64,000 nucleotides of DNA, from the NCBI GenBank assembly GCA_039545355.1, contig BCJJ01000019.1, positions 494,076 through 558,075 of the forward strand. The letters are read 5' to 3'. Positions 1 to 64,000 of the stretch are shown here, piece by piece. The position numbers were made by a program, and so were the translations under genes. The notes below the pieces were generated by a model, which had not been told where the DNA came from, searched no databases, and worked only from the letters and a program-made list of their open reading frames with translations. Source of the stretch: Trichosporon coremiiforme. Taxonomy: Eukaryota; Basidiomycota; Tremellomycetes; Trichosporonales; Trichosporonaceae. How positions within the stretch are numbered: position 1 is the stretch's first letter; every line of letters starts with the position of its first letter.

Positions 1-61
1 CATGCTTTGCGTTATATCACAATCAGATGTCGATGCTAGATTGACTTTTAACGTCCACTTC

Positions 62-538
62 TTAAAGCTGGTTCCTCTGCTGCTCGATCTGCTGGACAAT
101 GTACAGCGAGGTGTCGAGGAAGCGGTCAACGCAGTTTTCGATGCACGCGGCCTCAGACCTGCACGTCAGTCCTCACTCGATCCGTTCAACCGCGTCAGTT
201 CAACTTACTTAGAGAACTTGGCGCTGATGCTGCCGGTCATGCAAGTCTTCCAGCCTGACGTCAGCTAACGATCTCTGCTGTCGAGTCCACAGTAGCCAAG
301 AAGGCACAGCGGATCCGATCAATTTCGACAAGGGCCGCTTTCCTGATAGCAGCGTGCAAGCTACTCACATCGGTCGGTGAGCTCGTGGACGCTGGCCTGG
401 ACCTTGGCCTTAGCCTCCTCCTGGGCGATGAACTCGCGGAGCTCGGCCTGAACGATTGTTAGCACCATCAAAAGCCATGTAACAAACCTGAGAAGCGGCG
501 TCGAGCTGGGGAACGTTGGCCTGCTGGGAAGAGCTCAT
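62..538 (-). CDS. TIM8: Mitochondrial import chaperone Tim8
   Basis: Small Tim protein of the mitochondrial intermembrane space. By family knowledge it pairs with Tim13 and escorts hydrophobic precursors to the TIM22 translocase. The gene reads as four exons (538-488, 447-369, 254-209, 158-62), each bounded by GT..AG with in-phase joins, giving 90 residues, the usual length. The twin CX3C signature is visible: CWKTC is created across the second junction and CIENC lies in the last exon, followed by VDRFLDTS, typical of Tim8. The N-terminus starts MSSSQQANVPQLDA and leads into the helix EFIAQEEAKAKVQ. The ATG at 538 is the only start preceding the conserved helix. It lies head-to-head with the FAM32A homologue, with about 200 bp between the two starts. 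Confidence 0.93.
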
Positions 539-738
539 TTTCAATGTAAATAAAGCGCGAAGGTGCAACTCGTAAGTGCGGCAAGTGATTTCGGCTCAAT
601 ATCCCAACTTTCAGGTGGCAAGCCGATAAAAATACGTGTGACCACGTGGCCTGATAAGCCGCCTCCGGTGACGGTCGCTGAGGTCATATCGGCTTTGTTT
701 TCGTCCTGCAGTATTCCGCCGCCAGCCCATAGCCCATC
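539..738. promoter_or_regulatory. Divergent promoter TIM8 / FAM32A-like
   Basis: A 200-bp spacer between two divergent start codons. It contains a CACGTG palindrome at 643-648, a motif that recurs in most promoters of this window. I see no clear TATA box. Confidence 0.55.
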
Positions 739-1288
739 ATGAGCGACTACACGGTGCACCGCCCTGGTGGTGCGCTCAAGTTCAAGGGCGATGATGGCAA
801 GTGAGTCCAGCTGCTCGGGGAACGGAAGCTGACTTGTTGCAGGAAGAAAAAGAAGAAGAAATCGCACTCGTCCTCCTCATTAGCGGCCGAGGGCGCCGCG
901 ATCGAGACGAAGCGCGAGCATTCGTCCAAGAAGGACAGTGCGAGGGATCGCGACGTCCGCGAGGACTCAAAGGACCGGGACAGCCGGGGATCAAGTGCGG
1001 CGCCGGCCAGTGCGAGCGCCAGCCCTGCTCCACCTTCGAGTGCTTCGAGGAAGACGGCGGCTGAGCTTCGTTATGAGGAGGTGCAGCGGAAGAGGGTAAG
1101 CTTTGCGGTTGATTCTTGAGCTGACAGCAGCGTGAGGAGAGGGCTCGGAAAACGGCGCACCAAACTCACAAAGATCGCCTGAACGATTACAATTCGAAGC
1201 TGGAGCGCTTGAGCGAGCACCACGACATGCCTCGAGTGAGTTCGCTATCTAGTGTTCAGTCGCTAACTCTCAGATCGGTCCCGGCTAA
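739..1288 (+). CDS. FAM32A/DUF1754-family nuclear protein
   Basis: Four exons (739-800, 843-1095, 1131-1235, 1274-1288) give a 144-residue, very basic protein. The N-terminus MSDYTVHRPGGALKFKG is followed by a run of seven lysines, then a Ser/Asp/Arg-rich linker. The conserved C-terminal region includes ELRYEEVQ, KTAHQTHKDR and LSEHHDMPRIGPG, matching the end of human FAM32A (THKQRVEDFN..LTEHYDIPKV). FAM32A is a nucleolar/spliceosome-associated protein reported to stabilise 5' exon docking in the C* complex. The fungal role is inferred. The last exon is only 15 nt and codes IGPG plus stop. Confidence 0.87.
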
Positions 1289-2096
1289 GATATATCATGT
1301 TGCATATGTATTACCTTGTTGTCTGTTCCTTCTCATCTTATCGCAGACCATGCTCGCATGACCGCATGACGATATAATCGCTTGCAGTATGGTAGTTTAG
1401 CGAAGAGACCGCAGGCCGGGGCTCTGATCGTCGTCACGCTCTCTCCTCATTCTCATCATTCAATTGGTAGAGCTCGAGTCGGGGTCGTAATCCTCGGTCT
1501 CTTGGGATAATGTGGGCCACATTTTTCAACGGTCCCGCTGGTGGGTGAGCGTTGGAGGATCCCTGCCACTTCGTTAAAGGATCACAGTCAGTTCGTGCTA
1601 TTTTGGCGGTCCCAAGTCGGCGCCCATCTTGTCTTTGCCAAGTGTTTCTCCGCACACCCGCTCGCTAGCAAAGTTGCGCACCTAAGCGCTGTCGTTTCCG
1701 GGGATTACGGCTCATGCGGCGCCAGCAGCGGCCATCTTGGTGCGATTTCGGGAATGCGATTGATCTAGATTTATAGGAGCTACAGGGCGGTTGCCTCGGT
1801 CTGCAGCATTGTTGCGTCATTCTTCTCGGTTATCGAGTCCCTCTATGATCTCGACCGGAACAATGTTTCATCCTGGCAGCCTGTCACCGTGCATGAACAT
1901 GATATGGTTCACAAAATCAAGGCACATGGAAACTACTAGACCACGCTGACCTTCCGAGCTGCTGAACGGTAGGTAGACGTTACTCGGTGGGAAGATGGAT
2001 GTGCGATGACGCCCACTGACGTCGACCGCCTGGAAGACCGATGCACCTGTGATATAAAGACTGCTTGTTGCTGAAAATGCATCTGCAACCAATACA
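1289..2096. other. Intergenic region upstream of the coiled-coil gene
   Basis: About 0.8 kb with no supportable ORF. It contains the 3' region of the FAM32A-like gene and the promoter of the next gene. A tRNA-like D-arm string near 1460 was examined and rejected. Confidence 0.5.
2053..2058 (+). promoter_or_regulatory. TATA box
   Basis: TATAAA lies 39 nt before the start codon at 2097, a plausible core promoter with a very short 5' leader. Confidence 0.5.
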
Positions 2097-3189
2097 ATGT
2101 TCCGCAACACAGCCATCCAGTGAGCACGAACATGCTGCTGCTGGTTTGACAGCGAGCTGACTTGACAGATCCGCCCGTGCCCTCCGCACCTCCCAGGTGT
2201 TCCCCATCGTCCAGCGTGGGTTCACCGCCTCGGCCCTCCGGAGCGCCAACTCTCAGCAGCAGCCCCCCAAGCCCGAGGACCTCGCCAAGGCCCTCGCTCA
2301 GGCGGACCAAGATGCCCTCAAGGCCACGAACGAGCTCACGCAGAACCTCGCCATGGCTGCGTTCGGCTCCCCCGACCAGCAGAAGCAGGCTCAGCAGAAC
2401 CTCGCCCAGATGAGCGACAAGATGACCAACCAACTCGCCCAGGCTCTCAACGTCTCGCCCAATGACATCAAGAAAGTCGGCAAGAACTACGAGAACGCTG
2501 TCAACAATCTTCTCGGCGACCTCCAGCGCTCGCTTCAGGGCGACAAGGGTGCCCAGCAGGAGTTCCTCAAGGACCTTGAGAAGGGCACCGATCAGGTCGG
2601 CACTGGTATCGCCAAGCTCCTCGGCGCCTCCAACGACCAGATCCGTAAGGCCCGCGACGAATTCCACAAGCAGTCGCAGAACTTCGCCAAGGAGCTCGAG
2701 ACCTTCCTGAACGCGCAGACCCCCGAGGGCCAGGCCAAGATCGGCTCCGCCGGCGCCAAGGTCAACCAGGCCGTCACCAACAGCATCAGCCAGACCGCCA
2801 AGGACTTTGAGAACGTCCTCAAGTCTGGCGGCAAGTCTGGCGCCTTCAAGCTCGCGAAGGACTACGAGAACACGAAGAACCTCCTCGGTGAGGCCCTCGC
2901 CGACCCGGCTGGTGCCGCCAAGTCCATCCAGAAAGAGGACAACGCTAAAAGCGTCGGCAAGATCGTTGCCGCCATCGCTGCCGTCGGTCTCGGTGTCTAC
3001 CTCTGGCAGAACCGCGGCGAGGTTAAGCAGGATGTTCGTGAGAAGGCCGCCGAGGTCACGCAGGATGTCCGGGACAGGGCCTACCAGGTGAAGGCCCAGG
3101 CGGACCAGAAGTCGGACAAGATTGCCCAGGGAGCGAAGCAGCTGCAGCAGGACTTGGACAAGGAGCAGAAGAAGATAGACAAGGTGTAA
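2097..3189 (+). CDS. Mitochondrial coiled-coil membrane protein, unknown function
   Basis: Two exons (2097-2119, 2169-3189) give 347 residues. The spliced N-terminus, MFRNTAIQSARALRTS and onward to RGFTAS, is Arg/Ser/Ala-rich without acidic residues, a classic mitochondrial presequence. The body is Gln/Lys/Asp/Ala-rich amphipathic helix (AQADQDALKATNELTQNL; FENVLKSGG). One hydrophobic segment near the C-terminus, IVAAIAAVGLGVYLW (about residues 282-297), is followed by a charged helical tail with DVREKAAEVTQDVRDRAYQ repeats, reminiscent of LEA/apolipoprotein-like 11-mers. I recognise no named family. An inner-membrane protein with helices in matrix or intermembrane space is an inference. Confidence 0.85.
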
Positions 3190-3559
3190 CTATGTAACGA
3201 GATAATGGCAACGGTAGACACTTGGTAAAGAACGGCTTTGGTGGTGGTCTTCGCAGCCCAATGCCACTGAGGGTGGAGTGAGAAGTCACCCACGTGTTAG
3301 CGCGCCTGAACGACCAGCCACACAGGCCTAATCCCTTGGTACATGCGCTTTCCAGGGTTGTGCGATAGTGCGCGTCTGTCTTCTGTCTTTCTGCTCTTCC
3401 TTCTCTATTCTCTGCATCTGTACGCTTGTCACCATTACACATTATTGTCAACGAATACGTGTAACATCATCGTCTGGGCGCCGACTATAGATAGAGTGGG
3501 ACCTGTCTTCTGTCTCCTCGCTCTCTCTCCCACAGCGTTTACCATCGCTTTTCGCCACC
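3190..3559. promoter_or_regulatory. Spacer and sirtuin promoter
   Basis: 370 bp between two same-strand genes. It contains a CACGTG at 3291-3296 and a pyrimidine-rich stretch just before the sirtuin start. No ORF is supportable. Confidence 0.5.
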
Positions 3560-5048
3560 ATGACCTTCCTCGTCCGCCTGCCGTCGCCCCACTCCGACGG
3601 CCCAGCGGCCGATACATCCCGCGCCCCGACTCGCTTCGCTGAGGTCGATTCGGAAGGTCCGTCATTAGAGGACGTTGTGAGGCGAGTGCGGGGTGCACGC
3701 CGCATCGTCGCCGTCGCCGGTGCAGGTGTCTCAACAGCAGCGGCTATACCCGACTTCCGTTCCTCAAAGGGGCTGTTCTCGGGGTCGAAGGGTACCGGGG
3801 TGAAGGACCTCTTTCATGTCAAGAGCTTGACGGTACGTGATGATGACAGAATCTGAGAAGAGAAGTATGCTGACGTGTTAGTCCCCGGCGCTGTTGGCAA
3901 AGCACCACGCACTCCTGACCGATTTGTGCGAGCGCGCGAATCGTGCCAGCCCCACTGCGTTTCACGTCCTACTCGCCAGCCTGGACAGAGACGGGCGCCT
4001 GCTTCGGTGCTACACGCAGAACATCGACGGGCTGGAGCAGCGCGTAGGGCTCCCGACAGGGCTGCCGCAACGATCGACGAATCGAGGCAAGCGAAAGACT
4101 AAAGCGACCTCTGCATCTGCATCTGCCTCTGCCTCTGCCCAGGTCTCATCCGCATCTGGAACGCAGACACCAGAGGAGACACCGGTTTCGGGCGAGGCGA
4201 CGCCATCGTCGCCCCCGACATTCCCGCCTGCACCCAGGTGCATTCCACTGCACGGGCTCCTTAGCAGGCTGCGATGCTCCCTCTGCTCCACCTTTGTCCC
4301 GATCGACGACCACCTCCCGCTTCCACCATCGACGATTCCATGCCCGACATGCGATTTGTCGGCGTCGATCCGGTCGGCTTTGTCCGAGCGACAACGCCGG
4401 GTCGGAGCTTTGCGTGCGGACGTCGTTCTCTATGGCGAGGAGCATCCCGAAGGAGAGCTGATCGGATCTGTCGTCGGGCGTGATCTGCGGGGCACGGGCC
4501 GGAAGGGCGAGAGAGAAGGAAAGGTCGATCTTCTTCTTGTGGCTGGTACGACGCTCGCGATTCCGGGCGTTAAGCGGATAGTGAAGGAGATGGCTAAGAC
4601 ACTCGAGGCGCGCCCGGACTCGTCGGTCCGAGACGGCAAAGCGCGCCCGATCCGGGCCGTGTTCATCAACAATGAACCCCCAGCCAAGCCTGGGGAATGG
4701 GACGGGGTCTTCGATGTGTGGGTTCAAGGCGACGTGCAGGAATTTGCTACTCTCGTCGAGAACAAGGAGTTTGCACCGCCGGTTCCAGTCACGCCCAAGA
4801 AGCCGCGGCCAGCCAAGTCCCACCTCCCCACACCAGAATCCATCACTCCGACGAAGAAGCGGAAGAAGGCTGTCGTCGAGCAGACGACACCGACAAAGAA
4901 GCAGAAGGCGTTCACGCCACTGACGCCCGCTTCGACGCCGCAGTCCCGTGGCCGCGACCCCTCCGCGTCCGAGCGCGAGGGCTCGCCGCCACCGTCTCCG
5001 CGCAGCCCGACACCCGCTCCCAGACCGCTTCCACTTGTTGGCTTTTAG
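3560..5048 (+). CDS. NAD-dependent histone deacetylase, Hst3/Hst4-like sirtuin
   Basis: Two exons (3560-3832, 3882-5048) give 479 residues. Sirtuin core motifs appear in order: GAGVS (54-58) and IPDFRS for NAD binding, TQNIDGLE (about 136-143), the catalytic His in PLHG (about 215), zinc-ribbon cysteine pairs CSLC and CPTC, and LLLVAGTTL. The GAGVSTAAAIPDFRS..GLF context fits the Hst3/Hst4 class, which removes H3K56 acetylation after replication; that function is inferred from the family. An insertion of roughly 70 residues, rich in Ser-Ala repeats, separates NIDG from the catalytic His. The C-terminal 130 residues are Pro/Lys/Thr-rich with KKRKK-like nuclear signals. A CACGTG lies upstream. 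Confidence 0.9.
4110..4139 (+). repeat. CTGCATCTGC/CTCTGC microsatellite inside the sirtuin gene
   Basis: Tandem hexamers (TCTGCA then TCTGCC) encode alternating Ser-Ala. The repeat is in frame and expands the linker between two catalytic motifs. Confidence 0.7.
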
Positions 5049-5231
5049 TGTCATATCCCTTGTTGTATTTGTGCCTGTACCGACTGTCGGATGACCATCA
5101 TCTCATGGACCATTTCATGCGACTTTGAACTTTGATAGTAATCTATAGATATGCTAGATGCATGCGTGCGTGCGGGAGATCCCAAGAATTAAGATTTTTT
5201 TTCGTAAGATGACAGACAAGCTCAGAAGCGT

Positions 5232-6485
5232 TTACTTCTGGCGCTTGTAAACCTTCTCGAGGAAGGAGGTGAAGACCTGCTTCTTGAGGCCGGTCTTCTG
5301 CTCGTCGATCTGGTCGATGAGCTTGTTGAGCTTGTCGTAGCTCTCAGCCTCGTACTTCTCGAAGCGGCCGGGGATGTCGACGTTGTCGGACGAGAAGATC
5401 TTCTTGACCTCGGTTTCGGCCTCCTTGTCCTTCTTGTTGCCATAGTACTTGTCGAGGATCTGGCGCTGCTCGGGGGTGGCGTGCTTGAGGGCCGTGTTGA
5501 CGTTCCACGAGCACTTGTTGTCGAGAATGTCGGTGCCGATCTTGCCGAGGATCTCGGGCGGCGCGTACGCGTCAAGGTAGTCGTCCTGGACCTGGAAGTA
5601 CTCGCCCATGGGGAGGAGGATGTCGAGAGCGGCCTTGTACGCGCCCTCGTCCTTGATGCCGTGGACGCGCATGGCGAGGGCGACGGGGAGGTAGAAGCTG
5701 TAGTAGGCCGTCTTGTACACGACGATGAGGTGGTGCTTCTCGAGCGAGAACTTGGACAGGTCGACGTCGTCCTCCGGGGCGGTGATCAGGTCGATCAGCT
5801 GGCCGAGCTCGGTCTGGAACGTCGTCTCGAGGAAGAGCTCGAGCAGGTCGACGTAGTAAGGCTGCTGGCGGAAGTGCTTCTTCAGCAGGTAGTAGATTGC
5901 GGCCTCGAGCATGAACGAGTCGTTGATCGCAATGTTGCCAATGCCGGGCATGCGGTACCAGCACGGCTGGCCGCGGCGGGTGATGGACGCGTCCATGAGG
6001 TCGTCAGAGACGAGGAAGAAGCCCTGGAGCTGAAAGTTGTTAGCGCGCTTGGTCTGCGGCAGTGGTACGACTGCTACTAAAATTCCGAAACACTTACAAG
6101 CTCAATGCACCAGCCGAGAAGAGCGGCCTGGAAGTACTCATCGTCGGTGAGGGCCGAGCCCTTGAGAATCTCGAGCGTGTCGACGACCGACAGGCCACGG
6201 TTGAGCTTTCCGCCAGGGACATTGTGGTACAGGTTCTGTGCGTCAGTAAAGCGTCACCTCACCACTGCAACATCATGAGCGCAGCGTCGCCCGAAGGGTC
6301 GCCTTATCAGCCGATCCTGCACGCCTGCCGTTTCACACCCAAATACCAACCTTCTTGTACCACTCGACAGCGTCGGCGGGCATGCCCTCGCCCTTGAGGT
6401 AGGCGAGGAGCTCGTCGGCAATGGTGTCGAAGACGCCCTCGAACTTGGCGCGGGCGGCAGCCTTGGCAGCAGCTTTGTCGGCCAT
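5232..6485 (-). CDS. ERG20: Farnesyl diphosphate synthase
   Basis: Three exons (6485-6351, 6235-6098, 6029-5232) give 356 residues. The enzyme condenses IPP with DMAPP and then GPP to make FPP for sterols, dolichol, ubiquinone and prenylation. The first aspartate-rich motif DDLMD (100-104) sits just after FF at 95-96, the aromatic pair that limits product length to C15 in FPP synthases. The second motif DDYLD is at 240-244. The protein ends VYKRQK, as in other fungal Erg20 proteins. All family landmarks are intact. It is divergent from NC2-alpha, and their shared promoter holds two CACGTG sites. Confidence 0.96.
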
Positions 6486-7123
6486 GGTGATCGTTGGAAA
6501 GGTGAGTTGGGGGAGGAGGAGGTGAGTGGTGACAACAAGAAAGATATAGATATCGCGATCGGATAATGCAACGGGCCAATGCCAACAAAATACCAGGACA
6601 GCCACGCGTGGCCGGAGGTGAATCGAACGATAGGGATCGAGAGCCAGGGCAGACGCATAGACGAGACACCCGATGGGCTCATCTGCGGCGGCAGGCGCTT
6701 GCCAGCGCCAGCACGGTCAGATTCTCGACGCCATTCGACGCGCTCAAAGACGCGGCGTCCAAAATTAGGGAGCTACGGGACTAAAACCATCGGATCATCC
6801 TCCACCCTAGCTTGAGCTGTCCCGGAGATCAGCCGCGAGCCTAAATCTCGGGCTAAACTCGTATGACCTTTTCATTACAGTTAGCGTCCTAAGATCAGGT
6901 TAGTAATCGAGATTAGTAGTTCACGTGACACCACACCACGTGGCCGCAAACTTGGAGGTCCTCAGCCTAAGCTCAGGGTTCTATGCGCGCAATGTTTCCT
7001 CGAACTTGAACCTTGGTCCTCCGGACAAAGACATATAATCCAGCGTCATAGACCTTGACCCCGCGTTACTTGCAACAAACGTTTCACGATTGTATCAGCC
7101 AACCGACACAAACAACATCAGCC
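6486..7123. promoter_or_regulatory. Divergent promoter ERG20 / NC2-alpha with paired CACGTG
   Basis: A 638-bp divergent intergenic region. Two E-box palindromes CACGTG lie at 6922-6927 (within TCACGTGA) and 6937-6942, 15 bp apart. A TATAA at 7034-7038 lies about 90 nt before the NC2-alpha start. E-boxes of this form bind bHLH factors such as Cbf1 or SREBP-type regulators; which factor acts here is unknown. Confidence 0.55.
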
Positions 7124-8163
7124 ATGCCGCCGAAAGTCAACAAGCGGTCCAAGACGTCGCGCGTGAGTGTCCTGCCGCTGGCTTGCAACTGACATGCAGT
7201 TCCCTGTCGTGAGTATCGAGCCGCGTTTAGACGTTTGAATGTTGGACCGACCGTGCTTCCCTCTTGCACTACGCTGGAGATGTATATGAACTTCGGCGTG
7301 GCCAGGAGAGCACCTCGAAGGCCGCGTCCTGTGGGAAAGGACAGTGGCGGGCTGGACACGGGGGAGAGGGGGAGCGAGGATTGCTGCGCACCGGAGCAGC
7401 GGACCGCAGAACACACCAACTGACTTTACAGGCGAGGATAAAGAAGATCATGCAGATGGACGAGGAGGTCGGCAAGCTGGCAAGCGCGACGCCCGTCATG
7501 ATTTGTAAGCTGTGGTACCGCAGGTAGGAGCTAACGACCAGCCAAGTCACTCGAATGCTTCCTCCAGCTCCTCATCGACGAGACCGCCAAGGAGGCTCGG
7601 GAACGCGGGTCGCGCAAGATGGTGCCGTACCATTTGTGAGTTCACAGCTGGAGTCTGGGTCATAGGGGACTTGGAACTCGCTCGCGAGAACAGAGGATAC
7701 GTTGGGACGTAATGGGCCTGCTTGCTATCCGACGGCATGCCTAGCTGAGTGGACATGTTTGGCGCATGACTGGACGATCACGATCGGCATGATCGCCATC
7801 TCGCCCCGCCTCAGCTCCGCCTTCACCAGGCACTGCACCATCCTTCTCCAACTGTGCGAGAAGCATGGGCTGACGTCCAGGAAAGCGATGATCGACAAGT
7901 CTGACCAGTTCGACTTTCTCCGCGAGCTCGTCGAGGGCATCCCGGACCCCGTCGAGCCTAAGGCGACCGCGACGCGGCGCAAGTCGACAGCTGACACGCC
8001 TGGCCGGCGGCGCGGCGCCGCAAAGGACAAGAAGGACGAGGTGCCCGCGCCCGACTCGCTGCCTGCCATTGGCACGTGGGGGAAGAGGGAGCCGAGTCCC
8101 GAGCAGGGGCACGAGGAGGAGAGGAGGGACGAAGGCGAGGATGATAACTATGATGACTACTGA
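7124..8163 (+). CDS. BUR6: Negative cofactor 2 alpha (DRAP1/Bur6)
   Basis: Five exons (7124-7162, 7200-7208, 7432-7504, 7542-7635, 7881-8163) give 165 residues. This is a histone-fold protein that, with NC2-beta, binds TBP and represses or retunes RNA polymerase II initiation. The join gives [24 protein letters not shown], matching DRAP1 [21 protein letters not shown], then ISKSLECFLQLL and HLKAMIDKSDQFDFLRELV, matching HLKQCIELEQQFDFLKDLV. Exon 2 is a 9-nt microexon coding only FPV. The last acceptor, after GACGTCCAG at 7880, was chosen because it alone gives phase and family alignment. Introns 2 and 4 (223 and 245 nt) are long for this locus. The tail is basic then acidic, ending DDNYDDY. 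Confidence 0.93.
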
Positions 8164-8210
8164 GCGAACCTCGAGGCGCAGCCGAGAGGTGAGCACGAGT
8201 TGTTTGTTCT

Positions 8211-8286
8211 GAGCGGAGAGGAGTGGAGTGGAGAGGATTGGAGAGGAGTGGAGAGGAGAGGAGTGGAGAGGAGAGGAGTGGAGGAG
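8211..8286 (+). repeat. Purine-rich GGAGAGGAGT minisatellite
   Basis: An uninterrupted purine-rich tract built of GGAGT, GGAGA and GGAGAGGAGT units just after the NC2-alpha stop. It lies between convergent 3' ends. Confidence 0.75.
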
Positions 8287-8696
8287 CGTGCCCAGCCCAG
8301 CACGGCTGGAGCACGGAGTCACCTGTCAGCGACCTGCCAACACCCAGGCCGCGACGAGCAGCCTCCTTAGGAATGCCGGTGTAACGGTGTCTGTTAATTT
8401 GTAGTAGTTTCTTTGCACCGCGCTTTCGCGGAACGGACAGCGATATGTATCAAATTGACATGGACAAGTACAGTTCGCCAGGGGGTTGTGTTCTGGCGGT
8501 GTTCGTGAGGTTTATATACAATGAGAGATATAGGTAATTTTGTTTTCCAGTTTACTTCCGAGGGGTCTGTAACCACTTCTCTCTGTATTCGCGAAGATGT
8601 AAACGAGGCGAGAGGAACCGGTCTAAAGGGATGCTCTTCGAGCGAGACGAGATAAACAAGACAGAGGTCTATGTCTAGGCGTAATTGAAGGGGGTG
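8287..8696. other. Convergent 3' region
   Basis: About 410 bp between the ends of NC2-alpha (+) and the small gene (-). I see no gene here. Confidence 0.5.
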
Positions 8697-9147
8697 TCAC
8701 ACCATACGCAGGTGGTCGTTCCACTCGACATTCGGGGCCGGCAACCGTCCCTGGCGCCTCGAAGTAGACCAGAGCGTGAACCGTTTCGGACGGTCGTTGT
8801 GCGTTTCCGTGTGCTGTGGGTTGTTAGCTTCGCTTCTTGATATGTCGGCTGATGTTGCAGTGGATGCACTCGTCATCGCCCTCGATGCGTCTTCCTCGAT
8901 CGAGAAACCGAAAGGAGGAAGAACAGAGGGCGCAAACGAAGATGTGGTGGAGGCTCGGTCCGCCATCCGCCACTGCTGCAGTGGTAGAGTGGGCAGGCAC
9001 CCGGCCCGACGATGCAACACCAGAGGCTGGCTTACTCACCTCGACGATGAAGACCTTTGCCGCGAGCGCCGGCTGCCTTGGAGCGATCCGCGTAGCGCGC
9101 GCGATCAGGCTCGAGATGCGCGGCGCAAGACTTGACGAGGGGTGCAT
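8697..9147 (-). CDS. Small basic protein, putative mitochondrial, unknown
   Basis: The proposed model has two exons (9147-9040 and 8813-8697) and gives 74 residues. Exon 1 codes MHPSSSLAPRISSLIARATRIAPRQ..KVFIVE, an Arg/Ser/Ala-rich presequence-like start, and ends at a strong GTGAGTAAG donor. A good acceptor (CTAACAACCCACAG) precedes a downstream exon ending VEWNDHLRMV. The 226-nt intron is long, and its interior is open in one frame with CX2C pairs (CALC, CIHC), so an extra exon or alternative splicing is possible. I do not recognise the family. A small mitochondrial subunit is only a guess from the N-terminus. Confidence 0.45.
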
Positions 9148-11090
9148 GATTGTCTTTTTGGGTGGCCGTTCGTTCGAATTGAGCGGCTAGAGCGATTCAG
9201 AGCAAAGTCGCGCTAAGCCCTCTGTTGACGTGAGGGCGAGGGTCGTGCGAGTCGGATCGAGGGTCGACGTGTAGTCGAGCCAAATGAACAATCGATAAGA
9301 GGCGAAGGTGAAGAATGAGAAAAGGGTGAGATGAGATGAACAAATTTACTTCTTGCAAGGAAGGAGGGGAAGGCAAAGGCGAGGCGAGGCGGTGATGACG
9401 ACCAGAGGGTAAGGTGGGCTCGAAAATAACAGGTTGCACAGGTGGCCACTCCTTATGTGGAGACTTGTCGGTGCCAATGCCGAGGCTGGAGGGGTGCGCG
9501 TGAGAGCCAAGGAGCCTTTAGACCTTTAGGGGAGGTCGAGTAAGGTCCTAACCTAGTCCCAGCAGGACAGCGCCGATCTCGTCTCGTGTGTACTTTGGTT
9601 CCTGTTTGCGGCCCGCGAGAGGCCTGTACTTGTTGCTAAGTGCGGTGAAGCAGGCTAGGGCACAGGCAGGGTCTGCAGGTTTGGACGTGGAGCGGGCGCA
9701 GCGGCACACAGGGGGAAAGGGGGCGGTATGTTGTCGCTTGTTGCTCTTGGACCGGCGAACACGGCGATGCTGCTCTGGGCAACTCTTCGTTTGCTCAACT
9801 ACGGGAGAGCACGTTCAACACTACAGACAACTCGTGACTTGCTGACAACAGTGACTCGGGTGACTCTTGCTGCTTGGGGAAGTGGGATGCGTGTGAGGCC
9901 AAGGCAACGGCAGTGGTTCAGCTGGGCGACCGTTAGGGATGCCCCGGGGGGACCCGAGGTCACGGGTGCAGGTTTCAGGGTTCGGGTGTCGCCGTGTGGG
10001 GGGGCTGCCGCCGGCCCACTGTCTCCAGTCTCACGTCTGGCTTGCCTCTTTCTCAGCCCTCAGCTCTCGTCCTTGAGGGGACAGCGTTAGGGAGACGCGT
10101 CAGTCTGGTTAAGCTCGCATCCATGAGAAACTGAAATGCCGCCTTGCCCGGGGGTACACCCGACCATTACTAATTCATCACGCTGCCGATTTGGTATCAA
10201 GCATCCCCAATCCATCTTCCTGGTCTCGGGTCAGGAGGCAAGGGGCGCTCGATGGCTTGGAAATCTGTGCGTCACCCAATGTCACCCAAGGTGGTCAAGG
10301 TCGGAAGGGTCGGAACACTAATCGAACCGCCGATCTGTAATGCCGTCCTGTGCCGCCATAACGTGTCAGTGTGCACCTATGCTGTGGCACAGCGTCAACG
10401 TAAGCGTAGACTGCGGTGAGGTGACATTGCGGTGAACTGGCCGATCTGATCCGATCCTGCTCGCATGGTAGGTAGCATCATATCGCATGGCATCGCTTCC
10501 ACCTCGAACGCACATCCCACCTCGCTGCGACTCCGCTGCGATCGACTGACACCAGTTCTCCGTCCTCGCACATTCCCATCCCCGAGTGCTTCTCATCACC
10601 GCAGTGACCTCCGAAGCGGCTGTCGGTTCGCAGTACGCAGTCGCATGTCTCATGAGCACAATGCGCCGAGCGTAGCGTAGTGTCGGTCTGGCCCACTGAG
10701 GAAGCATTGGCGCAGCTAGCTCAAGAGGCTTGCCTAGGCTGTGGTGTCACTGGTAGCTTCGCCCGATCCGACTTTGCACCCGATCGAACACCAGTGTCGG
10801 ACCTACTGGTCGGCCGCCGCGGGGAGCCATACGCTCCGCCACATTTTCCAACATCGACAGTGGCAAGACGTCATGATGTAGCGCAATCATGTGACTGGCA
10901 AAGTCAAGACTTTCCTCCATCCACACCTTGAAATCAGGTTCGTCGTGCTTGGAAAAAGTCAGACGCGCCATCAAAGTCAAGTGGGACAGGACAGGTGGAG
11001 GATGTATCAACAGGTGAAGCACTCGTGGCACTCTGTGCCACTCGGTCTAAGAAGTGATGCTGCATCTATCCTTGGTACAACAAGATCTAT
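9148..11090. other. Intergenic, 1.9 kb without a recognisable gene
   Basis: Contains the promoter of the small gene at its left end and the 3' flank of MPP-alpha at its right end. The longest ORFs (about 120 codons) overlap in several frames and have no family features. I see no RNA gene or repeat of note. Confidence 0.5.
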
Positions 11091-12814
11091 CTAGTACGCC
11101 TGGCGACCGAGACCCCACGCCTTGAGCGTCGCCGCGACGTCGCCGAGGCCCTCGACCTGGCCCTGCGCGACGATTGTCGGCTCGCCAGATCCGAGGCCGT
11201 AGTTCAACGGCACGGTGCGCGACGACGGACGCAGCACGCGGGTCGCTGTGCGGTGCAGGTCCTGTGCGTTAGCTTGTGTGCAACCTCGGAAGCTGGGCCG
11301 AGGGAAGCAAAGCAGAGGCAGCCAGGGACGCCCTGGGAGTGACTTGGCTCAGGTCTACTTCGCTAAGTCCCGTTGTTACTCACCTCAATGGTCAGCGCGT
11401 CAATCTTCGCGCACATCTCCTCAACGGGAACCTTCTTGCCGTGGATCTGGGTCTGGCGACCGAGGTCTCATGTCAGCTCGATCCTGTTTTCTTAACTTAC
11501 CCTCAACAGCGGTCAGACGCGACTCCAAGGCCATGACGAGCTGACTCTTGAGCATGTTCTTGGCGCGGGAGAGCTCGATCTGCGTGATGCCGCCCTTCTG
11601 GGGTCGCGTGAGGAGGTCGAGCTGGTGAGAGAGGACGTTGGCGGCGCTCTGCGCGAACTGGGGGTACACACTCATGGCGATGCCGAAGAGGCCGCTATCG
11701 GCGTAGCAGTGGTGGAAGCCAGCGCAGTAGTCGACCGCGTGGTACCGGTTCAGCACGTTCGTGTACAGGCGCGTGTACATGCCCTTTCCGGGACCGCCGG
11801 CGGAGAACGAACCGCCACCACCCAGGAGCGTCTGCAGCGTCGCGAGCGCGTAGATGTCCGGGTCGTGCACGCCGAGACCCTCGAATCCAACGTAGAGGTG
11901 CACAAACTCCTCCTCGGGCTTCAGGATGTACTCCTGTCCACCGGTATAGGTTGCGCGGGCGCTCGCGAGCTGCGCAAAGTCCGGGCTGACTCCCGGCGGG
12001 AGACCAGTCGTCGGGGGCGCGGGAAGCTCGCCGAAGAACTTCTGCGTCAGCTCGACGAGCTCCTCGTGCGGCATGCCGACGCCCGCGACAACAATGCGCT
12101 CAGGCCGGTACCAGTCCTTCATGAACTGGCGGATCTCCTTCTCGCCGAGCACGTCGAGCTGGCTCTCGGGGCACAGCAGCGGCATACCGAGCGTATTGTC
12201 CCGGAACGCGACCGTGTGCAGAATTTCCGGGAGAATGAGCTCGGGCTTGGCCCAAATCTCGCGGATCTCGTACGCAGCCGCGTCCTTCTGCGTCTCGAGC
12301 TCCTCGGGAAGCAGGTTCGGGTGCAGGATTGTCGACGACATGAGCTCGAGCGCCAGCGGCAGCGACTGCGGGAAGACGGTAGATTGGTACATGATCGTCT
12401 CACGCGAGGAAGAGCACGTCATCTGCGAGCCTAGCCGGTCGACAAGCACCGTCATCTCGTCGTCGGTGTGCTTGTTCGTGCTCTTGAACGCTAGCCGGTC
12501 GAGGAGGTGCGACGTTCCGCTCGTCTTGTGGCTCTCGTACCGACTGCCAGCGTCGACGTACACGCCGACAGAGTGGAAGTGTCCCGGAATGTTCTCGGTC
12601 GCGACGCGCACCTTGTTCGGGAGCGTCGTCACCTGCGCGGGCACCTCCGCGGCCTGGAAAAGTCAGTGAGTCAGAAATCGCGCGAGTGATCGGCGAACCG
12701 GAGAAAACTCACAGCGGCAGAGGCATACGCCCGCCTCGACAGAAGGGGGGACGACGCAACCGGAGTCTGGCGGCGGAGCAGGGAACCTGCTGTTCTCGTG
12801 AATGGTGGCCGCAT
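11091..12814 (-). CDS. MAS2: Mitochondrial processing peptidase, alpha subunit
   Basis: Four exons (12814-12713, 12653-11501, 11466-11384, 11261-11091) give 502 residues. The alpha subunit of the matrix MPP recognises presequences, while the beta subunit carries the zinc site. The start MRPPFTRTAGSLLRRQ is itself a presequence. The glycine-rich substrate loop GGGGSFSAGGPGKGM is intact, and the HXXEH zinc motif expected of the beta subunit is absent, which identifies it as alpha. The third exon begins after a GACATGAG acceptor, chosen because it restores VEDLGRQTQIHGKK. The protein ends WGLGRQAY. It is divergent from SAC3 with 322 bp between starts. Confidence 0.95.
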
Positions 12815-13136
12815 CGTCGTTGATGTGGGTATGTTGAGATAGCCAGCTTCGGACCTTCGGTGAGTCGTAGGTGACGACGGTCCGGAAAAGCCAGTAGGAT
12901 CGCCGATGCCGCTCACGTGATCCATCCGGCCGAAATGAACGCTTCAGGGACGGAACCAAATCAGCCTGTGTGTATGACGCTCGCTCTCGAGATCGAGGGC
13001 AAGCGCGCGTGAGGAAGTCTTGAGGTTGCTCCTTGTTGTGCCGTTGAGGTCGCGATCCGCTAGTCACCTTTCCCTCCCGACACAGCCAACTGCGAGCCGA
13101 GTCTGCTAGGCGGGCCCGGCCGCACACTCTTCCCCG
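12815..13136. promoter_or_regulatory. Divergent promoter MAS2 / SAC3
   Basis: A 322-bp spacer with a CACGTG at 12914-12919 (context TCACGTGAT). No TATA box is evident. Confidence 0.5.
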
Positions 13137-16100
13137 ATGAACGGTGACCCCGACGGCGATGACGAGCTCCGCAAGAAGAGCCGTCTCGCGGCGCGTGCCG
13201 CCCGATTCAACAATGTCCTTCCCGGCAACCGATACAAAGAGGTGGGTAGCTGGGCCTGCAATTCGGTCAAGCTGACAGACAGCTAGAGGAAGCGCGTATC
13301 AAGGAACGCAAGGCGTTCATTGAGCAGGGCCTGATCACGTCTGGAAAGACCGACCTCGATGCTGCGATCGACCTCCGCGGCACTTGCGAGCGGATGTGCT
13401 CCGAGTACGAGACCGAGTTCCGAGAGTACACCAAGGAAATTCATCCCTTTGAAGCTGTAAGCTGCAAAAATTTCTGCCAGTTGAAGCTAACCTCAGCTCC
13501 CAAACCGCCGAATGGACCATGCGAAAGCTGTCGCGGCCTACTCGCGATCGGACGCTGGTGCTGGACATGGTGAAGCTGCGATCCTTCCCTCGGATCTGCG
13601 AACCCCCGCTGCGCTTGTTGTGAGTTGAGCTGTGCGTACGACCTGAACTGACCTTCAGCGATCGCTCGACTACCTTATCAATGAGGTGATGCATATCCAG
13701 CCGCCGGCAAACCCGAACGCCGTGAACCCTCCGCTGCCAACAGCCCGACGGGCCCTTGGATACACGGCGGGCTTCATTCGAGACCGAACGCGTGCGATCC
13801 GTAAGGAATTTGCCATTCAGTCTTCCTGGGGTCACGAAGAGGCCATCGCATGCTTCGAGCGCATTGCCCGCTGGCACATTCTGTGTCTTCGTGAGCTGCA
13901 GGAGGAAACTGGCTCGAATGTCGACATGCACATCGATAACGCCGAGCTCGGTCGCGCATTCACGTCCCTCCGCCAGCACTACAATGACCGACGAGAGGAG
14001 ACAGGTCTCGACATGCCGTGTCCCAACGAGCCTGAGTTCCGCGCTTACATGCTGATCTTCGATCTCGCGAACAAGTCGGTTTCGATTCCCACTGCCGAGC
14101 TCCCGGCCGCGATTTTAGACCACCCGATCGTCCAGCTTGCATGGCAGATTAGGCAGGCGGCTCAGCGCAACTTCGATTCGCAGAAGGAGGGCTCGAAGCT
14201 GAACTCGGAGTACGGTGCCAACCTGATCACACGCTTCATCCGCCTGCTAAAGCAGCCGAATGTGCCCTTCCTCATGTCCTGTCTTGTCGAGGTCCGGCTC
14301 AGAGAGATGCGTCGAAGCGCCATCCGCGCTCTGACCCGCACGTACCCACAGCTGAAAGGTGATCCTATCCGACGAAATGAGCAAGGCGAAATTGTCGAAC
14401 GCAAGATGATCCTTATGGACATGATGGACTCGCTAATCGGAGCCGAGGAGCAAGAGGACAAGGCTACGGCGTGGGACGACATCATTCCCGTATCTAAGAA
14501 TCCGGACGACGAGTCGGCTGCGGTTGTTGAGCGTTTCAACGTTGAGGTGTACAAGGACGGCGCTCAGCCCGTTGGCGCTCTCATCAACCGCGCGACTCGC
14601 TACAATGGTGAGCTGCAGGAGGCTTAGTTGAAGCTAACAGACAGACAATAAGGACGCGCCGTTCACTCGCCGATGGAAACTCATCACAGACAAGCAGGGC
14701 TCGGCGTCGTACGCTGATGTTGTCAACGGCGCCGGTGGTGTATCTGTCGACGGCAAGCCGGCTGCCAGAATGGTGCCTTCCTCCGCGCCCTCCACCCTCA
14801 GAGTGACTGCTCCGGTGTACCAGCCGAAGAAGATGCTCTCGTCTACCCCTGCCCCGGCCCCGGCCCCTTCAGCGCCATTAGTGCCCACTGTACCCAGCGC
14901 CTTCCCTTCTTCAGCTGGAATCAAATCAGCCTTCAGGGGGGGACAGGCGAGCGCGTTCTCGTCTGGAAGCGCATTTGGTCCGAGCAGCGCGTTCGCCTCC
15001 GGGAATGTATTCCAGAAGCCGCCGACGCCGGCAGCGAACGGATCCGCGTTCGGTCCGAAGGCCTCGAACGGCTTCGCGACTATCACACCAACGCCAGCCC
15101 CAGAACCGGCTCCGATGCTGAAACCACCTCCGCCAAAGGTGGCAGAGAAGGCATCGTCCGCGGTCGGACTAGCAGTGCCCGCGTTCTTCCAGAAGCCGGA
15201 CGCTGCTCCGCCGAAGCCGCCAGTACCAACATTCAACTTCGGTACCACTTCCACGCCGTCTGAACTACCCAAGCCCAAAGAAGCGGCACCCGCCAAAATC
15301 CCGTCATTCTTTGACAAGCCCACTCCCCCACCTTCCTCCACACCGACACCACCAGTTTCCTCGGCCCCAGTTCCCAGCTTCTTCAAGAGCTCAGCGCCTG
15401 CACCAGCCCCTGTCCCGGTGACGCCCGTTAAGCCGCTGTCGCCTCCAAGAGCAGTCACACCTCTTGGCCGACGGCGAGTAGAGCCCGAAATCGGTCGGAT
15501 AAAGGCATCTCGACAGCTGTTCCGAAATGCTTCGTCTATTCTGGCAGATGAGCTTATCGCATCCGTGGTCTCCTCCTTGGTCGACAGGGCCAAACCTAGC
15601 CTGGAGAAGATCGTCCAGGTGCAGCAGTCGGCAAAGGCTTACCAGGACGCCAAGGTTGCTCGGCGTGCAGGCATTGAGCGTTATGCGGCTCTCGCCCTCG
15701 AGCGGATGATGCTCGAACGTGTCGAGGAGATCTCGTACAACGTGTATCACTCCGAACAACGTGTATGGCACCTGACTCGCGAGATCGCCGAGCACTGGCG
15801 CAGCTGGGCGGCCCGCATGCAGGCTCTTCGTGAGAAGGCTGAACGCGAGCGCCAGGAAACGGTCAAGAGGCTCCGTGGTATGGGACTTGCGCGCTCGATT
15901 GCTTCGTATGACATCAACACTGCCACTTCCTCCGCCTGGTCAGTTGCCGATACGGAGACCGTGGCGCAAGATCAGTTCGAGATGGGCTTGGAGCTGTACG
16001 AGGCTGAGAAGACGAAGGATCAGCTCTTCGCCAGCCACAGCTTCATGAATTCAATCGCCAGGGCCGTCACTCGCCACCTGCGCCCGATCAACCACGACGA

Positions 16101-17359
16101 CATCCCCATCTGGGAGACAGTCCTCCTCTCGGCAGAGCACGCCGGTACGCCGGCAGCACCGCAGGCACGCGACTGGTTGGAGAGCAAGTTCGTGCCACCC
16201 ACAGAGATGTACCACCGGAACGACGTCGATTTCACCTTCAACGTCGCCGACGTGCACGGAGAACTGCCAGGCTCTTCTAACACTGGACTGTTCGTGTTCG
16301 AGGCACCGCTTGACACGGTCAATTCGATCCAGCGGTCCATGAACCAGGACGACGCCGGCGACCGGCTAGACGCGGCGGCAGGTGCCGTGCAGCAGCGCGG
16401 TCGTTACCGGACGGCTCTCCTGATCCTGACTTGGGAGTACGAGACGCTCGACGATGTTATCGGCAGGCTGGGCATTCGGCAGAACGTAGGGCAATTCGAC
16501 AGCGTGGCTGCCGTCAGTCTGGAGGACGCCGAGGAGCTCGATGAACGCTTCGCTGCGGCCGTCCGCGGCCTTATCTTGGAGGATCCTCGGAAGACGCAAG
16601 TCTCTATCCCAATGGAAGGTAAGCTAGCGAAGTGTTTTCCGCCAGCTGACCGCAGACGCTGTATCTCGTACTGAGCCCAAGTGGCAGCGCGTCGTCAACG
16701 TCGCCCGGCACACGCTCGCGCGGCATCCGGACAACGCGATGCTCGGCGTCCAGGCGCTCGCCGCGGCGCTCAGGACACTCGGGAAGCTGGCGCCACTGAT
16801 CGAGGACGCTGTCGAGGAGCTTCCTGTTGACCCGGAATCGACGTATAACCCGCCAGAGATCAAGCCCGTGCCGAAGGTGACTGGCGACCTGTCTACAGTC
16901 GCGCGCGAGATCGACGACTATCTGTCCTCGTATGGCGTACGCGACGTCGCGCTCACACTCGGTCCGCTCCGGCACGCGCTGCAGCGTGGCCAGCCGCTCC
17001 CGCTCGTGCCCGTGCTGCAGGCAATGGGCGCTTGGGTGTTCGGCACGCTTGTGCCGCAGTCGCTCGTGCTGCAGCAGTGGTTGGAGGCTGACGAAGCGGG
17101 CGAGGCGGTGAACAACGTGCTCGATCGGGTGTCAGAAGAGTTCGAGGCGGTCGTGAACAGCGCGATCGGCGAGATCGCCCGCGCCGGCGCCGCCGCGGAT
17201 CTGATCACGGCGAAGAACATTCCCCTCCCGCCGAGTCCGCCAAAGGAGGTGAAGAAGGGCACGAAGCGGAGAGCAGACGACGCAGCCGAGCTCAAGGCTG
17301 CGAAGAACGCACGCCTCCTCCGGGCGCTCGCGGCGGCCAGCGCGACGCTGAACCAGTAG
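13137..17359 (+). CDS. SAC3: SAC3/GANP-family mRNA export factor (TREX-2)
   Basis: Six exons (13137-13241, 13283-13456, 13497-13619, 13659-14607, 14645-16618, 16656-17359) give 1342 residues. SAC3 is the scaffold of TREX-2, which couples transcription to mRNA export at nuclear pores. The family signature GTCERMCSEYETEFREYT (about 66-83, canonical GxCxDMCPxxE) begins the helical SAC3/GANP domain, which continues through FIRDRTRAIRKEF, AFTSLRQHYNDRR and YGANLITRFIRL. Residues about 490-720 form a Pro/Ala-rich linker with scattered SAFG and VFQKP motifs suggestive of FG-nucleoporin contacts. Charged coiled coils follow (LREKAERERQETVKR). The C-terminus ends basic (KKGTKRRADD) and helical. Confidence 0.92.
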
Positions 17360-17478
17360 ATAGCATAGGCATCTTTGAGATGTATCAGTAGATTGATAGA
17401 TTGCATGCTAAGATCTAAATAGGAACGAGTGTGTGCAGTGCCTTCGCCTTCAGGCGTCCATGTGCTTTTGTTGTATGG

Positions 17479-20254
17479 TTACTTGCCGCAACGCTGCTCG
17501 ACGCGCTCCCACGCGTTTTGCGCGCCCTCCCACGCCTGCTCGTTGAGCACGCCCGCCTCGTCGCGAGACGGGAAGACGTTGCCGAGTTTTCTGAAGATGG
17601 CAAGCGGCGAGTTCTGGAGCAGGCTGCCGACGAAGGGGACGTAGAACGGCAGCGTCGGGGGATGGTGGTAAATCTCGGAGATGCGAAGGCACCAAGCGGG
17701 GAAGCCATGCAGTTCGGGCGCGGGGCGGGGGAGGAGGCCGCGGAAGAAGCCCGGCGGGGTCAGGTGGTGCACGATGACAAGGCTGGGGTCGCGGGGCAGG
17801 CCGAGCTCGGTCTTGATGTTGTTGTCGAGGAGGGACTCGGTTACGCTGTCGGGCGACACGCCGTCGGACGCGTACCGCTGCGTCAGGCGCGTGATGACCT
17901 CGCCCGCGCTGGGAGGGAGGAAGATGACGGAGACGGTCTTCGGCCCGCTCGCCGTGTTCACGTACACTGTCTCGAGGTCCGAGGACTCGCCCATGTCCGC
18001 CGTGCCGTCGGCGCGGATGCCGCGGACGGTGCGCAGCTCGAAGTCACCGTCGTCGCTTGAGGGTGGGGAAGGGGGGAGGCTGAGCAGACTTGCGCTGATC
18101 GCGGCGTGGTGGCGCACACCGTACCCCTCCCCGTCCCACACGGAAAGGACGGGGGTGCCCCAGTCCGCGGCCCATTGCACGGCGCGACGCACGCTCTCGA
18201 CGTAGCGCTCAGCGATCTCGCGCCGGTCGCCCTTGCCCGGAACCAGGATCAAGGCGACATGCTCGGGCGCCGGCTTCTCGAGCTCGGGGAGAGACGGAGG
18301 CGAGGACTGGAACAGGCGCAGCACGACCGAGGAGACAGTGAAGAGAACGTGCAGGGCGAGCAGGAACGGGAACATGCACCACTTGAACACCATGATGAGT
18401 GGCTGCAGAAGCGTGCTGATGACCGAGGGCTGCGAGCTCGTACTGCGCTTGCTGTCGACGCTCGCAGCGCTGCCGTGGTGGTGGTGGTTGTGCCCGTGGC
18501 GAGTCGAGGAAGCCGCTTCGCTGCGGGCGGCAGCGGGTGCGTCGCCCTTGATCGACGACGCATGCCTCCAGCTCGTCTCGAAGATGGTCTTCTGCGGCAG
18601 CTCGACGCGGAGCAGCCCCTCGTCAACAGGCTCAAGCTCAGGGAGTCCCTCGACGGCACCCTTGCGGATGGCAGCGGCGAGCTTGGCGCTGTCGCCGCCC
18701 GACTTCTTGAACACCGCTCCGGCAGCGACGATCGCGTCAGCGATCTCGCTCCACTCCGTCATCTTTCCCCCGCCGACGTCGCCGCACGCGAGCTTGCCGC
18801 CCGCCTGCGGGCCGAGGATGTAGTACCCCAAGACGGCGCGGACGAACGCCTCCTGCCGCGAGGTCAGAGGATGTTCGTACATCACCGTGTTCATCGCGGG
18901 GCAGAGGATGACTGGTGTGGTCTGGGGTGTGGCACGGAGGAGAGACGTCGCGAGCGAATCGCAAATGCCTCCGGCGAACTTGGCGAGCATGTCCGCGCTC
19001 GTCGGCACGACAACGATCAGGTCGGCCCACCGCCGCAGCTCGATGTGCAGGATCGGTTCCCCAATCTTCTTCCAGTCGGACCACTCGTCAGCGTCTGTCC
19101 ACACGTTCGTCCCGCTCTCTTGGACCTCGTGCTTGTCAAAGAAGTGCAGCGACGCCTGCGTCGCGACGACCTGCACCTCAACATTGGCAGCCTTCAGCTT
19201 GTCAACGATCAGCGGGATCTTGACGCTCGCGACCGAGCCGGAGCTTATCAGGACAACGCGAAACTTGCCGTCGCCGTCAGTGCGGTGCTCGGCAGCGACG
19301 AAGGGCGGGCGCGAGTGGCTCGTAGTCGGGGCGGCGCGGCTCGACGAGGAAGCAGTGCGGTTCGTAGTCCGAGAAGCCCGGCTTGCGGATGGACCGCTGC
19401 GGCGAGTAGGAACAGGGCTCATCAATTGCTCATCTTCGGGGTACTGGTGCTGCGAGATCGGGCCGATAACTTGCTCGTTCTGGGGGTTGTGCGGGTCAGC
19501 CGCCGCCTTCTGCGCAGCCTCGGCTTCCTTTTGCGCCTTCTCCAGCGCAGCATTCATAGCAGCGCCCTGCTCGTACATCTCGCGACGCATGCGGCTGCGG
19601 GGTGACTCTCCTCCGGCATCCGCCAAGGAAGGTGCCGGCGCCGCCGAGCCGAACAGGAGCCCGGGCGGAGGGCGGTCCGACTGCTTGGGCGCAGACGATG
19701 CCTGTGGCTGATTCTGCTGGAGGCGTAATCCCGAGGGCTCGACGTCCTTCTCGTCAACGTAGCGCGTGCCGCAGGAGACGCAGAGGCGGCGACCGTCAGC
19801 CTCGCCGTTGCGCCGCGGGTATCCGACGAGAGGAATGCCGGCGCATGCGGGGTCAGGGCAGTTCGTGCCGAGGAGGGAGTAGCCCTTGAGCATGAGCTCG
19901 CTGATTGCGTCGGCGGCCGCATCGGGGTCGGCACGGGCAACGGCAGCGTTGTGCGCTGGCGGCGTCGAGGGGCTCTGGGGCGTGAGAACGGCGGACGGTC
20001 GCTCGGGTTGTTGCTGCTGCTGGGCATGGTCGTCTGGCCGCCCATCGCATCCCGCACAGAACTGGATTGGCGCACGCCCCGCCGCCTGCGCCTGCCCCGC
20101 GGGCTCACGCATCAGCGGCGTGGACCGGCACTGGTCGCAGTGCAGGTCCGTCAGCGTCCAGCCCTTCAGCATGTACTCTCCCAGCTGTTTGTCAGCTCAG
20201 TTCAGGGTTTGATGAGCTTACGATCGCGGACGTGTTCTCGAGTTGTGAGGTCAT
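17479..20254 (-). CDS. Fusion: SSSCA1-type zinc ribbon + PPC decarboxylase + NUS1
   Basis: Two exons (20254-20222, 20184-17479) give 912 residues, of which the last 901 are one open frame. Residues about 10-155 hold two SSSCA1/ZNRD2-like units (LGEYMLKGWTL with CDQC/CAGC; LMLKGYSLLGTNC with CPDPAC/CVSC). Residues about 317-505 are a complete phosphopantothenoylcysteine decarboxylase (CoA synthesis): catalytic His in ILHIELRRWAD (391), PAMNTVMYEHP (about 440-450) and LACGDVGGGKM with the active-site Cys near 478. Residues about 601-635 are membrane-spanning. Residues 637-912 are a NUS1/NgBR-type cis-prenyltransferase subunit (dolichol synthesis) with FPAWCLRISEIY and the C-terminal RxG motif as QRCGK. 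The ATG at 20254 has the better context; 20272 is an in-frame alternative. Confidence 0.93.
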
Positions 20255-20573
20255 GTCGAGCGCGATGGGCATGGGAAAGGGAGGTGAAGAGGAAGGAAGG
20301 GGGAAGGTGTGGATGGTGCGTTTCTCGTTGTCAGCGGCTACGCGCCCAACTTTAGCTGCGTCATGAACCTTTGTAACCGGTTGCCCGATTTGGACAGGGG
20401 GTGGCAAATCGCGGCTCGTGGCACTCGGCCTGTCTTCCTCGCCGTTCGATCGGGTTCAAGACACACACAAGATGCATTCGGCCGTCCACACAGCAGCGTA
20501 ATGTACTCTACAACACTTTTGCACGCATTTGGGAGCACTCCGTTGTTGATTCGGCCTGGACCCATGTATGCTG

Positions 20574-21487
20574 TCACTCTCCCCGATGACGGGATTCTGT
20601 CGTCAGCATCACACCTCCACTGTGTCTCACATAGAGCGCCATGACATCGTTCGCCTTGTACAGCACCTCCGCGACGGTGTAGTACGCGATGAAGGCAGTG
20701 AATACGCCGACGTATCCCGAAGCCTTAACGATCGCGACCGTGTCGAGGAGGTACCCAATGCCGAGGAGGAGGTAGATGAGCGCGAGGCCGAAGACTGCTG
20801 TCAGCTAAGTCCTCAAGCAAGGCAGTTGGGGTGAGCCTACTCACACACGAGAAACAGCCCGACAGAGCACCGTACAGCACCCGTCGTCATGATGACCGTG
20901 AACACAAACCAGACCATCATGTATAGCCCTTGGGCTATGTTCAGCTCCTCGCGCGTCTCGTACGCGGCCATCATGCCAGAGGACGGCCTGGGGTCAGCTC
21001 GAAAATCAACGACTTATCAGCCCCTTGACCAGTGAGCCACAACGTCTACTGACCAGAACAGCAACCCGATACTCATCCAATATCCGCCATAGCTGCACGA
21101 CACAGTCAGGCCGAAACTGTTCCCTGTCGCCAGCTCGCAAACGCCGGAAACAAACTGCGCGAGCCCGCCGACGAAGAACGCCATGCCCGTCGCGATGTTG
21201 GGTTGCGATATGCCCCGGGTCTGCACATTTATCAGGGAAATTAGGAACATTGAGTTCGCAAAGGACACGAGACCGAGGGGAGACGGATTCGCGAATGATG
21301 GGCGGGCTGTGGTCAGGTGAGCTTCCAGACGTGGAACAGCAGGGAACAGGAATGGGAGGCTCACCTTGTGAGTGGCACAGACAGCCCGCTGGCTGGACTG
21401 TGACGGGAACGTGCACTGGAGCATGTTTATCGACGTCGTACGTGCTGGAGGACGATGGTATGAGATGTGAGGTGAGGAGCTCGGCAT
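20574..21487 (-). CDS. GPR1/FUN34/YaaH (AceTr) acetate transporter family
   Basis: A six-helix plasma-membrane transporter family moving acetate or succinate, or signalling them (Ato1-3, Gpr1). The family hallmark is seen as NPSPLGLVSFANSMFLISLINVQTRGI, with FVGGLAQFVSGVCELATGNSFG and SYGGYWMSIG. Later exons give QGLYMMVWFVFTVIM, GLALIYLLLGIGYLL and ASGYVGVFTAFIAYY. Introns are joined at GTCAGTAGACG..CCCCAG and GTGAGTAGGC..GACAGCAG. The MPSSSPH start keeps frame only if a further 44-nt intron (GTACGACG..CACAG) is removed from the first exon. The C-terminus is uncertain: reading through stops at 20574, while removing an intron-like 34-mer (GTGAGACACAG..GACGACAG) would extend it to about 20456. 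A TATA box precedes the start. Confidence 0.85.
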
Positions 21488-21550
21488 TGGTAACTCGAGG
21501 GGAATGTCTTGTCACTGTCCGTATTCTCTCGCTGTGAGCCGCCTCTGACC

Positions 21551-21557
21551 TCTTATA
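21551..21557 (-). promoter_or_regulatory. TATA box of the AceTr gene
   Basis: TATAAGA on the minus strand, about 64 nt upstream of the proposed start at 21487. It supports that ATG as the first in the transcript. Confidence 0.45.
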
Positions 21558-22412
21558 CCGCGTACAGCGAGCGCCTGCCACATGCTTCACGCTCAGCGAG
21601 TTTTGTGGGGCGCTCCTAGCCCTTTCCAGCATACCATCGTAATGAGCATGGGACCCGAGGGGGAAGCGACTTGATGTTGACGTCGATGCATTCCCTTCCT
21701 TCGGCCGGCTAATCTCTTGTTGCGTACAGTATCTTGATGTCGAGGTCGCTGGACATTCCATTTCGAAAAGATCAGCGATCGAGCATGGCAGACTGGAACA
21801 AACAGAAGGTATGCTGTGGTTGAAAGCGTAACCGATACTTCCTGAAGAGACTGTGTGATGTCACACGCGACGGAGAGCCAGAGACCGAACCTGGTGGCGA
21901 ACAGGCGCTCGGCCCCCTTCGCTCGTGGACCACGATCGACGCCCCTTCCGTTTGATCCGCAAGATCCAGTCTCGGCCCGGCCGTCACCTCGGTAGTCACC
22001 TCGCCTGAGATCATTGCGTCATTAAACCATGCAATACATGAAGACGCCCCGCGGGGCACATGCAAGATACAGGATGGATGATACGGGGTATGGTATATGG
22101 TAGACCAAGAAGTGTAATCGTGAAAGATCGGGACGGGGACGTGAGGGGGCACGTCGAGCGGCCAGCTGATGGGTGGCCGGTGGCGTTTTGGATGTGAATG
22201 GGGGAGATAATCACAAGGACTGGGGGGTTGGGTGAAGTGGAGTAAATGGACGTGATGGAGGGGGTAAGAATGAGAGCCAGAGATGTTCTAAGATCCGTCT
22301 AGGAACGGTGAAGAGGTAGAATTAGGACAAAGAGAAACGCAAGAAGCAAGAAATCAGAGGCCCACGTTTTAGCAAGGTCTCAACGAAGCTCCGAGACGGA
22401 ACCGACAGCAAC
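21558..22412. other. Intergenic, no gene seen
   Basis: About 0.85 kb between the AceTr start and the 3' end of the exporter gene. Only short overlapping ORFs with no family features. Confidence 0.5.
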
Positions 22413-24066
22413 CTATCGAGCGACACCGTTCAGCGAGCCAGTAATCGATCCCGTGGCCGACGCAAGCGACGCACTGGAGTCGGCACGCTGCCTCGCCTCC
22501 TGCGCCGGCGAGGGCACACGCAAGGTCTGTCCCGTCGAGACGGCGGGGTCCGCGGTCGGCACACTGCTGTACGAGTACAGCTCACCGCGCACCGTCTTGA
22601 CGCCCGTATTCGAGGGTGACGGCGTACGGCTGATCGGGGCGGACTCGGGGTCCTCGACGCTCGGGGGCGGGGCGGTCTTGAGGCTGTCCATCTGGTCGTT
22701 AGCTGTGTTCCTCCTATCCTCCTGTTCGGCGCAACACCCGTCATACCACTCGATTCGGGTCGGTATCACGAGGGGATCTCTATTCCACTTCGTGTCCCTG
22801 CGGGGCACTCCGTGATCCGTACTCACCGCCACCCACGCCGCGGCGCTCAGGATAATGCTCATGCCAACGAAGGACAGGAAGCTCGGGATCGTGTGGAACA
22901 CGAAGAGCTCGAGCACGACCGCAAACAGGATCTGCATGTACGACGCGAGGCCCGCACGGCCCGCCTTCTCGCGCTGCAGGCCGAAAGTCAGCAGCGCCTG
23001 CGCAATGAAGCCAAACACGCCGATCAGAATGATCAACGCGAAATCGTAAGAGCCCTTGGGCCACGCGTTCTGCCCGGGCGTGAAGAGGATGCCCCTGCTC
23101 GTTAGTGCGCCACTCGCTTTCAAAATTTTGGGAGCCGAGGCTTCGGAGAAGTTATTCCAGAGCTAGATTCCAGACGTGACGCGAGGCGTGCCCATCGTGG
23201 CGTCGCGTTACACGCCCACCTGCCCCTGTCCCTGCCTCGTCCGCCTGTTCACCCGGCGTCTCGGACCTCCGGACCCCGGACCGAAGCCGCTACTCACAAA
23301 GAAGATGCAATGATGCACCCGAGGGAGAAGTATCCGATCGAGTGGAGAGCGTTTGCGCGCTTGCCGATCTTTCGAATCGAGAGGTCTTGCGTCAGCCACG
23401 CCCAGCACTTAACTCACAAGCTCCGCTGGAGAAGAAGACGCCGATGATCGCCCACGTCGCCCCGAGGACGCGGTCGTGCTCCTCCCCAGTGTTGGCGGGC
23501 ACGGCCTCCTCGATCGGCGTGTCGTGTCCGCCCCAGCCGTGCCCGAAGATGAATGGCGGTCTTGAGATGAGCACGACGCCGCACAGGGAGACAATGCCGG
23601 CCGTAGCTTCGCGCAGCGTGAAGGGCTCCTTCAGGAGGAGCCAGCCGAGCAGGCCAGTCACGGTCGGTTGGAGGAACTGGATTGTGACCGTGTCGCTGAC
23701 GGAGAGATAGCGGAAAGCCTGGTATGCGCAAAGCAGACCTGAGAAGCCACACAGTCCGCGAAGCAGCAGCAGACGCCTAATGTCCGGCGGACCCAGGATC
23801 GGGTGCGGGTCGCGCTGCACGCCCCACAGCACCGCCCAGCAGCACATGCCCGTGATGCCCATGCGGACAAGGATGAGCGTGAGCGTGCTCATCCCCGTCG
23901 TCTCCATCAGATACTTGACGGAGAGCGACATGGCCGCGAAGAACAGCATGCTCGTCGCGATCAGAAACAGCCCATAGTTGTTGTCGTAGAGCGCGAGGAC
24001 CGTCGGCGGGAAGTGCGAGCGCATGCGCCGCGCACTCAGCGACTCGGGCAGATCCGGTAACTTCAT
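22413..24066 (-). CDS. EamA/DMT-superfamily membrane transporter (SLC35G-like)
   Basis: Four exons (24066-23418, 23385-23298, 23094-22827, 22691-22413) give 427 residues. About ten hydrophobic helices are visible, arranged as two EamA repeats: YGLFLIATSMLFFAAMSLSVKYL, LVRMGITGMCCWAVLWG, LLRGLCGFSGLLCAYQAFRYL, TVTGLLGWLLLKEPFTLREA and VSLCGVVLI in the first half; ATWAIIGVFFSSGAYLSIRKI, ALIILIGVFGFIAQALL, ILFAVVLELFVFH and FVGMSIILSAAAWVA in the second. The LLLKEPFTLRE motif is typical of drug/metabolite transporters. The 90-residue C-terminal tail is soluble and Ser/Pro-rich (ISRTPSPS), perhaps phosphorylated. The substrate cannot be told. Intron 2 is 203 nt. Confidence 0.88.
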
Positions 24067-25184
24067 GCCGCTTGGTTAATAGGCGACGTCGGTGGGGTCG
24101 TGAGAGGACCGAGGGGAGAGGGGGTGGGGCTCAGGTGGGTTTCGGCTTGTGCGAGGGTGCGGCTTTTTCTGCTGCGAATGATCGTCGGAGCTAGTCTGGT
24201 CTGTCGCTGGTGACTAGCCGGGAGCTCGCTCGATGATAGGTGGGAGGTCGAGTCGGTCGTGTGCCAGTGTCAGGAGAACGGCACAGACAGCGAGCAAGGT
24301 TAAAGTAGTGGCGACAGAGTAGAGTAGAGTGAAGTCAAGTCAAAATCGAGTATAGCGATGTCACTCGTGCAAAAGCTCCAGACTCAGGCTCTCCGGTCCG
24401 AGCTCCAGCCAGCTCCAGTCAGCTCCAGATTCCAGACCTCCCGGAGTGCAGAAAAAGACAGGAAAGACGAGTGGCGTCCCCCGCCCACTACGCCGTACCG
24501 GAGTTGGCCGACAGAGCGGAATCGTTGCCAATCTGATAGCGTCACGGTCCGTCGACCGGTGAATAGTAGTGGTCATGCGCGTGCCATAGGGGGATCACAT
24601 CATGCGGCAGTTCTGTGCACATACTTGTGCGGTTAGGCGCTTGGACTATTGAATTGCCTCAGAATAATCTAGTCGAGGCCTTAAAGGCAAAAGTCAGGTC
24701 GCAAGAGTCGACACGTCACGTATGCGCCGAGCCGGACCTGGACTTTGCCTGGCAAGTGAAGTGGAGAGCGGCTGTCGCAAGCAGGTTCGAGTCTTGGGGA
24801 ACATCCTTACGTACGCGCACGTGATTTTTGCACGTGGCCCGGTGGTCTGGTTGCTTGGTGGAGGCCCAAGTGAGCGGAGGGTCTGGTCCCGGGATCCGTT
24901 CGCGGATTCGCTGGTATGCATGGTATGACTACCCCGCGACCCCGCACGCGCGGCCGCGACTTAACCGGGATACGCGAGGTCCGGCCAACCCCACAGGTTG
25001 ATTTCCTTGGGTATCGACACGGTTCATCCGAGAAATATCGTATCCTCTTATCAAAGTCGACCACGAGCCCTTCGCACTGTGCTTTGCTACCCTTTGTACA
25101 CTCACTTGCTGATCTGAGCGCTCCCACTTCGACTTTTAGGAATCTCGCGCATCGATCACCCCCGCACGCACACTCAACAGCGCC
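24067..25184. promoter_or_regulatory. Divergent intergenic region, DMT transporter / acetoacetyl-CoA synthetase
   Basis: A 1.1-kb divergent region. Paired CACGTG palindromes lie at 24818-24823 and 24831-24836, 13 bp apart, roughly 350 bp before the synthetase start. A short CTCCAG/AGCTCCAG tandem lies near 24403-24437. No ORF is supportable. Confidence 0.5.
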
Positions 25185-27536
25185 ATGGCGACAGACACCG
25201 AACTCCTGTGGCAGCCCGCCCACCCGGAGAAGGCCCAGGCGACCCTCTTCCGCGACCACATCAACAAGAAGTACAACCTGAATCTGGGCTCGTACGAGGA
25301 GCTGTGGAAGTGGTCCTGCGACAACCGCGGCGACTACTGGTCCGAGGTCTGGGACTGGGAAGGTGTCGTCGGCGACAAGGGTGCTGCTCCCGTGAGTCAC
25401 TCACTCCCAACTTTGCTCCGCACCGTCGAAATATTGGGGCTTTAGCCGAGCGACCACGGAGTTCGTTGGGGCAATAACAACAACAATAGAGAACTCACCG
25501 CTGACATCCAGTACGTCGACGAGAAGGCGCTCCCCGTCGACAACCCGAAATGGTTCCCGAACGCCAAGCTGAACTGGGCCGAGAACCAGCTCCGCCACGT
25601 CGAGGAACACCCCGGCGACGTCGCCATCATCGACACGACGGAGCACTGCCCCGGGCACGAGCCTGCCGCGCGCCGCGTGACGCAGAAGGAGCTCTACGAT
25701 CTCGTGTCCCAGGTGCAGCAGGCGATGAAGGCTGCGGGTGTGCAGAAGGGCCACCGTGTCGCCTACTGGGGTGGTAACCGCCTTGAGGCCGTCGCTGCCG
25801 TCCTTGCTGCTTCGTAAGTTATTGCATACTCTTCACAACTGACGTCAGCTCCCTCGGTGCCATCTTCTCCTCTGCCGCGGCCGATTTCGGTGTCGACGGC
25901 GTCATCGAGCGCCTCGAGCAGATCAAGCCGCACGTCCTCCTCGTCTCGAACGGATGCGTGTACAACGCCAAGTCGCACGCGCTCCTCCCCCTCCTGCCCA
26001 AGCTGCTCGGCAGCCTGACGCACCCGCCCAAGACGACTGTGCTCATCAACCACCTCCCCGACGAGCTCAACGCGCAGGCGAACATTGCAGACTTCATTGA
26101 TGGCGGAAACGACGGCTGGACAAGCCTCGTCCGCTGGGACGACTGGGTTGGGCAGTACAAGCCCCAGGTAGTCACGTTTGAGCGCATCGGGTTCAACGAG
26201 CCGATCTGGATCCTGTTCTCGAGCGGAACGACGGGCAAGCCGAAGGCCATTGTGGTGAGTCCGCTGCTCCGCGCAGCGGAGACAGCGCGCAGAGGTGGCA
26301 GGCGCTGACATCCAGCACCGCCAGGGCGGCATGCTGATCGACTCTCTGCGCGAGCACCACATCCAGGGCGACATCACGCGCGGCAGTGTTTTCTTCTACT
26401 ACACGACGCCGGGCTGGATGATGTGGCAGTACCTGATCAGTGGTCTGGGCACTGGTGCGACTGTGCTGCTCTATGATGGGTCGCCCCTGAAGGACCCGGG
26501 CTCGCTCTGGCGCATGGTGGACGAGTACGGCATCACGCAGTTCGGCACGAGCGCGAAGTACATCGAGCAGCTGTCCAAACACTACCCGGACGTGGGGGCG
26601 AAGCACGACCTGAGCACACTGCGGCAGATCATGAGCACTGGCTCTCCGCTTCCGCCGCATCTCTTCGACTACGTCTACGAGAACATCAAGAAGGACGTGC
26701 TCCTCGGCTCCGTCTCGGGCGGGACAGACATCTGCTCCGTCTTCGCTGGGCGCTGCACGGCCCTGCCCGTATACCGGGGCGAGATCCAGGCGCGCATGCT
26801 TGGATTCGCGCTGGACAGCACGGCGGCGATTGAGCACGGCGAGGGCGAGCTCATGGTGCGCCAGGCGTTCCCGATCGAGCCTGTCGGCTTCTGGCCGCTT
26901 CCGGCCGCCTCTCTGCCAGACGGAGACCTGATCGCGCCCGCTGACTGCGACGCGGCCGCGCAGCGCTTCAAGGACAGCTACTTCCGCGACGACGGGCTCT
27001 GGTACCACGGCGACTTTGTTCAGATCACGGGCTCCCGCTCCGGAAACGGCGGCGGCCTCGTCTTCCTCGGCCGCTCGGACGGTGTCCTGAACCCGGGCGG
27101 TATCCGTTTCGGTCCCACGGATATTTACTCTGTGCTCGAGAACCCCGCCTTCGCGGCCAAGGGCGTCGAGGAGACCCTCGTCGTTGGTCTGCTCGTCGAC
27201 GGCGGCGCAGACGAGAAGGTCATCCTCTTTGTCAAGATGCACGAGGACAAGACGCTCGATGACGAGCTCGTCAAGCTCATCAAGACTTCCATTCGCGCGG
27301 CCAGGTCTGCCAGACATGTGCCCGCCAAGATCCTCCAGGTGTCCGACATCCCGATGACACTGACGGGGAAGAAGATCGAGGTCCCCATCCGCAAGGTCAT
27401 CAATGGCGCGCCCACGAGCAGCATCAACCCCGCCACCCTCAGGAATCCAGAGTGCCTCGAGGAATACGCAAAGCTAGGGTACGAGATGAGGAAGGAGGAG
27501 GGCATGCTCAGTCACAAGGACGGCATCCTCAATTGA
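25185..27536 (+). CDS. Acetoacetyl-CoA synthetase
   Basis: Four exons (25185-25391, 25512-25813, 25849-26254, 26316-27536) give 711 residues, within the family range. A cytosolic ATP-dependent ligase that makes acetoacetyl-CoA from acetoacetate, feeding lipid or mevalonate synthesis. The adenylate-forming signature is ILFSSGTTGKPKAIV, split by intron 3 immediately after its Val. Further landmarks: TTPGWMMWQYLISGL, GSVSGGTDI, DGLWYHGDF, FLGRSDGVLNPGGIR and the C-terminal lysine region LTGKKIEVPIRK that carries the adenylation Lys. The N-terminal ACAS-like helix (LWKWSCDNRGDYWSEVWDW) is typical of AACS rather than acetyl-CoA synthetase. The start ATG sits in GCCATGG. Confidence 0.95.
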
Positions 27537-27869
27537 ACGACATAGACTAGACCTTTTGCTGCGAGGGTTCGACACATCAAGATCAGATGGGATGCATAGA
27601 TTAGAGCGCAACGACGGTCGCGGTGGCAAAAGAGCATGGCGCTGAGTCGAGACCTCATACGCAAGGCTCACCCCCCGGCCCCAAACAGACTCCTGCTGAG
27701 CGATATGCGGTGCCGAAACTCTTGCGAAGCCCTTGCGGTTCGGATGGTTCGGTCCAGGACGGCCGCAAGTCTGCTTTCCTTGGTACAATCGCATGAATCC
27801 CTAGAGACTACATAGTTTGATAAAATACAACTCATTATTGAAAACTGAACTCATACAACAGGCTACGAG
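27537..27869. other. Convergent 3' region
   Basis: 333 bp between the acetoacetyl-CoA synthetase stop and the end of the minus-strand gene. AT-richer near 27800-27870. No gene seen. Confidence 0.5.
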
Positions 27870-29762
27870 CTACTTCGGCCTGTCGTCGCAAAAGTTTGTG
27901 GCTTGGCGAAGCATTTCATCCATCTCCTCGATGGACACACATCGAACCCTCCAGCCCTCAAGCTGGATCTTCAGGAGACCGATATCGTCGTGGTCTAGCT
28001 GCACAGATTCATCGTCAGATAAGCAGGGGTAGGGGTGCGTCGAGTTGTGACTCAACATTTCCGCTGGAGAATAGAACCTTGCCGGTTGTTGTGGGGAAGG
28101 ATCGGGGGTCGCGGGCCCGTTGATGCCGCCAATCTGCTCAAGCCAACGGCGTGTGTGAGAGATGGCGCCGTTCTCCTTGCCACCACTGAGCGAAGGAGTA
28201 GAAGGGGCGGTTGTGGATATCGCGGCTCCGGCATGTCTCCCGCCCGGGACTCCTGGCATGCCTGCAATGCTTAGCATATCCAGAAGATGTTATGGAAACT
28301 TACCCTCCCGGCTTGGGACCTCGCGGTCAGCACCGCCGTCTGCCGCCTTCCTTTGAGCTGGCTCACGATCCTGAGCGTGCCGCTGACACTCGACGTCCTG
28401 TCCGCCTTCGCCGCGCCGCTCGCCGTGCTGCGCGGAATACCCCATCTCCCTGGTATCTCTGGCTTCCCCCGGCTTCGGTGCCCCCTTGGCCGCCCTCCTT
28501 GCCCTGTCCCCCCATGCCGCCGTAACGGCCGGCGCCGCCGTGGCCACCCACTCCACCTTGACCTCCGCTGCCGTCTTGTCCGTGCCGTCCGCCTCGCCCG
28601 CCGTGTCCGTCGCCAACGCCGACGGAACGGGTCCCGTCGGTGGACGCTCTGCCGTCGTTGGAGCGCTTCTGCCGCTTGCGGTATGCCTCGACTTGAACCG
28701 GACCGTCCTCTCCGCCGTCGAGGAGGATATCGCGTTTGGCTGTCATCCACCAAGCGGGGAACTCCCGGGGGTGAACTTTGGCCGCAAGCTCAAGAAGTGT
28801 TACCAGGAACGACAGATGCTCCATGTTCAAGGCGATGCTCTCTTCCTTCCTGATTCGTAGGTCTGTGCGAGGTGTGGTGGACGGAAGTAAGTCCAGCAAC
28901 GCCTGGACAATGCCGTGGACTAAGCCGATAAAATGCCACAACAAAGTCAGCGTGTCGACGTTGATGTCGTCTCCGACCAGTGGATCGTGAGTTCTCTATG
29001 CCGGGCAGCTTACAGAAGTCAGAGATGGACATAGATTGCCCCTTCTTCGACTCTTTCGCTGTTTCAACGAGAATCTCGCCGCGGTGAGAGATGAAGATAC
29101 GGCAGAACTCGGAATTAAGGACGAAGAGAGCGGGATAGGTGCTGCAGTGGCCGAAGCACTGTATGGCGTGGAGCAGGCATTGCCCGATGCCCTTCTGAAA
29201 TCGGGGGCCCTTGTCTTTTGGCTTGTCCTGTTGCGTAAGCCTCGAATTGCAAACACGAATCTGCTCACGCTGTCAAAGGACTTCGTCGCCCGCCAGGAGC
29301 ACGAGCTTCTTGAACCCCTTAGCCTTCGGTTTAAGCACAACCAGGATGTCAGGAGGGGACCCGTACCCGGGCCACTGAAGACTCAGACACAGAGGGGGCG
29401 GAAGTGCTTGGCGCCGCAAATCGCCGGCAACATACTATACCTTGGGTTTCACGATCGCCCTCACCTCTTGGTGCCAGTGGATGATGCGCCGCGGAATGTC
29501 TGAAGTTGAAAGGGAGTCGAGCCAGCTCCCGAAAAGGTATTGTCGAGATCAGAACCAGCGAGGTTTACGAGTTTACGATCTTCGCCTTCTCCTTCTCGCC
29601 AACAACGCCCTGGAAATTGACCAGCGACGACATAGCCTTCTGCAGATATGTTTCCTCGTGGGTATTATCCTCAATCAGGTTATCAACACAGGTGAGGAAA
29701 GGGGAGTAATCTGGCTCCTCGAGAGGAAGCTTCAAGTCAGAGCCCTTGACTGTGAGCGGCAT
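27870..29762 (-). CDS. Uncharacterised multi-exon gene, possible PD-(D/E)XK-like domain
   Basis: My hand-built model runs from ATG 29762 (MPLTVKGSDLKLPLEE) to the stop at 27870 with at least six introns; some junctions are weak. Joined pieces read KAKIVNS-WLDSLSTSDIPRRIIHWHQE, then PPDILVVLKPKAKGFKKLVLLAGDE-DKPKDKGPRF, then CLLHAIQCFGHCSTYPALFVLNSEFCRIFISHRGEI, and a helical region LTLLWHFIGLVHGIVQALL. The order PD..(D/E)-x-K followed by a long helix and LNSEFCRIF resembles the restriction-like N-terminal part of fungal FunK1/CRN-type proteins; this is a tentative comparison. The C-terminal half is Gly-rich (about 28450-28640) then ends QATNFCDDRPK. A strong donor at the GAGGGTAAGT near 28312 and a GCATTGCAG acceptor support the last exon. 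Confidence 0.5.
28450..28640 (-). repeat. Gly-rich coding low-complexity tract
   Basis: GGN-rich stretch on the minus strand coding units such as GQDGSGGQGGVGGHGGAGRYGG. Frame stays open in all three minus frames here, so the true splice pattern around it is uncertain. Confidence 0.5.
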
Positions 29763-30554
29763 TTTGCGTGGGCTCGTTGAAGTACCTGCATGTGAATGAG
29801 TGGATGATTGTCAACAGTTGGTAGCCAACGTAGCCATATCTCCTTGATAAGGAGGCACGTGATTGGTAATCCTAAGGACCAACAGCTCATTTGCCTTCAC
29901 AACCTGGTACATGCGTGCAGGCATCCGAAGCTCTTTTGATGGCGCCATGTGGGTCGGACATCTTGACCGGGTGAGATGCAACTATCCGCCGCATACAGAT
30001 CGGCATGGTGTGTTAGTGCGAGGCGCGAAATTGAGGATGGATACGAAGCATGTCGGAGAATAACAGGGGATGCATGACTTGACGGGGCCGACGTCCAGGC
30101 CACCAGGTGAGATCAACAACCAAGGAGGAGGGGACGAGATCTCTGTGCTCGATCGGACATTGGCTCCCTCATCTTCTTCCACGAACAATGCGGGCCACCA
30201 CAAGTTGCCCAGAAGACAGCAAGTGCGCCTGAGCGCATCAGATGAGCCACCGTGTCTGTCGGGTGGCAAGCCGGCGCCGAGGCCCCTGTGTGGTTGGTCG
30301 TTGGTCGGTGGCAAACATTGTTATTGAGATTGCCGGGACCTTCCGGGTTCGCACGGACTGGCCGCCCCTTCCCCGGCCGACCTCCTCCTACCTCCTCCCC
30401 CCGTCCCACCCGCGTGCGAGCGTGCGTGCGTGAGCGTGTACGCGTGCATGTCCGATAACCTAGACTCTAAACTGACTCTCAGACGCGATCGCATCTCTGA
30501 CTTCCTCCCTCTCCCGCACACACTGCGCTTGCTCTCGTCACTCGGTCACTGACG
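29763..30554. promoter_or_regulatory. Divergent intergenic region
   Basis: About 0.8 kb between divergent starts. It contains a near-perfect palindrome CTCCTTGATAAGGAG (29840-29854) directly followed by CACGTG at 29856-29861. The right end is pyrimidine-rich before the start at 30555. Confidence 0.45.
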
Positions 30555-31636
30555 ATGACGCCCAGCACCGTTCCCGTCCTGTACAGCCGGCTCACGAGCG
30601 ACATGACGACAGGCGGCGATTGTCTGCCGATAGACCGCCTTGGCTTGGACGAATCGGTGCTGATGCAGGCGGACGTGAGGCTCAACGCATGCCTCTGGGG
30701 ACTGCATGCCGTCGACAGCTCGGAGGAGGAGCTGAAGGAGCTCGCCGTGGTGTCTTTCCTGATCCACAAGCCGTGAGTCGCCTTTCCTTTTGTCCCCCGT
30801 TCCCTCGAGACTGACGAGCAGTGGAACACCGGTCGCGAGCTACCTTCCGACTCACGACAGGCAGCAGCGCAACTCGCTCCTAATCTTCGTGCACGCCGCG
30901 CTCGCCTTCCTCCGGCAGGGGAGCAGGGAAGGTGACGACGCGAACGAGGCGGAGGAGGCGCTCGAGGCCGCCCGGCGGCGGAAGTCAGACAGTGAGGCCG
31001 AGCCGGTGTACGACTTAGTCCCCCGACTCAGGATGAGGATGGAGGCGGCGGACTCGCAGCTGCTCAGCGTTGGACGGCATCACGAGGCGCTGGCGGCGTA
31101 CCTCGGCCACCTGCTTGATCTGCTGCCGTGGCATGCGTGTCCGATCGCCATGACTTCGGACCAGGCGGAGGAGACGGGCGCGGCGCAACTGTAAGCTGCG
31201 ACAAGACGATCGAGTTGACAAACAGGCAGGGAGATCTTATTCTCAGGATTTCGAAGACGTGGGACAATCTGGGGTACTACTTCCGCGCGATCCAGTGGGC
31301 GCGCCTCCTCGTCGAGATGCGGTATGTCACGCACACGACGCTGATTGTGGGCATTGCTGGTGAGTACAACAAAGACAAGGAGGGCGCATCAATCCAGTCA
31401 GTAGAAGCGCGCGCGAACTAACGACAGTTCTGAAGAACGCACACTTCTCGCTGTGCCACCAGTGGAACCAGGCTCTGGGTAACATCCCTGCTGAGGCAGA
31501 CGCGATCACGAAGCTGATGCTGGCGAGGAAGGGCAGCGGGCTCGCGCATCGCTACTGTCTGACGACGGCGCATGAGGGGTGCCTCGCTTATCCGCCGGCC
31601 ACCGGTCCGGATCCCCATTACCAACACTGCCAGTAG
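30555..31636 (+). CDS. Hypothetical helical protein, unknown family
   Basis: Four exons (30555-30772, 30822-31190, 31226-31359, 31428-31636) with good donors and acceptors and consistent phase give 309 residues. The product is predominantly helical: LDESVLMQADVRLNACLWGL, LLIFVHAALAFLRQGS, an acidic/basic hinge (DDANEAEEALEAARRRK), AADSQLLSVGRHHEALAAYL, and a moderately hydrophobic block YVTHTTLIVGIAVLKNAHF. The alternating helices (HHEALAAYLGHLL, YYFRAIQWARLLVEM) look TPR-like but I cannot assign a domain. I see neither a signal peptide nor clear transmembrane segments. It is divergent from the uncharacterised gene to its left. Confidence 0.72.
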
Positions 31637-32358
31637 GAGCCAGGATGACGATTACCAACATTGTCCCAAGAAGAGCGAAAGACAAATGTCCAGCTCCGTA
31701 AGCACGACCCGTCATCAGTATAATTTGTCACTCTCTTTGTTATAATCAGACACTCGAGCCAGCATGAACGACCCCTGTACCATATATCCGAACTTTCCGA
31801 GCCTCCGAGCGTCGATCCGTGCACACAGCGTCCGAGGAGGTGTCCCGAAGCTGGGCGCGAGATCGCCCGTTTCCGACATCAGATTCGTCAGTGCTCAGGC
31901 CGACGCAGTCAGAAACACCTATACACCTGATACTCACTGTCTTAACCGCACTCCGCTCGCACTCACAACAGCAACGGCTGACAGACAGCCTAGCTCGGAG
32001 TTTGCCACACAGCCACACAGTCTTCACTCTCAACTGAACTCGGAATTCGGCCCCCTCGGTCTCTCCACCGGCCATCCTGTGCGCTCCACAGATCTCCTCG
32101 CTACCCAAACCGTACCCTCGCGGCCAAGTGTAGGCCAGACTACACTGGCCATACCTTGACCGAGTTTGTCGAAGTGGGTTCACCTCGTTTCCAGCAAACC
32201 GACCATGAAGTCGCCTAACGAGCCACATGTCTGGAACCATTCACTCTAGGTGGCACTCTACTCGCCTCCGGCGCACACCCCCAGATCTCCCAGATTATCA
32301 AGATCAGCCGGTCTCGGTGGTGGCAGTACCCACAGTGCGTCGCACGTCGTGCGTTGCT

Positions 32359-32421
32359 CGGTGACTCATCGCCATTGATCGGTGACTCATCGCCATTGAT
32401 CGGTGACTCATCGCCATTGAC
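32359..32421 (+). repeat. 3 x 21-bp tandem repeat carrying TGACTCA
   Basis: Three near-identical 21-bp units (CGGTGACTCATCGCCATTGAT; the third differs at its last base). Each contains TGACTCA, the consensus for Gcn4/AP-1-type bZIP factors, so three sites recur every 21 bp, two helical turns. Confidence 0.85.
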
Positions 32422-34645
32422 CATTCATGACGTTTCATCCCATCAATCCTCCTGACATTTGGACAGATGGGCCGCCTGGGCACCTGGGCATCTGGGCATG
32501 TGGAGCGTGCCGGCCATTGTCGCAGACGGAGATCGTGGACTTGCGCCGACTGGACATGCGGATTGTGGGTTGATTCAATGGATGTTGAATGAGGCATAAT
32601 ACAGGGGAAGGTGTCGCACCACTGCCACCGCCGACTGGCCGCAGTTCGGCGCCCACCCCCCGATCGCATTGATCGTGTGGGCAACGCCGCTGGCACGAGT
32701 GGCAGTGACGTACGGCCATCTTAGCATTGAGCAGTAGTGCGATGCTGTTTGTCTCGGTGCACCGAGACGAACGTTAGTTAGTCACTGCTCGCACGAGTTG
32801 CAGGAGTAGCGCGATAACCTCATTCGATCCCTTCCCAGCGTGTGAGTGTCTAGCTCACTTCCAACTTTCCCAAACACTGTCCCAACCCCTCGGGCCCACT
32901 CCTTACACCTTCTCGGCGGTCCCCCTCGTCCCTCCCGTTGTTCGGCCGGTGTCAGCCCGTGCCCCGTGCCAGACCCGCATTCAGCGCATAGGTTTGCGCT
33001 CGCATTCAACATCGAGGACAGAGTTGGGCAAGTGTTATCTTTACGTGATTTCTGCGTCTATCACAGGTGAGTCTCGTAAGCGCGCGTATGTTGGCACTGA
33101 CGTAGCCGCATTCTGGCTCTGAGAAAAGGGGAGCGAAGAGCGCGAGACGACGTTTATGCATAGTGAAATTCTCCTATCCCACTCGCTCTAACTCCATCGT
33201 ACTGTATTCTTCTCTGCGCCTTGCGAGCTTCGCGGCTCCGGATATCTGGGCATCTCTGGCTCGGGGACTATGGTGAGAACCAAGCAGCCTGTACGTCGTC
33301 ACAGTGGGCTCTCGGGCCCACTCCCACCCACTCGCGCCCACTCCAGTGGAGCTTAGACTGATGGATGTTCACACATCCACCCGAGCCCTGCAGACATCCA
33401 AGCTTAGCTTGCTCGGTGAATGTGCGATCGCCGCAACTCTATCGCTGTTTGCCTCCTTGTCCCCTCCTCTTCTCCCATGAAGCCTCCTATGAAGCCGGCG
33501 AGCAGCAGATCGCAGACCTGGAAAGAGCAGGAGGGAGGAAACAGAAGGCAACAGATCCGAGGCCTCACCCCTCGCCCGTTCCTACGACCCCCAAACTCTA
33601 TCAAACGCAGCAAAACAAACTCTACCAACGCTCGTTTAAGCAACATCGCATCCCGGAGCGTGCGTACCTCGTCCCTTGGGTTGCTTGTGACCCTGGGTGA
33701 TTACGCATCACTTTGCTTCTCCCTCTTCCTCCTCCCTCCATGTTCGCTGCTAGTGGGCATCCGCACAAACCCAAACGAAGACGACATCCTACTGAACGCT
33801 GTTTGGGTGCAGTCGTCCATGTGTCAGGACACAATTAATCCCCCTATCTCCCACAAAGGTGTTAATGCCCCTATCGCTTATTGGAATCTGAACTCTGATG
33901 GGCTTTTGTTTGTGCTCCGGTCCTGGGTACGTGTCGCCGAGTTATGCACGCCTCCCATCTCCCCTCCTCTCTCTCTGCTCGCTCATTCTCTCCCTTGGAT
34001 CTTCATGCTCGCTTTGTCCTAGGCATGCCACTGCACATGTAAGCGGGTGCAAGCGAAGAAGCCCGCACTCCGATCCGCTGACTGAATGCTTGCTGACTGA
34101 CGTACTGACTACACCGCGTAGGCAGACATTCCGGAACCGGACTGATCTCCAAGCGTCGTCATCCATGACTCACCAGGAGTCAGGAGAGCGTAACGTTGTG
34201 CCTCGACCGGTAGCCTGCCAGTCAGCCTGTATTCACCCTCTCTATTCAGCCCAGAGATACCGGGTTTCCACCACGAGCGAGCTTAGGACTTCCAGTGCAA
34301 AACTGAAATGCAAACGCACAGACACGCCGGAACTTGCCGCCTGGCAGTCAAGCTTCAGCCACGGCGCCTGCTCGGTCGCGAAGAACACCTGCTGGACCTG
34401 GCGTCCTGATCAGTCCTGAGCTGAACTCTTAAATCTGACCTCGTGCAGCGCGAACAGGTCGTGTAGATTTCGTTGCATGGAACAAGGAATCCTCCAAAAC
34501 ATCTCAGGATCCGGGGACATGATGATGATACTAAAAAAAGAGATGTAGACACGATACGGTACGCAGTGCGCTCGGAGGGGATCTCCGGCGACTCGGGGCG
34601 TTGGATAGAGTACAATTTCAATGGAGACCAATGTCAAAAAGAGTT

Positions 34646-34687
34646 CAAATGGGTTGATGATATTATCAAATGGGTTGATGATATTAT
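34646..34687 (+). repeat. 2 x 21-bp direct repeat
   Basis: Two exact copies of CAAATGGGTTGATGATATTAT in an AT-rich stretch downstream of the HMG-box gene. Confidence 0.85.
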
Positions 34688-34957
34688 GAGCGCAGGTTAA
34701 GGGAGTTGGGTGTGGTATAACATGGGCTGAGAGGACGTGTGGCACATGTGTTGAGACGCGCGACGACCAAGTGAATCGAAAGACAGGCGAAGAATGTCTT
34801 GGTGAGAAGATATGATTGCGTTGTTACAGTGGGTGCGTTTAAGTCGTGTAAAAGGAAGTGTTCGCGAAAGGGCCGCGGAAGGTATCGTCAACAAACAGAG
34901 AGAAGGAGGGTATCAAAGCCCCGCGTCTAAGGCGTGAATTGTCCTGGGCTTGTTCTT

Positions 34958-36187
34958 TTACTGGACGATGTACTCGTCCCAGCCGCCGCCTTCCGACTGT
35001 TGAGGTTGGGAGTACATGGCAGGTTGGGACTGGTGGGAAGGCGGGGGGTGAGGCGCATGCGAGTACTGCGGCTGCTGCGGAGGATAGGCGCTGGCGTACG
35101 ATGACGGTCCCTCCGAAGGCTGGGCGTAGTACTGCTGCGCGGCGTGCGGGGGCGGCGGCGGCGGGTGCGCGTACTCGTGGTGCGGCGCAGCCTCCATCGG
35201 CGCCCACTGTCCTTGGGCGTAGTGAAGAGGAACGGCGGTGAGCGGCGCGAGACCTCCCTGGTGCATCGGGTACTGGGCGGGGTTGGCGAAATCCCGGTAG
35301 TCAAACTGCTGGTGCTGGTGCGACTGGGGATCCGGGTAGGGCATTGATCGGGGGTGGGCCAACTGGTAGCTGGGAATCGAGGCGCGGCGCGCGGCGTTCT
35401 CGACCATCATGTGAGGCGTAACGACCGTGAAGGCTCCACCGACTCCTCGTCCACCACGTCGGCGTCCGTTGCGGCGGCTACCTCCACGCTCGTACTGATA
35501 GTCCGGGAACTTCTTCTTGAACGCGCGCATGAGGCGGTCGGCGAGCTCGGCCCAGGGGGCCTTCTGGTCCGGGGTCATGTTGTTCCACTCGCGACCGAGA
35601 ATCTTGGAGAGCTCTCCGGTCTGGAGCTGGGGGTTGTGAAGGGCAAGCTCTGATCGGCGAACACGCATATAGATGAAGTAGACGTTCATCGGGCGACGAG
35701 GGGTGAAGTCGGCTTTGCGGTCCTGGCGGAGGATGTCCGGGAGGTCGTCCCAGTCCTCGAAATTGGTTGTCGGCCACTGAACCGAGGGAGGGACAATGGG
35801 AGGGATGATGATGGCCTCAGTCTCCGGCTTGCCGGCGAGAGGGGACTTGGAGTCATAGTTCTGGTCGGAAGACCTCCTTGAGGCGGTCGAGGTCGGGGAC
35901 GAGAATCCGGGCGAAGTGTAGTTCTCCGACGACTGCGGCGGCGGGTTAGGGCCCTGGCGGCGGTCGTAGTACTCCTCCTGGGTGGAAGAGGTCGCGGGGA
36001 ACTCGGAGTTGAGGGGGGTCACGGGGGAGAGAGAAGGCGGAACCGCGGGGACGGCTCCCGGAGCGTTCATGTTGTAGGCGCTGAAGGAAGAGGAGTATTC
36101 GTACTCTGGCTTGGATCCTATCGGCTTCTGGTCCATGGTATGGAGGGGAGGTAACGTTGTGGAGTTGGCGGCGGTCGTAGCGGACAT
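34958..36187 (-). CDS. HMG-box (SOX/MATA-type) transcription factor
   Basis: A single-exon gene of 409 residues, the only clearly intronless gene here. The HMG box spans about 163-233: RPMNVYFIYMRVRRSELALHN, LQTGELSKILGREW, and KKKFPDYQYERGG. The RPMN start and PDYxY end place it in the sequence-specific SOX/MATA group rather than the HMGB group, next to fungal regulators such as Ste11, Prf1, Mat2 or Rox1. A basic patch RRNGRRRGGRG follows the box. The C-terminus is Pro/Gln/Tyr/His-rich (HPPPPPPHAAQQYY), a likely activation domain, ending GGGWDEYIVQ. The upstream sequence is long, CT-rich on the sense strand and contains upstream ORFs. The target genes are unknown. Confidence 0.92.
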   Translation of the reverse strand: MSATTAANSTTLPPLHTMDQKPIGSKPEYEYSSSFSAYNMNAPGAVPAVPPSLSPVTPLNSEFPATSSTQEEYYDRRQGPNPPPQSSENYTSPGFSSPTSTASRRSSDQNYDSKSPLAGKPETEAIIIPPIVPPSVQWPTTNFEDWDDLPDILRQDRKADFTPRRPMNVYFIYMRVRRSELALHNPQLQTGELSKILGREWNNMTPDQKAPWAELADRLMRAFKKKFPDYQYERGGSRRNGRRRGGRGVGGAFTVVTPHMMVENAARRASIPSYQLAHPRSMPYPDPQSHQHQQFDYRDFANPAQYPMHQGGLAPLTAVPLHYAQGQWAPMEAAPHHEYAHPPPPPPHAAQQYYAQPSEGPSSYASAYPPQQPQYSHAPHPPPSHQSQPAMYSQPQQSEGGGWDEYIVQ

Positions 36188-37000
36188 GGATAGAGGCGAC
36201 AGTGGTCGGTTGCTAAGAGTAGTGGTGTTGAATTGTGAAGCGGAAGGGGTAGTATGTGAAGATAGGGGTATGCGATGATGACCACCAGGGGTAGGTGTAC
36301 CAAGTTAAGTGTTTGACAAATGGCTTGACACTACGTAAGATGAGCAGGGGTTGTGCAGTACTAGAATGCGTTGGTGTGCACTCAGATACCGTTGACGTCG
36401 ATGACCTTGCGAGGTGATGGTGTGTGTGTGAAGGTGTCGAGAGTAGGTTGTTGACGTTGCTTAAAGCTCGAAGTTGGGGGGAAGATGAGTGGGAGGTAGG
36501 CAAGTTCCTGGGTACTTGTAGTCTATGTCAACAGCGCGAGGTTGACCTCCGAGGAGAGAGAGCAGAGGAGGAGGAGCGTTGATCGGGAGACAGAGACAGA
36601 GAGCGCGCGCGGGTCCTAGTCCCAGTCCTGGATTTCTGGTTATGGCGTCGAGGAGCTAAGAGGCTAAAGAGCTCGGGTTCTGAGGCTGAGGGGTGACAGA
36701 GGAAGGAGACGAGAGGGAGGGGGTTGGGTGAGAGGGAGGGAGGAGGAAGGGAGGGCGGAGATATGGGATGGGGGATTGAGGGCTTGAACGGATTGGCTCT
36801 GAATGTCTAGCGCCGAGTTGCTGGTAGAGGTAAAGCGTGAGGAAGTTGGAGTCGCTGGAGAGATAGGGAATAGGGTGAGATCACAGTGATGTATGTGTAA
36901 AGCTTTGGGTGATCGCTGAGGGCTAAGCGTGAGGAGTGAGCGCGCGATGGTGATGATCTGGGCATGACAGCGGCAGCCGCAGCGGGGATGGACGCCGGTG
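36188..37000 (-). promoter_or_regulatory. Long upstream region of the HMG-box gene with uORFs
   Basis: On the sense (minus) strand this region is pyrimidine-rich (for example opposite the GGGAGGGAGGAGG tract near 36715-36760). It contains an upstream ATG at 36303 whose frame stays open past the main start, ending at 36118, and another upstream ORF at 36503-36213. Whether they are in the transcript is unknown. Confidence 0.4.
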
Positions 37001-38953
37001 GTGGTATGGGATGATGGTTCTGGGTTTGGCTCTGGCGCTCTAGCAGGCAGTCAGGATCACAGGGATAGCAGGGCTCGCCTAGCTCTGGAGCTTCCTGGGT
37101 TTCCTGCAGAGCCAGCGGCAGACCGCCAGGCTTGGAGTTGGCCAGCTGAGCCAGTCCAGTCGACCTGCCTCAGCAGCTAGAGCTTTCAGGGTCCACAGAC
37201 GAAGGGCTAGGGTCCCCAGGACCTTAAGGGCCGACGCCACAGAATGAGGTACCATCCAGGGCTACCAGGCCCGAGGCACGAGGCGGTGGTGGGACGGGGG
37301 AGCAGGGAAGGTGGGTCCGTCCTGGCCAGGGTAGAGGACAGACGGAGCCTCTGGCGCCTTAGTCTGCCTTGGCCAGGGTCCTATAGCCTAACCACGAGGA
37401 ACACCCATCGACCACTCCGACATCGCATTACAAGTGACCAGTGACCAACCGGACCATCAAGCAGCGCATGCAGCGCACGGGCAGCGACAGACACCAATCG
37501 GCCCAATCCGCAGCCCGCCCCAGCCCGCCCCCACACCCAGGCCAGCGCCTCTTAGCCTTAGCGCCTGCGCTACTACGCTCGATCTGCTCTCGATCCTCGA
37601 TCCTCGATCTAATCATCGTGACTCGTCATCTCCACTCTGCTATCCTCGATTAACGATAATCCACCGATACAAAGGACCCTGCGGTCCCACCCGGCCCGGT
37701 GTATGGTTTGAACGATACGTACCGGTGCTGTACGTTCCATCAAGCCGCATCATAATTCGCGGATGCACATACATATCCGACAGCACAGCGGGACGGGCGA
37801 GCAAGCGGCAGCCTGCCAGTGTCGTTCGTATCGGTGCAGGCAGCCAGGCGGGCGAGGAGCGATGACATGGCACAGAGGGAGGAAGTGCTCTCGCCACTTG
37901 TCACAGTGAGAGGTGGTGGGCCAGGTGGCCATCAGGCCGCGCGGGACTCGGGACGACGGAGGAGTGATGGATGCAGGACTGCAGGCTCGAGGACTATGTC
38001 AGCTCAGCTCAGGATGCAAACGCTGTCCACTCGTGAACCCTGAGGAGCGGCGTCCCTGGCATCGACTCTACCGCGATTACGCCACTTGAGCGGAGCTGCG
38101 ATTCCCTTCCGCCGCCCCGCCCTGCGCCCTCGCGAAGGGCTCGCGGTCTCGCTCGCAGCCGTCGACCCCGCCGCTGAGCCGCGGTAGCCGGCTGAGCGCA
38201 TAATCTGCAGAGACCTATGGCCGCCGCCCTCGTTAGGTTCAAGCTCTGATCAAGACGGTCTACCAGCCCGCGCCTGTCCTCTGAAAGCCCTAGCAAGTGC
38301 GCGAATGATACTCGCTTGCGCCGTCGCTTCTGGCTCCACACCCTCCGGCGTGCACGGCGTGCCCGGCGTACCCAGCGCAGCCCGGCTCGTGCGGCCCAAG
38401 ATGCAGCACACCGTTCGCCTGGTCAGCAGGACACGGCCAGCGAGCCAGGCGAGCCAGCGTAGACCAGCGATAGGACCGACCGAAATCTCAGGCGCTCGAC
38501 TAAGACATCGGCCAGATCCCACCATCTGTGGCCGTGGCATCTTGGCTCCCAGCGCTCCCATGATTCTCACTCCCGTACCCCGCATGAGCGCATGAACGCA
38601 TGCTGTTCCCACCATACCGCTCTCCATATCCCTCGGATGTATCGCCATTATCTCAGGAGATATGGACATGCCATTCCCGTGATCGCGCCGTAGCTACTGA
38701 CAAGCATTGGGCACGATCACGCCTCCATGGTTCCGTTCCAGCTAAGCAAGCGCAAGGGGGAACCACGACGACTCTTGCACTCCATCTTCTCTGACCTACC
38801 TCTGAGAATCGGGGATCCTGTCTGCGTCCTGCACGTTATAGGCCAGTACCAGCCCAACTTTTGCTGCCGATGTACCTGTTCCTCGCCGTGCAGACTCAGC
38901 CCGTGCTCCTCCATGCTCCTTCCGTCTGTGCCCACGCAACATACCCAATGTCT

Positions 38954-38990
38954 GTGAGGGTACGTAGGGTACGTGAGGGTACGTGAGGGA
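38954..38990 (+). repeat. GTGAGGGTAC tandem repeat
   Basis: Imperfect copies of GTACGTGAGG/GGGTACGTGAG in the desert. Confidence 0.7.
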
Positions 38991-41900
38991 GTGACTTTGG
39001 GAACGCAGCGGCTCAGCGGCTCCCGGTTCAGGTCTTTGACGGACTCCGATCCTCTCCGTGCCCTCCGTGTTCTGCTGGACTGCTGAGAGCTTGCGAACTA
39101 TTTTACGCTTTGTGGAAAAGGAGTGCGCACGTCTACGTCTGCTGCCCTCTCTAGCCAGCCCGGGGCTCTGGCACTGGATGAGCCAGTGCTTATTCGTGCC
39201 TTACCTGGAGCAAGCAGTACACCCAGAGCCCAGAGCAAAGCAAGCACGGCGCACGGCATGCACGGCGAGTGTGCCCCCGCTTTACCGCAACGCCCGTCAA
39301 GCCCGTAGATTGTGCCTTGGAAACCTTGTCTGAACATCGACCCTCACTAACCCCAACAAAACATCGCACCACGCCCAAAGCCAAAGAACAGATGACATGG
39401 CAAGGTTTGCCAACCCTGCGCAAGTGGAGGGTCGCACCAGAGCCAATTTGCGATTGCCTTTTAGCGTTCTTTCGTGGGATCCTCGCAATGTCCCTGCAAG
39501 CATAGGCGACAAGGTTGCGCATGCCGTTCGCACCTGCGATTACCGGTGTGCGGTGTAGACTTGCGAAGACGTGCGTGAAGCGTGCAGATTGCGAGATCGA
39601 TGGAGCCAGCCGATCATCCCTGGGTGCGATCCTGCGATGCAATCAACACCGAGCACCGAGGCGGTCGCCCTCCTTCCATTACCCAACGATATACAGATAA
39701 CTCATCCGCCGCGCTACTTGTGGTGGGTGCACTCCGTAGGCTGACGAGCGAGAGCGAAGGTCCCAGCCCCGAGGCGCCAGTGACGCGGTGCAGCTCCTCA
39801 GCTCCGCAGACGGACGCAACGGCATTTGTTTGAACACGGGGCGTGATCACATCCTGCTTTCCTGCATTCTGGCGAGTGATGAACATTCCTGGCGGGTGTA
39901 TCCTGGATGCTGGGAACCGACTCGCCAAGGGAGCCTATTCGAGCAAAAGAGAGGTCCCAAGGCTCCGGAGGCAGCGATAGCAGAGGCATGCCAGCCCGGA
40001 CGCCAACCTGCCGAAAGCGGTTAAAGCATGGAAAGGCCCTGAGGATTCCGTGCCGCGTCCCGAGCTCCATCCCGCCTGGCCAGCAGTCTGCCCTCATGTT
40101 CCCCGCGTCCAATCGCCATATGCATCCCTGCCTGACTGCCTGGCTGCATGATGGGAAATGAGCCCCCACAGGCCTACAGCCCACAGGAGAGAGAACATGG
40201 CATGCACGCATGTGGACACTGCGATCACTGAGACAATTCCAGGACGCAGAGGGCAGGGGCGACCGCTCGCCGCATCAGCAACTCGATTAGCTCGAGGCGA
40301 GTCCCGACTCACACTCCACTCACACGCACCGCATCACCGCATAGATAGATCTGTATCGCTTCGCATCTGTCTCAGCGCCCAGCACGGCTCAGTACTGGAC
40401 GCGCGGGGCTCAGTCGGCCGATCGATACGACATCCACCTCACACAGGTGCACAGATCCCGGGATCTTTGTGACTCTCTGGGAGTCACGGGGTCCGGAGGT
40501 CTGGCGTCTATCCAGTCTGGGCAGTATGGGCAGTCTGGGTGGTCCAGGCAGTCTGACTGGCTTCAGCCAACGGCACACGGCACACGGCAGACCGTTACAT
40601 GGTGACCGAACAACCCAAGGGCAGGAATGCCCGGTCTGCGGTCCGCGGCCATCGCTCTGCGTCCGTCACTGCTGTCCGCACCGCTGCACTTCCCCAGTTG
40701 CACTTTCTCTGGGCTCTGGACATTGCTTATCCGATGTAAGCTCGTGATCTGTGCTCTTCGAAAGTGGGCCCACCCACCACGCGCACCACGCCGCATCTGA
40801 TAACAGACCCGTGGGGATGTTTGCGAGCGAAAAGAGAGCCCACTTGCGTACCAGGCACTCAAAGAGGATCAGCGGCGTATTCACTCTGATCAGGTTAAAA
40901 ATGTGCCAGCTCCCTGACGCACCCTGATATGAATGACCCTGAATTGACTACCCTGAATAAGCACAATAAGGTTTAGGTCCCATCTTCACTTTCTGTTCCT
41001 GTCCTCTGCTCGCCAGCACTGGAAGCCTGATCAGGCCTTGTTAGTCAGGTCCGACATTACGTGCCTGGGCGCTGGTAAACTCCCATCAAGCATCGAGTTT
41101 ATCGGGCCTCCTTGCCTTGCTCGTTTCTGCGCGCTGCGCGGCGGCATGCGCTTCCGGCAAACAACACTTTTCGGCGCTTCTGGCGGTTCTCGAGGTTCTC
41201 GACGTTCTGCCAGAAGCAAAAGAGTCACCTGGTCAAGTGAGGCGAAACCGGCATGGCGAACGTCGGCCGCCGCAAACGTCCATCGCCGCAGAGTACCTCG
41301 CGCCGTTCTTCCCTCGCTGCTTCCCGCCGCACTCCTTCGCCCGCTGAGCATCGCGGGCCACTGACATCGCTGCAAAGACACCGATAACCCTCAACGCCTG
41401 CGTGCAGCGGCTGCTCGGTTGCAGTGCCCCAGCCATGTCACAAGTCGCACCTGTGCTGCAACTGCATCTCGCGATTATTGCGGTCATTGCGATCGGAGCA
41501 CGCAGGGAAGGGGGCCCGCCACGCGCGCTATCGGATGGGCATGTACGGGCATGCTGTGATCGTCCTGAATGCGTGCGCGTCAGAGGCGTTCTACTTCCGC
41601 CCCCGTTGGTCATGGTTCCAAACGTGGCGTCCGGGATCATCTTTGCAGCATGCTGCATCTGGAATCCGGTCTGTTTGGGGAAAGGGAAAGGGCCATGCGG
41701 GCGATGGGCCATGCATGCGAAAGGAAATGCCGACTATGCCGGACTTCGCGCGAGAAGCAAAAACGGGTTGGCCAGCGGTCCGACCGACGCCACACGCCCT
41801 GTGACGTACTGCCTCGCTCGCCCATGGCTCGCCATAAGTCAGGCGCGTCTGCATGGACGCATGTGGCATCCTGGCGTGTCAGGATGGGCTGCGTCGCCGT

Positions 41901-43129
41901 GCGCGCGCCGACGTTCCGACTCGGTGACAGCTCGCGCCATCTCGCACGGGCCGCACGACGGGTGGGACGATGCAGAGCGTGGATCATGGAGCATCCACGA
42001 TCCGCCGTTCCCGCGTTATGGTTATCTGACCCTCCTTGCTGCGTGTGTTGCGGCTCGCGGAGTGACGCCGCATACTAGACGGGCTGGCCAGGTAGCGCGG
42101 GGCAGCGCTAGGGCAGCCAGGCTTACGAAAGCCAGTATGTATGCCATGCAGCACTCTGTCGAGCCCAGGGCTGGAAGCTTTGCGCTGTATGCTGTACATT
42201 GCGATGCTTACGGCCGATATGTCTAATTTCTTGCGACAGAGCCCCTCAAGTGCCCTCACCCTGTCCACGGACGGGCGAGCCGCACGTTACGGCTCATTAC
42301 AGCATCCGAAGCCAACAGCGGGTCAGCGGGCTCGCGTGTTGGTTCACCACAGGGAGTCCTAGAGACACATCACGGCATCCGACCGACTGGAATGCTTCCG
42401 GCGTCCCTTGCTCCCACTATCCCTCCATCTTCACCTGCGGGTGTGCGTATACGTGAGTGAGACAAGCCAAAGTTACCGAACATCCAAGTGTCCGCTGTCG
42501 CTTGCATTGGAAGAAGTGGGTCACGCCCCGGGTTGTGGGATGAGGGGCCCTCGGTGAGCCACGAGCGGCGAGATGACACCAGCCCGTCCACGTCTATCAC
42601 TGTGGGGTCGGCGCTCGAGCACGACGCCGCAACGCCGCATGCCTGCATGCGACAGTTGTGCTCCGTCTGGGCACGTCTGGGACAATTTGGCGCCGACCAT
42701 AAGTGCAGACCCAGCAGACGAAGCAGGCGAAGGTATGCGCCAGTCGCACGCCACATGAACGAAGCCATCTCGCTGTCACTGGTGTCAGATCGAAATAATA
42801 CAACACTGCGCCGGTGCAGTTCTCGCCCAGTATACACGCTAGCCCACCGTAGCGCCGTAGCGCCGTGGTATTGTCAGCCAGCTTGCTAGCGTGCGCATTA
42901 TCAGCCCGCTATCCGCGCATTTGCCGTCAGCAAGCCAACAGGTACACAAGTTCCATGGAGCACGGAGGCCCGCTTCCAACGGCACCATGCCGCTTGCACA
43001 CGGCTCACATGGCACGGCAGACGGCAGATGGCACGCGGCACGCCCGCCCGGCAGCGGCAGCGGCAGCGTACGGCTAAATATCGAGTCTGACATGGATGGG
43101 GGCGCTTTGGCAAGTGTTGCTCAAGGTTG

Positions 43130-43215
43130 GCGCTATCGATGCGCCTCATGCGCCTCTAGGCGCCTCTTGAGCGCCCCTCGACGCCCATCGAACGCCCAAC
43201 GACGCCCATCGAGCG
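43130..43215 (+). repeat. Degenerate GCGCC/CGACGCCCATCG repeat cluster
   Basis: Related units CGACGCCCATCGA, GCGCCTC and GAGCGCC recur within about 85 bp. Confidence 0.6.
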
Positions 43216-43473
43216 CCGCACATGCCACTCGGCCACAGATGCGGTTAATGACGTCGCTGGCGCAAGGCAGCACAGGCAGGGCATGCGGGCATGCGGACCT
43301 GCAATGTGCAGACCCGCTGACGCCATGCAACACTGTGCATCCCGTATGAACGCCACCGCGCAAGTCGTGCACGCCGCACGCTTTTCGCACTTGTGCCACT
43401 TGGGCGAGGCTGGGCGTGGCCAAGTCTGCATACCTGGGCAATCACACCGCAGCCGCGCAGTTATTTGTCCTTT

Positions 43474-43499
43474 CCTGCGTACCTGCGTACCTGCGTGCG
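43474..43499 (+). repeat. CCTGCGTA tandem repeat
   Basis: Three consecutive CCTGCGT(A/G) units. Confidence 0.7.
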
Positions 43500-44597
43500 A
43501 GGCGAGCTAGCGAACAAGCAGACCTGCAACCAGATCAGCCTACAGCCTGTCGTCTCGTCCGTAATCGCTCGAATCGAAGCACGAGTTCTACCGTATGGAG
43601 CAAAGTGTGCCTCGGTTCGGTGCATGCATACGCAGTACACAACATGAGCCGGGTTCGCCGGAACGTGCCGGACATCGGTGCATCGGAGCCGACACACTGC
43701 GCTCAGCCGTCAGCCGCGCCAGCCGCCCAGCTGTGTCAGGCGGATCTTGATCTGGCCTAGCCGGCGGCTGGGCTGCTAGGTACGGATGGAGGCTTCTGCG
43801 TGCGCTTCCATCTCTCGCTATCTCGCTTCCGCTGGACCCGCTTGACCCGCTTGCCCGCTGTCTACTGCGCAGCAAGACTTTGAGTTCATGCCACAAAGTC
43901 CAGGTCAAGTCCAGTCCCATTCCCAGGCTGGCCCAGACGACCCTTAGAGCCTACTCACAATCTGCCGTACCTCGCATCAGCCGCACCTGGGCCGACTTCT
44001 CCACGTCCAGCCATGTCCCCAGGTGCGCCCAGGTGGCCCTGCTGGGCTTGACAGAATTGCACAGAAGACTGGGGCACATTGGTGCCCCCCACCCAGCCAC
44101 CCTGGCCAAGCCGCATCCGAGAGCTCAAAGCATCGTTTAATCTGGGGCGCGCGGCGTGGCGGCTGACGGCTGTCTCAGATCATTCTTAGGCACCCTAATT
44201 ACCCCCCTACGTGCCTAGCTGCGTGCTCGCAAAGTATGAGGGCGTTCATCACGAATGCACGCTAAGGGCCGTATACATATCGAGACGGCACACAAGGTAC
44301 GCCAGTTCCAAGCAATGCATGCAGAGCAGGCCATCGTTGTCCTGGGACTTTGGGTGTGGCGTCCGTGTCTCCGCTCGAAGGCACGAACAAAGGGCTGCAA
44401 CACAGGGCTGAGGGACCAGCACGGACAAGTGTCTTACTCTGTCCTCTCTGTTTGTTTCCTTGAAGCCTGGCTAGGCTGCCAGCCTGCACGCCCTCCTTGG
44501 GGCACCAGGATTAGCGGCGGATTGAGTTCCGCTATCAGCAAGCTTGCCGGCGCGCCGGCTGCCAGTGCTGCAAGCGAGGGGCTTGGCAGCATGACAG

Positions 44598-44640
44598 GGT
44601 TGGCAGGTTGGCAGGTTGGCAGGTTGGCAGGGTTTGGCAG
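44598..44640 (+). repeat. GGTTGGCA tandem repeat
   Basis: About five copies of the 8-mer GGTTGGCA, the last one degenerate. Confidence 0.8.
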
Positions 44641-47600
44641 CGCCCAGCAGTAATGTGTGTCGGAGTCGAGCGACTGCGCCCGATCATAGATGATCATGGT
44701 CATGCGTTCCCCCGTACCCCCGTGACTACGCGCAGTTCGTGGCGCTCGTAATTCCCCGATGCCGCTGATCACGAATCGAGTGCCATATGGCACCACCCGC
44801 AGTGCTCGCAGTGAGTCGCGGTGCTCGAGGCCCTCGGCACGACCTCGCTTCGGCGTGACCGCTGAGGTCCATGCGTTGATGCAATGCATTCAAGATTGAC
44901 TCGTATCGCTGCTGCGCAACAAACGTGAGGCTGTCTTGAGCAACTCAGCTGCAAGTGTTGGGGAGACGTCGACGATGGCAGTAAACGGAAGGCAGTAGTC
45001 AAGGCCCTATCATAGCGTAATGATGGGAACGTCATCCGCATACAGGGGCGTCTGTTACGAGAGCGGAGCGCTTATCGCGCCGGACCAAGGTGTCGGTTGG
45101 TCATGTGGAGCGCGCAGCCGGGAGACATGCGCAATGCATTTTACAGCCTGCCTCGTTCCACCGTTCCGCTGTTCCGCTAATAGCAGGAGACAGCACGGGC
45201 AAGCAGAGGACGCGTGCAAGAGTAGAGTTGGACGCGTCCGTATCTTTACGTTATGATTGAGCTTGGTCAATGAAAAGAATGACGCCTCCCGTACTCCGGT
45301 GCCCCTAATGTCCTAATACTCTGTATTCAGTCGTCTCCTGGCCACCTGGCGCTTCCATGTCCAAAGTGCTACTAATCTGGAGCTGGATTCCAATGCTTAA
45401 TTCTTTCTCGGACCGCGAACGCTGCGCCGCCCCGCTTTTTCGGTCCGGATGCTGGCTGTGCTGACCACCGGAAGCGTCGCTGGTTACGTTGCAGGCGGCC
45501 TTCCGTTCCGCCATAGCATGTCAGCGCCACGCTTTCACAGACGATGACGCCAATGGCACCATGCGCATCATGCTCCGCATGTCAACACGTTACCACGCTC
45601 CGCATTCATGCGCGCATGCACGCATGCGAATGCTCCGGCGGCACCCCGGGCCCCAACATTGCAAGAAGATTAAACGCCTCCGTGAACGAGACTAACCCAA
45701 TGCATGCTGATCGCAGCGAGCGCCATGTGTGCCGTGCGCCATACGCCATGCGTCCATGCGTCTCCTCGCTTGTCGTCAGTCACCGCGGCGCCTAGGGACG
45801 AAAATATTGTACGAGTAACTCCGGAGCGATTAAGCCTGGCTGTTCATTGCAGGAACGCAGATTCAGAGATTCACACAGAAGCCGGAATGACCGCCACAGA
45901 CCGGCTTGGACAGAATTGCACAAGCCGTAGCGTCGTAACGGTGTGGGCGTGTGGGCCGCCTCACTCGGAGGTTTGCGGGGCTGGCCCTCGGCGCCTCCAG
46001 ATCACCAGTTTGCCGAGGCGTGTGGGGGGCATGGGGAACAGGGAGTCACCTGCGGTCACCTGCTGGCCTGCTGTGCAATCTGGGACACGCGCGAGGGGGT
46101 GGCGATCTGGGGTCCTCACACGCCTCGCAGCGACTGAATGCTGCCTGTGGGCGCCTGGGAGCGCCTGTTCGCGACCAGTCTCCGCGACTGAAATGCATGA
46201 AGGTACTCATAGGCTGCTCGAGTGAATCAGATGAATAGTGGATCTATTGCTCCACTCTGCAGTGGCTCGAGTGGCTGAAAGGGCGATCGTCACCTGGTCT
46301 GGTCCTGCTCAATTCCCACCCTCCGAGATAAACTTCAGAGTGTGAGACAGCCTGATGGTCTGAGCGCTGCTGGAATCCCAGGCTCAACACCCAGCCCAGT
46401 GACCTCAAGACAAATACAGAACATGCCAAGCACGTTGTCACCGAAGTCTTCCATCCCAATGCGCTCCATGCGAGCCGTGCGTACTCCTCTTCCAATCCCT
46501 CGGTGGTGTCTGTTGATCCTGTGATCCTGCGGACCGGTGTCCGCATCGTTTACGCAGCGCAGGGAACCGGCGTATGCAGGGTACGGGTGCAATATAGGGT
46601 ACTCACGATAGCACCAACGCACCCACCGGCACCGGCACCGACAAACCGACCTGCAATTCACGTCGTCATATGGGGATCACGTACGCCCATATCGTTACCC
46701 TATGCACGACTGACCGTCGGAATCGGGGGATCGGGTTTGTTGGAGTTGGGCGGGTCGGTCAACGGGCCAGCGGGTTCAATGCCTTACGCAGCCGAAAGTA
46801 CGGAGTACGCAAAGCCCGTATTCATACGGAGGTATATCATGGCGAATTGAGTCCTGCAATGGCCCAACCGACGTACAAGGCCCGTCGTAAAAGATCCTAG
46901 AAGCTCCTAAAAGTGCTTGATGTGAGCTTGGAATGCCGTCTGAATTGGCGACATTAGGATCCGAAGCTTGCTCAAAGGCTATCGAACAGCACAACTGGTA
47001 ACAAGCTGAATTGCAGCGCAACGCATGCCTGCTATCTAGCTGAATGGTCGCGTGTGCGCGTGTTCGACACGAGCGTCACCACCGACATCATCACGAGAAC
47101 AGATCACTGGCACCGGTACCGCAACGCGCACTCCAACAACCCGTGCAGATGACTCACGGCAGCATAGCCTCGTCGCACGCACCCTTCAACCCTCCACGCC
47201 CCCCCGCTGCCCGCCGGGCCCGCCTGACAGTCAAGGGGACGAGGAGAGTGCGTGCTCCATGCTGGACAAACGCCCGCACACCTGACCCGCACGCTAGAAT
47301 GTCCGTGTGCGCACTGCACGCCCAGCACGCCCATCGCGCCCATCATCGATCGCCGCACCTGTGCGGTGCCTATGGACCATATGCTATGGGTCCGACGGGT
47401 TTTGCGGTAGCGTCGTTCCTGTTCGTCCCTGCGGGCTCTGTCGAGATTTCTTGCTCGAGATTATCCTTGTTATCCTGTCTGACCTGCTGACATGTGGACC
47501 CCGTTCCTGCCAGTACCTCACGAGTTCCTGACACCTTATCCCTCGTACCTCAACCTGGGCATCCCCGATGCGATGCTTCGTCTAAACCGTTCGCGCGTTC

Positions 47601-48827
47601 GCCTTCTTCGGAGGTTACCTGGACTTAAGGTGCGCCTTGCACCTGACCCGCGCGACCTGACTCGCCCGATATGCACGAGGGACGACGTTATCCCTCCGCT
47701 CCAGCGTCACTCCTCACCGTTACATTACCCGCTGTCGGTGCCCTTACCCTACACACCGGCCCTGCCCCTGTCACCCAGTGACCCCGTTGGCTCCAGTGCA
47801 GGGCGTTAATGAAAATCAAACCCACTTGTGTCCCTCGTATACCCTCGTCCGACCCGCGTTCTGTCTGGCGGACTTGCACAGCGTGCATTCATGATCCACT
47901 CACCGTCCTCGATGCCCTCGACAATGAGTAGCACTTCGCGTAAGCTCGGTGCGTTTCTCAGGTGCCCGCTTCTCCATGAGAACCCACTGACCAGGGCTGA
48001 ACCTTACCGCGAGTCTATCCCAGCTGATTCTCAACTGTTGACCCACTATGAAGGACAAGGAAAGCAGCAACCGAAGTGCGAACAAGCGCAGGAAGCGCAG
48101 AACGCTTAACGCTACGACAAAGCACTCACCGCTAACTGAACCCAATCAATCCCTCGGGGTCTTCCGGGTCTTCCGGTTCCTCCGTCGTGCGGAAATTATG
48201 GAAGACCCATTGCAAGTCCCGCAGAACAAGCGTAAGGAAACGGACAAAGGACAGGATCGCAATCAGCGAGGATTATCGCCTAATCGAGAGGCCTTGCTGA
48301 TTGGCGCCGGATTCTGTACGTAACGCATTCTTGGACACGCGCAGGACCCGTAGTGCGTAGAAGGACGAGTGGTGAGGCAGACTTTTCGAACTTGCGCAGC
48401 TTCCGCTCGGGGGTCTTCGTATGGCGTTCATGTCGGTGCGCTCCAGCGACACGGGGGCAGCGACGATGTCTTCGCTCGGCGCCTGGGACCCTCGTGCTAT
48501 CCACATGCAATGTATCCGTGCGCACTGCGTATCTGACAGGCGACTAACCACATGCAGGCGGTAGCGCGTAGCGCCATAGCGTGCAGGACATTGACAGGAT
48601 CATAATGGCAGGGAAGCGGAATGGACCCGACTGGATCACGTTAGCTGACCGAATGCCGGTTACGTTCTGCGCGCGACCGACGCTACGCGATGACGCCTGA
48701 GTTCGCGGCTCATGAGCGGACCAACACTACCTAATGCACACCAACAGATACCAGCATGGACGATCCGCCAGCCCCATCTTTCTTTCGTTATGGATGCTGT
48801 CCGCAAATCGATTCTAGTCGAATTCAT

Positions 48828-48857
48828 GGACATTAACGGACATTAATGGACATTAAT
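48828..48857 (+). repeat. 3 x 10-bp repeat GGACATTAAT
   Basis: Three adjacent decamers, the first with a C in place of the final T. Confidence 0.85.
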
Positions 48858-49229
48858 GCCCGGCACGATGGCGCCGGCAGCCTTCCCGGCATGGCTGTGT
48901 TCCGGTCTCTGAGTTGAATGAACGAGTGGGCAGAAGGCGGATGCGAATGCAGTCGAAATGCGGTCGAACTACAGTCGAACTGTAAACGAGCCGCAGACGA
49001 TCGCAACCGAAGCTTTCGACCGGGGCGACCGAAGTGACCGGGCTGCCCAGCGGATCGAGCGGAATTGCCAGTTAGTTCATGGTGGAATACCAATGGATCA
49101 CAATTGCGGTCCCAATTGATCCCCTCGCAAGTCTGGGTAGGGGAAGTGATGGGCAGTTTCAGCTGAAACCCAAGCATTCAGTGCATGACGACACTGTCGT
49201 TTACGCACTTACGCATGTACGCAGTGCCA

Positions 49230-49281
49230 CTGCGTATTGCGTACTGCGTACTGCGCACTGCGTAATGCGTAATGCGTAATG
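49230..49281 (+). repeat. TGCGTACT/TGCGTAA tandem repeat
   Basis: Consecutive 7-8-mers (TGCGTATT, TGCGTACT, TGCGCACT, then TGCGTAA repeats) showing stepwise single-base drift. Confidence 0.8.
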
Positions 49282-49870
49282 AGCGTGTGGGAAGGACCGC
49301 CACTGCGGTATGCACTGTGCGCACTTTGGAGCATGAATTAGATATGGTGGATTACTGCACCACCAGATTGGAGTGTGTACAAGCTGTGGCCCGGTTCGAC
49401 GGCGACATCAGTTACTGACTCTGTTTATTGAGGGGACCCATGCATGTCTGTGGTTAGGGCACTGGCCGAGCGGGCGGAGCTTGGCGGTTTGTTTTCTGAT
49501 GCTTGGCAGCGGAGAGGAGAGGTAGGCAGAGCTCATCGAGGTCTGAGTGGCAGGTTACCGACATGACCCCTCGTTACCTGCCAGATACTTCATACGACTT
49601 GTCCCACTGGGCGCGAAGTGTGATGAAGACCTGTCAGGCAGATCTGAGCCAGAGCCATCCGGCTGCTACAAGCCAGCGCTGACTGGTGCCCGCCCCAGCT
49701 TGTCGGACGAACGTGGTCGGGCGACTCCAATGGGACACAAGTCGTGGGACCTTGTCGCGCGAACGCTGGAGCTGGTCAGTCACCAATCACGTCTTCAGCG
49801 TCATTTGCATTCCCCTTCCGATTGCAATGTACAGAATCTATTCGAGTCCTTCGATTCCAGACCGGCGCAC

Positions 49871-52580
49871 TCAGGCGTCCACGCCCAGGTCCTTCGCGAT
49901 CATCTTGCGTGCAATCGGGTGCTGTTCTGTCAGCCACATCACGCCCGCCGCCGCCACAAGAGTTCAGAGGCCGGCCAGGACCACTCGCATCCCGTGTCTC
50001 GCGTACCCTCGCCACCACCGCGCCTGATTTTGGCGTAGTCGGCGCATGCAGAAGCCATGTTCGCACAGGCAAAGCGGGTATCGTCCAACAGGCGCCCACT
50101 GTTATGTCGCTTAGGCAACTGGTGACAGCGCCGCTGACGCGCTGACAGTGCCTCCGCCTCCACACCCCTGCTTGTGCGTTGCCACGCCGCCGAGGCGGAG
50201 GAGATGGCGGTTAACAACGGCGCCACAATGAAGGCGTGAGGCTGCGTGCATGCCAAAAGGTTGCCTGGCGAAGAGGTGGACCTCGACCTCGCACCGTCGT
50301 GCGCCCTGCCACAGCTCATCCCGGCCCAGTCGCCGTTTTCATGTTACTCACGTAGAACTCGGCGTGTTCCTTGAACACCTTCTTGGCCAGCTCGGGGTCC
50401 TGCTCGTTGAGAAGCTTGAAGATTGGCTGGAGGAGTTAGTTCATCGTCCCTCAACCACTTAGAATCTACTCACTCGGCAGAACTTCATGCGGCCCTTGGT
50501 GATGACCCAGTCTGGTTGTCAGCTATCTCTTCCCCTCAATCAGCTTACCGGCCGCGCTCTGGCAGTACTCGGGACCGCTCTTCAGTGCAATCTTGTAGAA
50601 GCGAAGCTTGATCTCGGCGTTCTGCGTCTGGTTGAAACTGTAGACCTCGTCGAGCTTCTTGGTGACCTCTGGCTGGTACTTCGGTCCGAGCTCGTACAGG
50701 TGGTCGAGCATGACGCACTTCTGCGTCGAGTCAAAGTCCTTGACGTCCTCAGGCTTGAACTCGGAGAGGTCGCCCCTCTTGGCGGCTTCAGCCCAGCGCT
50801 CGGCGAGCTGCGTAGGCGGCCTGGACAGCGAGTCGTCGTACTGCATGTCGACGCACAGGTCGAGTCCAGTTCCGTAGATCCACTCGTCCCAGTTGACCTT
50901 GTCGAGCTTCTTCAGGTACTCCTCGCCGTTCTCCTGCTTGCCGAACCAATCGAAAAGGTGCTTGCGCCACTGCTCCGTCGTGATCGACTTGTTCGTAAAC
51001 GTCTTCACGTAGTCCTTCATGTAGGGAATGAAGTGCTCCAGTCCACCAACGGTACGCTCAAGGTGAAGCAGGAAGTTGGAGCCCTTCTCGTACGGCACCT
51101 GGCTGAACGCGTCGTCGGCTGTGGGTTAGTTGCCCGATGCAGACCTCCCAACTCACGGTCCTCGTGGTTCTTGAAATCCGGCAGCAGCTTCTGGAAGCGC
51201 GGGGTGTCCTCATAGCCCTTCAGAGACTCCTTCAGGCCCACTCGTCCGATGGTGAACGACCTGTACAGTCAGCGTCGCTCACGAACAGTCCACATACAGC
51301 ATACGCGCGGCTTCTCCGTGGATCTTGCCGATAATAAGACGCTCGAGGTAAGTGGTCCATCCCTCGTTCAGCCAGAAGTGCGCCCAGGAAGCGCATCCGA
51401 TTGAGTTACCGAACCAAGACTGCTGTCAGCTACGTTACGCCGGTGAAGCTTACGTGGCTGATCTCGTGAGCAATGACATCGACCAGCGAACGGTCACCAG
51501 CGAGGAGCGTAGGGGTAGCAAAAGTCAGGCAGCAGTTCTCCATACCTCCGTACGGGAACGAGTCGGGAAGAATGAGGAAGTCGTAGACGCCGAAGCGGTA
51601 CGAGGAAGTGAGGTCCTCGGCGGTGGCGACCTGCTTGGCAGTGTCCTCCTCGAACTCCCAGTACGCAGCCTTCATCGTCTGGGGCTCCGTCCAGACACCA
51701 GTCTTCCAGTCACGGCCCTTCATGTCGGGGAAAGCCCTGTATGTGACCTCACCGGAGGAGATGGCGATCAGGTACGAGGGAATAGCAACAGGCTGAGGTC
51801 AGCTGGAATGTGGTAAGAGTGCCTAGCTCGACATACCTGCTTGTAGACGTACTCGACCTTCTTGCCGTACTGAGGCTCCTCGTCACTAGGAGGAGACTGA
51901 CGCAGGGCAGACATGAGGACAGGAAGAACGGAGGTCACGCGCGATGAGTACGTAGCCTTGATGGCTGGCGTGTCCTGGCAAGGCAGCAGTGATCGGCCGT
52001 GGATCTGCTGTCAGTTTGGGGATCGCCGCGTGAACTCACAGCCTGGCTCTGAGAATAGAGGTAGGGGTACTTGCCGCTCTTGGTCTGGCTGAGGGGTCAG
52101 AGATCATCTGATAATAACACTTACACAGGGTTGAGCCATCCGACAGACGTGCAGTCCTTGGTGGTCGAGTAGGTGACAGTGATCTCCACAGTCTGTCGTC
52201 AGCTATGCAGCGAAGCCCTGTAGATCACCTGTCCCTTCTTCAGGATGCTGGGGAGCTTGACGTGAAGGGCCTGTCCCATAGCCTCGATGTGGTCATCGAG
52301 CTTCCAGTCCTGGGAGTCAGTTCAGCTTGAGCGCGAATCTGAAGCTTACAGCCTTCTTGCCGTCGACAGTGACATCCTTGACATCAAGGTAGCTAGTGTC
52401 GAGGACAACCTCGTCAACGTCCTTGACCGCCTCAAGCTTGAGCGTGGCCGTGCCACCAATGGTCTTCTTGTCCCAGTCGACGGCCCAATCGAGGTCAATG
52501 TTGTCGGTCCGGATGTCCTGGTAGTTGGACAGCGTGGAGAGGTCCCTGTCCTGGGAAACGGGGGTGTTCGAGGAGGCCAT
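49871..52580 (-). CDS. Leukotriene-A4-hydrolase-type M1 aminopeptidase
   Basis: Twelve exons give 631 residues, with phases consistent throughout: 52580-52350, 52309-52229, 52192-52125, 52088-52040, 52004-51837, 51792-51454, 51419-51298, 51260-51157, 51118-50549, 50511-50474, 50426-50352, 49921-49871. A zinc metallopeptidase of the LTA4H/Lap2 group with aminopeptidase and epoxide-hydrolase activity. The substrate motif GGMEN is at 281-285, the zinc site HEISH at 308-312 (His completed at an exon end) and the third ligand in NEGWT at 331. [16 protein letters not shown] and [14 protein letters not shown] match human LTA4H closely. The 17-codon last exon ([16 protein letters not shown]) lies beyond a 430-nt intron and is easily missed. 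A CACGTG lies upstream. Confidence 0.95.
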
Positions 52581-52913
52581 GGTTCTCAATCTGCTCTCGG
52601 GAGCCTGGCTGTGGTGATCTGCAGTCGTGAGGAAGACAAAACCAAGTAATCAGGGAGGAAGGCAGGAGTAGCACGTTTGAGCGGACACCTCGCACCGGAC
52701 CTTGACCCAGACCATGCGGTCGCATACGGTCATCTGCGACGGCCAGCGGGGCCACACCTCCACCGACACACGTGATCACCGACTGTTCCTTCCTCCACTC
52801 CCGAGTTCCTGAGCGTCGAGCCGTTGGCCGCGGGGATGACACAGCTGCATCGATTCCAGTGTAAATTACACATTGTCAAAGAGAGAGGCTATGTCGTCTT
52901 CCCAGCAAGAAAG
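52581..52913. promoter_or_regulatory. LTA4-hydrolase promoter
   Basis: 333 bp upstream of the M1 peptidase and downstream of the small minus-strand gene. It contains CACGTG at 52769-52774 followed by ATCAC. Confidence 0.45.
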
Positions 52914-53562
52914 CTACTGTTCGCCGGTTGGGCGAGAATGAGGAGTGTTTGCCACCCACCGAGGAGAACCAAGCGGCCGGTCGAAGAAACCGGCGACGAG
53001 AGCCGCCCAGTAAATGAACTTGCAGGTGCGAATGTTGACCTTAGCGCCCTCCTCGGGAGGAAGCTCTTTGAGCTCACCTTGGTGCACACATCCTTAATAG
53101 CCAGTATGCATTTTTTGACGCCAATTGTCAAGGGTGCGATACCAACTGTAGGACTCTAACACATGCTTAACCTCATGAATAACAGCATCTAGGCGCATCT
53201 GATCGCGTCTGGTGTTAAAGTTACATCTGAAAAGATAGAAAGACTTATATCTGCAAGACAACGTTCACGATAGTGAGGTAGATGCCGTTGGTCCCGATGT
53301 CCGACCACCCACGCTGCCCACAGAGTGCCTGTTGTACGGTATCGCTCGCAAACTTTGCGCCGTACTGGAACAGATCCTCGTCCAGGTTTTCTGCGCTCAC
53401 ATTCGGTGGGGCCCATGTTGCAGTCTTCCAGTTTTGACGCGGGAAGTCAAAATCAGGACGCTGAACGTCATGGCGTCGCAAGTCAGAGCGGCGGGTGAAC
53501 TCCATTTCGAAGGGAGTGTGAGGGTGATCAGAAGTGGATTTAGTCATTGGAGGTTGGGCCAT
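52914..53562 (-). CDS. Small hypothetical membrane protein, splicing unresolved
   Basis: Start MAQPPMTKST at 53562 in a good context (ACATGG). The first exon reads through FTRRSDLRRHDVQRPDFDFPRQNWK and ENLDEDLFQYGAKFASDTVQQAL. A downstream exon codes a membrane-like segment FIYWAALVAGFFDRPLGSPRW and stops at 52914. Between them two mutually exclusive joins keep frame: one via SPTVGIAPLTIGVKKCILAIKDVCTK with donor GTGAGC, the other reading GELKELPPEEGAKVNIRTCK directly into the membrane segment. A third open stretch (FNTRRDQMRLDAVIHEVKHVLE) also lies there. I do not recognise the product. The presence of a gene is likelier than any one exon model. Confidence 0.42.
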
Positions 53563-53839
53563 GTTACTATGTATGTACGACAGATCGCATGCGAGATGAC
53601 TCCGTCAGCAGCCGAGGCCGTCCTTGCTAGTCGATGGCAAAATGGACGAGGTCGGTAGCCGTGGAGGAGGCTGGCTGGATTTCTTGGTGGACTTGACCGG
53701 TGGAGGTGCAGCCTCCACCTTACCACGTGGGTGCTCGGAACTGACGTTTCACGATGCGACTCACATGAGCCGCCTGAATCCGCCTGAATCTTCCATTCAC
53801 CTCGATCTCTGATCCTCGACGTCACAAGCAGCGAGCGCG
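53563..53839. promoter_or_regulatory. Divergent promoter, small gene / DNAJC11-like
   Basis: A 277-bp spacer with CACGTG at 53724-53729 (CCACGTGGG). Confidence 0.45.
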
Positions 53840-55952
53840 ATGGACGAGCCCGGTCCGTCGAGTGAATACTACCGGCGCTTTGCGGCACGGGAGGATGGGC
53901 CCATCCTTCCCCCGCAAATGCCCCAGGACCCCTTCATCAACCCGTCCGAGACGCCTGTGCAGTTTCTCGACAACCAGGCGAGCGACGGCCTGTACGCCAT
54001 CCTGAACGTCGACCGCGATGCGTCCCCGAACGAGATCAAGGACCGCTACCGCTCCCTCGCGGCGCGCTACCACCCGGACAAGCAGCCGGACGACCAGCGC
54101 CGACTCGCGGCGCACCAGCAGTTCCAGAACATTCAGCGCGCGTACGAGGTGCTCACAGACCCGGGACGGAGGACAGTGTACGACATGTTCGGAGAAGAGG
54201 GGCTGCGGACGAGCTGGGAAGTCGGACCGAAGAACATGTCCGCGAGCCAGATGCGCACCTTCTTCCTGAGGCAGGGAGAGGCGAAGCGGCAGCTGGACGC
54301 GGAGCAGCTCGTGAACTCAAAGGTGAGCTACGATCTCATCGTTGTTAGCTGACAGCAGGGTGACATGAGCATCGTTCTTGATGCGCGTGCAGTCTTCGTG
54401 CCGCGGGAAATGTTTAAGAACCCGGATCGCATCAGCCACACTCCGTGGGCTCGTATCCAGCGAGTCCGTCCCGGCCAGATCCTCGGCAAGCACAGCTGGG
54501 AGACGCCGATCAACGAGAACACGCAGTTTGCGATTGAGGGCGTCATGGCCGCGCGAGGGAACAATGGCGGTGCCAACATCTCCGGAACGATCAAGCATCA
54601 GTTCTCGCCCCGGTTCTGGGGCCAATACACCCAGGCATTCCTTGCGCCTCGCATTGCGACGGCGAAGGGCACGTACACCTTTGACGAGAACACGTACGTC
54701 ACCGGCCAGGCGTTCGTCCAGACTCTGGCGGGGCCGCCTCGACTCTCGATGTCGCTCGGCCGCCGGCTGTATGCGTTCACGACGGGATTCATCACCTACA
54801 ACACGGGCTTCTGGGACCTGGGCCCGTGGGGGCGGGACATGGACCCGCGACTGAAGTTTGCGGACCAGTCGTCGATGATGGTCGGCATGACGAATGCAAC
54901 GAACAATGGCTCCGGGTGGACGTGCCAGCTGCAGACGGGGCATGCCGAGAACGGTATCGCGGCAGACTGGACGACGAACGTCATGGGCCTCCGCGTCAAG
55001 CTTGGCGGACAGCTCGGCATCACGGGGGAGCTGACCGCCTTCGCGGACGCTATGGGCCGCGTCACCGAGTACACTCGCGCGGGAGCTACGCTCCAGCTCG
55101 CCACGTCCGGCGTCCAGCTTAAGCTCTACCTCCGCCGCCTTGGCCAGAAGATCACGATCCCGATTCTCCTGTCCGCCGATCTGAATCCGTACGTCGTCCT
55201 CGGCACGGCCGTCCTCCCCGCCGTCTCGTGGGCGGCCGCGTACCACTTCTGGGTTCTCCCGAAGAGGCAGCGCGACGTCAAGAAGTGAGTCATCCCCCAG
55301 TTATCTCTCACCGCACCATTACTAACGCCCAGCCGGATCAAGGAGCTGCGTGAGGAGCACGCCGAGTACATCGCGCAGAAGCGGGAGGAGGCGGAGAATG
55401 CGGTTCTGCTCATGGGGCGGAACGCGGCCTCGCTCGCGGCGAAGGAGAAGGAGCGCGGCGGCCTCGTCATTCTGTCGGCGCAGTACGGTCCGGCCTCGGC
55501 GTTCTCCGCCAAGGGCGTCAGCGACGACGAGGCAGTCATCGACGTCACGATTCCGCTGCAGGCGCTCGTGCAGAACTCGAAGCTCTACATCCCGGGGGGT
55601 AGGAACAAGTTCAACCTGATGGGATTCTGGGTAAGTCGTCGCGAGCGGAGAGGGGGCCGTGAGCGCAACGAGTATAAAGGCTATGTGAAGCGTGCGGAGA
55701 GGCGGCCCCGCAAGCGGTGCAGCAGTCGTAGCCGTGCGTTGCGGGGCTCAACCCACGAGGGTTTCAGAGTCCGACGCACCGCACAGAACCAAATAAAGGA
55801 GTGATCAGCTGACACCGAAACAGGACCCCTGCATCGGCGAGAAGAAGCGGCTGCGCGTGCGGTACCTGTTCCGCGACGCGGTGCACGAGGTCGAGGTCGA
55901 CGACGTGTCGCAGCTGCGTGCACCCGTCAAGGCGCATGCGCTGGACCAGTAG
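53840..55952 (+). CDS. DNAJC11-like mitochondrial J-domain protein
   Basis: Four exons (53840-54322, 54359-55284, 55333-55630, 55824-55952) give 611 residues. The J domain is at about 48-115: YAILNVDRDASPNEIKDRYR, the HPD triad at 78-80 and IQRAYEVLTDPGRRTVYD. A central beta-rich region (NISGTIKHQFSPRFWGQYTQAFL; LSMSLGRRLYAFTTGF) and the C-terminal DUF3395-type domain (LVILSAQYGP; VIDVTIPLQALVQNSKLYIP; RVRYLFRDAVHEVEVDD) give the same architecture as human DNAJC11, a partner of the MICOS/SAM mitochondrial membrane-organising machinery. The role in fungi is inferred. Intron 3 is 193 nt, the others short. Confidence 0.93.
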
Positions 55953-56491
55953 CGGCGAGCCCGCGAGCAGGCAGGTGCAGCGAGCCAGGGAGTAGACGAT
56001 CATCGGCGTATTTAGGAGCGTATTAAGCAGCACATCTCACAGGCAAACCCCACCAGTTTAACAATGCATAATCCCAAAGACGAACAGCCACTCAAGAGGG
56101 CGAACTGATAAGGGCTCGCTGGAGGGGCGAAGCCGGGCGCACTGGACGCCGATGACACATGCGTGTGCTCTGTTTCGCTGTGCACGAAACTGCGCGAGTC
56201 TAAGGTCCGCGGAAGATACTCGGAAGATTAAAGTGCCTATGGAAAGTCAGGGGCTGAGAGCAGCCGTCTGGTGCCGGCGGCGCAGTCAGGTCAGGCCCCA
56301 CCCACGTTTTACTGCCCGCGTCGCCCGCATGTGGCCGCGCGTAATCGTGGAAGAGCTGAGCCGCCCACAACTCTGAGCGGACACAGGTGCCGATGACCGA
56401 TTTGGACGCTGACCCACCGTAAATTCATACCCCTTACCGATAACATACCCATTGTCCACATCACATCTACCTCCACGACGGCCCAGTGACC
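55953..56491. promoter_or_regulatory. Spacer and GDT1 promoter
   Basis: 539 bp between two plus-strand genes. No ORF or repeat is supportable and no CACGTG is present. Confidence 0.4.
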
Positions 56492-57676
56492 ATGTCCCAG
56501 CCCGTCTCCGTGGCTGATGCGGTCGAGGAGAGCAACTTCCGTGCGTCCCCTGGACGCCTGCAGCGCTGATGACAGATGCGCTCGCCTCGGCCTTCCTTAT
56601 GATTGTTGTGTCTGAGATTGGTGAGTCGCAACGTCGTGCATACGTGAACCCAGCTAACGCCCTGTTCAGGGGACAAGACCTTCCTGATCGCTGCAATCAT
56701 GGCGACACGATACTCGCGCACCGTCGTGTTCGCTGGTGCGTTTGCGTCCCTCGTGGTCATGTCAGTGTTGAGCGCTGCGCTGGGCAAGGTGATTCTGGGC
56801 TTTATCCCGAAGGTTAGTTCTTTCGCAGTTCAATGTGTGAGTGTGCTGACTCCCAGGTGTGGACCCTTTGGGCCGCTGCGATCCTGTTCCTCGTGTTTGG
56901 CGTCAAGATGGTGCAAGAGGCGCGCGAGATGCAGGCCTCGCACATGGCCGACGAGATGCGCGAGGTCGAGGAGGAACTTGAGGAGGACACGGCCGAGCAC
57001 GACCCGAACAGTGTCGCTCTCGAGAACCTGGAGGAAGGCCGCGCGCGTCCGCTTGAGAACTCTCTGGCTGCTCCTTCGCGTGACGGATCCCCCGCTCCTG
57101 GTCGTAACCACCGTTCCAGCTCCCGGACTCGGAGCCGCAGCTTATCGCCGTCCCGCCGCATGCGGCCGAGTATCAGCCTCGGCGCCGGCGTCGGTCCCCT
57201 CAAGATTAAGGAGGAGACCGTCCTCGCATGGCGCGACGCGGCGCGCAACGCGCTCGAGATGATGACCAACCCGGTGTTCGCGCAGGCGTTTGCGTTGACG
57301 TTCTTGGGAGAGTGGGGCGACAGGTCCCAGATCACCACCATCGCCATGGCCGGAGCGCATGTGAGTTCTCCCCATCTCAGTGCGAGATCTATCGAGCGCT
57401 GGTCTAAAGATTGACAGAATGGCTGACCTCTAGTCCGTCCCCGTCGTCGCATTCGGAACCATTCTCGGGCACTCGCTCTGCACCCTGCTGGCTGTCATGG
57501 GCGGGCGTCTGTTGAGCACAAAGCTGAGCGTGAAGCACAGTAAGTCCTCCAGGGTCTCCCTCCCTCTTTAATCCCCACTGACAGAAGTTACCATGCTGGG
57601 CGCTCTCTCGTTCATCTGCTTCGCGTTCATGTACGCGTACGAGGCTTGGAACCTGCCTTCCGAAATCACCATTTGA
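56492..57676 (+). CDS. GDT1: GDT1/TMEM165-family Golgi Ca2+/Mn2+ transporter
   Basis: Six exons (56492-56540, 56576-56620, 56670-56812, 56857-57360, 57434-57539, 57585-57676) give 312 residues. The two family-defining motifs are present, each in an inverted-repeat half: EIGDKTF, assembled across an intron, and EWGDRSQ. Hydrophobic segments include ALASAFLMIVVS, FAGAFASLVVMSVLSAAL, LWAAAILFLVFGVKM, FALTFLGEW and LGALSFICFAFMYAY. Family members exchange Ca2+ or Mn2+ for protons in the Golgi and support glycosylation. An approximately 110-residue cytosolic loop, acidic then Ser/Arg-rich (EEELEEDTAEHD; RSSSRTRSRSLSPSRR), separates the halves and may be phosphorylated. Unlike many orthologues the N-terminus shows no cleavable signal peptide. 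Confidence 0.94.
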
Positions 57677-58718
57677 GTTGGCTTGTCATCGCATCGCAGA
57701 AATGTATGTGGGAGCTGCTAATAGTGGTGGTGGACGCGTGGCATTCCGCAGCCGACAAACAGCAGGAGGCGGCGGTAGGAGGCGGTTTACCCCGGCGCTC
57801 TTGCCGCGGATCCGGTCCGTGTTCGGTGCGCTCTCATCGCACAAACAATTTGTCAGCACTCGACACTCAGCATTCAAACATCCGAACCCTGCATATTGCA
57901 AACTAAGGCTCGCGATCGCGATCCTGCGATCCGGACCCGGGACATAGGACCTGGGACCGACACACGACACATCAGGCGTAGAAGCAAGGGAGGAAGGAGA
58001 CAAGACACAGCCCAGCTCAGAATATACCCAGATACCAAAGCAATCAATGTACAGCGCCAGCTCCCCCGCAAAGGGCGGGGCTTAGGGCCAACTAGAGTCA
58101 TGCGTCATGCACTTAGACCAAACCCCACTCTCTGTGTCACGGCAGTTTACGGCGTCGAAGGCGTTCCAAAGCGATGAAGGGTGACGGTGGACGGGGTGAC
58201 GCTGACGAAAGACTGACTTGGACTACTAGCTGACAGGATTACAGAAGGAGAACGTAGATTGGAGAGAGGCATAACGCGACGCGTTCCATTGTGGGGCTCA
58301 GCGTGTCCGGCGTGCCCGAACTGCGTTCCATACCACAATGTGCCAAGTGGGTCCACGTCGAGCCTAAAGGATCGATCGACACTAGCGCCAAAAGCTCTTC
58401 TTGGCAAGAGTTGACGGCATCACAACTGGTTCATACAGAAGATAAGGGGAGGATAAAGGCAGCATACAACTGTGGATATGGAGGGGGGCAGAGTGGAGGG
58501 GGAGACAGAAGGGGGTAGCTACAAGATTACAACTGGTATACTTTGATGGTATTTTTATATCCTTCAAGCAAGCGGGGCGAGCGGGCAGAGCGGGGCGAGC
58601 CGGCCGACCACTGAGCGAGCGAAGCGATTTGAATGAGAGCTCCGGCGCAAGGTCGACGAGGGCGATGTCGATGAGCATGAGGTCTAGAGAAAGAGATCAA
58701 AGGGGGATGAAGCGGAGC
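57677..58718. other. Convergent intergenic region
   Basis: About 1.0 kb between the 3' ends of GDT1 and the tail-anchored protein gene. Only short unsupported ORFs. A short GCGGGGCGAGCGGGC-type repeat lies near 58570-58620. Confidence 0.45.
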
Positions 58719-60734
58719 TCAAGCCGCCCTCACCGCCCAAATCCCGCATCCCACAGCAACCGCAATAGCGGCCACGATAGCCCACGGCCTCCACTTCCTG
58801 ACTGGCGCGAAGACGCTCTCAATCAGCCCAACTAGGCCCGTTGCCAATGGTGCCGAACGGCGTGGGAACAGGGGTCGCGGTCCACACGGGGTCGGGCTCG
58901 CTGATTTCCTGCGTCTCATCCGGCGACCCCTTGGCGTAGCTCGGCGGCGGGCGGCGGCCGCCTGAGCTGCTGCGTCAAGCTCTCGACGAGCGGCCAGGCG
59001 ACGACTGAGTGTCGCTTCCCACTCTCCACCCGCTGCGTGAGCCAGCGTCGGCTGCGGCTCGGCGACAAGCGTGCTCGCCTCGGGTGACTCGGGGTGCCAA
59101 TTCAAAAACGCGGAGACGGACGCGTCCCGGACCCGGCGGTCAGAGAGGAGCACGTCCAAGGCTGACGCGGCCTGCCGCACCGAGTCGGGCGTGGAGGGCG
59201 GCGTCGGCTCCTCCTCACCTTCAGCGGTGTCTCCGTCTCGGTCCACGCGAACAACAGCACGGGAATCTGGTTCCTCGTCCGAGGAGCTGCTGGGGAGGGA
59301 GGAGGGGTAGCTCGACGGGTACGAGGGCTGGGACAGAGGTGAGCGCGGCGAATCACTGGAGCTGCTGTACTCCGTCACAACGCCCGGCAGGCCCACGTCG
59401 AAACTGAACGGCTCAATGTTGCCTGCACGCCAGCGCGGCGTCTCGAGCGAGCGCGCATCGCGGCGCGTCTCCTGCTCCAGTGTCGTTACTGGCACGATAT
59501 CTAAAGCGGCCAGGTCATCCTCATCTGCTGTCAGCTCCAACCGGAATGCTAGCTCACCATCCAAAACGAAAGCGAGGTGGACCCAGTCGGCGACGATACT
59601 GTGCGCGGTGACAATCTTGGCCATTTCGCGCCTCTTCTCTGGATCCGGGCTGGGATTCAGGAGCGAGTGGAGGAGAGCGTACGCGTCGTGTGTCCGGCGC
59701 GCAATGTCGTTCGCCGACAGGCCCGTTATGATCGTAGCCTCGAGCTCGCCGGAGCCTGTCGAACTGCGAGCCACGACACCGACCTCGCCATGCGCGAGTT
59801 GGACGCACTTCCGCTTTCCAGCGATGACGGCGAGCACGTCCCGTGTCCGCTCTGGTGGCGCGACGAGCGCGATACGCGTGCCGGCGCCTTCGCCGGCCCA
59901 CCGCTCCAGGCCGAGATGCAGGGACGTGTTAGGCAGCGCCAGCGTGGGGAGGACGAGTTCTTGCCTCTCGCCCGCTACTGAGGACGCGCTGGCTGTACTT
60001 CCGGGGGCACCGGAACGCAGGAACTGCGCGCGCTGGTCCCAGTCTGCAGGCGACGACATACGCGAGAGAGAGGACAGTGAAGCCGTGCAGCTTGGCAATG
60101 AAGCCAGGGACGCAGGGGACGACGGCTCGCTCGCACTAGGCGCGTCCTGGAGCATGTCGAAGAGCGCGTGCGACACGACCGGGCCCGGCGTCTTGTCCAG
60201 ACTCCGGGAGCGTTCCCGCGTCAGCACAGCGGGCGCATGCGCGATGTGCGCAGTAGGGCCTGGGAGGTGAGTTGCGGCGCCCTCGTCGCGGTCTCGGTCG
60301 CACGACGTCGCGGGCGTTGCTTGCGACGCTGGTTCCTGGCGCCCTCCCGAGGGCGGCGCGGGCGTATGCAGCTGCAACGACCGTGACGCATCGGGGGTGC
60401 TTTGGTGCTCTTCGCTGCTGCTGTCGGTGTGCTCATTGTCCGAGTCGGCGCCGTCGCGCTCGTCATGCTGCACGTCACGGACGGATTTCAGGTCGCCCAC
60501 TGGCGCCGCCGTGTGATCGGTGGCGTCGTGGGCGTGGGCGTGTGAATGGGCTGGGGCGAGGGCCGTCGAGTCCGAGCCGTCGCTCGACCATGAGGCGGAA
60601 CTGATGCTGCGCACGCCGTAGCAGCTGTCGGCGCCTTCGGGGGGTGGCGACTCTTCGTGCTGGGTGCGCACGGCGCTGGGCCGGCGGGTGGCAAAGGGGT
60701 GTGAATTGACGATGGCCGATAGAGCCTTAGGCAT
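58719..60734 (-). CDS. Tail-anchored protein with long Ser/Pro-rich N-terminus, unknown
   Basis: One long frame of 671 codons starting MPKALSAIVNSHPF. Residues 1-260 are low-complexity (Ser, Pro, Ala, Asp, His). A folded core follows (about 265-420: LVLPTLALPNTSLHLGLERW, GTRIALVAPPERTRDVLAVIAGKRKCVQL, IVTAHSIVADWVHLAFVLDG), perhaps PH-like; a resemblance to Inp1, which tethers peroxisomes, is only a suggestion. The protein ends with one hydrophobic helix WAIVAAIAVAVGCGIWAV and two or three residues, a tail anchor, preceded by a strongly basic RRRRATPRGRRMRRRK-like patch. A 33-bp stretch in the core has every sign of an in-frame intron, so the true product is probably 660 residues. Confidence 0.8.
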   Translation of the reverse strand: MPKALSAIVNSHPFATRRPSAVRTQHEESPPPEGADSCYGVRSISSASWSSDGSDSTALAPAHSHAHAHDATDHTAAPVGDLKSVRDVQHDERDGADSDNEHTDSSSEEHQSTPDASRSLQLHTPAPPSGGRQEPASQATPATSCDRDRDEGAATHLPGPTAHIAHAPAVLTRERSRSLDKTPGPVVSHALFDMLQDAPSASEPSSPASLASLPSCTASLSSLSRMSSPADWDQRAQFLRSGAPGSTASASSVAGERQELVLPTLALPNTSLHLGLERWAGEGAGTRIALVAPPERTRDVLAVIAGKRKCVQLAHGEVGVVARSSTGSGELEATIITGLSANDIARRTHDAYALLHSLLNPSPDPEKRREMAKIVTAHSIVADWVHLAFVLDGELAFRLELTADEDDLAALDIVPVTTLEQETRRDARSLETPRWRAGNIEPFSFDVGLPGVVTEYSSSSDSPRSPLSQPSYPSSYPSSLPSSSSDEEPDSRAVVRVDRDGDTAEGEEEPTPPSTPDSVRQAASALDVLLSDRRVRDASVSAFLNWHPESPEASTLVAEPQPTLAHAAGGEWEATLSRRLAARRELDAAAQAAAARRRATPRGRRMRRRKSASPTPCGPRPLFPRRSAPLATGLVGLIESVFAPVRKWRPWAIVAAIAVAVGCGIWAVRAA

Positions 60735-61645
60735 GGTGGGGGAGGGGTGTGGATGGCGGAATGATGAATGATGATGACAAGAGGGATGGCAGCGAGGAAG
60801 ACGGGGACAATGGATGGGATGATGGCAATGATGAGATGTTGTGGTGTGTATGTTTTGTGTGCTGAGAGGCGAGGGTGGGAGATATGGCGATAGGACACGA
60901 TGTGTCGGGTGACGCGGTGGTGGCCTGCCTGCCTGCCTGCCTGCCTGCCTGGCTGGTGGGTGGGGTGGCCAGAAAGGAGGTCAGTTGCCACCCAGGTCCA
61001 CCACAGCAGGTCCGGCTCATCACACGCAAGCTTAAGGTGGAGGCAGACAGGCAGGCACTAGCCCTCAGCTCGTGCCCACAGTCGCTGGGCGCAGGCACCT
61101 GGCTGTCTGGCTGGCATCTGGGCACAAGCTCCTTACCGCACGCGCCCTCTCTTGTTGAATGGCAGGCAACACATAGCGTCATACCCCGCCAATCCATCCA
61201 CCCCCTACCTCCGGCCTCCGATCTACCTTGCTCCGATCCCGACCTTCTGGCCCAGGCTCGTCTAATCACGACGGCTAGCAATGCATGGGAATCATCCATG
61301 AACCCATCTACCACTCACACACCCACCCATCCGCCCAACAAGCCCAGCCCCCTCCCCCAGTCCAGAGGTACCCAGAGCATTCCAGGTGGAGTTGCGCCTA
61401 CGACACGACCGGCGCATGAAACAGTCGGGCTGGCTCAAGGCAGGCTCAAGACTCTGGCCGAAATCAAACTCAAGTCCCGCGTATCGCTTACCGTTGCTTC
61501 TCCTCGCGGGAATCACACAATCGGGTTCTAAGGTATTAAGATGCAGGGACGCTACGGTGTAGGTTTGTAATTGGTATATAGGCCAGAGAAGCATGAGGGT
61601 TGGGTTGGTTGGAGACAAGATGGGGGCCCATCTGTCCGTCTAGGT
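60735..61645. other. Intergenic region
   Basis: 0.9 kb between the start of the tail-anchored protein gene and the 3' end of LAG1. The sense strand near 60735-60850 is ATG- and GATG-rich. Contains a CCTG microsatellite and no supportable gene. Confidence 0.45.
60924..60952 (+). repeat. (CCTG)n microsatellite
   Basis: About seven tandem CCTG units upstream of the tail-anchored protein gene. Confidence 0.85.
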
Positions 61646-63567
61646 TTACTGCGTCTTGTCGGCGTCGCCCACCTGCTTCGGCGGGTCAGACTCCTCCTCG
61701 TCCTCGTCGTCCGAGCGCTCGTCCTTTCGAATGTCGAACAGAACAACACTGCACGTCAGCTGACAGAACTGTCTATCCAACTTACCGGATAAGAATACGC
61801 CAGATCAGGAAGTACCAGAACAGGTTGATGCACTGGAGAAGGAAGATCGGGGCAAAGATCTGCCACTTCATCCTGAACTCGTTAGTGACGCTCGGTCGTG
61901 TGCGGCGGGTTACTCACCACCAGACCATCCAGTTGTCCTTCCACGGCTCCCAGACGGTGCGCTGGTCGACACTGATATCAGCTCAGCTCATTGTGCCCGC
62001 AATTGCGGATACTCACGGGATCAGGTCAAAGTGCTTGTACACGCCCCACAGGATCTTGATGTTGAGGTAGTGACGCATGTAGGTCCAGACGACGACGAAG
62101 AACGCGAAGAACGGCGTCGACGCGGGGTCGTTCCAGTAGTTGACGCACTTGGCGAGCTGATGTCAGTTATAACCTGCAAGCGACAACTTACCGCGAGGAA
62201 GATGTCCGACACGTCCATGGTGACAAAGACCGAGACACCAATGTAGGTGAGCGAGATGAAGTAGCTCCATCCGATGAGCCACAGAGTGACGCAGTGCTGG
62301 TCGTCAGCCATGATACCAAGCAAACAACGTACGTGAGCGACGAGCTCCTTGTAGTCCTTGCGGGGCTTCTCAATCTTGAGCGCGAGGATGATCGTCTGCT
62401 GGCACCAGTAGGCGGCCTGCATGAGGTAGTAGACCTTGAGGCTCCGTGTCATCTCACGGTGCGGGTAGCCGATGAAGAAGTACTCGGTCTTGTACCACCA
62501 CGTCGGGAGGTGGCTCATGCCGATCTTTGGTCAGCGACGCGCGCATGACTGAACTCACGATTCCGGCGACGCCCATGATACCAAAGTAGAAGACGGCGTA
62601 GCCCTCTGCGGTTGTCAGCGGGTTTTTTGCGATGCATGGCGACTCACGCTCAGTGAAGCGGGGCACCTTGGCCGGGCGAATGCCTAGCCGCTTGGCCATC
62701 GGACGCAGAATGTAGAGGGTGACAAACTGACGGACGCTGAAAACATGTCAACAAACCGCCAAACAGACTGTACGCACAATGACCAGAAAACAATGTAGTA
62801 GGCGATGAAGGCGAGATCACCGAGACCCTTCGTGTACTTGCCGTTGGGGAGCTTGTTACAGGGGAACAGCAGGTACTGGAACGGGTTAAACTTGATGGGG
62901 CCCGTCATGCCTAGGTCGATGAGGATCCACTGGTTTGCCCAGAGCAGTACAGGGATGATCATGAGGAGGAAAGCAGAGGCTGGCGGGTCAGATTCAGCGA
63001 TGCGGGCAGTGACTCACAAGGCACAAGCATCCACCGTCCAGTCTTGACATCTTCCCAGAAACCGAGCGACTGGTAGCGCTCAGGAATGCCATACGGGTCT
63101 GGACGGGGCGCGCTCTTCGGCAGCGGCTTGACCTCGCTGGACGAGCTAAAGTCAGGCTTTGCGGCGGGGTTGCGATGTGGGCGAACTCACGTCTTCTCGA
63201 CTTTGGCGGACTGCCCATTGAGCGGGATTTGCCTGACAGTCAGAGTCATGGACGCGTTGGAGGACGTGGAGGAAGAGGCAGACGCAGACGTGACAGAGAG
63301 CAAGACTCGTAAGATTCGGGAGGAGCCGGTTGCAGACCGCGCACTCGCTGTTCTGGAAGGCTGACTCGCACCTAGTCGCGCTGGTACGACTATATGACGG
63401 CGCGGGGAGGTGCGGCTTGCGCTTTGACGCGTCGAGCCGACGAGCCAGCCGGTCTGTAGCGCGTAGGATGTCGGGCACGATACTCACTTGAGAGCACTAG
63501 TGACACTCGAGCTGCGGCGCCGGTTGACGGGGGGAGCGGGAGCCTTGAGAGAGGACGACTCGGCCAT
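61646..63567 (-). CDS. LAG1: Sphingosine N-acyltransferase (ceramide synthase), LAG1/LAC1
   Basis: Twelve exons give 422 residues: 63567-63488, 63232-63191, 63145-63018, 62979-62778, 62736-62648, 62605-62559, 62524-62333, 62296-62192, 62156-62017, 61971-61918, 61872-61786, 61748-61646. An ER membrane enzyme that N-acylates sphingoid bases with acyl-CoA. The Lag1 motif HHCVTLWLIGWSYF carries the catalytic His pair (260-261), and an intron falls exactly between the two. Other hallmarks: YFFIGYPHREMTRSLKVYYLMQAAYW, VFVTMDVSDIFL, and RHYLNIKILWGVYK. Eight or so hydrophobic helices. The tail ends acidic (DEDEEESDPPKQ), the usual CK2-type region of fungal ceramide synthases. Exon 2 (42 nt) lies in a 420-bp region with a 255-nt first intron. 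Confidence 0.95.
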
Positions 63568-64000
63568 GACTGTCGGTCCTCCTAGGCTGTGTGGTCTTGA
63601 TGTGAGAGATGGACGGAGACGGGGAGATGGACGGAGAGAAGAAAGCGACTAGTGGAAAAAGACGGCAGGTAAATATCAGTGTGCACTGCTGCCATCGTGG
63701 TGCCATAGGAAGGCTTAGGTGCCATCCGAGGCGCCTGGCGCCGCAGGGTGCAGAGCGCCGTTTCGCTTCGTCCTGGATGTCCTACCTACCCATCCTGGGT
63801 GGCCCACAGTGCGATCCACCCGGCACTAAGGTGATCGGCCCCTGAAAGATTCGGGATCCAAGGCGAGAGATGACCGTGTCAGTGTCAGCCTCATCTGAAG
63901 GAACGTGGCCTTCTCGTGGATTCAGCCTGGCACTCTGTCACGTGGCAGACCCTGCACTGGTGGACGCCGTGCGTCACCGCCGACATGTCGCGGACACTCG
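63568..64000. other. Right-end flank, LAG1 promoter
   Basis: 433 bp upstream of LAG1. It contains CACGTG at 63939-63944. No coding sequence is supportable before the window ends. Confidence 0.45.

Follow-up and report, generated by a model that had tools for sequence, protein, structure and literature searches.

A probable single-chain fusion of two zinc ribbons, PPC decarboxylase, and NUS1 in Trichosporon coremiiforme and related Trichosporonales yeasts

The PPC decarboxylase (PPCDC) of coenzyme A synthesis is a trimer (PMC6695811). In Schizosaccharomyces pombe, this domain is joined to thymidylate synthase, a precedent that the first-pass annotation of the present locus had named and that PMC6695811 bears out. 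The Ustilago maydis protein UmHal3, a larger PPCDC fusion, is working and essential and is the only functional PPCDC of that fungus (PMC6695811). The same source reports VPS9-PPCDC proteins for Ustilaginales only. The NUS1 subunit of dolichol synthesis is described as a separate protein: human NUS1 forms with DHDDS a dimer of heterodimers, and yeast Nus1 lacks the canonical RxG motif (PMC7573591). For the human zinc ribbon protein ZNRD2, an adaptor function towards the ligase HERC2 and CCT has been shown (PMC10501995).

We analyzed a 64,000-nucleotide stretch of Trichosporon coremiiforme DNA (the window), in which zinc ribbon, PPCDC, and NUS1 regions occupy a single open frame on the minus strand (Table 1). 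Frame analysis assigned 901 stop-free codons to exon 2, from 20184 to 17482, followed by the stop at 17481-17479. The first-pass annotation had taken the interval up to 20254 as one uninterrupted frame of 901 codons; the codon count holds for exon 2, whereas position 20254 is the ATG of exon 1, and a predicted 37-nt intron lies between the two exons. The gene models of Vanrija albida and Cutaneotrichosporon carry the pattern MSSRLE..SA[IV]LG.YML near their start, comparable with exon 1. Translation from ATG 20254 would give a protein of 912 aa (computed mass 98.1 kDa), and translation from the ATG at 20272, upstream and in frame, would give 918 aa instead. The principal motifs of the window's protein (P0001) begin at residues 382 (ILHIEL), 433 (PAMN), 469 (LACGDVG), and 901 (QRCGK). 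A neighboring minus-strand frame at 21017-21511 of the window belongs to the GPR1/FUN34/YaaH family (PF01184, E 1.7e-33).

Table 1. Features of the fused gene, in positions of the window
Feature	Positions	Strand	Residues or motif	Basis or remark
Exon 1, coding part	20222..20254	-	MTSQLENTSAI	Start region recurs in homeolog L002
Intron, 37 nt	20185..20221	-	GTAAG...ACAG (GT-AG)	Inferred from sequence and relatives
First zinc ribbon, PF06677	20017..20184	-	Cys20/Cys23/Cys47/Cys50	Pfam and genome search
Second zinc ribbon, PF06677	19717..19908	-	Cys113/Cys118/Cys139/Cys142	Pfam and genome search
Linker 1, poorly conserved	19312..19716	-	161-295	Identity of 23-30% to three records of other genera
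PPC decarboxylase / Hal3 flavoprotein domain	18706..19311	-	296-497	PF02441, PDB matches
PPCDC site	19045-19047	-	His384	
PPCDC site	18889-18900	-	PAMN	
PPCDC site	18784-18786	-	Cys471	
Linker 2 (PPCDC to NUS1)	18406..18705	-	498-597	Fast-evolving, in frame
Hydrophobic membrane segment	18304..18405	-	598-631	Within one long helix of the model
NUS1 pseudo cis-prenyltransferase domain	17482..18300	-	633-905	
RxG motif	17485-17493	-	R902-C903-G904	
Stop codon	17479-17481	-		

All three families proposed at first for this frame were identified by Pfam, profile, and fold searches. PF06677 matched two stretches (E 8.2e-21, Pfam), each with four Cys ligands, and the flavoprotein domain PF02441 matched at E 2.5e-28 (Pfam). 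For the PPCDC part, the PDB search ranked 6eoa first (E 4.5e-71), with 1qzu and the Hal3 structures 1e20 and 1mvl next. His384, Asn436, and Cys471 were unchanged across all 11 aligned records; they correspond to the His, the Asn (of PXMN), and the Cys named as catalytic in PMC6695811, so that the PPCDC catalytic set is complete, in agreement with the earlier reading of intact motifs. Hal3-type Ppz1 regulators have an acidic C-terminal tail and a BBxxxVTF motif (PMC9604783), and the C-terminus of the fusion is taken up by NUS1.

The NUS1 part had no match in Pfam, none in the PDB as a single-sequence query, and only a chance match below the cut-off in NCBIfam. A profile built from the fused sequences alone reached 6jcn weakly (E 0.056), and profile A3, from a more diverse alignment, retrieved 6jcn at E 3.1e-10 and 6w2l_B at E 5.3e-9. 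The first fold model was poor (pLDDT 54), but its best PDB match was nevertheless yeast NUS1 (E 8.4e-4), and the fold search gave a cis-prenyltransferase-like fold. The identity of this part was thus settled by the more diverse alignments used for profile and fold. The Asp of the MDGN motif of E. coli UPPS aligns with the Pro of VPGK in the NUS1 part, in a weak match (E 0.29); the missing catalytic Asp is presumably that of motif I. A membrane segment precedes the domain, as in NUS1/NgBR. The C-terminal RxG tail reads RCG in the window's protein, RRG in P0002-P0008, P0011, P0015, and the homeolog, and RKG in the end piece P0016. Profile, fold, and the residues R902-C903-G904 establish the NUS1 domain with an intact RxG that had been claimed, and each domain of the chain looks suited to its normal role.

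The host genome (42.0 Mb, 134 contigs) was searched exon by exon with scoring of the best candidates, and the resulting copy counts are lower bounds. A second copy of the fusion, 91% identical and open throughout, was found on contig C18. The regions flanking the two copies (9.9 kb each) formed one alignment of 8794 columns with 82% identity (L021 1-8687 with L020 1205-9897), and this continuity indicates a neighborhood common to both. By sequence, the two copies fit a hybrid Trichosporon carrying two subgenomes, and hybrids of such kind have been described (PMC6642101). The same work includes RNA-seq of T. coremiiforme, T. ovoides, T. asahii, T. faecale, and T. inkin. The coding differences between these homeologs were distributed as 57/37/265 over codon positions 1/2/3, and dN/dS was 0.095 for the whole frame, 0.059 for PPCDC, 0.070 for NUS1, 0.105 for linker 1 (residues 166-295), and 0.313 for linker 2, which has 5-11% identity to three records of other genera. 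The gaps between the homeologs comprised three runs of 30, 3, and 21 nt, each a multiple of three. Such purifying selection and in-frame gaps are unexpected of a non-coding joint, and the presence of the fusion in both the homeolog and the relatives excludes a chance frame.

Among the best candidates scored, the NUS1 region matched only the two fused genes (E up to 1), as did PF06677 above its cut-off; one more PF06677 match fell under the cut-off on contig C10 (E 0.84). No other PPCDC that keeps both of these catalytic residues, His and Asn, was among the same scored candidates. Two more PF02441 loci, on contigs C2 and C4, form a Hal3-like pair in which, over the matching exon compared, the catalytic His is replaced by Pro and PAMN by PSMP; a Cys may be retained. 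This pair, located at L003:1495-2265 (+) and L004:1108-1890 (-), is a probable pseudo-enzyme paralogue, judging from these replacements. Since no other NUS1 or fully equipped PPCDC was found among these candidates, the fused gene is probably the sole source of both in this genome. The cis-prenyltransferase family PF01255 matched at one place, contig C33, in four stretches (G000:C33:142661-143685) that are probably exons of a gene that may encode the catalytic partner of the NUS1 domain. A single PF01255 locus was found for two NUS1 copies, and the partner subunit may thus have lost one homeolog.

We further assessed the distribution of the fusion by searches in relatives, in which only candidates sharing most words with the query were scored and several records cover just part of a gene, ending at introns. 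The matches listed in the first search comprised 13 proteins: ten (P0002-P0011) run from PPCDC into NUS1, P0012 and P0013 end inside PPCDC, and P0014 is a VPS9 protein. The second search listed 12, eight of which cross the joint (P0015, P0018, P0020-P0025); P0016 holds the NUS1 end only, and P0017, P0019, and P0026 are standalone NUS1 proteins. With the window's own protein included, all 19 joint-crossing records, which were chosen for crossing it and may represent fewer than 19 species, keep one open frame between the last PPCDC motif and the NUS1 core. Five of these records (P0020, P0021, P0022, P0024, and P0025) start at the last PPCDC motif, and P0012 and P0024 may be parts of one gene, as may P0013 and P0021. 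Eight of the 19 records (P0001-P0008, counting P0002-P0005, which begin inside the first ribbon) span the full arrangement, from the two ribbons through to the terminal RxG. In P0009 and P0010, the ribbons and PPCDC are followed by the beginning of NUS1, and the records without ribbons (P0011, P0015, P0018, P0020-P0025) are shortened models or gene pieces.

The named carriers are V. albida, V. humicola, C. cavernicola, C. spelunceum, and C. oleaginosum; by taxonomy look-up, V. albida and C. cavernicola belong to the Trichosporonales and Kwoniella to the Tremellales. Records of the Trichosporon, Vanrija, and Cutaneotrichosporon types, these labels being a grouping by similarity, all keep the domain order that the first-pass annotation had described, and the fusion appears recurrent in Trichosporonales by the available records. 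The gene models of C. cavernicola and C. spelunceum strains were built with RNA-seq hints (PMC10568926), which lends indirect support to single transcripts in those species. Seven records (P0009, P0010, P0018, and P0020-P0023) lose NUS1 at about one place, just after VYVNT/VYVDT/VYVNS/VHVNT, and this shared point hints at an intron which the window's gene does not have.

Taken together, the locus is very probably one gene for one 98-kDa bifunctional ER-bound protein common to Trichosporonales yeasts. Its PPCDC domain would trimerize and decarboxylate 4'-phosphopantothenoylcysteine in coenzyme A synthesis. The NUS1 domain would pair with a catalytic cis-prenyltransferase, the PF01255 gene on C33 being the candidate, and its RxG tail would complete the active site of this partner for the formation of dehydrodolichyl diphosphate. 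NUS1's own membrane helix would hold the fused PPCDC at the ER with both globular domains facing the cytosol, provided that the helix has a monotopic or hairpin-like arrangement or a second helix beside it, as in most Cutaneotrichosporon-type records. To our knowledge, the PPCDC and NUS1 pathway reactions share no metabolite, so channeling is unlikely, and the likely consequence would be enforced co-expression and ER co-localization at a fixed dosage.

The fusion may also be real yet near-neutral, a gene boundary having been lost with neither regulatory nor spatial benefit. This alternative is serious and compatible with the bifunctional reading, and we judge it possible rather than probable. 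It draws on the lack of a common intermediate just mentioned and on the readiness of PPCDC to fuse: VPS9 lies beside it in 23 of the 47 large PPCDC proteins among the matches listed (P0014 and 22 of P0030-P0058), and its partner is thymidylate synthase in the S. pombe protein and a VPS9-like region in that of U. maydis (PMC6695811). However, the domain order is retained across all three record groups, and the one genome searched yielded no unfused copy, even if retention by itself is no proof of benefit. A bolder extension of the bifunctional reading starts from the symmetries of the parts: with a PPCDC trimer and a NUS1-DHDDS dimer of heterodimers, each chain would connect a unit of threefold symmetry with one of twofold symmetry. 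By this analogy, an ER-surface cage or lattice might couple the levels of coenzyme A and dolichol synthesis, while the zinc ribbons would bring quality control to chains left unassembled; we regard this as unlikely.

One locus might alternatively yield two products, the long chain being made while the bulk of functional NUS1 arises separately, through a shorter transcript, internal initiation close to the hydrophobic segment, or proteolysis in linker 2, which is long and poorly conserved. The first-pass annotation had warned of a break or an internal start between the PPCDC and NUS1 parts. Neither a stop nor an intron break was found there in the homeolog or the 19 records, whereas an internal start might operate in most lineages. 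The hydrophobic segment contains a Met at -38 from the NUS1 core in all five Trichosporon-type records as well as P0024 and P0025; seven Cutaneotrichosporon-type records (P0007, P0008, P0011, P0015, P0020, P0021, and P0022) have one at -66. The standalone Kwoniella NUS1 begins just ahead of the same helix, and a shortened NUS1 could work, because the human membrane segment is dispensable for yeast complementation (PMC7573591). The Vanrija-type records speak against a general mechanism of this kind: P0006, P0018, P0010, and P0023 have no Met closer than -107 to -128, and P0009 has its only near Met at -28, within the helix, so that these five have no close start for NUS1 plus the whole helix. 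We consider the two-product explanation quite unlikely.

The tether of CoA-pathway chemistry to the ER that the first-pass annotation proposed would depend on the topology of the membrane segment. In the window's protein this segment is strongly hydrophobic, and its hydrophobic moment is low in the core (0.07-0.18 in windows starting at 597-609) and approaches 0.4 at the ends only, resembling a true transmembrane helix; an amphipathic surface helix was disfavored on these grounds. The structure model predicts one 41-residue helix and no hairpin. By a hydropathy cut-off on the 135 residues preceding the NUS1 core, one helix was counted in all ten Trichosporon- and Vanrija-type records and two to three in eight of the nine Cutaneotrichosporon-type records (P0024 has one). 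In human NgBR, a membrane helix at the N-terminus precedes a C-terminal domain in the cytosol (PMC7573591, PMC12102762), and on this layout a single spanning helix would leave PPCDC in the lumen. The fusion protein might accordingly have its zinc ribbons and PPCDC inside the ER lumen and its NUS1 domain in the cytosol, or the opposite, so that one domain would be separated from its customary substrate. However, the kept PPCDC motifs and the low dN/dS of this domain are expected of a working enzyme, the two to three helices of most Cutaneotrichosporon-type records could flip the side between genera, and the helix number of NgBR is itself debated (three predicted in PMC5110245, at least one in PMC12102762). 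We hold this split arrangement across the membrane to be quite unlikely and prefer, on logic rather than data, a re-entrant hairpin.

An assembly or annotation error fusing two adjacent genes, to which the C-terminal third without a Pfam match and the position of the joint in a poorly conserved linker might point, is extremely improbable and was rejected on sequence grounds, since the homeolog on a different contig keeps the same frame with gap runs in multiples of three only and all 19 records, although picked for crossing the joint, are open through it. The sequencing error considered at first is likewise unlikely.

The proposed bifunctional protein differs from each of its known counterparts. 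Like S. pombe Hal3, it carries a PPCDC/Hal3 domain in one chain with an unrelated enzyme; there the partner, thymidylate synthase, follows the PPCDC core, and neither a zinc ribbon nor NUS1 is mentioned in the available part of PMC6695811. UmHal3 and other VPS9-PPCDC proteins are likewise large PPCDC fusions, but their extra domain, VPS9, stands ahead of PPCDC, and PF06677 was found in none of the 23 such proteins among the matches listed. These matches also include VPS9-PPCDC proteins of Exobasidium, Tilletiaria, Ceraceosorus, and Parajaminaea, which we take to belong to other orders than Ustilaginales, and a PF01612 domain lies beside the PPCDC domain in Symbiodinium HAL3B (P0055) and its relative P0054. 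The closest solved PPCDC, the 325-residue chain of 6eoa from Cryptococcus neoformans, comes with no mention of a fusion. The standalone NUS1 proteins of Kwoniella (P0017 and P0019; 36 and 38% identical) share the hydrophobic segment and the domain and end in VEQRLGK/R, but they start just ahead of the helix and are without PF02441 or PF06677. Human NgBR/NUS1 and yeast Nus1 are separate proteins, in contrast to the fusion, and ZNRD2/SSSCA1 shares the PF06677 zinc ribbon, which here is doubled and fused to enzyme domains.

In the open-access literature searched, no description of a PPCDC-NUS1 fusion was found, and the pairing thus still stands as unreported there, as the first-pass annotation had supposed. 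A Hal3 review names Trichosporonaceae for extension lengths in a table headed Saccharomycotina, so perhaps for other fungi, and its available part does not name NUS1 (PMC9604783). Two essential, unrelated pathways, those of coenzyme A and of dolichol and N-glycosylation, appear locked at one-to-one dosage in an order of yeasts that counts opportunistic pathogens of humans and oil producers among its members. The fusion offers a natural test of whether a step of CoA synthesis can run at the ER and also of NUS1 topology, as the helix number before NUS1 varies between record groups while the flanking domains are conserved. PPCDC fusions as such are known, and NUS1 joins thymidylate synthase and VPS9 as the third partner in the papers considered.
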